Shown: positions 1 through 64,000 of the stretch, one piece after another
How the letters are laid out: every line of letters begins with the position of its first letter
How positions within the stretch are numbered: the first letter of the stretch is position 1
NCBI GenBank assembly: GCA_023382655.1
Contig: JAHDWK010000036.1
Span: 1 to 64,000 of the forward strand
Length of the DNA: 64,000 nt
Reading direction: 5' to 3'
DNA from: Anaerolineae bacterium
GTDB lineage: Bacteria; Chloroflexota; Anaerolineae; Promineifilales; Promineifilaceae
Position numbers and translations under genes: made by a program
The notes under the pieces: model-generated
Databases searched by the model: none
The model's input: the letters and a program-made list of their open reading frames with translations, nothing else
What the model was told of the DNA's origin: nothing

Positions 1-50
1 CGTGAAATCATCGATTGATTGTCGCTCATTTGTGAGCTAAAGCGAAAGTC

Positions 51-689
51 CTAATACCAATAATTTGGATCAAGCTCTTCTGAAATTTGTGCATTGACCA
101 GGGAAACATTAGGCGGTAATTGAATAGAGGTCGTCACATCACTTTCTATCAACATTTGTTGATCTCGCAAACGCTTTTGCAATCGATTCATTTCTTCTAC
201 CGGTAACCAACCACAATAAGTACATCGCATTGGCCGAATCCAATACCAATATGGGGATGTCCATTCTGTTACCATACCGCGCTGATAGGGTGCTCGCGGT
301 TTGACTAACCATACAGTTGGTAGTCCAAAAATCACTTTCTCTACATCCTCTTCTACCCACTCTAACGAGCGGAGAGTTGTTGAAAGTTTTGACCAATCAT
401 ATTCCAAAGAGACGATGGGTTGTAGGAAAGATGATAGAATTATCAAAAGCCAATGGCCCCATAGGCCATTTTGATATCGAGAATCTCTAATAAGGTTATA
501 GTCATCCATGAGATGGGTGCCTTTATCGTGTAATATCCAGGTTTCATCTAAGCTAATCTCGTGGCGGATTTGAGCCGCTTTTTCTTGAAGAGGAGCAAAA
601 TCGCCTGTGTCCAAAGATCGCACCAATGGAGCAATGGTGGATTGAAATTTGGGATAATCAAAGAGAAAGGCTGTATGCTTCAAAGACAT
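51..689 (-). CDS. Hypothetical protein
   Basis: A 212-residue protein that I do not recognise. The start is supported by a GAGGTG ribosome site six bases upstream. It has one hydrophobic stretch near residues 78-95, many aromatic residues in the second half (Trp/Tyr-rich around 145-155) and a Cys-x-x-Cys near residues 156-159, compatible with a small metal site, though only one such pair is present. The gene is more AT-rich than the nuo genes and has no ACGGCCGT octamer, so it could be acquired. It is divergent from nuo and apparently monocistronic in this window. No function is proposed. Confidence 0.6.
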   Translation of the reverse strand: MSLKHTAFLFDYPKFQSTIAPLVRSLDTGDFAPLQEKAAQIRHEISLDETWILHDKGTHLMDDYNLIRDSRYQNGLWGHWLLIILSSFLQPIVSLEYDWSKLSTTLRSLEWVEEDVEKVIFGLPTVWLVKPRAPYQRGMVTEWTSPYWYWIRPMRCTYCGWLPVEEMNRLQKRLRDQQMLIESDVTTSIQLPPNVSLVNAQISEELDPNYWY

Positions 690-873
690 TTTGACACCTC
701 ACATGATACTGCTGCTAGTCTCCCGACCATGCCGCCCCGCCTTTGCACATCGGAACCCCTTTGCTCACCACACCAACCCCGCGCGTACCGGATTGTCCTT
801 GCATCTGGTAAAGATCCATCAGCCAGATTGTACGTCGGCGGTCACGGCCGTGCGAAAAATTGCGCAACCTGGT

Positions 874-936
874 AGTGCCCGGTACGGGGCAAATGGCGCT
901 GGATATTTCCAGATTTGATGCTCCATGCCTGGCACT
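874..936. repeat. Inverted repeat of the AGTGCCNGG family before nuo
   Basis: AGTGCCCGG at 874-882 faces CCTGGCACT at 928-936. The same word family occurs just after nuoM (14917-14980) and before the ABC exporter (38978-38998), so nuoA-M is flanked by related inverted repeats. The rest of the 690-1151 gap holds one ACGGCCGT near 844, another near 1052, the nuo promoter and a leader hairpin. I see no gene in it. Confidence 0.55.
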
Positions 937-953
937 GCCACACCTCGCTTTTG

Positions 954-982
954 TTGCCCACCCCTGGTGCTTGTGATAGAAT
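954..982 (+). promoter_or_regulatory. Candidate sigma-70-type promoter of nuo
   Basis: TTGCCC at 954-959 and TAGAAT at 977-982 are separated by 17 bases. This is the best promoter-like pair in the 460-base gap ahead of nuoA. It implies a leader of about 165 bases that contains the hairpin at 1057-1078. Sequence match only. Confidence 0.45.
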
Positions 983-1056
983 GCACAGAGTAAATCTGGA
1001 AGTGACGACAGCAGGCGCCATTACAAATTCAGGTGAGTGACTTCGCAATACGGCCG

Positions 1057-1078
1057 TGGCCGGTTTCTAACCGGGCCA
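1057..1078 (+). repeat. Leader hairpin upstream of nuoA
   Basis: TGGCCGGTT faces AACCGGGCCA around a TCT loop, with one bulged base. On the other strand its core reads GGTTAGAAACC, the same core as the hairpin between nuoL and nuoM (13331-13353), so it probably belongs to the same dispersed palindrome family. A role in nuo expression is only inferred from position. Confidence 0.45.
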
Positions 1079-1151
1079 CCCCTGGCAACCTCCCCTATCT
1101 GTCCTTAGAGCCTGCCATCGTTAAACTCCTCGGAAGAGAGAAAACCATCAC

Positions 1152-1532
1152 ATGGATAATCCAATCGTTGTTGATTACCTGCCCATCTTCATGTTGCTGC
1201 TGGTCGCCCTCTTTTTTGCGCTGCTACTACCAGCCCTCTCCCTGCTATTAGGGCCAAAACGTTCCCCTGAGAACGCCACCCCCCACAAATATATCGCTTA
1301 TGAATCCGGTATGGCCGCCATTGGCGAAGCCCAACGCCGCCTGCCGGTGAAATTTTATCGTATTGCCGTTCTTTTTATCCTGTTTGATGTAGATATTATT
1401 TTACTCGTACCCTGGGCCGTCACCTTCCGCGATTTAGGCTTTTATGGTCTGGCGGTGATGGGGGTTTTTATGTTCCTCTTCATTCTCGGTGATGTCTGGG
1501 TCTGGAAAAAAGGGGTGCTGGAATGGGAATAG
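1152..1532 (+). CDS. nuoA: NADH-quinone oxidoreductase subunit A
   Basis: NuoA is a small membrane subunit of complex I that lies at the junction between the quinone site and the proton-pumping arm. The 126-residue protein is close to the usual length. It has three membrane segments at about residues 9-34, 68-88 and 97-118, the YESG motif near residues 49-52 and the acidic FDVD motif near 78-81. It is the first gene of the nuo operon and overlaps nuoB by 10 bases. A GGAAGAGAG ribosome site lies upstream. Confidence 0.96.
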
Positions 1533-2005
1533 AACAAAAACTAGGCGACATGGGTGTTGTCACCCATCGTCTGGAAGATTTGGTGAACTGGGGCCGCACC
1601 AACGCGATGTGGCCTTTGCTGTTTGGCCTGGCTTGTTGCGCCATTGAAATGATGGGGTCGCAAGCCTCTCATTTTGATGCGTCGCGTTTTGGCATGGAGT
1701 TGAATCGGCCATCGCCGCGCCAGGCCGACCTCATGATTGTCGCCGGCCGTGTCTCCCGCAAAATGGCCCCCGTTGTGCGCCGCCTGTATGACCAGATGCC
1801 GGAACCCAAATGGGTCATCGCCATGGGTGACTGCGCTTCCTGTGGTGGTATCTTCAACAACTATGCCATTGTGCAGGGTGTGGACGAAATTGTGCCCGTA
1901 GATGTGTATGTGGCCGGCTGCCCACCGCGCCCCGAAGCGCTTATCAACGGCATTATGACTCTGCACGAAAAAGTGCGCGGCGAAAAATTAACCAAATACG
2001 CCTGA
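1523..2005 (+). CDS. nuoB: NADH-quinone oxidoreductase subunit B
   Basis: NuoB carries iron-sulfur cluster N2, the last electron carrier before quinone in complex I. The 160-residue protein has the expected ligands: the adjacent pair Cys38-Cys39 in ACCAIE, Cys104 in GDCASCGG and Cys133 in AGCPPRPE. It starts inside the end of nuoA, so translation is probably coupled. It contacts NuoC and NuoD in the peripheral arm at the membrane surface. Nothing unusual is seen. Confidence 0.97.
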
Positions 2006-2023
2006 CCCAACAGAGAGGCATTG

Positions 2024-2545
2024 ATGAATCAAGATAACCTCGTTGTGGACAAGATCAAAGCCGGCTTCCCAGACGCCATTGAAGAGGTAATGGATTTTCG
2101 TGGGGAGCGCACGCTCATCGTTCAACCAGATAAACTCAAAGCCGTATGCCACTTATTGCGGGATGATGCGGCGCTACAGTACAATTTTCTCTCCGATATA
2201 GTTGGCGACGATTATTTGCCCGAATTTCCCCGCTTTGCCGTCAGTTATCACTTGTATTCCATTCCCCAAAACCATCGCCTGCGCCTGCGCGTCTGGGTAG
2301 AAGACCCCGATGAAGGGCCAGAAACCGTGGGTGAAATCTGGCCGATTGCCACCTGGCTGGAAATGGAAGTGTATGACCTGATGGGCATTCGTTTTCAGGG
2401 GAATCATAGTCTGCGCCGCCTCTTCTTGCCGGAAGATTGGCAGGGATATCCCCTGCGCAAAGATTACCCTTTGGGCTATGAAGAGGTACAGTTCTCCTTC
2501 AACTGGCAGGAAATTGACGCCAAAAAACCGTATGCGAAGGATTGA
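2024..2545 (+). CDS. nuoC: NADH-quinone oxidoreductase subunit C
   Basis: NuoC is a non-redox subunit of the peripheral arm of complex I that packs against NuoD. The protein has 173 residues and ends with the conserved region around RKDYPLGYEE. I prefer the ATG at 2024 over the in-frame TTG at 2021 because GAGAGG lies five bases further upstream of the better spacing. Here nuoC and nuoD are separate genes, unlike the fused NuoCD of E. coli. A repeat-rich gap follows. Confidence 0.95.
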   Translation: MNQDNLVVDKIKAGFPDAIEEVMDFRGERTLIVQPDKLKAVCHLLRDDAALQYNFLSDIVGDDYLPEFPRFAVSYHLYSIPQNHRLRLRVWVEDPDEGPETVGEIWPIATWLEMEVYDLMGIRFQGNHSLRRLFLPEDWQGYPLRKDYPLGYEEVQFSFNWQEIDAKKPYAKD

Positions 2546-2612
2546 ATCCGTATTCCGAATCCCGTAAGGCGTAATCCGTAGACGTAATCCGTAAAACGTA
2601 ATCCGTTCCACG
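2543..2612. repeat. GTAATCCGTA-type tandem words between nuoC and nuoD
   Basis: Several imperfect copies of GTAATCCGTA lie in the 104-base gap between nuoC and nuoD. The same words recur at about 5812-5872, 35923-35990, 56862-56903, 57447-57505, 61184-61245 and 62491-62525. No gene is seen in the gap apart from the start region of nuoD. Confidence 0.6.
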
Positions 2613-2649
2613 CCCTGCGATAAGACGAAATACGCACTTAGAGGACACT

Positions 2650-3906
2650 ATGCAACTACCCTCTGGCGGAGATAGCATTCAAGAATTAACGGTGGAAGAA
2701 CTCCGGGCCAAAGTCGGCACGGGGATGGAAATCGAGAATGCAGAGGAGCATCTTCTTCTCAGCATGGGGCCGCAGCATCCCAGCACACATGGCGTATTAC
2801 GGCTACTGCTGGAATTGGATGGCGAAAATGTGGTCAACATGGCCCCGGACATTGGTTTTCTACACACCGGCGTGGAAAAAAACATGGAGGCCAAAACCTA
2901 CACCAAAGCGCTGGTGATGACCGACCGCCTGGATTATCTTTCGCCCATGTCCAACAACCTGGGTTATATCCTGGCGGTGGAAAAGCTGCTGGGGGTGGAA
3001 GCGACGCCGCGCGCCCAGGTGATTCGGGTGATTTTGACGGAACTGGCGCGGGTCAGCAGCCATCTGGTCTGGTTGGGCACCCATGCCCTAGACCTGGCGG
3101 CGATGTCGGTATTTCTCTACTGCTTCCGCGAACGGGAATATATTTTGGACCTGTTTGAGATGTGCAGCGGGCAGCGAATGATGGTGAGTTATTTCCGTCC
3201 CGGTGGGCTGTGGCGGGATGTGCCGGAAGAGTTTGAACCGGCTGTGCGCGAATTTCTGGAATTCATGCCGGCCCGCATTGCGGATTATGAGGCATTGACG
3301 AAGCGGAACCCCATCTGGCTGGATCGGACAAAGGATATTGGGGTAGTGGATGCAGACACGGCCGTTGCCTGGGGCATGACCGGCCCCTCCCTGCGCGGCT
3401 CCGGCGTCAATTGGGACATCCGCAAAGCCGAACCCTACTGTGGGTACGAGCAGTACGAATTTGACGTACCCGTCGCCACCGAAGGGGATGTGTACGCCCG
3501 GTACTGGTGCCGCATGGAAGAGATGAAACAAAGCCTGGGCATCATCCGCCAGGCAATGGACAGGCTGCCCAAAGGCCCCATCAACATTGACGACCGCAAA
3601 ATTGTGCCCCCGCCCCGCGCGGAACTTGGGCGCAGCATGGAGGCCGTTATCCACCACTTCAAGCTGTGGACAGAGGGTTTTAGCGCCCCTGCTGGCTACG
3701 TTTACCAAAGCATCGAATCGCCACGCGGTGAATTTGCCTGCTACCTGCGCGGTGATGGTGGCCCCAAACCGGCGCGCTGCCACTTCCGCACCCCCTCCTA
3801 TGTGCATCTGGCCTCGCTGCCGCATATGTCAAAGGGGCGCTTTGTGGCCGATGTGGTTTCCATCATTGGCTCGGTGGATATTGTATTGGGGGAAATTGAC
3901 CGGTGA
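2650..3906 (+). CDS. nuoD: NADH-quinone oxidoreductase subunit D
   Basis: This is the 49 kDa-type subunit of complex I, related to the large subunit of NiFe hydrogenases, which forms the quinone pocket with NuoB. The 418-residue protein contains the conserved GPQHPSTHGVLR near residues 40-51, HTGVEK near 71-76 and the C-terminal IIGSVDIVLGEIDR. A short N-terminal extension of about 35 residues precedes the conserved core. It belongs to the nuo operon. A hairpin follows directly. Confidence 0.97.
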   Translation: MQLPSGGDSIQELTVEELRAKVGTGMEIENAEEHLLLSMGPQHPSTHGVLRLLLELDGENVVNMAPDIGFLHTGVEKNMEAKTYTKALVMTDRLDYLSPMSNNLGYILAVEKLLGVEATPRAQVIRVILTELARVSSHLVWLGTHALDLAAMSVFLYCFREREYILDLFEMCSGQRMMVSYFRPGGLWRDVPEEFEPAVREFLEFMPARIADYEALTKRNPIWLDRTKDIGVVDADTAVAWGMTGPSLRGSGVNWDIRKAEPYCGYEQYEFDVPVATEGDVYARYWCRMEEMKQSLGIIRQAMDRLPKGPINIDDRKIVPPPRAELGRSMEAVIHHFKLWTEGFSAPAGYVYQSIESPRGEFACYLRGDGGPKPARCHFRTPSYVHLASLPHMSKGRFVADVVSIIGSVDIVLGEIDR

Positions 3907-3951
3907 TACGTGATGCGTGATACGTGAGTTTTGTCACGCATCACGTCTTTT
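3906..3951 (+). terminator. Hairpin with T-run between nuoD and nuoE
   Basis: ACGTGATGCGTGA pairs with TCACGCATCACGT and is followed by CTTTT. It looks like an intrinsic terminator but sits inside the operon. The words belong to the GTGATGCGTGA repeat family also seen at 18680-18711 and 34063-34122. It may act as partial attenuator or mRNA-stability element. Confidence 0.45.
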
Positions 3952-3959
3952 AGACAACC

Positions 3960-4517
3960 ATGACATTTACCGAAAAATACGCAGCAGAAATCGAAGGAAT
4001 TATCGCCCGATTCCCGCATAAAAAGTCGGCGGTGCTGCCGCTGATGCACCTGGCGCAGCACCACTATGGCTACATGAGCGACGAAGCCATGCGCGAAGTG
4101 GCCGCCATTTTGGATTTAGACCCCACGCACGTCCTGTCATTGGCCGGGTTTTACACCCTCTATTACGAAGAGCCGGTGGGCAAATACGTGCTGGAAATTT
4201 GCAACGACCTGGCCTGCGCCCTGCGCGGCGCAGACCAGTTTGTAGAGATGGCCTGTGGCAGACTGGGAATTGACGTGGACGAAACAACGGCCGATGGCCT
4301 GTTCACCATCAAAACGGTGATGTGCCTGGCCGCCTGCGACCGCGCCCCCATGTTGCAATGCAATCTCAAGTTTGAAGAAAACCTGGACGAAGCTAAATTT
4401 GACGATCTGCTGACACGTCTGCGTGAACAGGCAGCCAATGAAGCTGTTACTCCCTCGGTCGTAGAAAAGATCACAGCATACGCAAAAGATAGTGAGCAGT
4501 TGGCAGTGAGCAGTTAG
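3960..4517 (+). CDS. nuoE: NADH-quinone oxidoreductase subunit E
   Basis: This is the 24 kDa-type subunit holding the 2Fe-2S cluster N1a of the NADH dehydrogenase module. The four ligands are visible: Cys81 and Cys86 (CNDLAC), Cys122 and Cys126 (CLAAC), in the expected C-x4-C...C-x3-C arrangement. The protein has 185 residues, and the last ten (SEQLAVSS) are encoded by the start of the palindromic repeat that fills the gap to nuoF. The C terminus therefore appears to have been rewritten by the repeat. Confidence 0.95.
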   Translation: MTFTEKYAAEIEGIIARFPHKKSAVLPLMHLAQHHYGYMSDEAMREVAAILDLDPTHVLSLAGFYTLYYEEPVGKYVLEICNDLACALRGADQFVEMACGRLGIDVDETTADGLFTIKTVMCLAACDRAPMLQCNLKFEENLDEAKFDDLLTRLREQAANEAVTPSVVEKITAYAKDSEQLAVSS

Positions 4518-4563
4518 CAGCCACAAACTGCTCACCGCCAACCGCTCACTGCTCACTTTTTAT
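4489..4563. repeat. GTGAGCAGT-type palindromic repeat between nuoE and nuoF
   Basis: Repeated AGTGAGCAGTT words on the left face AACTGCTCACC and CGCTCACTGCTCACT on the right, followed by TTTTT. It starts within nuoE codons. Related copies lie at 8440-8491, covering the end of nuoG, and at 47934-47999. The structure could act as a terminator or stability hairpin. Confidence 0.6.
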
Positions 4564-4566
4564 CAT

Positions 4567-5835
4567 ATGGCACACATACTATTACGGCATCGTGATATTG
4601 AGAATATAAAAGAGCTGGACGTTTACCGGCAGCATGGCGGGTATGAAGCGCTCAAGAAGGCGCTGACCATGACGCCGGCCGAAGTAACCGATGTGGTCAA
4701 AGCATCCGGGCTGCGTGGCCGGGGTGGGGCCGGTTTTCCCACCGGTTTGAAGTGGACATTCATCCCCAAAGGCGCGCAGGAGGTGTATGTGACCATCAAT
4801 TCCGACGAATCGGAGATGGGCACATTCAAAGACCGCGAACTGCTAGAATACAATCCACATCAGGTGATTGAAGGCGCGCTGATTTGTGCCTATGCGGTAG
4901 GGGCCAAACGCATTTACAACTATATGCGCGGCGAGTTTATGGACGCGGGTTATGCCTTCGAGGAAGCCATTCACGACTGTTATGCCGCCGGGTTGCTGGG
5001 CGAAAACATCTTGGGAACTGATTTTAGCTGCGATATGGCGGCCTACTATGGCGCGGGCGCTTACATTTGTGGCGAGGAGACGGCCCTGCTCAATTCGCTG
5101 ATGGGTGAGTTGGGGCAGCCCTGGTCGAAGCCACCGTTTCCGGCCATAGAAGGACTGTATCACAAACCGACCGTCGTTAACAATACCGAAACGCTGGCGA
5201 ACGTGCCGGCCATCATCAGCAACGGCGCGGATTGGTACAAGAGCATGGGCACAGAAAGAAGCACCGGCCCCAAAATCGTCTGCCTGAGCGGGCATGTGAA
5301 CAAACCGGGCAACTACGAAGTGATCATGGGCATGACGTACCGGGAGTTGATTTATGGCGAGCAGTACGGCGGCGGCATTCCTGGCGGCAAGAAGTTTAAG
5401 GCGATGCTGCCTAGCGGTGGCTCTGGCCCGGTGGTGAAAGAAGATGCCCTGGACGCACCTATTACCTACGAAGGGCTGGACAAATTTGGCTCGGTGATGG
5501 GGTCGGCGTCGGTGGTAATCATGGACGAGACGACGGACATGGTGTGGATGGCGATGAAGTGCGTCCACTTTTTTAAGCATGAGTCGTGTGGCAAATGTAC
5601 ACCCTGCCGCGAGGGGACGTTTTGGATGGATCAACTGCTGCACAAGATTTGTCATGGGCATGGTACGGCCGAAGATTTGCGCGTGTTGAAAAGCGTGGCC
5701 GGGCAAATTGGCGGGCGCACGTTGTGTGCGCTGGGTGATTTTGCCATTAACCCGGTTTTAAGTACCGTCAGGCACTTCCCTGAAGAGTATGAAGCGAAGG
5801 TAAAAGCGAATAGTCCGGTAAACGGTAATCGGTAA
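4567..5835 (+). CDS. nuoF: NADH-quinone oxidoreductase subunit F
   Basis: This is the 51 kDa-type subunit that binds NADH and FMN and carries 4Fe-4S cluster N3. The 422-residue protein shows the glycine-rich GRGGAGFPTG motif near residues 55-64 (nucleotide and flavin binding), CGEETAL near residues 175-181, the cluster ligands in SCGKCTPC near 340-347 and a fourth cysteine in LCALGD near 387. The last residues (SPVNGNR) are encoded by the GTAATCGG-type repeat that fills the gap to nuoG, so the C-terminal tail is repeat-derived. Confidence 0.97.
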   Translation: MAHILLRHRDIENIKELDVYRQHGGYEALKKALTMTPAEVTDVVKASGLRGRGGAGFPTGLKWTFIPKGAQEVYVTINSDESEMGTFKDRELLEYNPHQVIEGALICAYAVGAKRIYNYMRGEFMDAGYAFEEAIHDCYAAGLLGENILGTDFSCDMAAYYGAGAYICGEETALLNSLMGELGQPWSKPPFPAIEGLYHKPTVVNNTETLANVPAIISNGADWYKSMGTERSTGPKIVCLSGHVNKPGNYEVIMGMTYRELIYGEQYGGGIPGGKKFKAMLPSGGSGPVVKEDALDAPITYEGLDKFGSVMGSASVVIMDETTDMVWMAMKCVHFFKHESCGKCTPCREGTFWMDQLLHKICHGHGTAEDLRVLKSVAGQIGGRTLCALGDFAINPVLSTVRHFPEEYEAKVKANSPVNGNR

Positions 5836-5872
5836 TCGGTAATCGGTAATCCGTAATCCGTAATCGGTGAAT
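5812..5872. repeat. GGTAATCGGTAATC tandem words between nuoF and nuoG
   Basis: Seven-base units (GGTAATC, CGTAATC) are repeated in tandem across the end of nuoF and the gap. This is one of the most regular copies of the family. There are no spacer units, so it is not a CRISPR array. Confidence 0.6.
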
Positions 5873-5883
5873 TAGAAGCCATC

Positions 5884-8472
5884 ATGAGTGATCTGATAAC
5901 GTTGACGATAGACGGCACGGCCGTGAGCGTGCCCAAAGGTACGCTGGTGGTAGATGCCGCTAAAAAAATCGGGAATGACATTCCCGTCTTTTGCTACCAT
6001 CCCAAACTCGAACCGGTGGGCATGTGCCGCATGTGCCTGGTGGAAATTGGGCTGCCCGTGCGTGACCGGGCCACCGGCGAACTGGTGTTGAACGAGGACG
6101 GCTCACCGCAGGTGAACTTTGGCCGCATCCTGCAAACGGGCTGCACCATCGTCGTCAGTGAGGGCATGGTGGTGCGCACCGCCACCCAAGCGGTGGACGA
6201 GGCGCGGGAAAGCGTGATTGAGTTTTTGCTCTCCAGCCACCCGCTCGACTGCCCCATTTGTGACAAAGGCGGCGAATGTCCACTGCAAAACCTGACAATG
6301 GCCTACGGCGCGGGCACAACCCAGATGGATTACAGCCTCAAGCTGAAAATGGACAAACACGTGCCGCTGGGTGAGTTGATTTACCTGGATCGAGAACGCT
6401 GTATCCAATGCGCTCGCTGCATTCGTTTCCAGGAAGAGGTGGTGGATGACCCGGTGATTCGCTTCCATAATCGCGCCCGCAATCTGGAAATTGTGACCAT
6501 GTCTGACCCCGGTTTCGACAGCTATTGGAGCGGCAACACCACCGACATTTGCCCGGTGGGGGCGCTGACAACCAGTGATTTTCGGTTTGGCGCACGGCCG
6601 TGGGAACTCATCCCCGTCGCCTCCATTTCTGTCCATTCACCGGCGGGGGCCAATCTCACATTCAGCACCCGGCGGGAGGCGAAGTCGGGCGGGCGTTCCG
6701 TCATCAAGCGCGTGTTGCCGCGCCAGAACGAAGGCGTCAACGAGATTTGGATTCACGACCGGGATCGGTTTGTGCATCAATTTGCCGATGCACCCGACCG
6801 GCTGCACAAACCGCTCATCCGCAAAAACGGCCAGTTGGTAGAAGCCGGTTGGGATGAGGCTATCGAACTGGTTGCCAATAAACTAAATGGATTGGGCGAC
6901 AAAGCCGCCGGTATCAGCGGCGACCGCCTGAGCAATGAAGACCTGTACCTCTTCCAAAAGCTGCTGCGCCAAGGAGTCAAAACGCCGCACACTGACCTGG
7001 GCAACCGCACCATTGCCGGCGGCGATATCACCGCCAAAGTGGGTATCAGCAGCGGCAGCAACCTGGGCGAACTGGGCAAAGGGGACGCCATCGTCGTCGT
7101 TGCTTCGGATTTGCACGAAGAGGAGCCAATCTGGTGGCTGCGGGTGAAGCAGGCGGCGCAACGTGGCGCAACACTGGTTATTCTGAATGTCCGCCCCACC
7201 CGGCTGGACAAATTTGCCAGCCACACCATTTATTACCAACCGGGGCAGGCCGTGGCGACAACACGCCAACTGGTGAACGCGACTAAAATTGCGGTGGAAA
7301 CGGCCGAACCCGACCCCATCAAAACAGCCGCCGACGCCCTCATCAATGCCAAAAACCTGGTAGCCTTTTACGGCGCGGAAGGGCTGACGCTGGCGGAAAC
7401 AGACACCATCGCCCGGCTGTTGGGCAATTTGCTGCTGGTGAAGGGGGAGCAACCACATGCCGGCCGTAAAAATAATGGTCTGATTGCCGTCTGGCCGCAC
7501 AACAATACCCAGGGGGCGTGGGATATGGGCATCCATCCGGCGTTTGGCCCTGGCTACAAGGTGTTGGACAACTCTGGTAAAGACGCCACGGCCATTTATG
7601 CCGGTGTACGAAGCGGCGAGATTTCTGCTTTGTATGTGATAGGCACTGATCCAGTAGGCGATGGTTTGCTGGCGGATCGCGGCCGGTTGGAGTTTCTGGT
7701 GGTGCAGGAATTGTTCCTGACGGACACGGCGAAGCTGGCAGACGTAGTGTTACCGGCGCAAAGCTGGGCAGAACGAGAGGGTACGTTCACCAGCGGTGAG
7801 CGGCGGGTACAGCGGTATTACCCGGCTATCCAGCCGGTGGGCGAGAGCCGCGAAGATTGGCGCATTTTGGCGCAGATTGGCGAAAAATTAGGACTGGGCA
7901 AGACGCCGTTTGCCGCCAGTCTGGTGTTTAAGGAATTGGCAACGGCCGTACCCCCCTACAAAGGCATGGATTACCGCAGCCTGGCCCGTGTGGAAGAACA
8001 ATGGCCGATCATTGGCCGCGCTGATTTGTACTACGGCGGCACAGCCTACGATAACAAGTCTGGTATGGGGCAGCAGTGGGTGGCCGCAGCGGAAGCTGCC
8101 GCAGAGGAAGCCGGCGCAGTGGCATCATTTGAGGCAGCGGATGCCCCTACCCGCCAGACCAATGGCGTCCGGCTGATTCGGGCAGCGGCGTTGTTTACGC
8201 CGGGCACGCTCATTAACCATGCGCCGGTGCTGGCCGAACGGCTGGCGCAGCCCACGCTGTGGGTGAATGAAGCCGACGCGCCCCAACTACAGGTGGCGGA
8301 TGGGAATAGCGTGCGGGTGGTGGTCAACGGCCGTACCATCCCCGTTACTGTCCAGGTGAATGATAAGGCGCTGGCGGGTACGGCCGTGTTGCGCGGCGTG
8401 CCCCACTTCCCCGGCGTGGTGGAACTAGAACTGGAACTGGCAGTGAGCAGTGAGCAGACTGCTTACTGCTGA
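5884..8472 (+). CDS. nuoG: NADH-quinone oxidoreductase subunit G
   Basis: This is the 75 kDa-type subunit that carries electrons from NuoF toward NuoI. The 862-residue protein has an N-terminal 2Fe-2S domain (Cys37, Cys48, Cys51 and a later Cys), a His-Cys3 cluster in HPLDCPICDKGGEC near residues 119-132, a 4Fe-4S site CIQCARC with a distal CPVGA, and then a long molybdopterin-oxidoreductase-like domain without obvious cofactor function, as is normal for NuoG. Its final residues (LAVSSEQTAYC) are encoded by the GTGAGCAGT-type repeat. Confidence 0.96.
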   Translation: MSDLITLTIDGTAVSVPKGTLVVDAAKKIGNDIPVFCYHPKLEPVGMCRMCLVEIGLPVRDRATGELVLNEDGSPQVNFGRILQTGCTIVVSEGMVVRTATQAVDEARESVIEFLLSSHPLDCPICDKGGECPLQNLTMAYGAGTTQMDYSLKLKMDKHVPLGELIYLDRERCIQCARCIRFQEEVVDDPVIRFHNRARNLEIVTMSDPGFDSYWSGNTTDICPVGALTTSDFRFGARPWELIPVASISVHSPAGANLTFSTRREAKSGGRSVIKRVLPRQNEGVNEIWIHDRDRFVHQFADAPDRLHKPLIRKNGQLVEAGWDEAIELVANKLNGLGDKAAGISGDRLSNEDLYLFQKLLRQGVKTPHTDLGNRTIAGGDITAKVGISSGSNLGELGKGDAIVVVASDLHEEEPIWWLRVKQAAQRGATLVILNVRPTRLDKFASHTIYYQPGQAVATTRQLVNATKIAVETAEPDPIKTAADALINAKNLVAFYGAEGLTLAETDTIARLLGNLLLVKGEQPHAGRKNNGLIAVWPHNNTQGAWDMGIHPAFGPGYKVLDNSGKDATAIYAGVRSGEISALYVIGTDPVGDGLLADRGRLEFLVVQELFLTDTAKLADVVLPAQSWAEREGTFTSGERRVQRYYPAIQPVGESREDWRILAQIGEKLGLGKTPFAASLVFKELATAVPPYKGMDYRSLARVEEQWPIIGRADLYYGGTAYDNKSGMGQQWVAAAEAAAEEAGAVASFEAADAPTRQTNGVRLIRAAALFTPGTLINHAPVLAERLAQPTLWVNEADAPQLQVADGNSVRVVVNGRTIPVTVQVNDKALAGTAVLRGVPHFPGVVELELELAVSSEQTAYC

Positions 8473-8491
8473 CTGTACACTGCTCACTGAC
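8440..8491. repeat. GTGAGCAGT-type repeat over the 3' end of nuoG
   Basis: CAGTGAGCAGTGAGCAG faces CTGCTTACTGCTGAC and CACTGCTCACTG. The repeat contributes the last eleven or so codons and the stop of nuoG. It is in the same family as 4489-4563 and 47934-47999. Confidence 0.55.
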
Positions 8492-8503
8492 TAAAGAGGA
8501 AAC

Positions 8504-9586
8504 ATGGTCATCAACACGGTTACACAACTGGCTATCTACTCCCTCATAGTGGGATTCATCATCACCTTTGTGGTGATCAGCGGTTTTGCTTACACCACCT
8601 TGCTGGAGCGCAAATTGCTGGCGCGCCTGCAAGTGCGCATTGGTCCCAATCGCGCCGGTTACATCCCCCTACCCACACGGGGTGGCAAAGAGCGGCGTAT
8701 TTTGGGTGGTTTTATGCAACCCGCCGCCGACGCCGTCAAGCTCTTCTTCAAAGAGGATATGACGCCCGTCATGGTAGATAAATTGACCTACTTTCTGGCC
8801 CCCATCATCACCGTCATCCCGGCGATCTTCATCCTGGCGGTCATTCCCTGGGCCGGCAACATCCCCCTTATCACACCGGAAAACCGGGATTATTTTGCCA
8901 TCGCGCCGGGCATTAATGTGGGTGTGCTGTTCATTTTAGCCATTACCTCCATCAGCGTGTATGGTGTGGTGTTGGCCGGGTGGTCATCCAACAGTAAGTA
9001 TGCCGTGCTGGGTGGTATTCGCGCTTCCGCGCAAATGATCAGCTATGAACTGGCCATGGGGATGACGGTGTTGGTCCCCGTGATGCTGGCAAACTCAATG
9101 GATTTGGGCGTGATTGTGGCCGGGCAACGGGGCATGTGGTACGTTTTCTTGCAGCCGATTGCCGCCCTGGTGTTCTGGATTGCGGCGCTGGCCGAATTGC
9201 AGCGCGCCCCTTTTGACCTGCTGGAAGCAGAACAAGAACTCTCTGCCGGGTTTACAGTGGAATACAGCAGTATGCGTTTTGGCATGTTTTTCATGGCCGA
9301 ATACATGAAAATGATTATCTTTTGCGCCCTCTTTGCCGTCTTTTTCCTGGGCGGTTATCGTGGCCCCTTTGTGGATCAGGTACCGGCATTGGGCTTTGTC
9401 TACACCACAATAAAGATCATCCTGGGTCTGTGTGTCATGATCTGGATTCGGGCCTCCTTGCCCCGCCTGCGTTATGACCAACTGATGTCTTTTGGCTGGA
9501 AAGTGTTACTGCCCCTTTCGGTGGTTAATTTTGTCATTGTGGCCGTGATGATTGTGTTGGTGGAAGAGGGTGTGTTTGGTTTCTAA
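8504..9586 (+). CDS. nuoH: NADH-quinone oxidoreductase subunit H
   Basis: This is a membrane subunit of complex I that helps form the quinone-access channel and links the peripheral arm to the antiporter-like subunits. The 360-residue protein has about eight membrane segments. It has the conserved ERKLLARLQVRIGPNRAG loop near residues 30-47 and the acidic AELQRAPFDLLEAEQEL loop near residues 226-242. An AAAGAGGAAAC ribosome site lies upstream. A strong hairpin directly follows the stop codon. Confidence 0.97.
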   Translation: MVINTVTQLAIYSLIVGFIITFVVISGFAYTTLLERKLLARLQVRIGPNRAGYIPLPTRGGKERRILGGFMQPAADAVKLFFKEDMTPVMVDKLTYFLAPIITVIPAIFILAVIPWAGNIPLITPENRDYFAIAPGINVGVLFILAITSISVYGVVLAGWSSNSKYAVLGGIRASAQMISYELAMGMTVLVPVMLANSMDLGVIVAGQRGMWYVFLQPIAALVFWIAALAELQRAPFDLLEAEQELSAGFTVEYSSMRFGMFFMAEYMKMIIFCALFAVFFLGGYRGPFVDQVPALGFVYTTIKIILGLCVMIWIRASLPRLRYDQLMSFGWKVLLPLSVVNFVIVAVMIVLVEEGVFGF

Positions 9587-9635
9587 GATGTTGAGGAGGG
9601 CTATTGACATCAATAGCCCTCCTCAACATCTTTTT
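9587..9635 (+). terminator. Perfect 20-bp stem with T-run inside the nuo operon
   Basis: Positions 9587-9606 pair perfectly with 9611-9630 around an ACAT loop, followed by TTTTT. By sequence this is a textbook intrinsic terminator immediately after the nuoH stop, yet nuoI starts 17 bases later on the same strand. It may be a leaky terminator, a processing or stability element, or a repeat copy without function. Confidence 0.7.
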
Positions 9636-9646
9636 GGAGATTTTGC

Positions 9647-10147
9647 ATGATTGGTGAAATTGTCAAAGGTCTGGGCACTACGTTGAAGCATCTGTTTCAA
9701 CCCCCGGTCACCATTCAATATCCGGAAGTGAAACGGCCGGTGCGCTATCGTTTTAAGGGTCGCCATGAATTGAAGCGGTATGATAACGGGCTGGAAAAGT
9801 GCATTGGCTGTTCGTTGTGTGCGGCGGCCTGCCCGGCCGATGCTATCTTTGTGGAAGCGGCGGAAAATACAGACGAGACGCGGTATTCACCCGGCGAGCG
9901 GTATGCCAGCACCTATGAGATTAACATGCTGCGCTGCATCTTCTGTGGCTACTGCGAAGATGCCTGCCCCACCGAGGCGATTGTGCTGGAACACAATTAT
10001 GAGTTGAGTTTTTATGACCGGGCCAGCGCTATTTATACCAAAGATATGTTGATTGTGGATGTGCCGATCAACGGCCGTCCTACCCCACAACAGGTAGAAC
10101 CGGGGGTGTTTACCCGCTCTATTCCTGATATGGAGAACCCGAAGTAA
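9647..10147 (+). CDS. nuoI: NADH-quinone oxidoreductase subunit I
   Basis: NuoI holds the two 4Fe-4S clusters N6a and N6b that pass electrons to NuoB. The 166-residue protein has both ferredoxin motifs: Cys52, 55, 58 and 62 ([12 protein letters not shown]), and Cys97, 100, 103 and 107 ([12 protein letters not shown]). It lies 60 bases after nuoH, past a terminator-like hairpin, and is separated from nuoJ by another inverted repeat. Confidence 0.97.
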
Positions 10148-10209
10148 GTTGGTAGTAGGCGATTTATCGCCGTTTGCAGAAGGGGCGATAAATCGCCCAC
10201 TACGAACTT
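10146..10209. repeat. Long inverted repeat between nuoI and nuoJ
   Basis: AAGTTGGTAGTAGGCGATTT on the left and its near complement ending in CACTACGAACTT on the right form a stem of about 26 bases around a roughly 12-base loop, with a few mismatches. It fills nearly the whole gap, and nuoJ starts 14 bases after it. There is no T-run, so a stability or processing role is more likely than termination. Confidence 0.6.
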
Positions 10210-10222
10210 GAGAGGTAAGGAC

Positions 10223-10750
10223 ATGGGAGATCCGCTGGTATTTGGCATTTTGGCGATTGTGGCGATTGTGGCGGCGTTGATGATGGTGACGAGCCACAAC
10301 TCGGTTCACAGTGCATTGTGGTTGGTATTAAATTTTGCCACGATAGCCGTTTTTTATGTGATATTGAACGCGCCATTTATCGCTATGGTACAGATTACGG
10401 TGTATGCCGGGGCGATCATGGTGCTGTTTTTGTTTGTGATTATGCTTTTGGGCGCGGAACAACTGCGCGGGGCAGGGGCAGGGGTCAGTTCTCGTGGCGA
10501 GCGGTTTCATCAGGGAGTCGCGGTAGTTTTAGGGGTGCTGTTGGTCACGGCCGTGACCCTGGCGTTGATGAATGGTGGCGGCGGGGATACGGCCGTGCCC
10601 ACCATGCCCATCACCAGCCCCCAGGAATTGGGTCTCATCCTGTTTGAAACTTACGTCTTCCCCTTTGAAGTGACCGGCGTCTTGTTACTGGCGGCCATCA
10701 TTGGCGTGGCCATTTTCACACTCCGAAAAAAGCGAGGTACGGCCGTATGA
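10223..10750 (+). CDS. nuoJ: NADH-quinone oxidoreductase subunit J
   Basis: NuoJ is a membrane subunit between the quinone-channel and antiporter-like parts of complex I. The 175-residue protein has about five membrane segments, including the conserved [16 protein letters not shown] stretch near residues 56-71. The ATG at 10223 with AGAGGTAAGGA upstream is preferred over an in-frame TTG 15 bases earlier. The stop overlaps the start of nuoK by four bases (ATGA), so the two are translationally coupled. Confidence 0.95.
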
Positions 10751-11052
10751 CTGTAACCATTGATTGGTACGTGGCCCTCAGCGCCATCTTGTTCACCATC
10801 GGCGCGCTTGGCGTTTTACTGCGCCGCAGCGCCATCATCGTCTTCATGTGCATCGAGTTGATGCTCAACTCCGCCAACCTGCTCTTTGTCGCCTTTGCTC
10901 GCTCTTTAGGCGATTTACATGGGCAAGTGTTGGTCTTTTTTGTCATCGTGGTGGCGGCGGCCGAAGTGGCTGTGGGCCTGGCACTGATCGTCACCATCTT
11001 CCGCACCAAACGTAGCATCAACATTGACGAAATCAACCTGTTGAAGGGATAG
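10747..11052 (+). CDS. nuoK: NADH-quinone oxidoreductase subunit K
   Basis: NuoK is a small antiporter-related membrane subunit of complex I that takes part in proton translocation. The 101-residue protein has three membrane segments. It has the conserved acidic residue in [15 protein letters not shown] near residues 34-48 and a second in [11 protein letters not shown] near residues 70-80. It overlaps nuoJ by four bases. A palindromic repeat separates it from nuoL. Confidence 0.96.
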
Positions 11053-11057
11053 AGAAC

Positions 11058-11091
11058 AGACATCCGATTTTTTGAAAAAAATCGGATGTCT
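11058..11091. repeat. AGACATCCGATTT palindrome, copy 1
   Basis: AGACATCCGATTT faces AAATCGGATGTCT around a TTTTGAAAA-type centre, giving a 34-base palindrome. A second copy (33 bases) lies 43 kb away at 54819-54851 and differs in the upper stem by a base pair change that keeps pairing. The nuoL start at 11086 lies inside the right arm. Confidence 0.75.
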
Positions 11092-13332
11092 CGCGTAATT
11101 ATGGAAGCATTATTTGGTTTAGCCCCCCTCATTCTGGTCCTTCCCATTATTGGCGTCCTGTTCAACGGGCTGGTTGGGCGGCGCTTTGTGGATCATGACC
11201 GGAAAACCGGTGAACGCTGGTCAGGCTGGTTTGCCACCATCATGGCTCTCAGCGCCTTTGTCGTTGCCGTGCTGCTCAATCTAGCCCTGCACGCCAACCA
11301 TTTCCACGCCGAGACCGTGCTGTTGTGGGATTGGATCGTCATACCCGGACAGGGCCTTTCCATACCTTGGGCCATGCAAATTGACACCCTTTCCGTGACC
11401 ATGATGCTGGTCGTCACCGGCGTCGGCTCCATCATCCATATCTACTCCATCGGCTACATGCACGGCGACCCCGATTATTCGCGCTACTTCGCCTATCTCA
11501 ACCTCTTCCTCTTTTTCATGCTCATCCTGGTCGCCGGTAACAACTACCTGGTGCTGTTTGTCGGCTGGGAAGGGGTTGGTTTGTGCTCCTACCTGCTCAT
11601 CGGCTTCTGGCATGAACGGCTGGCCAAAGATGGCACGATGAAAAACGCCCACGCCGCCCGTAAAGCCATGATCGCCAACCGCGTCGGCGACGCCGCCATG
11701 ATTTTGGGCATCATCCTCACCTTCTGGGTCTTTGGCAGCGTGGAATTTAACCACGTTTTTGCAGAAGCCATCCATATTTTTGAATCTCACGAAGAGGTGG
11801 TGACACTGGTAGGCACAAACATCGAAATGGCCTTCAGCACCGCATTATTTGCCATCACCATCCTCTTTTTGATTGCCGCCACCGGTAAATCTGCCCAATT
11901 GGTACTGCACGTCTGGCTGCCCGACGCTATGGCCGGCCCCACCCCTGCCTCCGCCCTCATCCACGCCGCTACGATGGTCACCTCTGGCATTTACCTGATT
12001 GTGCGCAGCAACGTATTGTATGAAATCTCTCGCGCGCTTTCTCTGGCGAGTGAGACTATTTCCTCATCTGATATTGTGGCCCTGGTGGGGGCCAGCACGG
12101 CGCTCTATGCCGGTCTTATCGCCTTCACCCAATATGACATCAAAAAAGTGCTGGCCTACTCCACCGTCAGCCAGCTTGGTTTTATGATTGCCGCCGCCGG
12201 CATGGGTGCGTATGTGGCTGCCATGTTCCACCTGATTACCCATGCTTTTTTCAAAGCCCTGCTCTTTATGGCCGCCGGTTCCGTCATTCATGGCATGGAA
12301 CACGGCCACCACGAGGTTTCCCACGGGCATCACGGCCATGATGATGACGGCTTCGATCCCCAAGATATGCGCTACATGGGCGGTTTGCGCAAGTTGATGC
12401 CGGTCACGTTCTGGACGTATCTGGTGGGCGCGCTGGCGCTGGCGGGCATTTTCCCCTTTGCCGGGTTCTGGTCAAAGGACGAGATTCTGGCCCACGCCAA
12501 CGCCAATCAGGATGAATATGGTCTGTTCCTGGTCATGTTTAGTATGTTGTTGCTGGCGGCCGTATGCACCGCGTTTTACATGGGGCGGCAGTTGCGCATG
12601 GTGTTTTGGGGAAGCCCACGCCACGAAGCGGCTGCCCACGCCCACGAAAGCTCGCCGATTATGACCTTCCCGCTGGTGTTGTTGGCCGCTTTTGGCACAT
12701 TGGCCGGGTTGTTCAACCTACCCAAAATTTTGGGCTGGGAGTTCGGGTGGACGCTGGTCTTAGAACATTGGCTAGAACATTCCATTCAAACTTTTGAGTT
12801 AATGGAAGAAGGCATACTGGCTCATACGCCACATACCCCCACCTCATTGATTCTGGCGGTAGCGGCGCTGTCCTTGATCCTGGCCTTGTTATCTTTAGGG
12901 CTAGCATTCTATGTCTACCGGGACAAACCGAAAACGGCGGCCGATCCCGACCCAACACAGAAGATTCCGGGTTTGTGGGGGGTATTCGGCCGTTTGCCCA
13001 TAGACACGTTTTACATGAGCCTGCTCATCCCCTGGTTCAACCGGTTTTCCGACTGGTTGGGCCATAAGTTTGAGTGGAGCTTCTGGCATGACTTTTTCCA
13101 CGAGCGGGTCATCCGCGACACGTTTGTCTGGTTTGCCGACCTGAGCGCCAACGTGCTGGACGCGCAAGGCGTAGACGGTATCGTCAACGGCCTGGGCAGC
13201 GTCACCCGCTGGCTGGCCGATGGCATCCGCGTATCACAAACCGGCTATGCCCGCACGTATGCGCTCAGTGTTTTTCTAGGTGCGGTGGCATTACTAATTT
13301 ATTTTCTATGGCCTTATGTTATGGGGCGGTAA
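11086..13332 (+). CDS. nuoL: NADH-quinone oxidoreductase subunit L
   Basis: This is the largest antiporter-like proton-pumping subunit of complex I, with the long C-terminal lateral helix. The protein has 748 residues, somewhat longer than the usual 610-660. It has many membrane segments and the conserved GWEGVGLCSYLLIGFW near residues 161-176. It contains a histidine-rich loop at about residues 400-420 (HGHHEVSHGHHGHDDD). The start may instead be the ATG at 11101, because the 11086 ATG sits inside a hairpin and lacks a clear ribosome site. Confidence 0.95.
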   Translation: MSRVIMEALFGLAPLILVLPIIGVLFNGLVGRRFVDHDRKTGERWSGWFATIMALSAFVVAVLLNLALHANHFHAETVLLWDWIVIPGQGLSIPWAMQIDTLSVTMMLVVTGVGSIIHIYSIGYMHGDPDYSRYFAYLNLFLFFMLILVAGNNYLVLFVGWEGVGLCSYLLIGFWHERLAKDGTMKNAHAARKAMIANRVGDAAMILGIILTFWVFGSVEFNHVFAEAIHIFESHEEVVTLVGTNIEMAFSTALFAITILFLIAATGKSAQLVLHVWLPDAMAGPTPASALIHAATMVTSGIYLIVRSNVLYEISRALSLASETISSSDIVALVGASTALYAGLIAFTQYDIKKVLAYSTVSQLGFMIAAAGMGAYVAAMFHLITHAFFKALLFMAAGSVIHGMEHGHHEVSHGHHGHDDDGFDPQDMRYMGGLRKLMPVTFWTYLVGALALAGIFPFAGFWSKDEILAHANANQDEYGLFLVMFSMLLLAAVCTAFYMGRQLRMVFWGSPRHEAAAHAHESSPIMTFPLVLLAAFGTLAGLFNLPKILGWEFGWTLVLEHWLEHSIQTFELMEEGILAHTPHTPTSLILAVAALSLILALLSLGLAFYVYRDKPKTAADPDPTQKIPGLWGVFGRLPIDTFYMSLLIPWFNRFSDWLGHKFEWSFWHDFFHERVIRDTFVWFADLSANVLDAQGVDGIVNGLGSVTRWLADGIRVSQTGYARTYALSVFLGAVALLIYFLWPYVMGR

Positions 13333-13353
13333 CACAGGTTAGAAACCTGTGTT
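13331..13353. repeat. Perfect hairpin between nuoL and nuoM
   Basis: AACACAGGTT and AACCTGTGTT form a 10-bp perfect stem around AGA and overlap the last bases of the nuoL stop codon. The GGTTAGAAACC core is shared with the reverse strand of the nuoA leader hairpin (1057-1078). Confidence 0.6.
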
Positions 13354-13369
13354 ACGGTTTGGAGAAGCA

Positions 13370-14911
13370 ATGGAAAGCGAATTCAACGGTCTATTAACCT
13401 TACTCACTTTCTTCCCGTTGGTGGGTGTCCTGATCTTGCTGCTGTGGCGCGGCGTCACGGATACACAGATCAAGTGGACGGCGATTATCACCTCGGCCGT
13501 GACCCTGGTTTTATCGGTGGTGGTGCTGGCCTCATTCCGTGCGGGCGATCCCGGCTTGCAGATGGTGGATCATGTGGCCTGGATTCCCTCCTGGGGTATA
13601 TCCTACTACATGGGCATAGATGGCATCAGCATCTTGATGGTGCTGCTGACGACCATTATCTCGCTGCTGGCCATTATCTCCTCGTGGAGCGCCATTGAAA
13701 CGCAGGTGAAGCAGTATTACATCTTCATGCTGCTGCTGCAAGTGGGTATGATGGGCGTCTTCCTGGCGCAGGATTTGTTCCTGTTTTACATCTTCTGGGA
13801 GTTCACGCTGGTGCCCATGTATTTCCTGATCGGGATTTGGGGCGGCGGCCGACGCGTCTATGCCGCGATCAAGTTTTTCCTGTACACCATGGCCGGGTCG
13901 CTGCTGATGCTGCTGGCAATTTTGTATATGGGGCTGCAAACAAACCCCATCACCTTTGCCATCCCGGACTTGATTGCCCAGCGGGGGACGTTTGCGGGTG
14001 TGCAAAACATCTTGTTCATTGGCTTTTTTGTGGCTTTTGCCATCAAAGTGCCCCTTTTCCCCTTCCATTCCTGGCTGCCGGACGCACATACGGAAGCGCC
14101 CACGGCCGGTTCCGTCATCCTGGCCGGTATTTTGCTGAAGATGGGTACCTATGGCCTGATTCGCTTTAATCTGCCCTTGTTCCCACAGGCATCGGCCGAT
14201 TTTGCGCCGTACATCGCGGTGCTGGCGATCATTGGCATCATCTACGGGGCCATTGTGGCCTTTGCCCAGAAGGACGTGAAGAAGCTGGTGGCGTATTCGT
14301 CTATCAGCCATCTGGGGTTTGTGGTGTTGGGCATTTTCTCGCTAACGGCCGCAGGCATTCAGGGCGGCATTTTGCAGGGTTTTAATCATGGCATTAGCTC
14401 CGGCGCGCTGTTTTTTATCGTCGGCATTTTGTATGAACAACGGCATACGCGGGAAATTAAGGAGTACGGTGGCGTCTGGAAGGTGATGCCCGTCTTCTCA
14501 GTGCTGACGCTGATCATCGTGTTGTCCAGCATGGGGCTGCCCGGTTTGAATGGCTTCGTAGGTGAATTCACCATTTTGCTCGGCTCGATGGGGGCGACGA
14601 CGTTTGCCCCGGCCTGGATTTATACGGCATTTGCGGTGACGGGGGTGATTTTGGCGGCCGTATACCTGCTGTGGATGTTCCAGCGGGTGTTCCTGGGGCC
14701 GGTGACAGTGGAAGCCAACAACCGGCTGCGGGACATCAACCGGCGCGACCTGTTTGTGATGTGCGTCTTTTTGCTGTTTGTCTTCTGGGTGGGCATTGCC
14801 CCGACCGGCTTCTTTAATCTGATGGACAGCAGCGTGACGACACTGCTGGCGGATATGAATGTGCCGGCACTGGCGCAGCGCGTGGCGAGCTTTGCTTTTT
14901 TGGGACAGTAA
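13370..14911 (+). CDS. nuoM: NADH-quinone oxidoreductase subunit M
   Basis: NuoM is the second large antiporter-like proton-pumping subunit. The protein has 513 residues and about 14 membrane segments, with FYIFWEFTLVPMYFLIG carrying the conserved Glu near residue 140 and a conserved Lys in FAIKVPLFPFHSWLPDAH. I chose the ATG at 13370 (GGAG five bases upstream) over an in-frame GTG at 13349. It is the last gene of the contiguous nuo block, because nuoN is found only 6.5 kb downstream. Confidence 0.96.
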   Translation: MESEFNGLLTLLTFFPLVGVLILLLWRGVTDTQIKWTAIITSAVTLVLSVVVLASFRAGDPGLQMVDHVAWIPSWGISYYMGIDGISILMVLLTTIISLLAIISSWSAIETQVKQYYIFMLLLQVGMMGVFLAQDLFLFYIFWEFTLVPMYFLIGIWGGGRRVYAAIKFFLYTMAGSLLMLLAILYMGLQTNPITFAIPDLIAQRGTFAGVQNILFIGFFVAFAIKVPLFPFHSWLPDAHTEAPTAGSVILAGILLKMGTYGLIRFNLPLFPQASADFAPYIAVLAIIGIIYGAIVAFAQKDVKKLVAYSSISHLGFVVLGIFSLTAAGIQGGILQGFNHGISSGALFFIVGILYEQRHTREIKEYGGVWKVMPVFSVLTLIIVLSSMGLPGLNGFVGEFTILLGSMGATTFAPAWIYTAFAVTGVILAAVYLLWMFQRVFLGPVTVEANNRLRDINRRDLFVMCVFLLFVFWVGIAPTGFFNLMDSSVTTLLADMNVPALAQRVASFAFLGQ

Positions 14912-14916
14912 AATGC

Positions 14917-14980
14917 AGTGCCAGGCAAGGGGCTATGCCGTGTTGATAAGCCAGATTGGTTTTACACCTTGCCCGGCACT
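14917..14980. repeat. AGTGCC-type inverted repeat after nuoM
   Basis: AGTGCCAGGCAAGG (14917-14930) pairs with CCTTGCCCGGCACT (14967-14980) at 13 of 14 positions. It is in the same family as 874-936, at the other end of the nuo block. It could mark a transcript end or a rearrangement boundary. Confidence 0.5.
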
Positions 14981-15004
14981 ACCGACCATCCCAAATAACA
15001 TACC

Positions 15005-15034
15005 TGGACACTTGATTATCTCGTCGAGTATACT
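15005..15034 (+). promoter_or_regulatory. Promoter giving a leaderless transcript
   Basis: TGGACA (15005-15010) and TATACT (15029-15034) are separated by 18 bases. The -10 box ends six bases before the ATG at 15041, so transcription should start at or next to the start codon. No ribosome site is present. Confidence 0.55.
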
Positions 15035-15040
15035 GCGGAT

Positions 15041-15376
15041 ATGACAGCGTTGATTCTGCCCAAAGTAAACGGGAATGACAGTTACACCGACATTGATGTT
15101 CAGGCATCGGTGATTTCTGCTGACACGGCCTGCCGCAAAGCCTCTTTTTTCCTGGCCATGAATGTTGGGCATCTGCTTCGTGCTGCAAATCCAAGACTTT
15201 TGCTTGATGACGATCTCCTCAAATGGCAATTGAATATCACTTTAACTTCGCCGCGAGGGGAAACACCGCAACAAATTGGGCAAATGTTCCTGGCTGCCTC
15301 TGACGGCTCTGTCTTGTTTGCTGATGAACTCATGCATACGTTAACCGCTCTGGACAATGCCCATTCTGTCGGTTGA
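15041..15376 (+). CDS. Hypothetical protein paired with a C39-like peptidase
   Basis: A 111-residue protein that I do not recognise. It is mostly hydrophilic, with no signal peptide or membrane segment visible. It starts directly at a predicted transcription start (leaderless), and its last 20 bases overlap the start of the C39-like gene, so the two are probably co-translated partners. It has no ACGGCCGT octamer. A partner or immunity-like role for the downstream enzyme is only a guess. Confidence 0.6.
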   Translation: MTALILPKVNGNDSYTDIDVQASVISADTACRKASFFLAMNVGHLLRAANPRLLLDDDLLKWQLNITLTSPRGETPQQIGQMFLAASDGSVLFADELMHTLTALDNAHSVG

Positions 15377-15809
15377 ACATTTCCCACAAGAAAGTGAGGC
15401 TGGTTGTCTAGCAGCCTGCTCACAAATGATATTGCGGTTTTGGGGGATCAAGAAAAGCCAGCGTTCACTTCACCGTCTATTCCAACCAACGCCATTCGGT
15501 GTGCCATTTTCACGCCTGACCCGATTGCAGCAGTTTGATGTGGTCGTCTCTATTCGTTCATTTGGTGATCAAAGCATACTCATTGAAGCTATTGATCAAC
15601 AGACACCCCCTGTCGTCTTTTTGAGAACACAATTCCTTCCCTATTGGCAAGCAGATACCCAACACGCGATTGTGGTTGTGGGGTATGACAACGCCAACTT
15701 TTTTGTCAATGACCCGGCATTCAACCAGGCGCCTCTGGTTGTGCCTGTAGCTTCATTGCTGTTGGCCTGGGATGGCATGGATTATGCCTACGCGCTCATC
15801 ACGCGCTGA
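15357..15809 (+). CDS. C39-like cysteine peptidase family protein
   Basis: The 150-residue protein looks like a free-standing papain-like or C39-type peptidase domain. It has a candidate catalytic Cys in the early ESEAGCLAACSQMI motif near residues 12-25, a candidate His in TQHAIVVVGYD near residues 102-112, and an Asn-Asp-Pro (NDPAF) near residues 118-122 at the usual place of the third residue. It lacks the transporter domains with which C39 domains often occur and has no signal peptide. Its start lies inside the preceding small gene. The substrate is unknown. Confidence 0.65.
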   Translation: MPILSVEHFPQESEAGCLAACSQMILRFWGIKKSQRSLHRLFQPTPFGVPFSRLTRLQQFDVVVSIRSFGDQSILIEAIDQQTPPVVFLRTQFLPYWQADTQHAIVVVGYDNANFFVNDPAFNQAPLVVPVASLLLAWDGMDYAYALITR

Positions 15810-15824
15810 TGTCAGGAAAATAAG

Positions 15825-16625
15825 ATGGCGGAATCTGTTTGTTTTGTGCATGTGAGTGATACGCATTTTGGGCCGACGGTGGATTACGGCCGTGACCATC
15901 ACCTCTCCTACCCCTGCGCCGTCAAACTGGTGGAGGTCATCAATTCCCTGCCGATGCGCCCGGATTTTGTGGTGCATACGGGGGATGTGACCACCAACCC
16001 GGACGAAGCAGCCTATGCCCTGGCGCGAGAAGTGTTTGCCGGGCTGCGTGTACCCTGTTACTTTGTAACCGGCAACCATGATTTGTCATGGCTGATCCGG
16101 CAATATCTCCCAATGGGGCCGCTGACGTGGCTGGTGGGTGACCCGAATGTGCTGTGTTATCGCTTTGAGGTGAAGGGGTATCGTTTTTTGGTGTTAGACG
16201 GCCGTGCCCCTGACCACCTCGATCCCCAGGGCCTGCTATCCGAGGAGCAACTTGAGATTGTGCGGCAGGAAACGACGCCGGACGGCCCACCATTGACCGT
16301 ATTTGTCCATTTCCCGGTATGGCCGCTCAACTCCCCCTGGATGGACGCCAATATGCTCATTTTGAACGGCGAAAAGCTGCATGAGGCGCTCTTACCGGCA
16401 CGGGGGCGGCTGCGCGGCGTTTTTCATGGGCATGTCCACCAATCTATGCAAACAACACGCGATGGCATTGTGTACACGGCCGTGCCCTCCACCTACTCCC
16501 AATTCACCGCCTGGCCCACCGACCTGACCGCCGGGCACGATCCCGACTACCCGCCCGCTTTCAACATCGTCCAGTTATTGCCAGAACAGACAATTGTAAG
16601 GCAGCATGTGTTTGCACGGCCGTAG
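15825..16625 (+). CDS. Calcineurin-like metallophosphoesterase
   Basis: This is a 266-residue protein of the Icc/CpdA-type metallophosphoesterase family. The metal-binding motifs appear in order: SDTHFG with Asp12 and His14, HTGDVT near residue 52, GNHDL near residue 83, a His in FVHFPVW, and GHVHQ near residue 202. Family members hydrolyse phosphodiesters such as cyclic nucleotides, but the substrate cannot be told from sequence. It lies 15 bases after the C39-like gene and may be in the same transcript. It carries several ACGGCCGT octamers. Confidence 0.85.
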   Translation: MAESVCFVHVSDTHFGPTVDYGRDHHLSYPCAVKLVEVINSLPMRPDFVVHTGDVTTNPDEAAYALAREVFAGLRVPCYFVTGNHDLSWLIRQYLPMGPLTWLVGDPNVLCYRFEVKGYRFLVLDGRAPDHLDPQGLLSEEQLEIVRQETTPDGPPLTVFVHFPVWPLNSPWMDANMLILNGEKLHEALLPARGRLRGVFHGHVHQSMQTTRDGIVYTAVPSTYSQFTAWPTDLTAGHDPDYPPAFNIVQLLPEQTIVRQHVFARP

Positions 16626-16626
16626 T

Positions 16627-16735
16627 GCCGGTAATCGGTGAACGGTTATTGGTAGGGATCATCCGCTAAGGGCGCGAAGAAACGCGAAGATTTGCCAGAA
16701 AAAAATTCGGGCAATTCGGGTCATTCGTGGTCTCA
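16627..16735. repeat. Mixed intergenic repeat words
   Basis: The gap before the AtpF-like fragment holds GGTAATCGGTGAACGG words, a CGCGAAGAAACGCGAAG stretch and an ATTCGGGCAATTCGGGTCATTC stretch. Such word mixtures occur in many gaps of this window. No gene is seen here. Confidence 0.4.
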
Positions 16736-16751
16736 AAGCGGGTGGTATAAT
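16724..16751 (+). promoter_or_regulatory. Promoter with a consensus -10 box
   Basis: TATAAT at 16746-16751 is preceded at 16 bases by a weak -35 (TTCGTG). It drives the truncated AtpF-like reading frame and probably, by read-through, the molybdopterin oxidoreductase gene. Confidence 0.5.
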
Positions 16752-16771
16752 GTCAGCCAATTGGAGGTGAT

Positions 16772-16879
16772 ATGGAAGCATTAGGCATCAATGTTGGTTA
16801 TCTGGCGTTACAGGTTTGCATCTTTATCTCCCAATCTCCTAATCTCCCAATCTCTCAATCTCCTGATCTCAATTCTTGA
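16772..16879 (+). pseudogene. Truncated 5' end of an AtpF-like gene
   Basis: A strong GGAGGTGAT ribosome site precedes an ATG whose first residues, MEALGINVGYLALQVCIFI, look like the start of an ATP synthase b subunit. After about 19 codons the frame runs into the AATCTCCCAATCTC repeat and stops 16 codons later. I read this as a gene start whose remainder was lost, with the repeat at the junction. The AtpF likeness rests on a short stretch and is an inference. Confidence 0.45.
16819..16870. repeat. AATCTCCCAATCTC tandem words
   Basis: Near-tandem eight- to nine-base units (ATCTCCCA, ATCTCTCA, ATCTCCTA) are found. Related copies lie at 35197-35253 and 37127-37196, flanking the ABC exporter gene, and a short remnant lies near 47420-47440. 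Confidence 0.6.
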
Positions 16880-16888
16880 GGAATCCCT

Positions 16889-19063
16889 ATGACAACAAAA
16901 GTTTACGGCGTATGTCCCCATGATTGCCCCGATGCGTGTGGGTTTGTGACGGAAGTGGCCGACGGGAAGGCAGTGAAATTCTATGCCGACCCCGACCATC
17001 CTGTCACCCAGGGCTGGTTGTGCGCCAAAGTACGGCCGTACCTCCACCACGTTTACCACCCCGACCGGCTGCAACACCCCCTGCGGCGTGTGGGACCAAA
17101 GGGGAGTGGGCAGTGGCAGCGCCTCAGTTGGGATGAAGCCATCGCCGAAATTGGCGACCGTTGGCGGGCCATCATCGCCACATATGGCGCGGAAGCGATT
17201 TTGCCCTACAGCTACAGCGGCACATTGGGCGCGGTGCAAATGGGTGTGAGCAGCGGCCGTTTTTGGAATCGGCTGGGGGCCAGCCAATTGGAACGCTCCA
17301 TCTGCGGCGCGGCGGCGGAAATGGCCGTAGAAATGACGCTGGGCAAACGGCGCAGCCCCCGCTACGACGAGGTGCAGCACAGCCAGGTCGTCATCGTCTG
17401 GGGGCACAACCCGGTCAGCACCGCCCCCCACTTCATGCCCCATCTGGCCGAAGCCCGCAAAAATGGCACCCAACTGGTGGTCATTGACCCCCGCCGCACC
17501 CGCACGGCGAAGCAGGCCGACTGGCACATCGCCCCACAGCCGGGCAGCGATGGCGCGTTGGCGTTGGGGCTGGCGCACATCATCGTCCGCGAAGGGTGGC
17601 ACGATGAGGCGTGGCTGGCCGCGCACAGCGCGGGTTGGCCAGAACTGCGGGCGCGGTTGGCGGAATACCCGCCGGAACGGGTGGCGGCGATAACGGGACT
17701 AGAGATTGCGGAGATTGAGAGATTGGCGAGATTGTATGGCACGACTCGTCCGGGCATGATCAAGATTGCCGACGGGTTGCAGCGCAATCCGAACGGGGGG
17801 CAGACAGTGCGGGCGATTTGCGCCTTGCCGGCGATAACGGGGCAGTACGGCCGTCGTGGGGGCGGCCTGATGTACTCTACCAGCGGCTATTTGCAATGGG
17901 ATGGCGAAGTGGTACACAAGTGGACCGAATGCCCACCGCCGGGCCGGTGGGTGAATATGAACAGGTTGGGCGCAGCCCTGACCGGCGAAGTGAACGACCC
18001 GCCCATCCAATCGCTTTTTGTGTTTGGCGCAAATCCGGCTACATCGTCACCCAATGCCGGGCTGATTGTGCAAGGGTTACAGCGAGAAGACTTATTTACG
18101 GTGGTGCATGAACTGTTTATGACGGACACGGCCGTACACGCCGACATCGTCTTGCCCGCCACGTCCCAACTGGAACAGGCCGACCTGCATAAAGGGTACG
18201 GCACCTGGATGCTGGCCTATAATGCGCCCGCCATCCCGCCATTGGCCGAGTGCAAAAGCAACTGGGATGTGATGCAATTGTTGGCAACAGAAATGGGCTT
18301 CACCGAACCCTGGCTGCATCGGGAGGTGGATGAGGTGATAGAGGAGTTGTTAGCGGCTACGGCCGTACAAAACCCCGCCCTCAAAGGCATTACTCTGGAG
18401 CACCTGAAAGCAGAACATTCGATTGAGTTGAAACATGAACCAGATGTGCCATTTGCTAACGGCCGTTTCCCCACCCCCAGCGGCAAAGTCGAACTCTTCT
18501 GCCAAACCCTGGCTGATATGGGCCTAGACCCCCTACCCGGCTGGACAGACAAACAAGACGACGGTGGGAAAATGGTCAATGGTCAACGGTCAATTGCCAA
18601 TGATCAACCACCGCTTGCGGATGCTGCATCCGCCGCTTACCGCTCACCGCTTACCGATGACGGATTACCGATTACGGCTCACGCATCACGCATCACGCAT
18701 CACTCCCCCCTCTGGCTCATCACCGGCGCGGCCCACCACTTCACCAGCAGCACCTTTGCCGGGCAGCCGGATTTACGGGCGCGGGAGGGCGAACCGTTTG
18801 TGGAGATTCATCCGGCCGACGCGGCCAAACGGGGAATTGCGCATGGTGACTGGGTGGTGGTGGGCAACGGCCGTGGCCAATGCACCCTCAAAGCCATCCT
18901 CACCGACGGCATCCGCCCTGGCGTGGTGGCCTCCCCTAAAGGGCGATGGGGCGTACTGGAAGGCGGCCACGTCAACTTCACCACCTCCGACGCTCTAGGC
19001 GACATGGCCGGGCAATCCACCTACCACAGCAACCGCGTGTGGATTTACCCAAAAGAGAGCTAA
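16889..19063 (+). CDS. Molybdopterin-dependent oxidoreductase
   Basis: This is a 724-residue enzyme of the DMSO reductase/formate dehydrogenase superfamily. The N-terminal 4Fe-4S motif has Cys9, Cys13, Cys17 and Cys45. It is followed by the molybdopterin domains and a C-terminal molydopterin dinucleotide-binding domain (about residues 610-724, including TGAAHHFTSS). The substrate is unknown, and there is no Tat signal, so it is probably cytoplasmic. Residues about 561-607 are unusual: they are encoded by a run of intergenic repeat words sitting in the linker between domains. Confidence 0.88.
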   Translation: MTTKVYGVCPHDCPDACGFVTEVADGKAVKFYADPDHPVTQGWLCAKVRPYLHHVYHPDRLQHPLRRVGPKGSGQWQRLSWDEAIAEIGDRWRAIIATYGAEAILPYSYSGTLGAVQMGVSSGRFWNRLGASQLERSICGAAAEMAVEMTLGKRRSPRYDEVQHSQVVIVWGHNPVSTAPHFMPHLAEARKNGTQLVVIDPRRTRTAKQADWHIAPQPGSDGALALGLAHIIVREGWHDEAWLAAHSAGWPELRARLAEYPPERVAAITGLEIAEIERLARLYGTTRPGMIKIADGLQRNPNGGQTVRAICALPAITGQYGRRGGGLMYSTSGYLQWDGEVVHKWTECPPPGRWVNMNRLGAALTGEVNDPPIQSLFVFGANPATSSPNAGLIVQGLQREDLFTVVHELFMTDTAVHADIVLPATSQLEQADLHKGYGTWMLAYNAPAIPPLAECKSNWDVMQLLATEMGFTEPWLHREVDEVIEELLAATAVQNPALKGITLEHLKAEHSIELKHEPDVPFANGRFPTPSGKVELFCQTLADMGLDPLPGWTDKQDDGGKMVNGQRSIANDQPPLADAASAAYRSPLTDDGLPITAHASRITHHSPLWLITGAAHHFTSSTFAGQPDLRAREGEPFVEIHPADAAKRGIAHGDWVVVGNGRGQCTLKAILTDGIRPGVVASPKGRWGVLEGGHVNFTTSDALGDMAGQSTYHSNRVWIYPKES
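18571..18711. repeat. Composite repeat inside the oxidoreductase gene
   Basis: GGTCAATGGTCAACGGTCAA, CGGATTACCGATTACGG and tandem CACGCATCA words occur in frame within the coding sequence. They encode a polar linker of about 47 residues between two conserved domains. The words match families otherwise found between genes in this window. Confidence 0.65.
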
Positions 19064-19066
19064 AAA

Positions 19067-19744
19067 GTGAGAAAACGGACTGATGGCCTCCTGAGATTTA
19101 TACTTTTTGCCGTTTTATTCGTTTTCTGGCAGGAGGCCGTATGGGCCTGTGAGCCAATTGAGGATTTTGGACCGGAACAAGTTTTGATGTTTAGTGTGGA
19201 TCGCACGAATTTGCCGTCGGGCCTGATTATTGATGACAGCCAACCCTATCTTTTGTTTATCACCAACACCACCACCGCAAACCTCTATCTACTCAATCTG
19301 GAACAATGGAATTCATATGCTGTAAACAAACAGGCTGTGCTAGATTCCGTCTTATTCATTCCACCGGGCGAAGACATAAACGCCATCGAAGTGGGGCCAC
19401 GGCGTGATTACTGGCGTTCCTTAAGCTCGCCAACAACAGAGCCGCCACAGTTGTATTTTGTGATAAACGGGGAGCCATTATCTTTGTCTTATACAATCAG
19501 CGAAGTTCCGGACCCCTATTATGACCCGGTGGCGGCCCAAACGGCCGTGGCCCAATCTCAGAAAGATTGCCGCGCGTTCTGGGAAAATGAGTCATCGAGC
19601 GTTGAAGTCGCCGCCCTGACCAGCGGATCACCTCAAGAGTCGGGCACGGCCGTCACCTTTCGCTGGTTGCTACTCATTGCCAGTCTGGTCGCTGTTGGTC
19701 TGCTGGTGGGCACGGCCGTTGTGCTGCAAAAACGAAAGTCTTAA
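19067..19744 (+). CDS. Exported, membrane-anchored hypothetical protein
   Basis: A 225-residue protein with a signal peptide (about residues 5-28, ending in WACEP) and a C-terminal membrane segment near residues 197-218 followed by KRKS, so most of it should lie outside the membrane. The N-terminal part resembles a small beta-rich domain, but I do not recognise the family. It starts with GTG three bases after the oxidoreductase stop, with GAGAG upstream, so it is probably co-transcribed. Two paired cysteines are present in the mature part. Confidence 0.6.
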   Translation: MRKRTDGLLRFILFAVLFVFWQEAVWACEPIEDFGPEQVLMFSVDRTNLPSGLIIDDSQPYLLFITNTTTANLYLLNLEQWNSYAVNKQAVLDSVLFIPPGEDINAIEVGPRRDYWRSLSSPTTEPPQLYFVINGEPLSLSYTISEVPDPYYDPVAAQTAVAQSQKDCRAFWENESSSVEVAALTSGSPQESGTAVTFRWLLLIASLVAVGLLVGTAVVLQKRKS

Positions 19745-19747
19745 CAA

Positions 19748-19786
19748 AAACGGCCGATGATGTAAATCAACGGCCGTTTCTTTTTT
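19748..19786 (+). terminator. Terminator built on two CGGCCG words
   Basis: AAACGGCCG (19748-19756) pairs with CGGCCGTTT (19771-19779) and is followed by CTTTTTT. This is a good end for the oxidoreductase transcript. It shows the iterated palindrome being used as terminator stem. A second hairpin with GGACGCTCTGCGTC arms lies at about 19831-19858, ahead of the convergent lipoprotein gene. Confidence 0.65.
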
Positions 19787-19873
19787 ACCTCGTGCCAACG
19801 GTCTCCGTTGGCATATCGTTCTGGACGCTCTGCGTCAAAAGAAGGACGCAGAGCGTGGAACGAGTAATAACGA

Positions 19874-21085
19874 TTACGGATTCACCTGCACCACCAGCAC
19901 TTCCACATCCGTCGTCGGGTTGCCGCCGGTGATCGCCGGAATCGAGGTGTCATTGATGAACAGCAAATTGCCCGCCCCATCGATGATACGTGCTGACAGG
20001 GTGTAGGTATGGTTGTCCACGATGGCTGCCGGATCATAAGGAATAGCAAAGGGCAGCGGCACCTGCGCTCCATTGGTGGGCGCATTGTATTCGCCCATAA
20101 CGAGAGCCGGGGCATCGGCCAGCGATGTGTCTTGAAGCTGCACCAGCAAGTTGGCGTCATCCGGTAAGGCAATACGCACCAGATAGGAGACAGTGCCGGT
20201 CACTTCAGCCATCGTTACCGGCGCCGGGCCACCATTGCTAAAAACCATGTTCCCGGCATCGGCAAACAGATTCATCACCAGATCCTCGCCATCCATGACA
20301 AAGGTGCGCACATTGCTCAAGAAGGTATTGAACTGCGCATCCAGCGAACCTTCGGGGCACATGGCCATCGTGGAAATGCCGGGTTGGATGGTAAGCGATG
20401 CATCATCCAGCGTGTAGCTACCCGCGATGCGGTTGCAATCGGCCTGACCACTGTACGTGCCATCTTCGTTAAAGACGATGTTGTAATTGGCCGGATTGTC
20501 TACGGTGATGTTGTTCACGTCGCCCGTGTCCTGGTACTCCTGCCAGAGCCAGAGGATGCCGGTGATGGGGGCGGTTTCAGCGGGCATGTCGGCCGGGGCC
20601 GGGCCGCCGTTGCTAAAGACCATGTTCCCGGCATCGGCAAACAGATTCATCACCAGATCGTCCTCATCCATGACAAAGGTGCGCACATTGCTCAAGAAGG
20701 TATTAAACTGCGCATCCAACGAACCCTCCGGGCACATGGCCATCGTGGAAATGCCGGGTTGGATGGTAAGCGACGCACCATCCAATGTGTAACTACCGGC
20801 GATGCGGTTGCAGTCCGCCTGGCCGTTGTAGGTGCCATCTTCATTGAAGACGATGTTGTAGTTGGCGGGATTGTCTACGGTGATGTCGTTTTCTTCGGCG
20901 CTGTCCTGGAACTCTTGCCACTGCCAGAGGATGCCGGTGATGGTGGGGGGTGTTTCTTCGGCGGCGGGCACGGTCGTAGCCTCCATCTCTGGTTCAGCGG
21001 TTGGTTCTGAACCGGCCGTCCCGCTACACGCCGCCAGCATCATTGCCAGCAGCAACATAAGGAATACAAGGGCATATTTTTTCAT
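19874..21085 (-). CDS. Lipoprotein with two META domains and a YbaY-like domain
   Basis: A 403-residue lipoprotein with signal sequence and lipobox LAAC, lipidated at Cys20. Two consecutive META/HslJ-type domains (about residues 48-165 and 173-290) are nearly identical in protein and DNA, offset by 375 bp (125 codons). A C-terminal domain (about 293-403) resembles the YbaY/YscW lipoprotein domain. META domains are linked to envelope stress and heat-shock-associated functions (HslJ in E. coli), but the role here is unknown. The near identity points to a recent tandem duplication. Confidence 0.8.
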   Translation of the reverse strand: MKKYALVFLMLLLAMMLAACSGTAGSEPTAEPEMEATTVPAAEETPPTITGILWQWQEFQDSAEENDITVDNPANYNIVFNEDGTYNGQADCNRIAGSYTLDGASLTIQPGISTMAMCPEGSLDAQFNTFLSNVRTFVMDEDDLVMNLFADAGNMVFSNGGPAPADMPAETAPITGILWLWQEYQDTGDVNNITVDNPANYNIVFNEDGTYSGQADCNRIAGSYTLDDASLTIQPGISTMAMCPEGSLDAQFNTFLSNVRTFVMDGEDLVMNLFADAGNMVFSNGGPAPVTMAEVTGTVSYLVRIALPDDANLLVQLQDTSLADAPALVMGEYNAPTNGAQVPLPFAIPYDPAAIVDNHTYTLSARIIDGAGNLLFINDTSIPAITGGNPTTDVEVLVVQVNP

Positions 21086-21163
21086 TCTTCTTTCCTTTTT
21101 TCTTTGTCCTCGAAAGGACGGTTTAATAAGAATTCAGAGTGTGTCCAGAAAGAGCTTGTTGTT

Positions 21164-21229
21164 GTCATGCCCGCGTAGGCGGGCATCCATCTGACGGCGT
21201 TATGGATTCCCGCTTTCGCGGGAATGACA
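21164..21229. repeat. GTCATNCCCGCG paired palindrome unit
   Basis: GTCATGCCCGCGTAGGCGGG and TGGATTCCCGCTTTCGCGGG, ending in AATGAC, form two short hairpins in inverted orientation. A related unit is at 35102-35161. It lies in the 393-base gap between the lipoprotein and nuoN, which otherwise holds the 21415-21448 hairpin and no gene. Confidence 0.65.
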
Positions 21230-21414
21230 GGTCTGAATAATCGCTTTTAGACATACTCTCACTGTTTAGTCTATCGTCAACGGCCGTTTTGCCCACAAAA
21301 AGCGCACCACCGCATAAAATGTTTAGCGTTGGCTGAGAATGGCCTTACCGCAATAAAATTGTGCCTGCGGTAAACCTGTGTGGTATCATTGTGACGTTTA
21401 GAACAAACCTTTTC

Positions 21415-21448
21415 AGACCTGACAGGTTTCCAAAAACCTGTCAGGTCT
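21415..21448. repeat. AGACCTGACAGGTTT hairpin upstream of nuoN
   Basis: A 15-base arm at 21415-21429 pairs perfectly with 21434-21448 around CCAA. The same word family occurs inside carB at 52796-52829. It lies 30 bases ahead of the nuoN start. Confidence 0.7.
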
Positions 21449-21478
21449 TGAGTACGAACAAACAAGGTTGGAAGAGAG

Positions 21479-22960
21479 ATGGAATTTACCCCTCCTGTAA
21501 TCAATTTGCTCATTGTGGCCCCCGTTCTCATCGTCATGGCCGCCGGGTCGTTGGGCATGGTCATTGACCTGTTCACACCCGACGACAAAAAGGGTTGGGC
21601 CGTCTGGCTGGCGGCCATTGGCCTGCTGCTGGCGCTGGCGCAAAATATAGCCCTGTGGAACGGCAACTATGAGACGTTTATTCCCCAAAACGGCGTGGCC
21701 ATGGTGGTCATGGACAACTTCGCCATTTTCTTGAACGCCACCTTTTTGCTCACCGGCCTGTTGGTCATTCCCCTCTCCCGCAGCTATCTGCAACGCACCG
21801 GGCTGGAAAACCCGGAGTATTACATGCTGCTGCTTTTCTCCATCAGCGGCATGATGCTGATGGGCATGGCCAATGACCTCATCCTGGTTTTTCTGGCGCT
21901 GGAAGTGCTGTCCATCCCGCTTTACATCATGTGTGGCATGTTGTGGCCGCGCCAGGAGTCGGAAGAGTCGGCGATGAAATATTTCCTGTTGGGGGCATTT
22001 TCTTCGGCCATTTTTGTGTTTGGCATCGCCCTGGTTTATGGGGCCACGATGACCACCGCCATCCCGCTGATTTTTGATTATGTAGCCGCCAATGGCCTGA
22101 ACGCGCTGATTGTCACCGGGCTGGCCTTTTTGATGGTGGGCGCGGGTTTCAAAGTGGCGGCCGTGCCCTTCCACATGTGGACGCCGGATGTGTATGAGGG
22201 CGCGCCGACACCGGTGACGGCGTTTATGTCGGTGGGGGCCAAAGTGGCCGGGTTTGCGGTACTGCTGCGGGTGTTGGTGCTGGCGTTGCCACAGGCGAGT
22301 GATGAATGGGTCACGGCCGTAGCCGTCCTCTCCACCCTCACCCTCATCATCGGCAACGTGGTGGCCATCCGTCAGGGCAACATCAAACGCATGTTGGCCT
22401 ACTCCTCCATCGCCCACGCCGGTTACATCCTCATCGCCGTCGCCGCCGCCGCCGATAACCCCTCGGCCGGCGTTAGCTCCGCGCTCTTTTACATGTTCGC
22501 CTACCTCTTCACCAACCTGGGCGCATTTGGCATGGTCATTGCCCTGGAACGGAACTACGGCGAAGGCAACCTGCTGGACGATTTCAAGGGTCTGGCCAAA
22601 CGCCATCCCTGGTTGTCACTGGCCATGGCCTACTTCATGCTCTCCCTCACCGGCATCCCGCCGACAGGTGGTTTTTCCGCCAAATTTTACGTCTTTGGCG
22701 CGGCCATTGAAGCTGAACTGTACTGGCTGGTGCTGATTGGCGTCATCACCAGCGTCATCTCCGGCTACTACTACCTGCGCGTGGTCTACCTGATGTACAT
22801 GTTTGACGGCGAAGGCCAACTCATCACCGGCCGTGCCCTGCAATTTGCCGTCTTCGTCATGGCAATCTCCACCCTAATCTTAGGACTATTCCCCGAAGGC
22901 TTGTTTAACCTGACGGCCGAAGCTACCCTCAGCGCGGCCCGTTTGCTGGCGGGAGGGTAA
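21479..22960 (+). CDS. nuoN: NADH-quinone oxidoreductase subunit N
   Basis: NuoN is the third antiporter-like proton-pumping subunit of complex I. The 493-residue protein has about 14 membrane segments, the conserved Glu in LALEVLSIPLYIMCG near residues 138-152, a conserved Lys in GFKVAAVPFHMWTPDVYEGAP and GYILIAVAAA further on. GGAAGAGAG lies directly before the ATG. It completes the 14-subunit set but lies 6.5 kb from nuoM, behind its own upstream gap, so it probably has its own promoter. Confidence 0.95.
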   Translation: MEFTPPVINLLIVAPVLIVMAAGSLGMVIDLFTPDDKKGWAVWLAAIGLLLALAQNIALWNGNYETFIPQNGVAMVVMDNFAIFLNATFLLTGLLVIPLSRSYLQRTGLENPEYYMLLLFSISGMMLMGMANDLILVFLALEVLSIPLYIMCGMLWPRQESEESAMKYFLLGAFSSAIFVFGIALVYGATMTTAIPLIFDYVAANGLNALIVTGLAFLMVGAGFKVAAVPFHMWTPDVYEGAPTPVTAFMSVGAKVAGFAVLLRVLVLALPQASDEWVTAVAVLSTLTLIIGNVVAIRQGNIKRMLAYSSIAHAGYILIAVAAAADNPSAGVSSALFYMFAYLFTNLGAFGMVIALERNYGEGNLLDDFKGLAKRHPWLSLAMAYFMLSLTGIPPTGGFSAKFYVFGAAIEAELYWLVLIGVITSVISGYYYLRVVYLMYMFDGEGQLITGRALQFAVFVMAISTLILGLFPEGLFNLTAEATLSAARLLAGG

Positions 22961-22967
22961 GAGCGTA

Positions 22968-23030
22968 ATCCGAAGTCGGAAGTCCGAAGTCCGATTTCCG
23001 ACCTCGGACTTCGGGTATCGGGCTTCGACA
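22968..23030. repeat. CCGAAGTCCGAAGTCCGA-type palindrome
   Basis: Repeated GAAGTCCGA units face TCGGACTTCGG in the gap after nuoN. Related words lie upstream of carA (57447-57505). No gene is seen in the gap. Confidence 0.55.
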
Positions 23031-23041
23031 TCCACATCACA

Positions 23042-24223
23042 ATGCCTCTATCTGCTCTTCCCCTAAAATGGCCCCTTCCCACCGAAGAAACCGCCCACGC
23101 CATTGCCGCCCTGCCAGACGCCGCCCAACGTAATCTACAAATCACCGAAACCTACCATGAATTAACCGTGGCCCTCACCCACCTGTTGGGCAGTGAAAAT
23201 GTGACCTGGTGTGCCTTTGGTACGTGGGCTTCCAAAACGGCCGGGCAGTTCATTCGCGGCGACGAGGCCGACCGGATGGTGCGCCTGTATGTGCAGCAGG
23301 CTGATTTCATTGAGCGCAAATTGTCCAGTTTACAGCGCGTCCTGGCCTGGTTTGAGCCGAGTCCCGCGCTCAAAGAAACGTTCGTAGCCCAGGCGATAGA
23401 CAGTGTGCCTGCCGAAATTTCACGCCAGATTGGGGCCGGTAACGTGAAGGTGTTTGCTGAATTGGGGCCGCTCTTCGCCCGCTTCTTGGCCGATTTTGCC
23501 GATTGCCCGGCGTATGATCAGGCGCGGCTGGATGCGTTTCTGGCCCGTTTACGGCCGGGGCCGGCCGAAAACGAGGGGCAAGATTTACTCATTCAGGCAT
23601 TTACCCAGTATCACCAGGCGATGTTTGCCCCCCACGTGCAGGCCAAAGCCGAACACATTTTGTGCGCCAATTTGCTGGTGGGTTTCCATGAGCAGCAGCG
23701 GCTGCAACCGCAAATTGTGGCCGGGATGGAAGCGCCGCTGGAAAATGAATTTGAGAGTAACTTTGTGCGGCGGGCAAATGAGATCATCCGTCAAAAAGCG
23801 CCGCGTGGTATTTCCCGGTTGATTCAACTGCTGTGGCGGTGGCGGTTGAAGGGGGTTTCACGGCAGATTGCCGATGACTGGCGCGAGATTTCCACCCGCT
23901 GGATTATGACGATTGCCCTGCCGACAGAAACGCTGCGTTTAGGAATGGATGTACCACCGCTGCCCAACGGCCGTCCCTTTCCCTCCGACCTCACCACCCT
24001 CCAACTGGCGGCGTTAACGGCCGTGCTCACCACCGTAGACCGCACCCCCGACAGTGCCCACAGCAGCGCCGCCCGCGACTGGGGCAATCTGGCCGACCGC
24101 ATGAACTACATCGCCGACCTGTTCCGCTCCCGCCAACAGGAAGCCAGCCTTTACCAGCAACCTTTCAGTGATGCCCAGGTGGAGGAGATTCGGCACGGCC
24201 GTATGCCTCCTGCCCCCCTTTAG
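23042..24223 (+). CDS. Hypothetical protein, 393 residues
   Basis: A 393-residue soluble, mostly helical protein that I do not recognise. A conspicuous stretch near residues 56-73 (TWCAFGTWASKTAG followed by FIRGD) looks like a conserved active-site or binding motif. The protein has no signal peptide or membrane segment. It starts 11 bases after the repeat that follows nuoN and ends shortly before the convergent broken hicA. The codon usage resembles its neighbours, with four ACGGCCGT octamers in or near it. Confidence 0.65.
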   Translation: MPLSALPLKWPLPTEETAHAIAALPDAAQRNLQITETYHELTVALTHLLGSENVTWCAFGTWASKTAGQFIRGDEADRMVRLYVQQADFIERKLSSLQRVLAWFEPSPALKETFVAQAIDSVPAEISRQIGAGNVKVFAELGPLFARFLADFADCPAYDQARLDAFLARLRPGPAENEGQDLLIQAFTQYHQAMFAPHVQAKAEHILCANLLVGFHEQQRLQPQIVAGMEAPLENEFESNFVRRANEIIRQKAPRGISRLIQLLWRWRLKGVSRQIADDWREISTRWIMTIALPTETLRLGMDVPPLPNGRPFPSDLTTLQLAALTAVLTTVDRTPDSAHSSAARDWGNLADRMNYIADLFRSRQQEASLYQQPFSDAQVEEIRHGRMPPAPL

Positions 24224-24248
24224 CCTAAACGTTTTTGTTTTACGATCT

Positions 24249-24473
24249 TTACAGAGATAACCAGTCTTCCACAAATACACCGGCCTGTCGGATGATGGCT
24301 CTTAACGTCCCTATAGGAATGTCACGCCCTTTGTGAACAGGTACGGGAATCTTGACATGCGTTTCCGGGTGGCGCATAAAAACGTGTTTGCCGCCACCAT
24401 AAGGCTCTTCAAAACCCAAACGCCGTAGTTTGCTGATAATTGTCTACGGCTTCTCAGGCGTTAACTTCGGCAT
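24249..24473 (-). pseudogene. hicA: HicA toxin gene with an in-frame amber stop
   Basis: The frame begins ATG at 24473 and reads MPKLTPEKP, then TAG at 24446-24444, then continues in the same frame as a good HicA sequence (TIISKLRRLGFEEP, then GGKHVFMRHP with the catalytic-type His, and IGTLRAIIRQAG) to a TAA at 24251-24249. One base change (AAG to TAG) would restore a 74-residue toxin. It overlaps the end of hicB by 20 bases. The toxin is therefore probably inactive while the antitoxin is intact. Confidence 0.75.
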
Positions 24474-24741
24474 GTGCTACTTCCATCCCGTTGTTATCAT
24501 CCACATAACCCAGGCTGTAGCCATCAATCAAAGGGATCTCGTCACCAAAGCGCAAAGCTGTTACCAGCCAGCCATGCACCGCATCTTCAGCCATCAATGC
24601 TGCCTCGGCGCGGGTTTCCCCCCAGGTAACACAGCCAGGCAAGACCGGCACTTCAACCGTCCAACCTTCATCTTCATTCTGTGTAAATTCGGCGTAGGTC
24701 AATACCAACCGCACATACTCATTCCAGGATAATGGGATCAT
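24454..24741 (-). CDS. hicB: HicB-family antitoxin
   Basis: A 95-residue HicB-type protein with the partial RNase-H-like core (VEVPVLPGCVTWGETRAEA), which in HicB proteins binds and neutralises HicA. I chose the Met at 24741 over an upstream in-frame Met at 24771 because AGGAGAG lies in front of it. The gene precedes the hicA remnant, the reverse of the hicA-hicB order in the second pair at 30731-31131. With its toxin broken, it is either a relic or a free antitoxin/regulator. Confidence 0.8.
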   Translation of the reverse strand: MIPLSWNEYVRLVLTYAEFTQNEDEGWTVEVPVLPGCVTWGETRAEAALMAEDAVHGWLVTALRFGDEIPLIDGYSLGYVDDNNGMEVAHAEVNA

Positions 24742-24830
24742 CGCAGCACTCTCCTCGAGCAAAACTTTCATACGGCCGTTGCCAAAATCAAGGGTTCAAT
24801 GCACCCATTTTAGCATAGAATATTTTGTCC

Positions 24831-25421
24831 CTAATCCGCAACCTGTTTTACGGCCGTCGGCACCCCATCCGGGTCCATCATCGGCGGCGGATGAATGTCG
24901 AAGGCATCGGCCAACCGCACAAACAGGTTAAAAAGCGCCCCATCGTACACCGCCTCCGCAATTTGGGCATCGCTCCACCCCACATCACGCAATCCCTGCA
25001 CCTGTTCGTCCGTGATTTTGTAGGCATGGCGGGTGAGGGTTTCCACAAATTCCAACAAAAGACGCTCCGCCGGGGTAATGGGGGCGGCATCGAGATCACC
25101 GGCACGCAGGGCCACGGCCGTTTCCGCATACTGTTCGCCTTGCAACTGCAAGAACCAGGCATGGGAACTCAGTCAGTAGTGGCAGCGGTTCAACGCCGCC
25201 ACATACGAGGCAATCATCTCGTGTTGGGCGCGGGTCAGCGCTCCATCGGAGAAATGCAGCCGGGACGCATCCATAATCGCTCGCAAAAAGTCCGGGCGCA
25301 GGCTCATGGTGCGCAAAATATCGGCCACATACCCCCGCTCCGATTGCGACCGGGCCAGTTCAAACACCTCAACCACTTCTCCTTGCGCATCCGCATCTTC
25401 AATCCAGGCAATTCGGGCCAT
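24831..25421 (-). CDS. AhpD-like selenoprotein candidate (CxxU)
   Basis: A carboxymuconolactone decarboxylase/AhpD-type redox protein (peroxidase-related family) of 196 residues, interrupted by one in-frame TGA at 25175-25173. Read through, the active site becomes Glu68-x11-Cys80-x2-Sec83-x3-His87, the exact AhpD motif with Sec in place of the second Cys. A SECIS-like hairpin begins 14 bases after the TGA. The reading frame stays open on both sides and both parts match the family. The start at 25421 follows a perfect AAGGAGGT. Expected role: thiol/selenol peroxidase or disulfide reductase. Sec machinery is not in the window. Confidence 0.75.
25131..25158 (-). promoter_or_regulatory. Candidate bacterial SECIS element
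   Basis: In the RNA, CUUGC pairs with GCAAG around an AGUU loop, and the lower CUGGUU pairs with AACAG with one bulge and a three-base internal loop (GCG). The loop begins 26 bases after the UGA and has G then U at positions 2-3, which fits the known bacterial SECIS pattern of a short loop with an early G within about 16-37 bases of the UGA. Confidence 0.6.
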
Positions 25422-25482
25422 ATCGTTTACCTCCTTAATAATCCACAAATCTCACAGAACTTGTCCTGAGTTTACCGCAGGA

Positions 25483-25537
25483 TGACACAGATTTTACAGG
25501 CACGAACAATCTGTGCCATCGGTGAAATCTGTGGATC
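25483..25537. repeat. ATCTGTG-type intergenic repeat words
   Basis: ACACAGATTTTACAGG faces words such as AATCTGTGCCATC and GGTGAAATCTGTGG. It lies between the selenoprotein candidate and the membrane protein gene. No gene is seen. Confidence 0.4.
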
Positions 25538-25562
25538 CCTCTTAAAAGAAAAATCCGCGTCC

Positions 25563-25991
25563 CTATAACCACTGCCCGCCGTGAAAACGCCAGCGTGGGA
25601 AGAGAATGGGCATGAGGCTTTGGGAGCCAACCCAGGTGAGGGCAAACACGGTGAGATAATGGGCCGCAAAATGGCCGTACTCCACCCCCACCATCACCCC
25701 CGGCAGCGTCAATCCCAGCACCCACAACAAATGCAGCAGCGTCCACAAAAAAAGCCCTTCCCACAAGCCCGCTACCCACACAAACAGCGGCGGCCAATCC
25801 CGGTTCCAGCGCCACGTTTGCACATAATTGTACAACACGTCCCAGCCCAGCCCCAGGAGCAAAACATAGCCCAACAGCGCCAACGGTTGTACGCTGCCAT
25901 AGAGCCAGGCGAACACGGCCGTGACCGGCAGCCCCACCACCATGAGCAAAAAGAGGCGCGTTTGCCAACGGCCGTACAAAGTAAATGTCAT
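25563..25991 (-). CDS. Small integral membrane protein
   Basis: A 142-residue protein with about four membrane segments (near residues 11-32, 36-52, 68-95 and 98-122), rich in Trp and Leu. I do not recognise the family. Its ATG overlaps the stop of the upstream zinc-ribbon flavoprotein gene by four bases (ATGA), so the two are translationally coupled and probably act together, for example as a membrane anchor or electron partner. That functional link is inference. Confidence 0.65.
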   Translation of the reverse strand: MTFTLYGRWQTRLFLLMVVGLPVTAVFAWLYGSVQPLALLGYVLLLGLGWDVLYNYVQTWRWNRDWPPLFVWVAGLWEGLFLWTLLHLLWVLGLTLPGVMVGVEYGHFAAHYLTVFALTWVGSQSLMPILFPRWRFHGGQWL

Positions 25992-27643
25992 GGCCCCCCC
26001 GTGGGGTCAACCCCCTGCCACCAGCGCCACCACTGCCGCGCCGATTCCCAACCCCGAAGCGTGCCTAAACCAGGCACATCCTCCCGCATCAACGCCGCTA
26101 CCGACCGCTGCGCCGCGTATTGCAGTCCCAAGAAACTATCTACCGGCGCATAGGCATTGCCTGCGGCCATCGCCCCTGCCAGAAAAACCTGCCCATACCC
26201 ATTGCGCAACTGCTTCAGTTCAAAATCGGCCGTCACTTCCAGCCGCCCGCTGCTATTTTGACGCAGTCCATAACGCCCGCTCAGGTCGGCCAGCAGGGGA
26301 TGAATGGTCAAGCGGTCATCCAGGCCGGTACAGTCAATCATAAAGTCGGCCACCAGACGGCTTTCCTGGGGCAGCGGCGATTCTTCTTGCAGGTGGATGA
26401 TGAGGCGGTCACGGCCGTTGGGCCGGATACACCTCACCGCGCCAAAAACCAGCCGGTACCATCCTTGCCGCCGCCCTCGCACCACCAACTCCCGCCAATC
26501 TTGCCGGTCACTGGTCGTCGAACCACCCCAGGCAGCCAACAACGCCGGGCGCGCTTCCGGCATTGCCTCTTCCAACACCTCGCGCAGATCACCGCCAAAC
26601 GCCGCTTTGGGGAAGTTATACGGCTGCCACTGCCAGTGATGGCGCGTCCGGCGGCGCGCCCGGCCATATGCCGTATCGGCCGTCAACGAATTGCGCAGCA
26701 AATGAATCACCTGAATATCCCGCCCCGTTGCCTGACGAATCTCATCCAGCCGCTGCAAAATGCGCGAAGCCACAATGCCCCGCCCCCGCAAAATAACCAG
26801 CCCGCCGCGCCGCGCCAACTGTTGGTAAATGTGTTCATGCTGTTCATAGGCCTGCACCAGCAGATGACAATCGCCTGTACTCTGGCGGTATGCTTGGCTT
26901 TCCGGGGAAAACTGTATGGCAGGATGGCCCAACGCCAGGTGCAGGTAGGGGGCGACGAGGCAGTGCGGGACACGGCCGTCCCCCACCGGCACAACCACCA
27001 CCACATACCGCCCATCATCCGTCTGGCGAATGGCGCAAATTTCCCCCTGGTGAAACATTTGCCGCCAACCGATGCGCTTCATTTCCCGTTCCAATGCCTG
27101 ATAAACTGTGCGGGCGCGGGGAGCATAATTATCGGCCAATGCGGTCTCGCTAAAAATCTGCCAGGCAATGCGCCTGGCTTCAACCCACCTGCCATGCCGG
27201 AGCAGCCCCACCATTTCCTGCACGGCATAACCGGGCCAGCCCCAGAGATTGTCCGGTCTGGCCCCGGAATCACTACGAATCCGCTGCTCGTCGGAGATTT
27301 GGGATTGGCGGCAGAGGCGTTGGAAACGGCCGTAAGGCACAGGCTCATACCCCACCACGGCAATCTGGTTTACGGTCGTGCCGCACACCCGTAAATAATC
27401 CACCCAGGCAAAACTCCCCAACCCGCCCCCCAACGCCAGATATGTCGTTTCCGTCACCGGCAGCCCACTTTGCCGCAGCGCCCGCACGGAAACCTGATTT
27501 GCCTGCAAACAATCCGGCAGATTCACCGGAAAAACATCCTGCGGCGCGAGGATGCCACACCAGGGACAAGAACTAACAGAGGCAGCCACAGCCCGACCAC
27601 ACCCGCTGCATCTACCACTCGTTGCCGCCGATGCCTCCGGCAT
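25988..27643 (-). CDS. Zinc-ribbon FAD/NAD(P)-binding oxidoreductase
   Basis: A 551-residue protein. Residues about 12-30 form a zinc-ribbon-like CSGC...CPWC pair. Next comes a nucleotide-binding start GGGLGSFAWVDYL near residues 72-84. Later a second nucleotide-binding region (RGGLVILRGRGIVASRI) and a C-terminal FAD-type ending with FLAGAMAAGNAYAPVDSFLGLQYA appear. The layout is that of a flavin monooxygenase/lysine N-oxygenase-like or NAD_binding_9-type family. The reaction is unknown. The small membrane protein gene is coupled to its end, and a toxin-antitoxin pair lies upstream. Confidence 0.7.
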   Translation of the reverse strand: MPEASAATSGRCSGCGRAVAASVSSCPWCGILAPQDVFPVNLPDCLQANQVSVRALRQSGLPVTETTYLALGGGLGSFAWVDYLRVCGTTVNQIAVVGYEPVPYGRFQRLCRQSQISDEQRIRSDSGARPDNLWGWPGYAVQEMVGLLRHGRWVEARRIAWQIFSETALADNYAPRARTVYQALEREMKRIGWRQMFHQGEICAIRQTDDGRYVVVVVPVGDGRVPHCLVAPYLHLALGHPAIQFSPESQAYRQSTGDCHLLVQAYEQHEHIYQQLARRGGLVILRGRGIVASRILQRLDEIRQATGRDIQVIHLLRNSLTADTAYGRARRRTRHHWQWQPYNFPKAAFGGDLREVLEEAMPEARPALLAAWGGSTTSDRQDWRELVVRGRRQGWYRLVFGAVRCIRPNGRDRLIIHLQEESPLPQESRLVADFMIDCTGLDDRLTIHPLLADLSGRYGLRQNSSGRLEVTADFELKQLRNGYGQVFLAGAMAAGNAYAPVDSFLGLQYAAQRSVAALMREDVPGLGTLRGWESARQWWRWWQGVDPTGGP

Positions 27644-27703
27644 AGGCTTTACCCAAACGCTATCCCTGGTTGCAGGTTGACCTCTTTTCCCCGTACTAAT
27701 GGC

Positions 27704-27988
27704 TTAATAAACCTCATCGTGCGTTCCAATATCGAGCAACACAATCACTTCTGCGCCGGTTTCTGAATCAGTTTCCAGGGCAAAAACAATGCGACAATCA
27801 TACCCGCAGGAACATGCCCATAATCCGTACAATTCGCCGCTTAATTTATGCGTCCCTAATTGGGACGCATAAACATCAGCTTGCATCTGGGCCAAAGTAT
27901 CTTCAATTACTCTCTGCAATCGGGTATTACGACGAATAAACTTGCGAAAGGCCCTTCTAAATTTAGGCGTGAGAACGAGTTCCCTCAT
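27704..27988 (-). CDS. YafQ/RelE-family toxin
   Basis: A 94-residue RelE-superfamily protein, probably an mRNA interferase that cuts mRNA in the ribosome. Typical signs are LTPKFRRAFRKFIRRN at the start, the central HKLSGELYGLWACSCGYDCRIVFAL and the C-terminal VLLDIGTHDEVY, which matches the YafQ/RelE ending. It overlaps the antitoxin gene by four bases. The usual type II toxin-antitoxin order, antitoxin first, is present. Confidence 0.85.
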   Translation of the reverse strand: MRELVLTPKFRRAFRKFIRRNTRLQRVIEDTLAQMQADVYASQLGTHKLSGELYGLWACSCGYDCRIVFALETDSETGAEVIVLLDIGTHDEVY

Positions 27989-28218
27989 GCTGCGTCCTCA
28001 TGCAACTCTTGACGAAGCTCCCTGATAATTTCCGCTAATGGTTGTGGTCTCAACTGTCCCTGCCGATAAGCAAGTAACGATTCTTGAGCATCGCGGGCAA
28101 TTTCCTGGCGACGACGTTCCACATGCCGGTTACGAATAATATCTACCAACAGTTCTTGCTGCTCTAAAGGCAATTCCATAACGGCGTCTAACGCCTTATC
28201 CAGCGTCACATCATTCAT
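27985..28218 (-). CDS. Antitoxin partner of the YafQ/RelE-like toxin
   Basis: A 77-residue charged, helical protein coupled to the toxin gene by an ATGA overlap. It has a short N-terminal DNA-binding-like part (ELPLEQQELLVDIIRNR) and an extended charged C terminus that would wrap the toxin. I prefer the Met at 28218, because the Met at 28227 abuts the GGAGGT ribosome site with no spacing. Such antitoxins normally repress their own promoter. Confidence 0.75.
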   Translation of the reverse strand: MNDVTLDKALDAVMELPLEQQELLVDIIRNRHVERRRQEIARDAQESLLAYRQGQLRPQPLAEIIRELRQELHEDAA

Positions 28219-28308
28219 CGAATGCATACCTCCACTTGATTTTCAGGAGCGATAAAGTTATCCGTTGCCATACAAACCATGACCATTTTAACACAAATAG
28301 CCCTGCGG

Positions 28309-30729
28309 TTATTCCTCGGCGAACTTGACCACTGTCACCCCATCGCCGCCCTCCCCGTCACGGCCGTCCTCCCAGGACAGTACATTCGGGTTGCTCTGTA
28401 ACGAATGGCGGATGGCGTGTTTCAGCCGACCGGTGCCCTTGCCATGAATAATGCGCACCCAGGGCATCCGCGCCATCTCCGCCCGGTCTAAAAAGGCGGT
28501 CACTTCGGCCAGCCCTTCCTCCACGCGACGGCCACGAATATCCAGCTCTAAACCGGGCGACGGCCGTGCGCCTAGCCGCATATACTCCGGCTCCGGTTCT
28601 GCCTCCGGCCGGTCTTTCCATTCCAGGTCGCTCAGCTTCACCCGCATCTGCATCTGCCCAATGGCTACCTGCGCCTCATACTTACTCAGCGACACAATCT
28701 CGCCCTGCGTATTCAGCGCCTTCACCACCACCACGTCACCGGGCTGCCATTCCAGCGTATTGCGTGTCGGTTTGCGCTCTTTCACCGGCTGCGGCGCAAT
28801 GGCGGCCACATCGGCCGTGCCCACTTTTTCCACTTCCTTCGTCACCTGCTTCAGCTTATTCAGCGATTGGGCATCACGGATGTTCTGGCGCGCCTTGCGC
28901 AGTTCTTCTTCAACGGCTTCCACTTTGGCTTTGGCCTCTGCCTGCGCTCTGGCCAACACCTGCTGCCGCTCCTCTTCAATTTGCTCCAGCCGCCGCGCCA
29001 GCGCGTCCCGGTCTTCTTCAATGTCGCGCAGCGCCAGCCGGGAGGCCGCTTCTTCCGCCGCCATCTTGTCCCGCAAATCATAAATCGCGTCCAGCAGCGC
29101 CTCGGACTGGTTATTACCCGCGCCGGTCAACGACATGGCGTCGGTCAAAATCGTCTCGTCCAGCCCCAGCCGCCGGGCAATGGCAAAGGCATTGGAGCGC
29201 CCCGGAATGCCAATGGTCATTTCATAGGTGGGTGAGAGCGTTTCAATGTCAAACATCAACGAAGCGTTGGTCGCCCCCGGTTGCTGGTCGGCGTACAGCT
29301 TGAGTTCTGGATAATGGGTAGCCACAAACGTCGTCGCCCCCTTGTCCCGCAAAAAGCTGACGATGGCCTGCGCCAGTGCCGCCCCTTCTTGCGGGTCGGT
29401 GCCCGAACCCAATTCGTCCAGCAGCACCAGCGACCGCTCATCCACCTTGTCCAAAATGCGCACAATGTTGGTCATGTGCGAGGAGAAGGTAGACAGGCTT
29501 TGCTCAATGGATTGCTCGTCGCCGATGTCGGCAAACACATCCTCAAAGAGGGTCAGACGGGCTTCGATGGCCGGAATATGCAGCCCCGATTGCGCCATCA
29601 ACACCATCAAGCCCATTGTTTTCAGGCTGACCGTTTTACCGCCGGTGTTGGGGCCGGTGATGAGGACGGTAAACACATCGTCCGGCAGCGTCAGGTCGGT
29701 GGGTATGACGGTTAGCGGATCGAGTAAGGGGTGACGGCCGTTGCGAATCCACACCGTAGAGCCGGGGTGCAAATTGCGCGGCGGTGGCGTCCATTTGTCC
29801 CGTTCGTTGGCATGTTTGGGTGGTTTCGGCTGCTCAAATTCGCGCCATTCCACAAAGTCCGGTTCCACGCCGCGAATCAAAGCGGAGTAGCGGGCGCGGG
29901 CAAAAATCAGGTCGAGTTCGGCCATGCGCTCCACAATTCGTTTGATGCTTTCGCCATGTTCGGCCACTTTGCCAGACAATTCTTTGAGGATGCGGTTGAT
30001 CTCGTCCTGCTCCTGAATTTGCAGGCCGCGATATTCGTTGTTGAGTTCCACCGTTTGCATCGGTTCCACCCACAACGTCGCGCCGCTGCCGCTCTGGTCG
30101 TGGACAATGCCTTTGATGCGCCCTTTGGCGTCCGCCTTGACGGGCACCACATAACGGCCGCTGCGCTGCGTGATGATCGGCTCTTGCAACCACTGATTTT
30201 GGCTGGAGTTGACTAATTTTTGCAGTTTGTCCTGGATACGGCCGTGAACCACCCTGAGTTCGCTCCGTATTTTTGCCAGTTTTGGACTGGCGCTGTCCAG
30301 CACCTCACCGCGCTCGTCAATGGTGTTGTTGATCGCCGTTACCAGCCCTGGACAATCCTCAATTAGTTCGGCAATCGCCGCCAGGTACGGAAATTCGGCC
30401 GCCGCTTTCACAATCACCCGGTGCAGATTACGGCCGGCGATAATGGTATTGCGAATATCCAGCAGTTCTTCGGCCGGCAAGGTGAAACCACGATAGGCAT
30501 TGTCACAAGAGCGGCGCACATCACGCGCGCCGCCCATGGTCACACCGCTGCGGGTATCCAGCAGTAACATGGCCTCGCGGGTCTCGGCCTGCCATTGCAC
30601 CGCCTCTATTTCGTCAGTGGTCGGGTGCAGCCGCCGCGCCAACTCCTCCCCGGCGCTAAAGCTGGTATACCCGGCCAGAATATCTAAAACCTTATCAAAT
30701 TCCAGTGTGTGTAATGATTTTTTGTCCAT
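28309..30729 (-). CDS. mutS2: Endonuclease MutS2
   Basis: A MutS-family ATPase that acts in suppression of recombination and, in Bacillus, in rescuing collided ribosomes. The 806-residue protein has the core and lever domains, Walker A GPNTGGKT near residues 358-365, the Walker B region LVLLDELGSGTDPQEG, a long coiled-coil-like segment near 520-610 and a C-terminal Smr nuclease domain (about 725-806, LDIRGRRVEE...RIIHGKGTG). Its ATG lies one base after the hicB stop, so it appears to be translated from the same message as hicAB. Confidence 0.95.
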   Translation of the reverse strand: MDKKSLHTLEFDKVLDILAGYTSFSAGEELARRLHPTTDEIEAVQWQAETREAMLLLDTRSGVTMGGARDVRRSCDNAYRGFTLPAEELLDIRNTIIAGRNLHRVIVKAAAEFPYLAAIAELIEDCPGLVTAINNTIDERGEVLDSASPKLAKIRSELRVVHGRIQDKLQKLVNSSQNQWLQEPIITQRSGRYVVPVKADAKGRIKGIVHDQSGSGATLWVEPMQTVELNNEYRGLQIQEQDEINRILKELSGKVAEHGESIKRIVERMAELDLIFARARYSALIRGVEPDFVEWREFEQPKPPKHANERDKWTPPPRNLHPGSTVWIRNGRHPLLDPLTVIPTDLTLPDDVFTVLITGPNTGGKTVSLKTMGLMVLMAQSGLHIPAIEARLTLFEDVFADIGDEQSIEQSLSTFSSHMTNIVRILDKVDERSLVLLDELGSGTDPQEGAALAQAIVSFLRDKGATTFVATHYPELKLYADQQPGATNASLMFDIETLSPTYEMTIGIPGRSNAFAIARRLGLDETILTDAMSLTGAGNNQSEALLDAIYDLRDKMAAEEAASRLALRDIEEDRDALARRLEQIEEERQQVLARAQAEAKAKVEAVEEELRKARQNIRDAQSLNKLKQVTKEVEKVGTADVAAIAPQPVKERKPTRNTLEWQPGDVVVVKALNTQGEIVSLSKYEAQVAIGQMQMRVKLSDLEWKDRPEAEPEPEYMRLGARPSPGLELDIRGRRVEEGLAEVTAFLDRAEMARMPWVRIIHGKGTGRLKHAIRHSLQSNPNVLSWEDGRDGEGGDGVTVVKFAEE

Positions 30730-30730
30730 C

Positions 30731-30946
30731 CTAAATAGCTACTTCAACAAAAGCCGATGAACTATGCGGTTCTGGAATGGCATACCCTTCGAGTTGCAGC
30801 CCTTCCAGATGAAATTCGATAGCCTCTTGCATATTTTGTTGAACTTCCTTTTCTGTTTTTCCGGTAGCAATACAGCCATCTAAATCTGGCGAGTAAGCTG
30901 AAAATCCTGTGCCAGTTTTTTCGATCACAATCAAATACTTTTTCAT
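30731..30946 (-). CDS. hicB: HicB-family antitoxin (intact pair)
   Basis: A 71-residue HicB-type antitoxin with the short partial RNase-H fold (GFSAYSPDLDGCIATGKTEKE). It overlaps hicA by four bases (ATGA) and is followed at one base by mutS2. It should bind and neutralise HicA. No extended DNA-binding C terminus is present, so autoregulation may need the complex. Confidence 0.85.
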   Translation of the reverse strand: MKKYLIVIEKTGTGFSAYSPDLDGCIATGKTEKEVQQNMQEAIEFHLEGLQLEGYAIPEPHSSSAFVEVAI

Positions 30947-31131
30947 GGTTTTAACCTCGCTTGCTTCAAGACGCTATTTAACGTCCCTGGCGCTATTTCA
31001 TCTCCTGGCTTTCCGGGAATTGTGACTAAACCGGGCTTGGTTGGATGTTTATATTGGCGATGGCTGCCACGTGTTCTGACAAGAAGCCAACCATCATCTT
31101 CAATCAGCCTGATTACTTCTCTAACTTTCAT
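30943..31131 (-). CDS. hicA: HicA-family mRNA interferase toxin
   Basis: A 62-residue HicA protein. It has the double-stranded-RNA-binding-like fold with the catalytic-type His in RTRGSHRQYKHP (near residue 23) and the C-terminal GTLNSVLKQARL. HicA toxins cleave mRNA. The order is hicA-hicB, overlapping by four bases. It is the first gene of an unusual hicA-hicB-mutS2 arrangement. Confidence 0.85.
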   Translation of the reverse strand: MKVREVIRLIEDDGWLLVRTRGSHRQYKHPTKPGLVTIPGKPGDEIAPGTLNSVLKQARLKP

Positions 31132-31184
31132 GACGGCATTTTATCATAGGGTGAACGAATCAGGGAAAACGGCCGTGCCGCACC

Positions 31185-33110
31185 TCAAGGGACTGGCAGC
31201 GATAACCAATTGTTGTTGATAAACTGCCCGTTTTCATCCTGGGAGTACATGGTCAGGCGCATGGCCTGGGGGGTACTTCCCTCTGGAATAGGCAGCAGGT
31301 ACGTATCGCGCACCAATTCGCCAGGTTGCCAAGTGGCCGTGGGCGCATAGCCGCTGACGGGATGGCTGGCGTCAGCCTGCGCCAGAATGTCCTGCGGGCC
31401 TTGCGGCGGGTTGGCCGTGACCAGATGCACGGCCACGCTGTAATTTTGGGCTACCGGTGCCATCGCTTGCCAATACACGGTGACAAGAAGCTGTCCATCG
31501 GCCGTGCGCTCAACATCCGCATGGCGAATCTGTATGCCATTCCCCACATCAAAAACGGTGGTGGTTGGTACGGTGGCCGTATACGGCCGTGCCCCCACCG
31601 CCACCACGCCTGGCGCTACCAGATTAAAATGCACGTCGCCCAACAGTTCCCGCCACCTATCGGCCGACCAGTAACCGGCTGTCAGCGTGGGCGTGAGCAG
31701 CCGACCCTCCCGCTGCACAATTTCACGGAAATTGGCGCGGTGGTCTACCAGGGTGAGGGTAGGCGGGAGTTCGTGGGTGACGTAACGGCCGTAAGCCGCC
31801 GCAAAAAAAGAACCACCCCACGGTATCACAACTGTCGCCTCAACCTCGTCTGGTGGTATGGCTTGCAGCGTCTCAATCACCTGACGGCCGTTGGGATCAT
31901 GAGTCAGGCTATCAATAAACGGCCGGTTGGCGCGATACAGCCCCACCGCCAGCAACAGCAACACCATGACCGCCAGCCAGCGGCTTATGGGCCATCGTTG
32001 GCCAACTTCCGCCAGTAACACCATTAGCCCCCCCACCAATAGGAACACGGCTGGCATGAGCGCAGCCGGGGCCCACACAGCTGGGGGAAACAACCAGACG
32101 AAACCACAAGTGACCACTACACCCCAACATAAGGCCAGCCCCACGCGCCACTGGCGGGACACCTGCACCACCAACCCAACCATCCCTAAAATCACCACAC
32201 CCGCTGGGAGCTGATGGCGAAGGTGAGACCAAAAGAAACGGCCGTTTTCCACCCACTCTGCCCAACTTTGCGGCGGGCGAATAAGGCCGCCGGTCACTTC
32301 ACTGCCGGTAAACTGCTCCCAAAAACCGGCCCAATGCCCCGGTTGGCCGTATACCCAGGCCGCCCCCTGCCAGGCACGCAGCGGCAAATACAGGTAGGCC
32401 AGAAAAGGGGTCAAAAACAGCAAAACCCCGGCTACGACCAGCCGCCAACGCGCCGGTTGTCTCCACACGGCCGTTATCGTGAGCAAAACCAGCGATGGGG
32501 CAAACAGCAGCAGCAGCCGGTGGTGGGCAACGGCCGTGCCAAACACCAGGCACATCCCCAACCAATCTGCCAGCTTCCACCGTTCGGCCAACCGCAGCCC
32601 CAACCACAAGGACAGCGTGATGCACAACAGGCTGAAGCTATAAACCTCGGCCACAATGCTGTGAATCCAGACCGTCTCCACTAAGCCTAGTAAGATCACA
32701 CCAGCGGCGCTGAGCCAGGCGTTCTGCGTCAGCCGCCAGAAAATGGCATAACTGACCAGCAAAGCCAGCACCGACCAGACCAACCCGCTCAGAGAAGCCG
32801 CCGCCGCCGGAACAATACCAACCGAACGAGCCACGGCCGTCAACACCGTACTGAGCATGGTAAACAGCGGATAACCGGTGTAATGGATGGTACCACCCAG
32901 ATTGAGCGCTACCTGAATTTCACCGACATCAATCATGTAATCGTGAGAACTGCCGTTCACGTCACGCTGCAACGTGAGCAGATAGAGAGCGGCCAATATC
33001 ACAACGGCCAACACGCCGGGCAACCAGATAGAACGCGCCAATCGCTGCCACCAGGTCAGGCGCGGTGTAACGTTGGGTCTGTCTGGTAATGCGAATGGTT
33101 CAGATTCCAT
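31185..33110 (-). CDS. DUF2723-type polytopic membrane protein
   Basis: A 641-residue protein with about 11-12 membrane segments in residues 28-420 and a C-terminal soluble domain of about 200 residues. The early loop contains the conserved acidic DVGEIQVALNLGGTIHYTGYPLF, as in DUF2723 and related GT-C glycosyltransferase-fold proteins, where the acidic residue is in the first extracytoplasmic loop. This suggests transfer of a sugar or lipid-linked group to an envelope target. The substrate is unknown. It is convergent with nothing nearby and appears to be a single-gene unit. Confidence 0.75.
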   Translation of the reverse strand: MESEPFALPDRPNVTPRLTWWQRLARSIWLPGVLAVVILAALYLLTLQRDVNGSSHDYMIDVGEIQVALNLGGTIHYTGYPLFTMLSTVLTAVARSVGIVPAAAASLSGLVWSVLALLVSYAIFWRLTQNAWLSAAGVILLGLVETVWIHSIVAEVYSFSLLCITLSLWLGLRLAERWKLADWLGMCLVFGTAVAHHRLLLLFAPSLVLLTITAVWRQPARWRLVVAGVLLFLTPFLAYLYLPLRAWQGAAWVYGQPGHWAGFWEQFTGSEVTGGLIRPPQSWAEWVENGRFFWSHLRHQLPAGVVILGMVGLVVQVSRQWRVGLALCWGVVVTCGFVWLFPPAVWAPAALMPAVFLLVGGLMVLLAEVGQRWPISRWLAVMVLLLLAVGLYRANRPFIDSLTHDPNGRQVIETLQAIPPDEVEATVVIPWGGSFFAAAYGRYVTHELPPTLTLVDHRANFREIVQREGRLLTPTLTAGYWSADRWRELLGDVHFNLVAPGVVAVGARPYTATVPTTTVFDVGNGIQIRHADVERTADGQLLVTVYWQAMAPVAQNYSVAVHLVTANPPQGPQDILAQADASHPVSGYAPTATWQPGELVRDTYLLPIPEGSTPQAMRLTMYSQDENGQFINNNWLSLPVP

Positions 33111-33174
33111 ATCCTATTTGTGTTTGTCGTAACCACTTGCGCGGGAAGCCGGCCGAAGCCGTTACAACGAGCTA

Positions 33175-34044
33175 CTATGCAGAAGATTGGGCTGGGTAAA
33201 CGGCCGTGCGCCTTCTCTCTATCGCCCTTCTCGCCCCACTAAAGTCCAGATCGGGCAGTTCTTGTTCCGCCAGGGCAATTGTCTCTTCGAGCAGTTGGTG
33301 TAGTGGTTGGATGGCGGCTGCTGGCGTCACAAAGTTGATCTGCTGCAAACGAGTCGCCAGGTCAGGTGGCGTCAGCGTCATCTCGGCAATGGTTTCATTG
33401 AGCCATTTGTAGCCGGGATGGGCCAGATACAGGCCATTCAGCCCCAACAATGCGCCCATGATCCGCCGCTGCATCCGCACCACCACATCGGCCAGCATCA
33501 GCCAATCCTGCCGCGCCGCCAGCACATCACGCATATACCAGATGCCCAACGCCGGAAAGTTCAGGTTTTCGGCCACCATCGCCCGGCGCAGCGCATCCGG
33601 GTACGGGGTAATTTGCGCCTGCCATTGCACAACCTGGTCACGGCCGTATACCGCCACCCCATGCCGCAATCCCGCCAACCGGCACTGCTTGAGCACGGCC
33701 GTGTCCCCCGCCAACACCTCCGCAATGTACCCGTCAATCGTGCTGACGAGAAAATTGCTGATGTCGCACTGCATTGGCCCCACCAGATAATCTTCCGACC
33801 ATTCATCATCCTCCAACGGCCAGAATTCGATAATTTCAGCGTTTAACTGCTGGATGGGCTGCCGCCGATCTGCATCTGTCGGCGGCTCATGCCAGAACAC
33901 GTCCAGTTCAATGTCCGAGTAGACATCGGCACGGCCGTGCCCCACCGACCCCGCCACGACCACCGCCGCCACCTTCGCGTTTTGCGCATACAACCCCGCC
34001 ATCTGCTCTGCCAATTCCAATCGCCATCTGCCTGCTTCGTTCAT
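33175..34044 (-). CDS. Nucleotidyltransferase-fold protein
   Basis: A 289-residue protein whose first part (residues about 28-55) has the nucleotidyltransferase signature: AGSVGHGRADVYSDIELDVF, a GS motif followed by two acidic residues (D/E-x-D). The rest is helical, like the substrate-binding half of antibiotic nucleotidyltransferase or DUF4037-type proteins. It should transfer an NMP or be a related inactive form. The substrate is unknown. The start follows GAGG. Confidence 0.7.
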   Translation of the reverse strand: MNEAGRWRLELAEQMAGLYAQNAKVAAVVVAGSVGHGRADVYSDIELDVFWHEPPTDADRRQPIQQLNAEIIEFWPLEDDEWSEDYLVGPMQCDISNFLVSTIDGYIAEVLAGDTAVLKQCRLAGLRHGVAVYGRDQVVQWQAQITPYPDALRRAMVAENLNFPALGIWYMRDVLAARQDWLMLADVVVRMQRRIMGALLGLNGLYLAHPGYKWLNETIAEMTLTPPDLATRLQQINFVTPAAAIQPLHQLLEETIALAEQELPDLDFSGARRAIERRRTAVYPAQSSA

Positions 34045-34062
34045 ATCATTTGCCTCAAGAAA

Positions 34063-34122
34063 CTCGTGATGCGTGATGCGTGACCCGTGAAACTTCTCCT
34101 TTCACGCATCACGCATTACGCC
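34063..34122. repeat. GTGATGCGTGA-type palindromic repeat
   Basis: CGTGATGCGTGATGCGTGA faces TTTCACGCATCACGCATTACG in the gap between the nucleotidyltransferase and GNAT genes. It is in the same family as 3906-3951 and part of 18571-18711. Confidence 0.6.
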
Positions 34123-34125
34123 ACA

Positions 34126-35076
34126 CTAAACCCGCTTCATCAACCGATACTCGCCAGGGCGTGGCTGATAACCCAGTTTGCGGTTAATCGCCAGCATCGG
34201 GCCGTTTTGCGAATCATTGTGGGTGCGGATGCTGTCCGCGCTATACGCTTTGGCAAAACGGATGGATTGCACCTTAAGTGCCTGAGCAATTTTGCGGCCC
34301 CGGTACGTTTTGTCCACGCCGGTCATCAGGTTATACATGGAGTTTGATTCCTGAAAATAGCCCACCGCCGCCAGCCCGACATAGCGATCCTCGTCCACCG
34401 CCAGCAGCTGGCCCTCCGGCACAAACCAGGCCGCCCGGTTCCACATCTCATTCATCTCGTCAAAATCGGGGAATGAACCTTGCGTGGCTGGATCGTCCAG
34501 CACACAGGCGTAGTTGAGAGCGTGTAATTTGCGCCGCGCCGTTTCCGTGTCCCCTTCGGCCGCCAGGGAGGTCAGGCGGATGCCGCCCGCTTCCACCTCG
34601 GCAATCACACCGGCAAACGGCCGTTCGTCAAACGTGTGCAGGTCAATGATCGACTCAAACAGGTGGTGTTCAATGGCAAAACCGCGCTTCTCGGCAAAAC
34701 GTAGGCAGGCCAGGCACTCTTCGCGCACATCGCTGGTGAGCAGCGTGGCCCCCTGCTCGCGGGCAAACGACCACACGGTTTCATACAACTGTGTCCCCAA
34801 CCCCCGCTGTCTATGCGCAGGATGCACACAAACCCACAACTGAAAACGGCCGTCTGCCGCATGAGCCGGATGCAACACCAGACCATACCCCACCAGACGG
34901 CCGTCACTTGCTGCCGCCACCCAGCGACGGCGAATTTGCCCCGGTGGATTGCTGGCCTCCCATTCAAACAAGGAAGCGGCCGTGATCGGCTGTGGCCCCA
35001 CCACCGTCAACAATTCCGCCAACGCTGTAAAATCTTGCTCCGGCACGGCCGTGTGGATGATGTAATTGGTAGACAT
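34126..35076 (-). CDS. Tandem GNAT acetyltransferase
   Basis: A 316-residue protein with two GNAT folds. The first has HPAHRQRGLGTQLYETV near residues 83-99, an R/Q-x-x-G-x-G/A acetyl-CoA loop. The second has the degenerate YRGRKIAQALKVQSI near residues 255-270. Many aminoglycoside- or mycothiol-synthase-like tandem GNATs have this layout, but the acceptor is unknown. The start at 35076 (GGAGT upstream) is preferred. A longer in-frame reading would translate the GTCAT-type repeat at 35102-35161. Confidence 0.8.
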   Translation of the reverse strand: MSTNYIIHTAVPEQDFTALAELLTVVGPQPITAASLFEWEASNPPGQIRRRWVAAASDGRLVGYGLVLHPAHAADGRFQLWVCVHPAHRQRGLGTQLYETVWSFAREQGATLLTSDVREECLACLRFAEKRGFAIEHHLFESIIDLHTFDERPFAGVIAEVEAGGIRLTSLAAEGDTETARRKLHALNYACVLDDPATQGSFPDFDEMNEMWNRAAWFVPEGQLLAVDEDRYVGLAAVGYFQESNSMYNLMTGVDKTYRGRKIAQALKVQSIRFAKAYSADSIRTHNDSQNGPMLAINRKLGYQPRPGEYRLMKRV

Positions 35077-35101
35077 TTTTACTCCATTTGTAACTGTACA
35101 G

Positions 35102-35161
35102 GTCATTCCTGCGAAGGCAGGAATCCACGCCTCTGGATACCCGCCTTCGCGGGTATGACAG
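35102..35161. repeat. GTCATTCCTGCG paired palindrome unit
   Basis: GTCATTCCTGCGAAGGCAGG and TGGATACCCGCCTTCGCGGG, ending GTATGAC, form two hairpins in inverted orientation. It is a sibling of 21164-21229. It lies upstream of the GNAT gene and could be misread as an N-terminal extension. Confidence 0.65.
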
Positions 35162-35196
35162 GCGACAGATACCTGTATAGATACCTCCATTTAGAG

Positions 35197-35253
35197 ATTG
35201 GAGACTAGAGATTGCGTCTACCAATCTCCCAATCTCTCAATCTCCCAATCTCA
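35197..35253. repeat. AATCTCCCAATCTC repeat, downstream of the ABC exporter
   Basis: Short tandem ATCTCCCA/ATCTCTCA words form a weak inverted repeat with an upstream GAGATTGGAGACTAGAG. The repeat touches the stop codon of the exporter gene. The same words flank the other end of that gene (37127-37196). Confidence 0.55.
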
Positions 35254-37116
35254 CTCTTCCCCGGCCCACAACCGCCGCATTTCCTCGCTAGTTTGCAGCA
35301 GTTCATCGAGTGTGCCGGTGGCAGCCACACGGCCGTCTTGCAGCACGATAATCTGGTCGGCGCGGCGCAGCACGGCGCGGCGGTGGGAAATAACCAGGCA
35401 CGTTGGCCGGTTTCCATCCTGCCCACTAAACAGCCGCTCCCACAGCAGCGCCTCTGTCTCCACGTCCAGCGCGCTGGAGAGGTCGTCAAACACCAGTAGT
35501 TCGGCGTCGCGGACGAACATGCGGGCGGCGGCGGTGCGCTGCACCTGCCCGCCAGAGAGGCGCACACCGCGTGGCCCCACCACCGTATCCAGCCCTTGCT
35601 CCATGTCGCGGACGTCGCGGTCGAGCACGGCCGTAGCCACCGCCCGCACCACATCCACCTCGGCCTCCGGCAGCCCCAACAGGATGTTCTCGCGGATGGT
35701 CTCGCTGAACAGGCGTGGAATCTGACCCGTATAGGCAGCGCGGGGCGGGGTGAAAAATGTCGCCGGGTCAGCCACTCGTTCTCCGTTCCACCAAATCCCC
35801 CCTTCGCCCGGCGGCAGCAGCCCCAGCAGCGACTTCAACAGCGTGGTCTTACCCGCGCCAATACGCCCGGTGACAACAGTGAAAGAGCCGCGGGGAAGGG
35901 TGAAGGAGATGCCTTGGATGCCGGTAATCGGTAATCGGTTATCGGTTATCGGTGGGTCAGACTGATAACCGATAACCGATAACCGATTACCTTCATATTG
36001 ATACCCCAACCCCCGCACTTCCAACCGCTCCAACTGATGGACACCACTTTTAGGAGTATAGGGGAGGTCAGGTGGGGTTCCATCACGGCCGTCGAAGTAG
36101 ATAGGATGATGTGCCACCACCTCGCCGGGCAGTGTGCCCTGCATCATTGTCTCCATACGTTGGTTGGAAACGGCCACCTGGTTATACCGGGTAATGACCG
36201 TGCCCGCCATGCGCATGAGGCTCGTCACCGGCCAGATATAAGCGGCGAACAGAGCAAAGTCGCCTACCGTGAATTCACCAGCATACATCGCCTGGGCCAC
36301 AAACAGCAAAATCAGGCCAACGCCCATATCCACCGTGCCGTTGGAGAAGGCTTCCACCACCTGCGCCAGCAGCCGGTCTTTGACCATCGCTTCTTTGCGC
36401 CGCTCATTCTGGGCGCGGAAACGGGCCACAATGCGTTCTTCGGCGTGGGCCACTTTCAGTGCCTGGGCGCTGTTGAACATATCGGCGATAAGGCCGGTGA
36501 CCTGGCTGGTAGCTTCACGACTTTTGGCGCGGTAGGCGCGGGCGCGGTGGCGCAGCCGTTGGGCTATAAAGACCACCGCCGCCAATGGTAAAAAGACGCC
36601 CACCGTCACCGTAACGCTAATTTGTAACATGATGGCAAAGGAGAAAGCAGCCATGAAAATGAGGCCAACCAGGTCATCAATGACCACTATGCCTTCAAGC
36701 AGCGCTTCGGTGTCGTCGCGGAAGGTGGAGATCGCTTCGCCGGTGGAAAGACGGACGCCCTCCGGTTTACGCGGCAAGGGATCGGCGCCGGGTCGCTGCA
36801 AAATGCGCGCCAACATGTTGCGCATGAGCAGGCCATAGCTGTGGTATTGAAAGTTGATGTAACAGAGCGCCGCGCCGGCCAGCGACACCCCCATCACCAG
36901 CGCCGCTGCCACTTGCAGCCCCACAAACGCCCATACGGTCACATCCAGGTCGTTGACGCCCGTCAGCCAGTCAAAAAAGAGCTTGAGAATGAGACCGACG
37001 GCAATCGTGGCTACCATATGAATGGAGATGGTGATCACGTCGCCGACATAATACACCGGGCGAAAGGTCATCAGCCGCCAAAAGTATTGGTAGGTTTTTA
37101 GGGTTGGTGTGTTCAT
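35251..37116 (-). CDS. ABC exporter half-transporter, degenerate NBD
   Basis: A 621-residue half transporter: six membrane segments (about residues 15-310) fused to a nucleotide-binding domain. The Walker A is GRIGAGKTT and the signature is a canonical LSGGQ. The Walker B ends in Asp (LLVFDDLSS) instead of the catalytic Glu, so this half forms the degenerate ATP site of a heterodimer with the upstream gene. Residues about 376-398 (NRLSVIGYQ...NRLPITG) are encoded by a palindromic repeat inserted in a loop of the NBD. The start at 37116 skips a repeat-encoded extension. Confidence 0.88.
35923..35990. repeat. GGTTATCGG palindrome inside the ABC exporter gene
   Basis: GGTAATCGG/GGTTATCGG units at 35923-35953 face GATAACCGATAACC units at 35964-35990, giving a near-perfect long hairpin. 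It is in frame and encodes about 23 residues between the beta strand with the A-loop aromatic residue and Walker A. Confidence 0.75.
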
Positions 37117-37126
37117 AGTTATGATG

Positions 37127-37196
37127 AGATTAGGAGACTGAGAGATTGGGAGATTAGTAAAGCAATCTCTCAATCTCCCAATCTCTCAATCTCCTC
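37127..37196. repeat. AATCTCCCAATCTC repeat between the two exporter genes
   Basis: GAGATTAGGAGACTGAGAGATTGGGAG faces CAATCTCCCAATCTCTCAATCTCC. The repeat overlaps the 3' end of the upstream exporter gene and the region before the downstream one. Confidence 0.55.
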
Positions 37197-38963
37197 CAAT
37201 CCGGTCTGCAATAGCCGATAGAAATGTGACTGTGGGTTATTGGCCAGTTGGGTACGTGGGCCGTGTTCCAGCACACGGCCGTCACCCAGCACCAATATCT
37301 CGTCCGCCCGCTGCACCGTGCCCAACCGGTGGGCGACGATGATGGCCGTGCGGTTGGTCAGCAGCCGGTCGGTGGCCCGCTCGATCAGCCGTTCTGTGGC
37401 CGGGTCCAGCCGGGACGAAGCTTCATCCAGAATGACCAGTCCGGGATCGGCCAGGAAGACGCGGGCGAAGGCGAGCAGTTGTGCTTCGCCAGCAGATAAA
37501 CTGGTATCGGCTGCCAGTTCGCTGTCCAGACCGTTGGGCAGCCGGTTCAGCCAATCAAGCAGCCCCAATTCATCGAGAACGGCGAGGATACGGCCGTCGT
37601 CAATCTCCTCATTGAACAGCGTCAGATTGTCCCGCAGGGAGGCGTGGAACAACTGCACGTCTTGCGTCACCAGGCCAATGTGTTGGCGCAGTTGGGCCTG
37701 TTTGGCCCGGCGAATGTGATACCCACCCAACCGCACCATGCCGCCGGTGGGGTCATAAAAGCGGAAGAGCAGCTTGGTGAGCGTGGATTTACCGCTGCCG
37801 GTGCGCCCCAACACACCCAGGATGGTGCCGGGAGCCAGGGAGAAGTTGATGTTTTCGAGCACGGCCGTGTCCGGGTCATCGGCATAAAAGAAGGAGACAT
37901 TGGCAAATTCCACGGCCAGCGGGCCAAATGGGAAATCCACGCCCGGCCCATCCGTCAGGGTGGGCTGTTGCGCCCACAGTTCCACAATGCGGTTGATACT
38001 GGCCCCGGCCCGCTGTAAATCTTCCACCTGCCGGTTGATGCGCCAGAGCGGGTCCTTGATCAGGTCAATGTAGTAGAAAATCAGGTACACACTACCGATG
38101 GTCATAATTCCCTGTTCGTACAGTCCCGCGCCAAACAGATGGGCGCAACCATAGGCCAGGGCAAAGATGAAGGTGGGTGTTTGCATCACCCAGACGTTGG
38201 CGTGCATGGCGCTGTTCATGGCCCGCCAGCGGTCGCCTGCCAGCCGCAGCAGTTTACCCATGATGTAGGCCACCGCCCCAGACGAGCGAATCGTCTCCAC
38301 GCCACTCAGCCACTCTTCCAACGAGCCAAACAGGCTGGCGTCGGCTTCGCGCAGTTTTTGCCAGCGGGGAGTGGCCCGTTTGCCAAAAAAACGCAGCGCC
38401 ACACCACCCAGGATGAGCACGGCCGTGAGTGACGCCCCCACCCGCCAATCAGCCAGAAAGAGTAAAATTAACACGCCGCCCAGCAGCAGCAGATTGCTGG
38501 TCATCTGGATGATGAGTTGAGAGAAGAAGTTGGCAAGTTGGTTCACGTCGCCATCCACCCGCTCGATGAGTTCACCGGGTTTGTGCGTTTTGTGGAAGGC
38601 CATGTCCAGCCGCAGGCAGTGCAGCGCCAGGTCGGCGCGCAGGGCATTGGTGGCCGTCCAGGCTACATTTTCGCCAATGTACACGGCCGTTATGCGCACC
38701 ACCTGGGCCACAACGGCAATGCCCATGAAGAGAGCGGCCGCGCCAAACAGCTTCTGCAATCCGGCAGCGTAGGCCGATGTGCCGGGCACGGCCGTGTTGC
38801 TAGACGCGGTATCAATGAAAAAAGCCACAATTTGCGGATTCGCCAGTTGCAAGCCAATACCAATTACCACAAAAGCTGCCAGCGCCATCACGCGTCCCCG
38901 CTGTGGGCGCAGGTAGGTGGACAAAAGCTGCCAGTAGGGACGGATGGAAGTGAGTTGGTTCAT
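37170..38963 (-). CDS. ABC exporter half-transporter, catalytic NBD
   Basis: A 597-residue half transporter: six membrane segments and one NBD with Walker [10 protein letters not shown], Walker B VILDEASS with the catalytic Glu, and a degenerate signature LSAGE in place of LSGGQ. Together with the downstream gene it forms an asymmetric heterodimer: one ATP site (this Walker A/B plus the partner's LSGGQ) is competent, the other is degenerate, as in BmrCD/TM287-288-type multidrug exporters. The last residues are encoded by the AATCTC repeat. Its expression may be controlled by the upstream leader. Confidence 0.9.
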
Positions 38964-38977
38964 ATTTCATTGAGGTG

Positions 38978-38998
38978 GCAGGCACTTTTGAAGTGCCT
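38978..38998. repeat. AGTGCC-type hairpin upstream of the exporter
   Basis: GGCACTT pairs with AAGTGCC around TTG. It shares the AGTGCC word with 874-936 and 14917-14980 and lies between the terminator at 39010-39042 and the exporter start. Confidence 0.5.
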
Positions 38999-39009
38999 AT
39001 CACCCGAAA

Positions 39010-39042
39010 TAAAAAGCCCCACATGTGGGTCACATGCGGGGC
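39010..39042 (-). terminator. Terminator ahead of the ABC exporter genes
   Basis: On the minus strand GCCCCGCATGTG pairs with CACATGTGGGGC around ACC, followed by TTTTTA. It lies between the small frame at 39094-39300 and the exporter genes at 38963, on their transcript. It would end transcription before the exporter unless it is bypassed, as in attenuation-controlled multidrug exporters. Confidence 0.7.
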
Positions 39043-39093
39043 GGGTTGTTGAACGGTGCGCGAGGTTTTGTTTACGGCCGTGTGCGGCCAACG

Positions 39094-39300
39094 CTAACCG
39101 GAGAACAGACGCCAACGCATGTCGGGCGGGTCATTTCCCCGCCAGTGCTGCGTGTGCCGATGTGCCATACGATGTTCATAGTTGTTCTCCGGTAGCCAAT
39201 CACGGCGGAGATTGTAGCGGGGTGTGATACGGCCGTCAAAAATTGCCCTCAGCCGAAAAATATATCCTTTCCTATATCCCTTCCTGTTTACTCTATACAT
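39094..39300 (-). CDS. Candidate leader ORF of the ABC exporter
   Basis: A 68-residue basic, Arg/His/Trp-rich frame with an ATG at 39300, no recognisable family and no clear ribosome site. Its last 30 codons are bracketed by a perfect 11-base inverted repeat (39097-39107 and 39183-39193) that would form a long-range helix in the mRNA, and a terminator follows. This is the layout of ribosome-mediated attenuation, known for the leader BmrB ahead of BmrCD in Bacillus subtilis. Whether it is translated is unknown. The later Met at 39168 is an alternative start. Confidence 0.4.
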   Translation of the reverse strand: MYRVNRKGYRKGYIFRLRAIFDGRITPRYNLRRDWLPENNYEHRMAHRHTQHWRGNDPPDMRWRLFSG

Positions 39301-39356
39301 GGTCTGGAATAAAAGTGGGGGTATCCTGCACTAAAACCACATCGTAAGGAGGGATT

Positions 39357-40310
39357 ATGGACAACGTTCTCGTCATTGAGACGACAAACCTAACCAAAAA
39401 ATTCGGCGAACAAACGGCCGTTGATCAATTAAACCTGGAAATTCCCGCCGGCAGCATCTTTGGTTTCATCGGCCCTAGTGGTTGTGGCAAAACCACCACA
39501 GTACGACTGCTTATCGGCATTTATGAACCCACCAGTGGATCCGCTCGTGTTTTAAACACCGCGCCACACGCATTCAATCGGCAAGAACAAGTGAAGATTG
39601 GTTACATGCCGCAGCAGTTTGTGCTTTACCCGGATCTGACCGTTTGGGAAAATCTCAATTTTGCCGCCTCCCTGTATGGTGTGCCGCTGCGTCGTCACAA
39701 ACAGCTACATGAGTTGTTGCAGCTTGTGAATCTGGAGGAGCATGTGGGGAAGCGGGCTAACCAGCTTTCTGGCGGTATGCAGCGACGGCTCAGTCTGGCA
39801 GCCGCCCTGGTACACAAACCCTCTCTCCTGTTTTTGGATGAACCAACGACGGGGATTGATCCAGTACTGCGGCGCAAGTTCTGGGACCATTTTGTAGAGC
39901 TGCAACAGATGGGGCACACCTTGTTTGTGACCACGCAGTATGTGGGTGAAGCCGCTTATTGTGACTATGTCGGTGTGATGAACAACGGTCGCTTGATTGC
40001 CATAGATACCCCGGAAGCGCTGCGGCGGCGCGTCCAGGGCGGTGACGTACTACATTTGCGCACCCAGGAGGAAGTGACCTACGCCTTGCTCCGGCAACTG
40101 GGCGAACAACCTTTTGTGCAAAACGGCCGTGTGTCACGGCTTCCGGAGAGTACGTTGCAGATCATTGTTGAAGAAGCCAGCACCGCTTTGCCGCTGCTGT
40201 TGGAATGGTGCCAGGAACAAGAGATAGCGGTGGAGTCGGTCAGCGAATATGTGGTGCCCTTTGACGACATCTTTGTAGAGCTAATTGAAAAGGAAACAGC
40301 CCATGTTTGA
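39357..40310 (+). CDS. ABC-2 type exporter, ATP-binding protein
   Basis: A 317-residue ABC ATPase with Walker A GPSGCGKTT near residues 37-45, signature LSGGMQRR near residues 139-146 and Walker B LLFLDEPTTG near 159-168. A C-terminal extension of about 90 residues, typical of DrrA/CcmA-type ABC-2 ATPases, follows. AAGGAGGGATT lies before the ATG. It overlaps the permease gene by eight bases, and together they probably export a drug or lipid. The substrate is unknown. Confidence 0.9.
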   Translation: MDNVLVIETTNLTKKFGEQTAVDQLNLEIPAGSIFGFIGPSGCGKTTTVRLLIGIYEPTSGSARVLNTAPHAFNRQEQVKIGYMPQQFVLYPDLTVWENLNFAASLYGVPLRRHKQLHELLQLVNLEEHVGKRANQLSGGMQRRLSLAAALVHKPSLLFLDEPTTGIDPVLRRKFWDHFVELQQMGHTLFVTTQYVGEAAYCDYVGVMNNGRLIAIDTPEALRRRVQGGDVLHLRTQEEVTYALLRQLGEQPFVQNGRVSRLPESTLQIIVEEASTALPLLLEWCQEQEIAVESVSEYVVPFDDIFVELIEKETAHV

Positions 40311-41835
40311 TTCGTTTTTCTCCTCCTTGATCCGTATATTTGCCTTTGTGCGCAAGGAAGTGCTGACCATTGTCCGTCAACCCCGCCTGCTTTTCAGCCT
40401 TATCCTGGGGCCTTTTCTTATTTTGCTGATATTTGGGATAGGCTACCGTGATACACCGCGTACATTGCGCACGCTCGTTATTGTCCCCGAAGGCAGCCCC
40501 ATTCTCGGTCTGGTGGAGCAATATACGGCTTCATTCACCAGTCGCATTGAATTTTTGGGAATTACCACTGACGCCACCAATGCCACCAGTCAATTACGGG
40601 AGGGAAATGTAGACCTGGTGGTGGTGGCGCCCTTGAACCCCATGGTTGAATGGGAGAATAACGAACAATCGCTGTTTTCTCTCTACCACGCCGAAGTTGA
40701 TCCCTTCGAGGTGGTCTACATCCAGGTGCTGGGGGATCGCGTCGCCGAAGCCATTAACAAACAGGTTTTGTTGGCAGCTCTAGAAGAGACAAGGCAGGAG
40801 TCGGCCGAGTGGCAAGCGTCCGTTAGTGAAGCCAAAGTAAAGGCCACCACTGTGCGCCAGGAACTGGAAAGGGGGAATGGCGCCTTGGGTCAGGAAACAG
40901 CCGTTCTCCTTCAGCAAAACATGAGCATCCTCTCTCTGGCGGCTGGCTCCAGCCTGTTGTTGTTTGCAAACCTGGCAGCCACCGGAGACACAAACGTCGC
41001 ACTCCCGGCAGCCACGCTCCACAGCCGCCTGGAATCTATCCAGGACAATTTAGATATCCTTGCCGCTATGGAGGCCGATGATGCCGATCTATCACAAGAG
41101 ATAGCCCTGGCGGAACAGGTAGAAAGGGACCTGACCGAATTTGACACCTTGTTGACCCAATTTCAGGAGATAGATTCTCAGGTGTTGGTTGCCCCCTTTC
41201 GCAGCGAAACACTCAGTGTGGGTTTGCAGCGGCTCGATCCCACGCATTTTTATATACCGGCGGTGATCTCTCTGCTGCTACAGCACATTGCCATTACCAT
41301 GGCCTGTCTCTCCATCGTGGGTGAAAGACGGGGAGGGACCCTCGAATTCTTCCAGGCAGCGCCAGTTTCGGCGTTAGAAACCCTGTTGGGCAAATATATC
41401 AGCTTCTTTTTGTTAACGGCCGTGTTAGGCGCCATCCTCACCGGCCTGGTTATCTGGGGTATGGGTATGCCCATGCTCGGCAGTTGGGGCAGCTACGCCC
41501 TGACCATAGCCGGTGTATTGAGCGTATCATTGGGCATTGGTTTTATTATCTCACTGGCCGCCCAAACCAATAGTCAGGCTATTCAATATGCCATGATCAT
41601 CTTGTTGGCCAGCATTTTCTTCAGCGGTTTTTTTCTGCCACTGTACCGATTGTGGGAGCCGGTGCGCGTGATTTCCTGGCTCCTGCCCGCCACTTATGGC
41701 ACGGACTTGTTGCAAAGCATCATGTTACGAGGGCAGCCAGGCGAGTCGGTTCTTTACGTGGCCTTACTCTTATTTAGCCTGCTGTTCTTCCTCATTGCCT
41801 CGCGACAATTGCGGCGACAGATGGCGCGCCTGTAG
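40303..41835 (+). CDS. ABC-2 type exporter, permease protein
   Basis: A 510-residue permease: one membrane segment near residues 24-44, a long external domain of about 290 residues with predicted coiled coil, and five membrane segments from about residue 330 to the end, including VSALETLLGKY and GFIISLAAQTNSQA. It pairs with the preceding ATPase. I start it at the ATG at 40303 (AAAAGGAAAC upstream) rather than an in-frame TTG at 40285, giving an eight-base overlap with the ATPase gene. Confidence 0.87.
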   Translation: MFDSFFSSLIRIFAFVRKEVLTIVRQPRLLFSLILGPFLILLIFGIGYRDTPRTLRTLVIVPEGSPILGLVEQYTASFTSRIEFLGITTDATNATSQLREGNVDLVVVAPLNPMVEWENNEQSLFSLYHAEVDPFEVVYIQVLGDRVAEAINKQVLLAALEETRQESAEWQASVSEAKVKATTVRQELERGNGALGQETAVLLQQNMSILSLAAGSSLLLFANLAATGDTNVALPAATLHSRLESIQDNLDILAAMEADDADLSQEIALAEQVERDLTEFDTLLTQFQEIDSQVLVAPFRSETLSVGLQRLDPTHFYIPAVISLLLQHIAITMACLSIVGERRGGTLEFFQAAPVSALETLLGKYISFFLLTAVLGAILTGLVIWGMGMPMLGSWGSYALTIAGVLSVSLGIGFIISLAAQTNSQAIQYAMIILLASIFFSGFFLPLYRLWEPVRVISWLLPATYGTDLLQSIMLRGQPGESVLYVALLLFSLLFFLIASRQLRRQMARL

Positions 41836-41864
41836 GCGTGCCTGTAAGTAAGTTTGGCACCCCC

Positions 41865-42938
41865 TTACTGCCGGCCGCCCTGCCAGGAGCCGCGCAGAAA
41901 TTGCCAGATGGCTACAGGGACGGCCAGAGTCAGGATCATATATTGATGGAACGTCGCCATCCTCTGCATCAGTGGTGATGGTTCAACCCTTTCGGTCTGC
42001 TGTTTCCTCATTTCTGGCGCTTCGTGGAAAATCTCTTGCACAGGCTCCGTTGCTACTAAGGCGACCTCGCCCGCCTCCGCCACACGAGTGTAAGAGCCAA
42101 ATTTATGGGCGTACACCTGCGTAAACTCTGCTCCTAGAAATAAAATCTGTGTGGAATAGTAAACCCAAAGCAAAAGGACAATGAGAGAGCCGGCCGCACC
42201 GTAGGTGGATTCTGGAGCCATATTACCCAAGTAATAGCTTAAAGCCCATTCACCGATGCTAAATAACAATGCGGTGACAACAGCCCCAACCCATACATCA
42301 CGCCACGCGATCTTAATGTCAGGAATAACTTTGAAAATTAAAGCAAATAATATGGTGATGATGGTGAAAGAAACCGCAAAATTCAACAACTGCGCCAGGG
42401 GGCCTATAGCCAGCACTTGCAGACCTGCCCCCTGTATAAAATTATTCAACGAGGACAGCGACGAACTGATGATTAAAGAGACCAGCAGCAAAAATCCCAC
42501 CCCTACCACCATTGAAAAGGATAGGAAGCGGTCTTTGATAGTTCCTATGATGCCCCGGTCTGGATCCGTTTCAACATTCCAAATAGTATTCATGGCGTCT
42601 TGTAGCTGAAGAAAAACACCGGAAGCGCCAAATAGCAGCACAGCAACGCCAATAATGGCGGCTATGGAACTGGCCTCTGGTTGGCTGGCGTTTTCCAGGA
42701 TTTGTTGTATAGCTTGGGCGCCTGTTTCGCCCACCAACGCTTTGCTTTGCTGCATCAACTCCTCACGGGCGGCCTGGCGGCCAAACAACTGACCGGCAAT
42801 AGCTAGAGCTATGGTGAGCAGTGGTGGGATAGAAAAAACGGTGTAATAGGCCAGCGCGGCTGCCAGGCGTGAGGCTTTGTCTGCCTGCCACTCTTTGAAG
42901 GTTTGAATGATGAGGTATTTGATCTCCGAAATAGTCAT
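41865..42938 (-). CDS. YihY/virulence factor BrkB family membrane protein
   Basis: A 357-residue YihY-family protein with about six membrane segments (residues about 35-265) and the characteristic ALAYYTVFSIPPLLTI early motif. It was once annotated as RNase BN, but that is considered wrong for YihY. The C-terminal part is cytoplasmic. An AGGAG lies before the ATG. It is followed, in the opposite direction, by the ABC-2 permease and preceded by a bidirectional-looking hairpin. No ACGGCCGT octamer occurs from about 41420 to 43720. Confidence 0.88.
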   Translation of the reverse strand: MTISEIKYLIIQTFKEWQADKASRLAAALAYYTVFSIPPLLTIALAIAGQLFGRQAAREELMQQSKALVGETGAQAIQQILENASQPEASSIAAIIGVAVLLFGASGVFLQLQDAMNTIWNVETDPDRGIIGTIKDRFLSFSMVVGVGFLLLVSLIISSSLSSLNNFIQGAGLQVLAIGPLAQLLNFAVSFTIITILFALIFKVIPDIKIAWRDVWVGAVVTALLFSIGEWALSYYLGNMAPESTYGAAGSLIVLLLWVYYSTQILFLGAEFTQVYAHKFGSYTRVAEAGEVALVATEPVQEIFHEAPEMRKQQTERVEPSPLMQRMATFHQYMILTLAVPVAIWQFLRGSWQGGRQ

Positions 42939-42967
42939 GATGAGACTCCTGATAAGAACTTATTTAA

Positions 42968-43010
42968 ACCATAGAAAACAGCCCCATTGAATGGGGCTGT
43001 TTTCTATGGT
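42968..43010. terminator. Perfect hairpin between YihY and GlsB genes
   Basis: ACCATAGAAAACAGCCCCATT pairs with its complement around a short loop. The stem holds an A-run on one side and T-run on the other, so it can act as a terminator in both directions. It would end the minus-strand glsB transcript before yihY. Confidence 0.7.
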
Positions 43011-43088
43011 CTAGCTTGCCACAGTGAAAACTATAGTCACTCGAAGCACGCCTATCCTCTCTTATGGCAGAGTAGCCCTATGTTTATA

Positions 43089-43358
43089 TTAGCGCACGCT
43101 CCCGCGGCGGAAAAGGTTGACAACCGCCAACAAAATAAGGGCGCCCATAAACGAGACTATCAGCCCTGCAAAACTAAAATCGTTCTGGTTGATAGTGCCG
43201 ATCCCCAGCAAAGGAGTCAGTACAAAACCAGCTATCAACGCACCCCCAATACCAACGAGAATGTTGAGGAGTAAACCTTGCTGTCTATCGGTGCCCATAA
43301 CCAGACTGGCCAGCCAGCCAAGAATACCACCAACGATTAACCAGATAATTAAGTTCAT
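43089..43358 (-). CDS. GlsB/YeaQ/YmgE family membrane protein
   Basis: An 89-residue, three-helix membrane protein of the transglycosylase-associated (GlsB/YeaQ/YmgE) family. It has NLIIWLIVGGILGWLASLVMG at its start and GIGGALIAGFVLTPLLG in the middle. Such proteins are small stress-linked membrane proteins; the exact role is unknown. The AAGGAGAACATAAA before the ATG supports the start. Confidence 0.9.
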   Translation of the reverse strand: MNLIIWLIVGGILGWLASLVMGTDRQQGLLLNILVGIGGALIAGFVLTPLLGIGTINQNDFSFAGLIVSFMGALILLAVVNLFRRGSVR

Positions 43359-43571
43359 TTTATGTTCTCCTTTTGATTTGACTTGATTTGAAAGTTATTA
43401 TCAACACATTTCAGCTATTTGCTTTTTTGTGTCGCCAATTACGTTTACCATGATGTCGCAGAAGGAGCGATGTATGAATGGGGGATTACCCTACTTATCT
43501 GTAAAATTAGACCCCATTTCTAAAGGTTGTTGGGAAAATTCCAAAATCTAGCATAGCCTTCTGCTGAAAAG

Positions 43572-43599
43572 TGGACAAGAAGTTAATACGCAGTATACT
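43572..43599 (+). promoter_or_regulatory. Promoter of the nucleoside phosphorylase gene
   Basis: TGGACA (43572-43577) and TATACT (43594-43599) are separated by 16 bases. The expected start site near 43606 leaves a leader of about nine bases before the first ATG. The rest of the 43359-43571 gap shows no gene. Confidence 0.5.
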
Positions 43600-43614
43600 T
43601 TTTAGCAGAACATT

Positions 43615-44391
43615 ATGACAAGTAGAAGCAGGGATATGATGCAGAAATTATTACCTCATATCAGACTAGAAGTTGGTAGCGTCAGTGGTGCGGTGTTGGT
43701 GTGTGGCGATCCAGCCAGGGCTACGGCCGTTGCCGCATTACTGGATGAGGCCACCTTGGTGGCCGAGTGGCGCGAGTATCGCTCGTATCAAGGGGTGTAT
43801 CACGGCCGTACCGTCACCGTCTGTTCGCATGGCATTGGCGCGCCGGGCGCGGCCATCGCCTTCGAGGAATTGATTGTCGCCGGGGCCAGGATCATCATCC
43901 GCGTGGGCACGTGCGGCGGCATCCGGCCAGAGGTGCAGGCGGGGCATCTGGTGGTAGTGACGGGAGCGGTAGATCATACGGGCTACGGCCGTGAGGTCGT
44001 GCCCCCCGGTTATCCCGCCGCCGCCGATGTGGACGTGGTGGTGGCGCTGCGGCAGGCCACCAGGAGAGCCACCCAGCGGGTGCATACCGGTTTTGTGCTC
44101 ACCCGTGATGCCTTTTACGGCGGCCCACCCTTACCCGCCACACCCGTTTATGAAACGATGGCTGCCGTGCGCGTGTTAGCCGTGGAAATGGAATGTGCCG
44201 CGCTCTTCCAGGTGGGCAGCCTGCGCCAGATAAAAACGGGGGCCATTCTGGCTGCCGATGGTAATGTGCGGCACGCCAAAGAAGATATGCGCACGTTTGA
44301 CCCGCACCGCGAAGAAGCACGGCAGGCAACAGAAGCGGCGATACGCATCGCGCTAGAGGCGCTGGTACAGGTGCAAAATGAGCCTGATTGA
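43615..44391 (+). CDS. Nucleoside phosphorylase
   Basis: A 258-residue purine/uridine phosphorylase family enzyme (PNP_UDP_1 type) that cleaves nucleosides with phosphate in salvage. Signs are VCGDPARA near residues 28-35, IRVGTCGGIRPEVQAG near residues 100-115 (phosphate and ribose binding) and VEMECAALF near residue 195. It does not show which base it prefers. The first ATG has no ribosome site and is close to the predicted start of transcription, while ATGs at 43636 and 43639 follow AGGG and are alternatives. It overlaps the GNAT gene by 14 bases. Confidence 0.88.
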   Translation: MTSRSRDMMQKLLPHIRLEVGSVSGAVLVCGDPARATAVAALLDEATLVAEWREYRSYQGVYHGRTVTVCSHGIGAPGAAIAFEELIVAGARIIIRVGTCGGIRPEVQAGHLVVVTGAVDHTGYGREVVPPGYPAAADVDVVVALRQATRRATQRVHTGFVLTRDAFYGGPPLPATPVYETMAAVRVLAVEMECAALFQVGSLRQIKTGAILAADGNVRHAKEDMRTFDPHREEARQATEAAIRIALEALVQVQNEPD

Positions 44392-45112
44392 GCAGCGCCG
44401 CGCCATCCGCCATTTGCTGGATGAACACAACCCGGCCGATGCCATGGCCGGTTATTTTGCCTTTTATCACGCAGATAACAAGACTACATTACGGCCGTAT
44501 CCCCCCGACACTCCCCGCGCCCAGGGCTATATCTGCCTGTCCCAAACGGGCATGGATTTGTTCCGCCCCTTGGCGACGATGCGGCTGCCGCTGGCCGATT
44601 TAACCGCCAGCGCCGCCATCATTCACCAGGCCATCCCACTGGACACGGCCGTGATCCTGGCTGTGCCCGACCAATATGAACCGTTGCTCACCGCTTTGTT
44701 TGATGTACAGACGGTGGAAACTTACCTGCTCCTGTCGCTGCACCACACTCGGTTTGAGCCGTTGATCAATGTCTTGATCAGCCAGGATATAGGGGCCAAT
44801 AGTCTGCCTCGTTTTGTCATTCGGGATCGCCAACGAGAAAACATCCTGGTAGCATCTGCCGGTTTGAACTGGCAAACGCCGCACTTTGCCGAACTATCAG
44901 TGAACACCCATCCTGAATACCGGCGGCAAGGCTACGGCCGTAGCGTAGTGGCAGCGATGGCCAATTATTTGCTCAGTAACGGCCGTACTCCCCTTTACCT
45001 GGTCGCCGACAACAACACTGCCTCGTTGGAGGTTGCCCGCCAGGTGGGGTTTACCGACACCTTGCACCGGCAGCTAATCATCCAGGGGGCCAGTAGACAG
45101 ATAGCAGGGTGA
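44378..45112 (+). CDS. GNAT family acetyltransferase
   Basis: A 244-residue protein with a C-terminal GNAT domain. The acetyl-CoA loop is EYRRQGYGRSVVAAM near residues 183-197, followed by LYLVADNNTASLEVARQVGF, as in the family. The N-terminal half (about 110 residues) is a less conserved substrate-binding part. Its start lies in the end of the phosphorylase gene, so the two form an operon. The acceptor is unknown. Confidence 0.85.
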   Translation: MSLIEQRRAIRHLLDEHNPADAMAGYFAFYHADNKTTLRPYPPDTPRAQGYICLSQTGMDLFRPLATMRLPLADLTASAAIIHQAIPLDTAVILAVPDQYEPLLTALFDVQTVETYLLLSLHHTRFEPLINVLISQDIGANSLPRFVIRDRQRENILVASAGLNWQTPHFAELSVNTHPEYRRQGYGRSVVAAMANYLLSNGRTPLYLVADNNTASLEVARQVGFTDTLHRQLIIQGASRQIAG

Positions 45113-45139
45113 CGGCCGTTAGGAGACGGTCGTTAGAAA

Positions 45140-45167
45140 ACGGCCGTAAAAAACGGCCGTCATTTTT
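45140..45167 (+). terminator. Terminator made of two ACGGCCGT words
   Basis: ACGGCCGT at 45140-45147 pairs with ACGGCCGT at 45153-45160 around AAAAA, followed by CATTTTT. It ends the phosphorylase-GNAT operon. It is another case in which the iterated palindrome forms a terminator stem. Confidence 0.6.
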
Positions 45168-45400
45168 AGGAAAAAAGTACCATTTATCTCCTTTAATACC
45201 TTTCACGCCCCGTTCATAGACATCCCCTCCCTTCAATGATAATTTGTCCATACGTTCAAATCAGCATGATAGAACCAGGCAAGCATGTTGGTAGTTGGAA
45301 ATTTTTAGGACAGCGACATTTTATGTTGTGCTTTCCCACCCAAACGCTACTCAGCCAGCCGATTTATGTAAATAAACCAAGTGTTGTGGAGGAAAAAAGA

Positions 45401-45631
45401 ATGTCTAAATTAACAGGAATTGTAAAGTGGTTCAGCCGGTTAAAAGGGTATGGGTTTATCAACCCGGATGATGGCACCCAAGAAGTTTTTGTCCATTATT
45501 CGGCCATTGAAGGCGAAGGGTATCGGAATCTATACGAAGGGGATCGTGTGGAATTTGAACTGGTTGATCGTGGTCGCGGCCCTCAAGCTCAGAACGTCAA
45601 TGCGCGACGCAGTTTTGGGCCTTCTGAATAA
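45401..45631 (+). CDS. Cold-shock protein (CspA family)
   Basis: A 76-residue single cold-shock domain that binds single-stranded RNA and DNA. RNP1 KGYGFI and RNP2 VFVHYSAI are both present, and the start follows a strong GGAGGAAAAAAGA. The frame stays open 165 bases upstream, but this is untranslated leader: a long 5' leader is usual for csp genes and often acts as a temperature-sensitive RNA. The 45168-45400 gap holds this leader and no other gene. Confidence 0.92.
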
Positions 45632-45692
45632 GCTATCACAAAACGATTGTTTTTCCGCAGTGTGGAATGAACTGCATTAAACCAACATTGGT

Positions 45693-45748
45693 GGAACCTC
45701 CCTCATCTACCGCCATGACCAGGCGATGTGATGGCGGAGGTTCTTTGT
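45693..45748 (+). terminator. Terminator after the cold-shock gene
   Basis: GAACCTCC (45693-45700) and CCGCCAT pair with ATGGCGG and GGAGGTTC (45736-45743), followed by TTTG. A long two-part stem with an interior loop. It separates the cold-shock gene from the response regulator gene. Confidence 0.55.
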
Positions 45749-45836
45749 TATCACCAAATCAGTTTTGCCAATCAGTTTCCTCCCGTTAAAGCAGTTAATA
45801 CCTGCCCAGAAACCTGGCATATGAAAGGATGCAATT

Positions 45837-46226
45837 ATGGCACAAACAAATAAAGTTTTGGTAGTGGATGATGAAATTTCGCTTGTGCAGCTTTGCCAAC
45901 TCATCCTGGAAGACGCCGGCTATGAGGTAAGGGGTGCGGTGAGTGGAACAGAAGCATTGCGACTCATTCACGAAGACATACCTGACCTGATATTGCTGGA
46001 TGTCATGATGCCGGGCATGGATGGCATTGAGTTATGCCGGGAGATCAGGCGGCGGTATGTGGCGGAACGGCCGTACATCCTCATGTATACCGCCGACGAC
46101 CGCGACCTTACCCGGCACAACAGCATGATGGCTGGCGCAAATGACCTGATCACCAAAGATACGCCCGTCCATGAACTCGCCGCCCGTATAGACAACTATA
46201 TGGCAGTCGTCCAAGTTATGGGCTAA
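45837..46226 (+). CDS. Stand-alone response regulator
   Basis: A 129-residue receiver domain with no output domain. The acidic pair is Asp11-Asp12, the phosphorylated Asp is Asp55 (LLDVMMPGMDG), Thr85 and Lys107 complete the switch residues. It resembles CheY-like and single-domain regulators and would act through protein contacts. No histidine kinase gene is nearby. Its end overlaps the convergent flavoprotein gene by four bases. AAAGGA precedes the ATG. Confidence 0.92.
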   Translation: MAQTNKVLVVDDEISLVQLCQLILEDAGYEVRGAVSGTEALRLIHEDIPDLILLDVMMPGMDGIELCREIRRRYVAERPYILMYTADDRDLTRHNSMMAGANDLITKDTPVHELAARIDNYMAVVQVMG

Positions 46227-47401
46227 AGTTTGCTCAAAAACGTTTGCGTTAACGCCTGACTTTGCCGCCCAAAACGGACCAGAATATCCACCAGCACGGG
46301 AAAATGCACAAACCAATTCTGCATCCGATAGGAAGTTTGCATACTTTCCCATAATTCATCATGGCATAGCTGTTCGTAATTCTTCATCCCCTCGTAAGAA
46401 GTATCCCCTTTGATCAAGGCATCGTGTGCAATCTGCGCCGCCAGTTCGGCAGAAATGATCGAGTTGTGGATACCACCCCCGGTAATGGGGTTAATAAATC
46501 CGGCGGCATCTCCCACCAACAAAGCGCCATCAAAAACGTGCTGCATCTGTGCCTGTGAGCCAAAATTAAGCTGCCAGGTGGCTACATCATGCAGTTGCCC
46601 GCCATTTCTTAAGCGTGATTTGATGGCCGGCATTTGCAGGAACGCCTGCAACATTTTTTCTAGATTAAGTTTGTGTTTACGGAATTGATCCAGCCGCATT
46701 CCCAACCCGATGTTGGCTCGATTCTCGCCAATGGGAAAAATCCAGGCGTAACCTGGCAATATATCTTTATACAGGTAAAACTCCACCGCGTGGGGAATCT
46801 CCTCCAGATCGTCAATATAGGCCCTCAGGGCCACCGCGCGGTGAGCATCTTCGTGCTGCTCGGTTTTAGGCCGCAAACGCCGGGCAATTGCCGAAGTCAC
46901 ACCATCCGCGCCCACCACCAGTCTGGCGCGTATGTCAGCCACTCTGCCATTTGATTGCGCCCGCACACCCACTACCTTGTCGTTTTCCATAATCGGTTCT
47001 TTGGCTTGCGCCACGCAAAACTGAGCGCCGGAATCAATGGCATGTTGTTGAATTACGTGGTCAAAGTACATACGCGGAGCAACATAGGAGTCACACCCTT
47101 CGTGGCCCTTCTCCAGCGGCGCCTGAATTTCATAGGCTCTGGGGGAGACGATTTTGAGACTTTTGAGGGGGTAGAATTCGCCGCGGGCTACGGCCGTCTC
47201 CACCTTTTCCTTCATCCCATAATGGTTCATTCGCTCAATGGCCCCCGCCGGTACCGCATCACCGCAGGTTTTGTCGCGGGGAAACGCCGCACGGTCTAGC
47301 AGCAGCACATCGTGTCCCTTTTGCGCCAAAATTGTAGCCGTCATGGCCCCCGCTGGTCCCGCCCCCACCACAATCACGTCACGTTCTTCCTTGCCTTCCA
47401 T
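46223..47401 (-). CDS. Geranylgeranyl reductase family flavoprotein
   Basis: A 392-residue FAD-dependent oxidoreductase. The Rossmann motif VVGAGPAGAMTA is near residues 10-21, RDKTCGDAVPAGA near residues 42-54 is typical of the geranylgeranyl reductase family and GDAAGFINPITGGGIHNSI near residues 280-298 is the FAD-binding C-terminal motif. Family members saturate isoprenoid side chains of quinones, lipids or chlorophylls. The substrate here is unknown. I start it at 47401 with GAGGAAAATTC upstream. An earlier in-frame start at 47461 would overlap the LMW phosphatase. Confidence 0.85.
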   Translation of the reverse strand: MEGKEERDVIVVGAGPAGAMTATILAQKGHDVLLLDRAAFPRDKTCGDAVPAGAIERMNHYGMKEKVETAVARGEFYPLKSLKIVSPRAYEIQAPLEKGHEGCDSYVAPRMYFDHVIQQHAIDSGAQFCVAQAKEPIMENDKVVGVRAQSNGRVADIRARLVVGADGVTSAIARRLRPKTEQHEDAHRAVALRAYIDDLEEIPHAVEFYLYKDILPGYAWIFPIGENRANIGLGMRLDQFRKHKLNLEKMLQAFLQMPAIKSRLRNGGQLHDVATWQLNFGSQAQMQHVFDGALLVGDAAGFINPITGGGIHNSIISAELAAQIAHDALIKGDTSYEGMKNYEQLCHDELWESMQTSYRMQNWFVHFPVLVDILVRFGRQSQALTQTFLSKL

Positions 47402-47450
47402 GAATTTTCCTCGTCTGATAGAGATTAGAGATTGCCCAATCTTCTCACCT

Positions 47451-47918
47451 TTATAACCCATGTTCTGCCCGAATGGTTGCCAGCAAACCCTGGCAGCCGG
47501 CCATCACCAACTGGTACACGTGTTCAAACCGGCCGGTGTAGTAGGGGTCAGGTACGTCCCGTTGCGGTAACTGCGGAGCATAATCCAGCAAACGGCTCAG
47601 ATTGGGCAAACGGCCGTACCGCCCCTCCAACTCCTCCACATTCTCCTCATCCATCGCCACCAGGTAGGTATCAGACCGTTTCGCATCGGCGGCGGCTATC
47701 TGGCGGGCACGGCCGTTGTAGGGAATTCCATGCTGCGCCAACACCCGCCTGGTGCCGGAATGGGCGCTCTCGCCCACATGCCACGAACCCGTCCCCGCCG
47801 AATCCACCGTAATTTTCTCCTGCAAACCCGCCTCATTCACCATCTGCTGAAACACCGCCTCCGCCATTGGCGACCGGCAAATGTTACCCAGGCAGATAAA
47901 AAGTACATGTATGACCAT
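47451..47918 (-). CDS. Low-molecular-weight protein-tyrosine phosphatase
   Basis: A 155-residue LMW-PTP. The catalytic loop CLGNICRS has Cys9 as nucleophile and Arg15 as phosphate-binding residue, and the general acid is in DVPDPYY near residue 123. In bacteria such enzymes often act on tyrosine kinases of polysaccharide export or on arginine phosphates, which cannot be told here. AAGGAAA precedes the ATG. It lies upstream of the flavoprotein gene on the same strand. Confidence 0.92.
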   Translation of the reverse strand: MVIHVLFICLGNICRSPMAEAVFQQMVNEAGLQEKITVDSAGTGSWHVGESAHSGTRRVLAQHGIPYNGRARQIAAADAKRSDTYLVAMDEENVEELEGRYGRLPNLSRLLDYAPQLPQRDVPDPYYTGRFEHVYQLVMAGCQGLLATIRAEHGL

Positions 47919-47933
47919 TTTCCTTAAATCCAG

Positions 47934-47999
47934 TGTTCAGTGAGCAGTAAGCAGTTAGCGGTAAATAACTGCTCACTGCCTTCTGCTCACTGCTTACTT
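47934..47999. repeat. GTGAGCAGT-type palindromic repeat
   Basis: CAGTGAGCAGTAAGCAGTTAGC faces AACTGCTCACTGCC and TCTGCTCACTGCTTAC. It is in the same family as 4489-4563 and 8440-8491. It lies between the rnpB gene and the phosphatase gene. Confidence 0.6.
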
Positions 48000-48023
48000 C
48001 TCTACTACACTACCGATAACAAA

Positions 48024-48463
48024 CCAGGTCAGCCTATAAGCCGCATTCTGTAACGCCTGGTCAGTGACCAGACGCCGGTGACCATCTATCTGGGAACGAT
48101 ATTACTATCGCCCTCAAGCAACCTACCCGGATGTCAGACGGGACGAGCCGCCCCGTAGATGGCCGCAGAAAACTCCCGAAGGAGTTATCCCGACACACCT
48201 TCCACCCTGCTTGGTCTTGCTCCCGGCGGGGTTTGCCTGGCCAGCAGCATTACTGCCACCGCCGGTGGTCTCTTACACCACCGTTTCACCCTCGCCTGCT
48301 CCGGGCTGTGCCCAGAACAGGCAATGTACCTCTCTGTTGCACTTGCCGTCGGGTTGCCCCGCCCGGCCGTTAGCCGGCGCCGTGCTCTGTGGAGTGCGGA
48401 CTTTCCTCAGCCAGTTTCCTGGCCGTAGCCAGATCGCTGGCCGCGATCACCCGGCCAACCTGG
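48024..48463 (-). ncRNA. rnpB: RNase P RNA
   Basis: The catalytic RNA of ribonuclease P, which removes the 5' leader of pre-tRNAs. On the minus strand it starts with CCAGGTTGGCCGGGTGATCG, contains the universal GAGGAAAGTCCGCACTCC and CAGAGCACGG near the 5' side, GAGGGTGAAACGGTG in the middle, ACATCCGGGTAGG and ends in CAGAATGCGGCTTATAGGC followed by TGACCTGG. The ends pair (CCAGG with CCTGG) to form P1. The length of about 440 bases is normal for bacterial A-type RNA. The plus-strand open frames across it are not genes. Confidence 0.95.
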
Positions 48464-48470
48464 TACCCCG

Positions 48471-48499
48471 ATCCTATCTTTGACCGGGCAAGCAGGCAA
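48471..48499 (-). promoter_or_regulatory. Promoter of rnpB
   Basis: On the minus strand TTGCCT (48499-48494) and TAGGAT (48476-48471) are separated by 17 bases and the 5' end of rnpB lies eight bases downstream. A good match for a stable-RNA promoter. The following 48500-48757 gap otherwise holds a hairpin (48586-48625) and no gene. Confidence 0.55.
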
Positions 48500-48585
48500 G
48501 TTCTTCACAGTCAGAAGTGTTGTAAGTTTAGCGACCTATAAATTGCTTAACTTCTTCACGCTTTACAAAAAGCTTATTCTGCTCC

Positions 48586-48625
48586 AAGACGCCACGCACC
48601 CCCCTCCGCGTGGCGTCTTCCCCTT
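48586..48625. terminator. Hairpin upstream of the CBS gene
   Basis: AAGACGCCACGC (48586-48597) pairs with GCGTGGCGTCTT (48608-48619) around a C-rich loop, with CCCCTTT after it. It lies between rnpB and the CBS-protein gene and may be a terminator for transcripts entering from either side. Confidence 0.55.
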
Positions 48626-48757
48626 TATATGGGTTATATGCTTCATTTCATCACATTGTTTGGATGACTTTCGTAATTGCCAATCCCCAGGCCACAGTCT
48701 AGACTAATAACAAAATCAACACCTTTCTGAACATGGGCACAAGGAGAACTAAAGACC

Positions 48758-49207
48758 ATGAAACGAGAATTAGTGCGTGACTGGATGACGAGAGAGATTA
48801 TCACCGTCACGCCGGATACAACCCTTCCAGAAGCACACCAGATTATGATGAATGAGGAGATTCGGCGGCTGCCCGTGGTGTACAGCGACGGCCGTCTGGC
48901 CGGCATTATTACCTTAGGCGATGTACGCGGCGCGCAGCCTTCCCCCGCTACTTCCCTCAGCATTTGGGAACTGAACTACCTGCTGTCACAACTCAAAGTA
49001 GAAAAAATCATGACGCCTGATCCCACCACCATTCACGAAGATGCCACCATTGGCGAAGCGGCGCGGGTGATGCTGGAAAACCGCATCAGCGGCCTGCCGG
49101 TAGTAGACAACACCGGCAAATTGGCCGGCATCATCACCGAATCCGATATTTTCAGCATGGTCGTTCTGCACGAGTGGAGCGAGGATGAAGAGCCGGTTCC
49201 GGCTTGA
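48758..49207 (+). CDS. Tandem CBS-domain protein
   Basis: A 149-residue protein of two CBS domains: about residues 6-60 (VRDWMTREIITVTPDTTL, GIITLGDVRG) and 82-140 (VEKIMTPDPTTIHEDATI, GIITESDIFSM). CBS pairs bind adenosine nucleotides and often sense energy state. No output domain is attached, so it may regulate by protein contact. AAGGAGAACTAAAGACC lies upstream. It is convergent with the dienelactone-hydrolase-like gene. Confidence 0.9.
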   Translation: MKRELVRDWMTREIITVTPDTTLPEAHQIMMNEEIRRLPVVYSDGRLAGIITLGDVRGAQPSPATSLSIWELNYLLSQLKVEKIMTPDPTTIHEDATIGEAARVMLENRISGLPVVDNTGKLAGIITESDIFSMVVLHEWSEDEEPVPA

Positions 49208-49222
49208 CCTGAATGGAAGAAA

Positions 49223-49259
49223 TGAGAAGTGAGAAAGGGAAACCTCTCACTCCTCACCT
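49223..49259. repeat. GAGAAGTGAGA palindrome between convergent genes
   Basis: GAAGTGAGAAAGGG-like words face CCTCTCACTCCTCACC in the 63-base gap between the CBS and hydrolase genes. It may serve as shared transcript end. Confidence 0.4.
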
Positions 49260-49270
49260 TTTGCTTGCGG

Positions 49271-49963
49271 TTAATTCGTGTCAGGGCTTAACCGTTCCCT
49301 CAAAAAAATCAGTGTTCGCTCCCAGGCCAGAGCAGCGGCGGCCTGATTGTATGCATTTGGCTGATTGCTTTCAAAAAACCAATGTCCTGTTCCAGGATAG
49401 GTATGGAAGGCAACTTCCCGCCCCGCCGCCTCTATCTCGCGGCGGGTTTCTGTAATGGCCTCTGGCTCTTCATACGGATCGTTCTCGGCAAAGTGCCCCA
49501 GGAAGGCGGATTTTGATTTGGCAAACTCTTCCCGGCCAAAACCGGGCCAGTTACCATAAAAGAGAACGGTAGCGGCAATGTCATCAGGTCTGGACTCCGC
49601 CGCCAGCCACAAAGCCCAGGCTGCCCCCATGGAAAAACCAATAACGCCTATTGGCCGATCTTGCACGGCCGTATGCCCTTGTAGAAAGTCAGCCGCACCA
49701 GTCACTACAGGAATGGTGGCCTCGAAGTCCAGACCATTGACCAGTTGTTCGGCGTCCTCAATCGTGGTTGCGGTACGGCCGTTAAATAAATCCGGCGCAA
49801 ATGCCACAAACCCGTCACCTGCCAGCCGGTCGCAAAAATCTTTGACAAACTCCGTCAGACCCCACCAGGGATGCAAAACCAAAATACCCGCACCCTTTTT
49901 ACCCTCAGCCAATGCCAGGTAGCCACCGGCCTGTTTTTCTCCTGCTGCAAATGTCACCATCAT
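49271..49963 (-). CDS. Dienelactone hydrolase family protein
   Basis: A 230-residue alpha/beta hydrolase of the dienelactone hydrolase family. HPWWGLTEFVKD near residues 31-42 is typical. The nucleophile position has Ser111 (GFSMGA) instead of the usual Cys of dienelactone hydrolases. Asp162 and His194 (GTGHWFF) complete the triad. The substrate is probably an ester or lactone. GGAGTAAGGA precedes the ATG. It is divergent from the WYL regulator (96-base gap), which probably controls it. Confidence 0.85.
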   Translation of the reverse strand: MMVTFAAGEKQAGGYLALAEGKKGAGILVLHPWWGLTEFVKDFCDRLAGDGFVAFAPDLFNGRTATTIEDAEQLVNGLDFEATIPVVTGAADFLQGHTAVQDRPIGVIGFSMGAAWALWLAAESRPDDIAATVLFYGNWPGFGREEFAKSKSAFLGHFAENDPYEEPEAITETRREIEAAGREVAFHTYPGTGHWFFESNQPNAYNQAAAALAWERTLIFLRERLSPDTN

Positions 49964-50059
49964 TCCTTACTCCTTTATTAACACGGATTTCCAAGATTGA
50001 TGGTAACAGGAAATGCGGGCATAATCGATCCTGATTACTTTATACCCAGGAAATATTTT

Positions 50060-51022
50060 ATGTATCACCCCACCACCAGAGTGTTGACCATCTTGGAATT
50101 GCTGCAATCTTACCCCGGCCTGAGCGGAGAGGAAATGGCCGCTCGCCTGGAAGTAGATGTGCGTACCGTGCGCCGCTACATCACCATGTTGCAGGATATG
50201 GGGCTGCCGGTGGAGGCAGCGCGTGGACGACATGGTGGCTATCGGCTGCGGCTAGGTTTCAAATTACCACCACTTGTGTTTAATGAAGGGGAGGCGGTGG
50301 CGCTGACTCTCGGATTGATGTTGGCGCAACGTCTGGGCTTAGGCGCAACGTCTATCGAGGTGGCCGGCGCAGCGGCCAAGTTAGAACGGGTCTTACCGGC
50401 TCCTTTACGCGCCCAAATTCAAACCCTACAAGCTGTTTTAATTATGGATGTACCCCTGGCCAAAACGGAGCCAATGGGTGCCTGGGTACTTGAGCTGGCT
50501 ACGGCCGTGCAGCAACAAAAACAGGTTCAACTCCACTACTGCGCCTGGAACCAGGATGAAACTGTGCGCCTCGTTGACCCCTACGGCGTTGTTTACCGCG
50601 CCGGATATTGGTATCTGCCAGCTTATTGCCATTTGCGTGCCGAACTGCGTACCTTCCGCCTTGATCGGGTACTGAATCTGACATTGTGTGCAACCACGTT
50701 TGAGCGCCCCACCAGTTTCGATCCCCTGGCACATGTGAATCAGGCATTGGCAACAATGCCTGGTGTTTGGGCAATTGACGTGTGCCTGCACACCACACTA
50801 GCCGAAGCACAACAGATAATTCCTCCATCTTTAGGCATCCTAACTGTTGAAAAGAACGGCGTAGCCCTGACCTGCTACGTGCAAAATCTGGCCTGGTTTG
50901 CTCACTTTCTGGCCGGGCTGGATTGCTCCCTGCAAATTCGCCACCCGGCCGAGTTGCGCCTTACCATGCAAAATTTAGCCGTCAAGGCCACCCAATTTGC
51001 CACCGACCCCTCTCCTGCCTGA
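50060..51022 (+). CDS. WYL-domain transcriptional regulator
   Basis: A 320-residue regulator of the HTH-WYL (YafY/PafBC-like) type. Residues about 5-60 form the HTH_11-like winged helix (RVLTILELLQSYPGLSGEEMAARLEVDVRTVRRYI). The WYL core is in the second half (HYCAWNQDETVRLVDPYGVV...GYWYLPAYCHLRAELRTFRLDRV). A WCX-type C terminus follows. WYL proteins bind nucleic acid or nucleotides and switch target genes. I start it at 50060 with AGGAAA upstream, not at an earlier in-frame Met. It is divergent from the hydrolase gene. Confidence 0.87.
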   Translation: MYHPTTRVLTILELLQSYPGLSGEEMAARLEVDVRTVRRYITMLQDMGLPVEAARGRHGGYRLRLGFKLPPLVFNEGEAVALTLGLMLAQRLGLGATSIEVAGAAAKLERVLPAPLRAQIQTLQAVLIMDVPLAKTEPMGAWVLELATAVQQQKQVQLHYCAWNQDETVRLVDPYGVVYRAGYWYLPAYCHLRAELRTFRLDRVLNLTLCATTFERPTSFDPLAHVNQALATMPGVWAIDVCLHTTLAEAQQIIPPSLGILTVEKNGVALTCYVQNLAWFAHFLAGLDCSLQIRHPAELRLTMQNLAVKATQFATDPSPA

Positions 51023-51033
51023 CTGGAATTGGT

Positions 51034-54000
51034 TTACCGGCTCCCCGCATGATGCGCCTGCAAACTACGCACCTGCAAATCTTTCTCGCGCAGCGCCCGG
51101 ATGCCGTTGACGGCCGCCTGCGCCGCCGACAGTGTGGTAATCAACGGTACGTTGTGGCGAATAGCCGCCGCATACATCGCCGATTGATCGGCATACGCTT
51201 GTTGACCCAATGGCGTGTTGATCAGCAGGTGAATCTCCCCGTTTTTAATCACATCCACCGTTGTTTTGCCCGGTTGGCCTGCTTTTTGCACCACGACCAC
51301 CGGCAGCCCGGCGCGTTCAAGGGCTACGGCCGTGCCCGCCGTCGCATACAGTGTAAATCCCATCCGGTGCAAATCCCGCGCGATCTTCATCGCCGCCCCT
51401 TTGTCGTAATCGTTCACCGTAATCAACACACTGCCTTCGGTGGGTAGGCTGGTGCCTGCCGCCAATTGGGATTTGGCAAATGCGTGCCCAAAACGAGCCG
51501 CGTGCCCCATCACTTCGCCCGTACTGCGCATCTCCGGGCTAAGGCGCGGGTCAGCGCCCGGCAGTTTGTTAAAAGGCAGCACCGCCTCCTTTACAAAAAA
51601 GCCATCCACCTCTGGCGTTTCCAAAAAGTTTAGCTCCGCCAGTGTTTTGCCCGCCTGCACCTGGGCGGCAATTTTGGCAATGGGTACGCCGGTGGCTTTG
51701 CTGACAAAGGGCACGGTGCGGCTGGCGCGCGGATTGACCTCAATTACATACACCACGTCATCTTTGATGGCAAACTGCACATTCATCAGTCCCTTCACCT
51801 GCAAGGCGCGGCCTAGCTTTTCGGTGTAGTCGCGGATGATGCTCAGGTGGTAGAGGCTGATTTTATAAGGTGGCAGCACACAGGCGCTGTCGCCGGAATG
51901 CACACCCGCCTCCTCGATATGCTGCATGACCCCGGCTATGACCACCTCTTCACCATCAGACACCGCATCCACATCCACCTCAAAGGCGTCTTCGATAAAC
52001 TGGTCAATCAGCACCGGGTTGCCGGGGGAAACGCGGGCAGCTTCAGCCAGGAAGTTGAGCAGCGAGGCGTCGTCGTAGGCGATGGCCATAGCCCGCCCAC
52101 CGAGGACAAACGACGGCCGTACCAGCACCGGATATCCCACCCGCTGCACAATCGCCAGCGCCTCGTCTTGGGAATGGGCCAGCCCCCACTGCGGATGGTC
52201 AATCTCCAATTCACGCAGCAAGTCGCCAAAACGGCCGCGATCTTCGGCCAGATCAATGCTGTCCGGCGGCGTCCCCCAAATCAGCACACCTGCCGCGGCC
52301 AACCCGGCCGTCAGGTTAATGGGCGTCTGCCCGCCAAACTGGACGATGACACCATCTGGCTTCTCTAACTCCACAATGTTCAGCACATCTTCCAACGTCA
52401 GTGGCTCGAAATAAAGGCGATCGGCCGTGTCATAATCGGTACTCACCGTTTCCGGGTTGCAATTGACCATGATCGTCTCGTAACCCAGTTCGCCCAGCGC
52501 CCAACACGCCTGCACACAGCAGTAATCAAACTCAATACCCTGCCCAATCCGGTTTGGCCCACCGCCCAAAATCATCACTTTGGGCCTGTTGGACGGGTTG
52601 GCTTCGCAGTCGCTTTCGTAGGTGGAATAGAGGTACGGCGTGTGCGCTTCAAATTCGGCGGCGCAGGTATCCACGCGGTAGTAGGCAGGCACGATACCTA
52701 GTTCTTTCCGCTGCTGGCGCACTTCCATTTCCGTGATGCCCAACACATGAGCAATGACGGCGTCGGAAAAACCCATGCGTTTGGCGCGGCGCAATAGACC
52801 TGTCAGGTCTTCTGAGACCTGACAGGTCTGCAATGTCTCTTCCACTGCCAGAATCGCCTGTAACTGCGCTACAAACCAGGGGTCAAAGCCGGTTTCGGTA
52901 GCGATTTCGGTGGGGGTACGGCCCGAAGCCGCTGGGTTGCCGCAACCCCGTTCGCCGTGCCCCAACCTCACCGCCACATTCCACAACCGCTGCGCCGTAG
53001 GTATGCGCAGTGATTCCGGCGTCGCCTTTTCCGCCAGCAGGCGGCTGAAACCGGGCGCGCCAATTTCCAGGCCACGAATCGCCTTGTTCAGCGCCTCCGG
53101 GAAGGTACGGCCAATGGCCATCACCTCACCCACGCTCTTCATCTGCGGCCCCAGGCGGGCATCCACACCGGGGAACTTCTCAAAGTTCCAGCGCGGAATT
53201 TTGACCACGCAGTAATCAATGCTCGGCTCAAAACTGGCGGGTGTGACGCGGGTGATGTCGTTGGGAATCTCGTCCAGCGTGTAACCCACCGCCAACAGCG
53301 CCGCAATTTTGGCAATGGGAAACCCGGTCGCCTTGCTGGCCAGCGCCGAAGAACGGGAAACACGCGGATTCATCTCGATGACGATGACCTCGCCGTTGGC
53401 GGGGTTGACGGCAAATTGCACATTGCTGCCACCCGTTTCCACGCCCACCGCCTGCATCACCCGCTTGGCCAGGTCGCGCAGGTGTTGGTACTCCTTGTCC
53501 GTCAACGTGTAAGCCGGGGCGACGGTGATGCTGTCCCCAGTATGCACCCCCATGGGGTCTACGTTTTCAATGGAGCAGACGACCACAAAATTGTCGGCGC
53601 GGTCGCGCATCACTTCCAGTTCATACTCTTTCCAGCCGAGCAGGGAGCGTTCAATCAGTACCTCCCCCACCGGGCTAGAGCGCAGACCATGGGCCACAAG
53701 CGCCTCGAATTCATCTGGCGTTTCGGCCACACCGCCGCCGGTGCCGCCCAACGTGAAGCTGGCCCGAATGAGGGCGGGGAAGCCGATGTCGGCGGCTACG
53801 GCCGTCCACGCTTCCTCTGCTGAATATACGAAATGGCTGACAGGTACGGGCACACCCGCTTCAATCATTGCCTGCTTAAATTTGGAGCGGTCTTCGGCCA
53901 GGCGAATGGCCGTCAAATCAGCGCCAATGAGTTGCACACCATGTTTTGCCAGGATACCGGACTCGGCCAACTGCACCGAGAGGTTCAGGCCGGTTTGTCC

Positions 54001-54273
54001 GCCCACCGTCGGCAGCAGGGCGTCCGGTTTTTCAATTTCAATGATTTTCTCCACCAGGTCAGGCGTCAGCGGTTCCACGTAGGTGGCGTCGGCCACGTCC
54101 GGGTCGGTCATAATGGTGGCGGGGTTGGAGTTAACCAGGACGACGCGATACCCCTCGCGGCGCAGCACCTTACACGCCTGCACGCCGGAGTAGTCAAATT
54201 CACAGGCCTGCCCAATGACGATGGGGCCAGAGCCGATAATCAAGATGGTGTGGATGTCAGTTCGTTTGGGCAC
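51034..54273 (-). CDS. carB: Carbamoyl-phosphate synthase large subunit
   Basis: The large subunit that makes carbamoyl phosphate from bicarbonate, ATP and ammonia from CarA, for pyrimidine and arginine synthesis. The 1079-residue protein has both ATP-grasp halves ([15 protein letters not shown] at the start and [16 protein letters not shown] in the second half) and a C-terminal MGS-like domain. Residues about 482-492 ([14 protein letters not shown]) in the oligomerization region are encoded by a palindromic repeat. The start is GTG at 54273. A 23-base copy of this gene's start is found at 54870-54892. Confidence 0.96.
52796..52829. repeat. AGACCTGTCAGGTCT palindrome inside carB
   Basis: Two 15-base arms, AGACCTGTCAGGTCT and AGACCTGACAGGTCT, around TCTG form a perfect hairpin in frame within carB. 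It is in the same family as 21415-21448 upstream of nuoN. Confidence 0.75.
54250..54272. repeat. 23-bp direct repeat, carB side
   Basis: GTGGATGTCAGTTCGTTT followed by GGGCA. It matches 54870-54892 at 22 of 23 positions in the same orientation. It encodes the first codons of carB (minus strand, PKRTDIH). Confidence 0.8.
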
Positions 54274-54292
54274 AGTTTACCCCTTATAGTGT

Positions 54293-54298
54293 TATAAT
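54293..54298 (+). promoter_or_regulatory. Consensus -10 box of the DUF4258 gene
   Basis: TATAAT lies 35 bases before the ATG at 54333. The -35 (GGCACA, 18 bases upstream) is weak and lies in the end of the direct repeat. Confidence 0.35.
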
Positions 54299-54332
54299 CT
54301 GCCCACAAGTATGGTTGCTGGCAGGAAATACC

Positions 54333-54593
54333 ATGAATGTTCAAATTGACCCGCACACATTGGAACGAATTATTGAGCGTGGGGCAACAGAAGATGAAAT
54401 TCGAGATGTGATTGAAAATGGGCACCCTGTTAGCGCCAGACACGGCCGTCTGGCAAAAGCCAAAGTGTACGATTATAAACAAGAGCGACACGGCCGTTAC
54501 TATGAACAGAAAAGAGTTGAAGTCATTTACGTGGTAGAAAACGATATGGTCATCACGGTGACTGCTTATGTTTTTTACGGCAGATGGGAGTAA
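54333..54593 (+). CDS. DUF4258 domain protein (toxin-like)
   Basis: An 86-residue DUF4258-type protein with HTLERIIERGATEDEIRDVIENG near residues 7-29 and YEQKRVEVIYVVENDMVITVTAYV near the end. DUF4258 proteins look like small RelE-type toxins or their relatives, and are often paired with DUF2283. The start at 54333 (AGGAAATACC) is preferred over an in-frame TTG at 54315. It lies on the strand opposite to the car genes, inside a 0.6 kb segment flanked by direct repeats. Confidence 0.75.
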   Translation: MNVQIDPHTLERIIERGATEDEIRDVIENGHPVSARHGRLAKAKVYDYKQERHGRYYEQKRVEVIYVVENDMVITVTAYVFYGRWE

Positions 54594-54597
54594 TGGA

Positions 54598-54813
54598 ATG
54601 CAGGTAACATACAACACAAAGACAGACGTGTTATACATTCGCCTCGACAATCGCCAACAAAATGTTATCAACCAGCGTGTGAATGATGACATTGTTCTGG
54701 ATATTGGCGAAGAAGATAAAATCGTTGGCATTGAAATTTTGGATGCGTCCTTTCATCTCAATCTGGATCAATTGTTACCTGTCCAGGTAGAACGTGTGCC
54801 AGAGATGGTTTAA
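54598..54813 (+). CDS. DUF2283 domain protein (antitoxin-like)
   Basis: A 71-residue DUF2283-type protein with TYNTKTDVLYIRLDN at the start and DIVLDIGEEDKIVGIEILDAS in the middle. It follows the DUF4258 gene by four bases with its own GGGAG site. DUF4258-DUF2283 pairs are common in cyanobacteria and Chloroflexota and are plausible toxin-antitoxin modules, although experimental proof is limited as far as I know. Confidence 0.75.
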   Translation: MQVTYNTKTDVLYIRLDNRQQNVINQRVNDDIVLDIGEEDKIVGIEILDASFHLNLDQLLPVQVERVPEMV

Positions 54814-54818
54814 CTTGT

Positions 54819-54851
54819 AGACATCCGATTTCTTGAAGAAATCGGATGTCT
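54819..54851. repeat. AGACATCCGATTT palindrome, copy 2
   Basis: 33-base palindrome just after the DUF2283 gene, with arms AGACATCCGATTTCTT and AAGAAATCGGATGTCT around GA-type centre. It is the sibling of 11058-11091 and differs by a C-G pair where the first copy has T-A. It may end the DUF4258-DUF2283 transcript. Confidence 0.75.
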
Positions 54852-54869
54852 GTGCATTTCCAGAACAGA

Positions 54870-54892
54870 GTGGATGTCAGTTCGTTTAGGCA
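54870..54892. repeat. 23-bp direct repeat, carA side (relic of carB start)
   Basis: GTGGATGTCAGTTCGTTT followed by AGGCA. On the minus strand it reads as the first codons of carB again (ATG at 54893 then PKRTDIH), nine bases after the lipoprotein stop. The relic frame soon leaves the carB sequence and ends. It marks the left-behind start of carB after the cassette inserted. Confidence 0.8.
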
Positions 54893-54901
54893 TGATAATG
54901 A

Positions 54902-56299
54902 TCACCATCTAATAGGCGAATTCAGGTCTGACTCCTCAGGTTCAACTAACTGATCCTTACCCCCTAACATCCCAAGCCATAATTCTCGGTAAAGGTTTGG
55001 AGGGTCGCCTTCCAAATAAACGAGCCTTGAGTAGTATAAATATTGGTCGTAATTCACCCAGGAAAGTAGCAAGTCAGCTGTGGGAGCGAATCTCCTGGCT
55101 GAACCGGCACACAAATCAGCTATGAAATTCACAGGGTCGGTACTATCTCTCTCGAAGATGTAATAGTTAAAATGTACAGAGTCAGGATGCCATCCGTCAA
55201 AACTAATAATCTCATAGTCGGAGTTTGAATAGATCATCTCCCCGTTTTCAATGTTAAAAATGCGAAGAGCTATTTTGTCTCCTTCTATAGAGTGATGAGC
55301 CTGGACCACAAGGTATTTGAGATTTGGAGACAATTGTGCATTTGCGAAAAAGCCATTCGTGGCTATTCTTGGAATAGGATCATCCGTAAAGTCATCAGCA
55401 GGAACTTCCCAAATCGTGAGAACAGTATCGCCACCTGAAATAACAGAATCCTCTGTAGAAAAGATTGTTCTCAAGGATGTGCTATCTTGTGACCAATAAA
55501 TACGTGGGCTAATATCACCCATTCCCACGTACCAGGGATCATGTTCCATCTCAAAACTCCGAAAGTTTTCTCCGTTGCTATTGAACAAGCTTATACCGAA
55601 ATCAGTAACGGCCGCAATCTGGCTACCATCAGGAGAGAATTGAAAATCACCTGAGCGGTTGGGGATAGATATGGCTGGAAATCTTTCTCCGGTTTCCGTT
55701 TTGATCAAATACAATTCTTCATACAAAACACGTTTAAATTCACTAGATGAACGCAACAATCCCTGTGGTGCGTAGGCAACCATATGTTCCTCTGGTTGCC
55801 ATTCCCATTGTCCAAGCACAATAAATTCGTGGGCTGGTTCTTTTTGCAATGACATCAATTCTTCGGAACTTACCAGGAGGTGGGCATTGTGTCCATCAGC
55901 ATCCATCACCCACAAGTCGTGATCAAAGTAGTAACCACGTTCATATGCAATTAGCTGTTGATCTGGTGAACGTTTGAACGCCAGCACGTCCCCAGTATCC
56001 GTTAATGGCAAAGATTCTTGTGTCGTCTCATCCCATACCCAGATATTTCCACCTTTAATGTAGGCGATTTTTACTGGCTCATCAGTGTTTGGAGTATTTG
56101 AGGGATCACAGTCAGGATTTGTAACACGAGTGGGAGGTGCGGTGGCTACTGAAATGTTACTCGTTAAAACGGGAGTTGATGAAATCTCTGATTCGTTCAG
56201 AACTTGATTACCTGGTTGACAAGCTATAACCCCCAAAACAACGACGAAAAGAAGAAAAATGATTAAGGCACAAGCTGGCTTAGATAAGTCATTTTGCAT
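54902..56299 (-). CDS. Lipoprotein with TolB-like beta-propeller
   Basis: A 465-residue lipoprotein: signal sequence with lipobox near residues 23-27 (GVIAC, lipidated Cys27), a Ser/Thr/Pro-rich linker (about 28-65) and a WD40/TolB-type propeller ([45 protein letters not shown]). It probably sits on the outer face of the membrane. It is AT-rich compared with the car genes and carries no ACGGCCGT octamer, so it may be a later arrival. Its ATG overlaps the end of carA by 11 bases and it precedes the carB relic. Confidence 0.75.
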
Positions 56300-57446
56300 G
56301 AGAAGAGGTCTCCATCATCCCCACAAACTTATCAAACAACTCATCCGAATCGTGCGGGCCGGGGGAGCTTTCCGGGTGGTACTGCACGGAGAAGGCGCGG
56401 TGGTTGGGGGCGTCTATGCCTTCGCAGCAGTTATCGTTGAGGTTGATGTGCGAATTGAGCGCCCCATCGGGCAGGGTCAGGGCGTCCACGGCAAAACCGT
56501 GATTGTGGCTGGAGATTTGCACACGGCCGTGCGCCACCACCTGCACCGGCTGATTCCCCCCCCGATGTCCAAACTTCAATTTGTAGGTATTCGCACCCAA
56601 CGCCAGCCCCAAAATTTGATGTCCCAGGCAAATGCCAAATATCGGTTTCTGGCCGAGTAGTTCACGCACCGCCGCCACTGCATACGTACACGCCGCCGGG
56701 TCACCCGGCCCATTGGAGAGGAAAATACCATCCGGGTGCATGGCCAGCACCTCAGCCGCCGGGGTGGTGGCGGGCACGACGGTAATCCGGCACCCCTTCG
56801 CCGCCAGCAGCCGCAACATATTCCTCTTAATCCCAAAATCATACGCCACCACATGATATCGAGGCTCGAAATCCGATAACCGATTACTGATTACCGATAA
56901 CCGCTCCCCGTCCGGCTGCCACCAATCGGCCGCTTCCGTCCAGTGATACGGTTCGGCGCAGGTGACTTCGCGGACGAGATCGAGGCCGTTCATATCGCGG
57001 GCGGCGCGGGCAACGGCTACCAATTCCGCCGCATCCGTCATTTCGCTGGAAAGGGCGGCGCGCATAGCGCCATAGGTGCGAATGTGGCGCACCAGGGCGC
57101 GGGTATCCACTTCCGTCACGCCCACCACGCCCCGCTCGGCCAGATAGTCCGGCAGGGATTGGGTGGCGCGCCAGTTGCTCACCACCGGGCTAAGGCTGCG
57201 CACCACAAATCCGGCGGCCCAGACACGGCCGCTTTCGTCATCTTCCGGGTTGCAGCCGGTGTTGCCGATGTGCGGTTGAGTCATGGTCACAATCTGGCCG
57301 TGATAGGAGGGGTCGGTGAGGATTTCCTGATAGCCGGTGAGGCTGGTATTGAAGACAATTTCGCCGGTGGTGGTGCCGGTTGCGCCAAAAGCCAGGCCGG
57401 GCCAGGTTGTGCCATCTTCGAGAGCGAGTAAAGCAGGTTGGGTCAT
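56289..57446 (-). CDS. carA: Carbamoyl-phosphate synthase small subunit
   Basis: The glutaminase subunit that supplies ammonia to CarB. The 385-residue protein has the N-terminal domain ([35 protein letters not shown]) and the class I amidotransferase with catalytic Cys in FGICLGHQ near residue 270 and His-Pro-Glu ([10 protein letters not shown]) near residue 356. The start is 57446. Earlier in-frame starts only translate a CCGAAGTC-type repeat. Residues about 182-195 ([14 protein letters not shown]) are encoded by a GGTAATCGG-type repeat. carA and carB are separated by the lipoprotein gene and a cassette. Confidence 0.95.
56862..56903. repeat. GATAACCGATTAC repeat inside carA
   Basis: AATCCGATAACCGATTACTGATTACCGATAACCG words occur in frame within carA and encode a linker of about 14 residues. 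They belong to the GGTAATCGG family. Confidence 0.6.
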
Positions 57447-57505
57447 ATTTCGTAATCCGTAAACCGAAATCCGAGGCCCGAAATCCGAAGTCCGAATTTG
57501 GGCCA
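57447..57505. repeat. CGTAATCCGTAAACCGAAATCCGA repeat upstream of carA
   Basis: CGTAATCCGTA and CCGAAATCCGA/CCGAAGTCCGA words sit directly before the carA ATG and leave little room for a ribosome site; only GGAT is seen. It mixes two of the repeat families. Confidence 0.5.
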
Positions 57506-57604
57506 CGGGGTATGGTGACAAAACGGCCGTATTCTATCACCATCATCACCACCTGGACATATGCTTTCTTACAAAAGTTAGGCAGGGTGTTTGGCAATTT
57601 CGTA

Positions 57605-58405
57605 TCAGAAGGGGATGTCCTGATTGGTCAGGCGCTGGTACCAGGCGTTGAGCCATTTCATAGCCTCATCGTACTTTTGGGTAGGTAGTTCGCGGTAAGC
57701 GGAGACTTCAAAATTACGGTACAACTCGCCATAGACGGCGCCATATTCATTCCGGCCACTGCGCTGCGACATCACCAACCCAATCGCCCGCACTGCCTGG
57801 GAAATGCGGCTGGCTTGTTCACGAGAGATAAACCGCTCTGGATTACTGAGAGTAGCCTCTATCGTTTCTAAACGTTGTTCATATTCATCAAGCCGTGCCC
57901 TGAATAAAATCTGATTACGCGCCAATTGCAGCATACCCTGAATAAGCTTATAGGCCTGTACCTCGGGTGTATCTTCTGCCAATAGTTCCTCAAAAGTAGG
58001 ATTCATCGTCAGACGACCTTCCTGGAAAGCCTCCCAAAGCACTTTTGCTACCTCTTCCTGGTATTTTTCCAGTTTGGGTCTAATCTCTTTGCGCACACGC
58101 CTGGTATCGAGGCCAGCAAGCCACAACGGTACTAAATCTACCCGCAATAAATTTGCCTGTTGTCGTCCGCCACCACCGCTTTGACCAGGGGGTAACATGA
58201 TGTTACCCCCTGCGTACCCTTTTGCCAGAATGTGGTTCTCTTTAATTCGCCGGATCTGCCCTTGTCGGGCTATGCCAATGGCTTCACAAAGGTGTCTCAC
58301 CGAAACATAAATCTGTCCATCGGCTGCACGAGCGGCCATCAACTCATCGTCATAAAACATGACGGTTTTTTGTTCCACAATGGTGAGCATATTCACCTCA
58401 TTCAT
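57605..58405 (-). CDS. P22-type phage antirepressor-like protein
   Basis: A 266-residue protein whose N-terminal part (about residues 8-120) matches the phage antirepressor N-terminal domain (P22_AR_N) style: VMFYDDELMAARAADGQIYVSVRHLCEAIGI and NLLRVDLVPLWLAGLDTRRVRKEIRPKL. The C-terminal half is helical with coiled-coil character (about 165-205). It is a lone gene, with no other phage gene nearby. I start it at 58405. It could regulate a prophage elsewhere or be a domesticated regulator. No ACGGCCGT octamer occurs between about 57530 and 59190. Confidence 0.7.
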   Translation of the reverse strand: MNEVNMLTIVEQKTVMFYDDELMAARAADGQIYVSVRHLCEAIGIARQGQIRRIKENHILAKGYAGGNIMLPPGQSGGGGRQQANLLRVDLVPLWLAGLDTRRVRKEIRPKLEKYQEEVAKVLWEAFQEGRLTMNPTFEELLAEDTPEVQAYKLIQGMLQLARNQILFRARLDEYEQRLETIEATLSNPERFISREQASRISQAVRAIGLVMSQRSGRNEYGAVYGELYRNFEVSAYRELPTQKYDEAMKWLNAWYQRLTNQDIPF

Positions 58406-58552
58406 TGGTCTGCCTTTGCTCAACAGGCACCAATGCCTTTTCGTCGCTCATATTTCCTCCTTGATCCTATCCACCCTACTCAACCTGAAGGGATGCCATG
58501 ATGACACCCCTTATCTACGGCCAGCGAAGTATACCCCATTCCTACCGGCCGT

Positions 58553-58580
58553 TTGCAACCGCTGGCAGGATGATTACAAT
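58553..58580 (+). promoter_or_regulatory. Promoter of the ABC importer operon
   Basis: TTGCAA (58553-58558) and TACAAT (58575-58580) are separated by 16 bases. The predicted start of transcription is about five bases before the ATG at 58592, so the message is close to leaderless. I looked for TPP or FMN riboswitch motifs upstream and found none. Confidence 0.5.
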
Positions 58581-58591
58581 AGCGAGCACGT

Positions 58592-59524
58592 ATGACCGAC
58601 TCGTTAACGCTCCCCCAGACCACACAGCCACAATCCCGGCGCTCGTTCCGCCGCTGGTGGGAAACACGTTCCCGTTTTACCCGCCAGACCATCTCCCTCA
58701 TTGTCCTGTTGCTGCTACTGGCTTTTGCCTGGGAAGGTCTGAAATTCATCGGCGGCGACCCCTGGCGGCCGGCCAACAACCCATTTGGTATCGAACACAA
58801 TCCCCCTTTCCGCTTCAAGGTTGCTTCTGATCTGAACCTGCCCCACCTGTGGGAAATTTTCGAGGCCTTTGGCCGGGAATCACGACGCAATGGGCCACCG
58901 TTGATTCAGGTATTGGCGGGCGCGGCCGTGTTCACTTTCCGTGAAGCATTTCTCGGTTTTGCCCTTGGTGGGCTGCTCGGTTTTATCTTGGGTGCTGTCT
59001 TCGCCCACTCATATATGTTGGAACGCGGCCTCATGCCCTATGTGGTTGCTTCGCAAACGGTACCCATTCTGGCCATTGCCCCGATGGTCATCATCTGGCT
59101 CAAAGCGGGCTGGCTGAGCGTGGCTATCATTGCCGCCTACCTCACCTTTTTCCCGGTGACAATTAACACCTTACGGGGATTAAGGTCGGTGGAGGGCACG
59201 GCCGTAGAACTCATGCACTCCTACGCCGCCTCCACCTGGACAATGATGTGGAAGCTGCGTTTCCCGGCTGCCCTGCCCCTCATCTTCACCGCCCTCAAAA
59301 TCTCCGCCACCGCCAGCGTTGTGGGGGCCATCATCGGCGAACTGCCCTCCGGCATCCGTGATGGTCTGGGCGGGGCTATACTCAACTTCAACTCTTACTA
59401 CATTTCCGGCCCCGAACGCCTCTGGGCCACCATCCTCATCACCGCCTTCGTCGGCATCTTCTTTTACTTACTGGTATCCCTTGTGGAATATGTTGTCTTA
59501 CGCCACCGGAGAAGACCGGAATGA
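58592..59524 (+). CDS. ABC importer permease 1
   Basis: A 310-residue permease of the BPD_transp_1/SsuC-ThiX type with about six membrane segments and the EAA-like loop ELMHSYAASTWTMMWKLRFPAALPLIF near residues 207-233. The N-terminal cytoplasmic part is about 35 residues. It works with a second, different permease (60351-61190), so the pore is a heterodimer. The substrate-binding protein at the end of the operon is NMT1/THI5-like, which suggests thiamine-precursor, riboflavin-like or related uptake. Confidence 0.85.
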   Translation: MTDSLTLPQTTQPQSRRSFRRWWETRSRFTRQTISLIVLLLLLAFAWEGLKFIGGDPWRPANNPFGIEHNPPFRFKVASDLNLPHLWEIFEAFGRESRRNGPPLIQVLAGAAVFTFREAFLGFALGGLLGFILGAVFAHSYMLERGLMPYVVASQTVPILAIAPMVIIWLKAGWLSVAIIAAYLTFFPVTINTLRGLRSVEGTAVELMHSYAASTWTMMWKLRFPAALPLIFTALKISATASVVGAIIGELPSGIRDGLGGAILNFNSYYISGPERLWATILITAFVGIFFYLLVSLVEYVVLRHRRRPE

Positions 59525-59529
59525 AGAAG

Positions 59530-59568
59530 TAATTGGGTAATTACATAATTACCCAATTACCCAATTAC
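59530..59568. repeat. AATTGGGTAATTAC palindrome upstream of the ATPase gene
   Basis: AATTGGGTAATTA faces TAATTACCCAATT and a further ACCCAATTAC unit. It fills the gap between permease 1 and the ATPase and hides any ribosome site. Confidence 0.6.
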
Positions 59569-59571
59569 ACC

Positions 59572-60351
59572 ATGCCCCCCACCGTCTCCATTCAAAACGT
59601 CAGCAAACTGTTCAATCCCGGCGAGGCCAATCAGGTCTTGGCTCTGAAAGAGATAAACCTGGAAATTTTGCCCGGTGAATTCGTCTCCATCATCGGGCCA
59701 TCCGGCTGCGGCAAGTCTACCCTGCTGCGGCTGGTGGGCGACCTGACCGCCCCGTCCACCGGCGCGGTGCTGGTGAATGGCAAACCGGCCCACCAGGCGC
59801 GGCTGGATCAGGATTACGGCATGGTGTTTCAGGCCGCCACCCTGTACGAATGGCGCACCGTCAGCAAAAATGTGCAGTTGCCGCTGGAATTGCAGGGCGT
59901 GACCAAAGCCGAACGGGAAAGCCGCGCCGCCGAAATGCTGGCATTGGTGGAATTGACCGGCTTTGAAAACCATCACCCCTGGCAGCTCTCCGGCGGAATG
60001 CAGCAGCGGGTAGCCATTGCCCGCGCCCTGGTCACGGACCCGCAGCTTTTACTCATGGACGAACCCTTTGGCGCGCTGGATGAGATGACCCGCGAGCGCA
60101 TGAACCAGGAATTGCACCAGATTTGGGAGCAGACGAACAAAACGGCCGTGTTCATCACCCACAGCATCGCCGAAGCCGTCTTTTTGTCTACCCGGGTTGT
60201 CATCATGTCCGTACGGCCGGGGCGCATCACCCAGGTCATTGACATAGACCTGCCGCGCCACCGCGACGTGACCACCCGCGAAATGACGCGCTACTTTGAA
60301 CTGGTCAACCAGGTGCGCGAAGCGCTGCGCCGCGCCGAGGCAGGGCTGTAA
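59572..60351 (+). CDS. ABC importer ATP-binding protein
   Basis: A 259-residue ABC ATPase of the SsuB/TauB/ThiZ type. Walker A is GPSGCGKSTLLRL near residues 43-55, the Q-loop follows in MVFQAATLYEW, the signature is LSGGMQQR near residues 140-147 and Walker B LLLMDEPFGALDEMTR near 160-175. It energises the importer. Its start at 59572 is preferred over an upstream TTG that would translate the palindrome. Its stop codon overlaps the next gene's ATG by one base. Confidence 0.92.
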   Translation: MPPTVSIQNVSKLFNPGEANQVLALKEINLEILPGEFVSIIGPSGCGKSTLLRLVGDLTAPSTGAVLVNGKPAHQARLDQDYGMVFQAATLYEWRTVSKNVQLPLELQGVTKAERESRAAEMLALVELTGFENHHPWQLSGGMQQRVAIARALVTDPQLLLMDEPFGALDEMTRERMNQELHQIWEQTNKTAVFITHSIAEAVFLSTRVVIMSVRPGRITQVIDIDLPRHRDVTTREMTRYFELVNQVREALRRAEAGL

Positions 60352-61190
60352 TGACCGACCAGACCGGTTTTAGCGATGTGGCCGTGGGGGTAGATGCCGT
60401 CATTCCGGCACCCAAACAAAGCTGGCTGCACTATTACCTGCCCTCCATCATCATCTTCATCGTCGCCATCGTCACCTGGGAACTCTTCGTGCGTTTGTTC
60501 GGCATCCAGGAATTTCTACTGCCTGCCCCCTCCTCTATTTTTAATTCCCTCAGTGGTAATTGGGAGCAGCTTCTCAAACTGGGCTGGTTCACCACCAAAG
60601 AAGCCATCGGCGGTTTTGCCATTGGGTGCAGTTTGGGCATCCTCGTCGCTCTGGCTACCGCTCGTTGGACCATTGCCACCGAAGCCCTCATGCCCTTTGC
60701 CATCGCTGCCAACTCCGTGCCCATCCTGGCCTTTGCCCCCATCCTCAATAACTGGTTCGGCGTAGACAATCCCCTCTCAAAAATGGCGATTGTGGCCGTC
60801 ATTGTCTTCTTCCCGGTGATGATCAACACCGTGCGCGGCCTCACACTGGTAGACGCCAATGCCCTGGAACTGATGGCCTCTTACGCCGCCAGCCAGTATG
60901 ATGTGCTGTTCCGGCTGCGTGTGCCCAACGCCCTGCCCTACATCTTCAATGCCCTCAAAGTGGCCGCCGCCCTCAGCATGATTGGGGCCATTGTCAGCGA
61001 ATACTTCGGCGGCAATCGTTCGGCGTTGGGCGTCTACATTACGCAAGAGGCGGCCCAATTCCGCTTTGCCAATGCCTGGGCGGCTATCATCCTGGCCTGC
61101 ATTGTGGGCATTACGCTCTATCTCATCGTCCTCACCGTCGAGCGGTTTGCCATTCCCTGGCATCCGTCGGTGCGGGGTGAGAATCGGTAA
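60351..61190 (+). CDS. ABC importer permease 2
   Basis: A 279-residue permease of the same family as permease 1, with about six membrane segments and the EAA-like loop ELMASYAASQYDVLFRLRVPNALPYIF near residues 169-195. It begins at the base where the ATPase stop ends. The last residues are followed directly by the GGTAATCGG repeat. Together with permease 1 it forms a heterodimeric channel. Confidence 0.88.
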   Translation: MTDQTGFSDVAVGVDAVIPAPKQSWLHYYLPSIIIFIVAIVTWELFVRLFGIQEFLLPAPSSIFNSLSGNWEQLLKLGWFTTKEAIGGFAIGCSLGILVALATARWTIATEALMPFAIAANSVPILAFAPILNNWFGVDNPLSKMAIVAVIVFFPVMINTVRGLTLVDANALELMASYAASQYDVLFRLRVPNALPYIFNALKVAAALSMIGAIVSEYFGGNRSALGVYITQEAAQFRFANAWAAIILACIVGITLYLIVLTVERFAIPWHPSVRGENR

Positions 61191-61245
61191 TCGGTTATCG
61201 GTTATCGGTGAACTGACATCGGATTACGGATTACGAAATAGGAGG
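61184..61245. repeat. GGTAATCGGTTATCGG repeat before the binding-protein gene
   Basis: GGTAATCGGTTATCGGTTATCGG, followed by CATCGGATTACGGATTACG. It lies between permease 2 and the binding-protein gene and is similar in order to the repeat in the ABC exporter gene. Confidence 0.6.
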
Positions 61246-61319
61246 TGATGTTATCGGCCGTATCCAACAAACTTTCTAAAATCTGTTTGGCTTATATCAA
61301 TAACTTTTGGAGGAGAGAT

Positions 61320-62486
61320 ATGAAATTTCTAAATTGGAAAACCCTGGCTTTGTTGATTGTCTTGGTGTTGGTGATGGCGGCGTGTGGTGGTGAGGAAACG
61401 GCCGAACCCACTGCCGAACCGGCCGCCGAAAGCGAAGAGCCCGTTGCCGAAGAACCGGCCGCGGACGAATGCGCTGAACTCACCCCTGTTACCATTCAGT
61501 TGCAATGGGTCACGCAGTCTCAGTTTGCCGGTTATTACGCCGCCAAAGAACAGGGCTTCTACGAAGACCAATGCCTGGACGTGACCATCCGTGAAGGCGC
61601 AGTGGAAATTGTGCCGCAGCAAGTAGTAGCCGCTGGTGAAGCCGAATTTGGCGTAGCCTGGGTACCCAAGATGCTGGCCTCTCGCGAACAAGGCGCCGAT
61701 CTGGTAAATATTGGCCAGATTTTCCAGCGCAGTGGCACGCTGCAAGTGGCCTGGGCTGACGCCGGGCTGGAAAGCGTCGAAGATTGGGCCGGTAAGCGCG
61801 TGGGCACCTGGGGTTTTGGCAACGAATGGGAAGTGTTCGCTGCCCTACGCCAGGCCGGCATTGAACCCAACGATCCCGACCAGGTAACGATTGTGCAGCA
61901 ACCGTTTGATATGTCCTTGCTGCTTAACCGCGAAATTGATGTGGCCCAGGCCGAAATTTACAATGAGTACGCCCAACTGTTGGAAGCGACCAACCCGGAC
62001 ACAGGCGACCTGTATCAGCCGGAAGATTTCAAGGTGTTTGACTACAACGACGTGGGTACGGCCATGCTGCAAGACCATGTGTTTGTCCGCGGCGACTGGC
62101 TGGCGGAAGCCGGCAATGAGGATATTGCCGTGCGTTTCCTGCGCGGTACGTTCCAGGGCTGGATGTTCTGCCGTGATAATTTTGATGCGTGCGTGAACAT
62201 TGTGCTGGACAACGGCCCGACGCTCGGTGAAGGGCATATGCGCTGGCAGCTCAATGAGATTAACGCCCTCATCTGGCCGTCACCCAATGGCATTGGGGTG
62301 ATGGATGATGCGCTGTACCAGCAGACGGTAGACATTTCCGTGGACTTTGGCGTGATTACGGCCGTACCCGATGACACGGCCGTGCGCACCGAACTCGCCC
62401 AACAAGCCTTAGAAGGTATCGAAGGGGACACCACCGGGGCCAATTACCAAAAATTGGCTGTTGAAGTGACACCCGGCGGCGAATAG
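61320..62486 (+). CDS. NMT1/THI5-like substrate-binding lipoprotein
   Basis: A 388-residue lipoprotein with signal sequence and lipobox VMAAC near residues 17-21, an acidic Glu/Pro/Ala linker (residues 24-52) and the NMT1/THI5-like binding fold (TIQLQWVTQSQFAGYYAAKEQGFYED, then NIGQIFQRSGTLQVAW). Such proteins bind pyrimidine thiamine precursors, riboflavin (RibY in Chloroflexus) or sulfonates. Which applies here is unknown. Strong TTTTGGAGGAGAGAT supports the start. A terminator follows at 62533. Confidence 0.85.
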   Translation: MKFLNWKTLALLIVLVLVMAACGGEETAEPTAEPAAESEEPVAEEPAADECAELTPVTIQLQWVTQSQFAGYYAAKEQGFYEDQCLDVTIREGAVEIVPQQVVAAGEAEFGVAWVPKMLASREQGADLVNIGQIFQRSGTLQVAWADAGLESVEDWAGKRVGTWGFGNEWEVFAALRQAGIEPNDPDQVTIVQQPFDMSLLLNREIDVAQAEIYNEYAQLLEATNPDTGDLYQPEDFKVFDYNDVGTAMLQDHVFVRGDWLAEAGNEDIAVRFLRGTFQGWMFCRDNFDACVNIVLDNGPTLGEGHMRWQLNEINALIWPSPNGIGVMDDALYQQTVDISVDFGVITAVPDDTAVRTELAQQALEGIEGDTTGANYQKLAVEVTPGGE

Positions 62487-62490
62487 CTGG

Positions 62491-62525
62491 TAATCGGTTA
62501 TCGGTGTTCGGTAATCGGTGATTGA
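62491..62525. repeat. GGTAATCGGTTATCGG repeat after the binding-protein gene
   Basis: GGTAATCGGTTATCGGTG and GGTAATCGGTGATTG words lie just after the stop codon of the importer operon. They are in the GGTAATCGG family. Confidence 0.5.
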
Positions 62526-62532
62526 TAAGTAG

Positions 62533-62563
62533 AAAGCCTCTCGAAATGGTCGAGAGGCTTTTT
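62533..62563 (+). terminator. Terminator of the ABC importer operon
   Basis: AAAGCCTCTCGA (62533-62544) pairs with TCGAGAGGCTTT around AATGG, followed by TTTTT. A standard intrinsic terminator. Confidence 0.85.
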
Positions 62564-62644
62564 ATTATGGTCAGTAGGATACTGACCAGAGAGACCTCGC
62601 GCACCACAACACATCATGCTAGCCGCTAACAACCATTACGGCCG

Positions 62645-63049
62645 TTACCCTTGCACCTTCCCCTCACTTTCAAAAAGCTGATTTAACTGGGTATCGTTGC
62701 TGACCGCCAAAACTTTTTTCCGCACGGCATCATTCCCCACATCCAGACGGTTAAAATGCTCTTTGCCGTCCGCCCCTTTTTGCTTGCGGATGAGCTGCAC
62801 CCGGTCAAACAAATAGGGATGTTTTTCGGCGAATTTGGCTAACCCCAGCGCTTTAGCAACATTGTCGCGCCGGGGCACTTCGCTGCCCCGCTTTATTTTT
62901 GCCTCGTAAATGGGCGTTAGCTCCGGCAGGTGTTCTTCAAAGACCAGTCCAAATTTCTTCTCTTTGGTCAGCCGCGCCGCTTCTTCACGCAGCCGCTCGC
63001 GTAATGCTTTGTCTTCAACCTGGGAAATGAGATCATCAATCGCCGCCAA
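62645..63049 (-). pseudogene. N-terminal stub of a type III restriction-system methylase
   Basis: A 134-residue frame resembling the N-terminal end of type III (Mod) DNA methyltransferases: IDDLISQVEDKALRERLREE near residues 4-23, KKFGLVFEEHLPELTP near 32-47 and KIKRGSEVP. The catalytic motifs (DPPY and FxGxG) are absent and the frame ends after LFESEGKVQG. I read it as the remaining start of a lost or truncated methylase gene. It could instead be a small stand-alone protein that keeps the Mod N-terminal domain. Confidence 0.55.
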
Positions 63050-63149
63050 GCCACTCTACTCCTTTGCTATGGATACACCCTAGTATGCCAGAAAGGGCGC
63101 GAGTTGGCGAAGGAGAGACAGAGATAATTAGGGCAATCGTATATTCCTC

Positions 63150-63270
63150 AATGTGGCAGATAAATCTGCACCAACAGAAGGCAAAGTCGGCCTTCGCCGA
63201 CTGAAACCCAGCCCACGAAGTGCCTGCCCTGAATCTGGTGAAGGGTGGGCTTTGCCCTCTGTAGCCGTGA
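63150..63270. repeat. GTCGGCCTTCGCCGAC palindrome region
   Basis: AAAGTCGGCCTTCGCCGACT is a near-perfect hairpin, followed by AGCCCACGAAGTGCC and GGTGAAGGGTGGGCT forming another. The 63050-63334 gap holds these and no gene. Confidence 0.5.
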
Positions 63271-63334
63271 TTTTAATCGCCGGGAATTGAGTAGGCGATT
63301 GCCCTACAGAGATAATGGCGGACAACGGCCGTAC

Positions 63335-64000
63335 CTACCACGGCAGCGGATTCCCCTTCAAGTCATCATCCCACAAAGCATCAATAGCGGCGACGACGTC
63401 GGCCGGAAGCTGGTTGTTGGCGGCGGCGAAGTTGTCCAGCGCCTGTTCCACCGATTTAGCGCCGGGGATGACGGTGGAGACTTCGGGGCGGGCCAGGGTG
63501 TATTGCAGGGCGGCGTGGGCCAGGGAGACGCCGGGCGGCAGCAAAGCGGCGAACCTCTCCACCAGCGCGCCACGCCGGGCAATGACTTCCGGCGACCAGC
63601 GATCCCGCACATCCTCAAACCGGCTCTGGGCATTGTACCGCCCGGACAGCCAGCCGGAATCGAGCGGCACTTTGACGATCAACCCAACGCCGTTTGCCTG
63701 GGCCAGGGGGAAGGCGGGCGCCGGTTCCTGGTAAAAGGCGTTATACATCACTTCCAGCGCCTGGCTCTGGGTGGTTTGCACGGCCAGTTCCACCTCTTCG
63801 CGCCAGTCCAGCGACACACCATAAGCGCGTATTTTGCCTTCGGCTTTGAGTTTTTCCAGTTCGGCATATTGGGGAGCGGTACGGCCGTCCATCAAGTCCC
63901 GCGGTGGGTTGTGCAGCAGCAGCACATCTATGTAGTCGGTCTGTAAACGGCGCAGGCTCCCTTCCAGCGTGGGGCGCATGTGCGCTACGTCAAAATCCCT
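63335..64000 (-). CDS. Aldo/keto reductase, partial
   Basis: The C-terminal 221 residues of an aldo/keto reductase that continues beyond the window. Visible TIM-barrel motifs are TDYIDVLLLHNPP (barrel strand and His), RAYGVSLDW, MYNAFYQEP, GLIVKVPLDSGWLSG and the NADPH-binding end STVIPGAKSVEQALDN. The catalytic Asp-Tyr-Lys lie in the missing N-terminal part. The substrate is unknown. It reduces or oxidises carbonyls or alcohols with NAD(P)H. Confidence 0.9.
   Translation of the reverse strand, partial: RDFDVAHMRPTLEGSLRRLQTDYIDVLLLHNPPRDLMDGRTAPQYAELEKLKAEGKIRAYGVSLDWREEVELAVQTTQSQALEVMYNAFYQEPAPAFPLAQANGVGLIVKVPLDSGWLSGRYNAQSRFEDVRDRWSPEVIARRGALVERFAALLPPGVSLAHAALQYTLARPEVSTVIPGAKSVEQALDNFAAANNQLPADVVAAIDALWDDDLKGNPLPW

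Follow-up and report, generated by a model that had tools for sequence, protein, structure and literature searches.

The locus and its reading frame

The window, which is the whole 64,000-nucleotide stretch of DNA analysed here, contains on its minus strand, from 25421 to 24831, a frame that yields one protein of 196 amino acids when TGA is translated as selenocysteine (Sec, U); the single TGA, at 25175–25173, is residue 83. The read-through translation carries the active-site motif E68-x11-C80-x2-U83-x3-H87. With the TGA taken as a stop, two frames are listed, 25448–25173 and 25151–24831, and the ORF downstream of the TGA offers a TTG start. The features of the locus are given below.

24831–25421, minus strand: AhpD-like (TIGR01926) selenoprotein gene, 196 aa, stop codon TAG at 24833–24831; TIGR01926 97 bits, CMD 40.8 bits
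25173–25175, minus strand: putative Sec-encoding TGA, U83, second position of CxxU; TGA in 45/45 relatives of >50% identity, Cys codon in Cys paralogues
25430–25436, minus strand: Shine-Dalgarno AAGGAGG, 8 nt before the ATG at 25421, read from the sequence itself; kept in the relatives L028 and L030
25138–25153, minus strand: very likely SECIS-type hairpin, UCUUGC-AGUU-GCAAGG with G in the loop, 20–35 nt after the UGA; pairing, a compensatory pair and an invariant TTG

The initial annotation had described a minus-strand frame broken by this one TGA, and translation with TGA as U returned the same coordinates and motif. Its perfect ribosome site at the start is likewise there, in the AAGGAGG that ends 8 nt before the ATG, and its expectation that ordinary annotation would split the gene is borne out by the two frames in the ORF listing.

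Conservation of the TGA and selection on both halves

Relatives were gathered by searches independent of residue 83, in a phylum sample of 251 genomes and in GTDB genomes, which gave 11 further close relatives and 32 loci, respectively. As the initial annotation had proposed, homologs were aligned at position 83. Every row of more than 50% identity has TGA at this codon (45/45, of which 38 are distinct, from independent assemblies and with the window's own row counted), and the TGA is kept in relatives down to 53% identity. A paralogue in the same genome (C19:14900) reads HCLYCLVSH, with Cys in the Sec83 column. In a 14-row alignment E68, C80, U83 and H87 are invariant.

That the in-frame stop is a single one, and that annotation would give two frames, is what would also be seen in a pseudogene or after a sequencing error, with a Cys codon (TGC or TGT) mutated to, or misread as, TGA. 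Four near relatives from separate assemblies (L028–L031, 95–97% identical), however, all carry the same TGA, which excludes a sequencing error at this site, and the more distant relatives share it as well. Measured against the near relatives, dN/dS is 0.09–0.15 upstream of the TGA and 0.03–0.09 downstream, indicating purifying selection on both sides; because the constraint downstream at least equals that upstream, the downstream half is translated in the same frame. Pseudogene and sequencing error are therefore rejected, and we give them hardly any credence.

A tree was built from 71 rows; 41 of them, a planctomycete included, form a single clade with 100/100 support that consists entirely of Sec forms, and no Cys member was found among those 41 rows. 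A long stem branch (1.29) parts this clade from the other members. Outside it the family switches between Sec and Cys about five times on the tree, where several branches are long and the deep joins unsure; a residue that is a redox Cys/Sec would be expected to alternate in this way. A Sec-only clade, mainly of Chloroflexota and Dormibacterota and with its own SECIS placement, is mildly new.

A hairpin at the SECIS position

Bases 23–28 after the UGA pair with bases 33–38 (window 25153–25138) around the loop AGUU. Across 14 distinct sequences this pairing is complete (84/84 cells, 100%), and pair 25/36, counted from the UGA, is C-G in 11 sequences and U-A in 3, a compensatory change. In the larger set, TTG at codon +8 and CAA at codon +11 occur in the identical six sequences. 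The outgroup L059 has CCUGC-GGUC-GCAGG, in which the loop closure has gone from A-U to G-C. The covariation thus consists of one pair within the close clade and one outgroup. The Leu codon at +10 is TTG in 33/33 sequences, as compared with 94/669 (14%) of the Leu codons across the alignment, and at 2.83 bits it is the strongest synonymous constraint observed in the gene. The change in step between U-A and C-G, together with the invariant TTG Leu codon, makes it very likely, on sequence grounds, that 25153–25138 is a SECIS-type element.

The initial annotation had placed a SECIS-like hairpin 14–42 nt downstream of the TGA. A conserved hairpin does stand there, more precisely at 25153–25138; the larger 14–42 nt structure, in a 56-nt region, has an energy no better than that of shuffled sequences (z −1.2). 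The folding energy of the bare hairpin is not significant against shuffles either, and an Rfam search with E up to 1 returned no SECIS match, which is weak evidence either way.

In most of the more distant Sec members the hairpin is another one and lies closer to the UGA; ACGGAGAGUUUCUCCGU, whose loop begins with G, is an example. A UGA-proximal hairpin of the ACGGAGA-GUU-UCUCCGU type is shared by L024, L027, L076, L083, L088 and L089. The energy of the downstream stretch differs weakly between distant Sec and Cys members (P 0.046). Since the hairpin of the distant Sec members is different and sits closer to the UGA, whereas that of the window clade lies further 3′ in the same protein family, the SECIS appears to have been moved or re-made in the window clade.

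Selenocysteine machinery of the genome

The genome that holds the window (7.7 Mb in 64 contigs, 97.5% complete, with 5.5% estimated contamination) encodes tRNA-Sec, SelA, SelB and SelD, the set that the initial annotation had named as a check on its proposal. The tRNA-Sec scores 69.3 bits, above the cut-off, and is called by ARAGORN as SeC with the anticodon tca; selA scores 563.6 bits and selD 381.8 bits, and selB is seen as a C-terminal winged helix (78.4 bits) together with a long SelB frame. SelD of this genome (G000, contig C7; L060:1400-1700) itself contains Sec, from an in-frame TGA within ...TAYAACAGUAAK... (CAGUAAK), and a strong hairpin lies ∼15–33 nt downstream of that UGA. In the 251-genome phylum sample, selA is present in all 12 genomes that have the gene or a close relative (at least 62% identical).

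It is formally possible that the UGA is read as some other residue through stop-codon reassignment, that it is a leaky stop without Sec, or that two polypeptides assemble; a TTG start does lie downstream of the stop. Residue 83, however, aligns with a catalytic Cys, the genome has the Sec machinery, the hairpin is conserved at the SECIS position, and several relatives use TGA as the ordinary stop at the end of this same gene. These observations leave such readings very improbable, if slightly less so than a pseudogene. The selenoprotein proposed in the initial annotation is upheld by the Sec machinery, by the fixation of the TGA throughout a deep clade, by selection on either side of it, by the covariation in the hairpin and by the Cys of the paralogues, and we are highly confident, judging from the sequence, that 25421–24831 of the minus strand is a genuine bacterial selenoprotein gene. 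Despite the apparent stop, this is almost certainly a single, unbroken gene, encoding a small antioxidant-type enzyme that contains selenium.

Family, fold and active site

With Cys substituted for Sec, the read-through protein matches TIGR01926, "peroxidase-related enzyme", at 97.0 bits against a cut-off of 81.8. The match covers residues 5–179, and therefore both sides of the TGA belong to the family, as the initial annotation had said of the two flanks in naming the CMD/peroxidase-related family. The Pfam CMD model is matched at 40.8 bits (cut-off 23). NF041238 (AhpD_rel_CFYUT), a model for a related CFYUT (seleno)protein, is matched only in part, at 69.6 bits against a cut-off of 175, so that the window protein is not a member, and the score with the (seleno)protein model NF053654 falls below the cut-off.

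An AlphaFold model built from a 14-row alignment has a mean pLDDT of 93.4, and its best PDB matches are 2prr, 6k40, 2oyo and 3c1l (TM ∼0.8), all AhpD or "peroxidase-related" proteins and also the best PDB matches by sequence. The predicted structure is the all-helical AhpD fold, within the TIGR01926 branch of the AhpD/CMD superfamily. These four Cys proteins share with the window protein its fold, its length and the motif E-x11-C-x2-[C/U]-x3-H; they differ in having Cys where it has Sec, and their identity to it is 24–28%.

The relay of Mycobacterium tuberculosis AhpD comprises Glu118, Cys130, His132, Cys133 and His137 (PMC3141380). Its Glu118, Cys130, Cys133 and His137 correspond to Glu68, Cys80, Sec83 and His87 of the window protein, whereas His132 is replaced by Tyr82 and Cys133 by Sec83; the structural similarity between the two proteins is only remote (TM ∼0.53). 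Pseudomonas aeruginosa PA0269 also has Tyr at the His132 position.

Proposed chemistry

In AhpD, Cys133 attacks the peroxide and Cys130 resolves. By analogy, Sec83 is probably the counterpart of the attacking thiol rather than the resolving one. The initial annotation had put Sec at the resolving Cys, which is probably wrong because Sec replaces the second Cys of the CxxC, in alignment with Cys133 of the M. tuberculosis enzyme.

In the mechanism that we propose, SelB carrying Sec-tRNA-Sec would bind the hairpin just 3′ of the UGA at 25175–25173, and the ribosome would place selenocysteine at residue 83 rather than stop, as the conserved parts suggest. The Sec83 selenolate would most likely attack a hydroperoxide or, alternatively, a disulfide in a partner protein, for instance a peroxiredoxin. 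Cys80 would then resolve the selenenic acid, giving a selenenylsulfide, and the Sec83/Cys80 pair would be regenerated by a reductant of the thiol or lipoamide type. Glu68 and His87 would be the counterparts of the M. tuberculosis AhpD proton relay. The redox activity may be that of a peroxidase or of a disulfide reductase.

The protein could instead be a true selenoprotein that carries out another CMD redox reaction, for example disulfide reduction or a reductive dehalogenation like that of Bmp8. The debrominase Bmp8 is among the structural neighbours (6ohi, TM 0.75), a reminder that the AhpD fold also does other chemistry; the long stem branch of the clade and the presence of Tyr82 in place of His132 point the same way. 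On the other hand, the nearest relatives by both sequence and structure are AhpD or "peroxidase-related" proteins, and the relay Glu, both chalcogens and the His are all kept. We thus consider a different reaction a real possibility, though distinctly the less likely one, and favor the AhpD-type mechanism outlined above.

Genomic neighborhood

The selenoprotein gene stands alone in the window, with a gene of the HicB-like/UPF0150 antitoxin family (24454–24771, minus strand) directly downstream on the same strand; no obvious HicA was seen. Among the genes scanned at 23042–28227 we recognised no redox partner, no ahpC neighbor and no functional clue. A probable toxin-antitoxin pair lies at 27704–28227 (minus strand), where a YafQ/RelE-like gene, just below the Pfam cut-off, overlaps a small upstream gene. 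Upstream of the selenoprotein gene, an inverted repeat, CACAGATTTTAC/GTGAAATCTGTG (window 25486–25533), resembles short dispersed intergenic repeats.

In ∼18–20 Dormibacterota-type relatives (L037; L041–L058), the Sec-AhpD gene is immediately preceded on its own strand by a truncated globin gene, and a gene for an NQR2/RnfD-like membrane protein, with an NQR2 match below the Pfam cut-off, is convergent downstream. In L037 these neighbors occupy 2504–2965 and 3575–5350, respectively. The globin, Sec-AhpD and NQR2/RnfD-like genes of these loci possibly form a functional group; the arrangement is absent at the window locus.

Relation to known selenoproteins and significance

The initial annotation had noted that AhpD-like selenoproteins are known from metagenomic surveys, and the literature agrees: the Sargasso Sea study of 2005 reported 27 AhpD-like CxxU selenoprotein sequences in addition to CMD proteins (PMC1088965), and the GOS study of 2008 reported 299 AhpD-like 1 and 70 AhpD-like 2 selenoproteins (PMC2398784). 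Reviews from 2022 and 2026 list the "AhpD-like protein" under COG2128/TIGR01926, with CxxU and the example MCB9421940.1 (PMC9312934, PMC13188914). With these catalogued proteins the window gene shares the NCBIfam family, a CxxU with Sec in the second position and a downstream bacterial SECIS; it differs in that its subclade, which occurs chiefly in Chloroflexota and Dormibacterota, contains Sec forms only. Because the CxxU AhpD-like form has already been catalogued, the window gene is a well-supported addition to a known selenoprotein family, and knowledge of selenoproteins as such is unchanged by it.

What is gained is a securely supported selenoprotein gene where ordinary annotation gives two fragments or a pseudogene. 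The putatively obligate-Sec clade, its shifted SECIS and the globin/NQR2 neighbors of the Dormibacterota-type loci might, as a tentative suggestion that we think more doubtful than not, mark a selenoenzyme in its own right, connected with globin chemistry, and not an ordinary AhpD. The clade is widespread in uncultured Chloroflexota and Dormibacterota, and its apparent lack of a Cys form suggests that selenium chemistry matters for the reaction.
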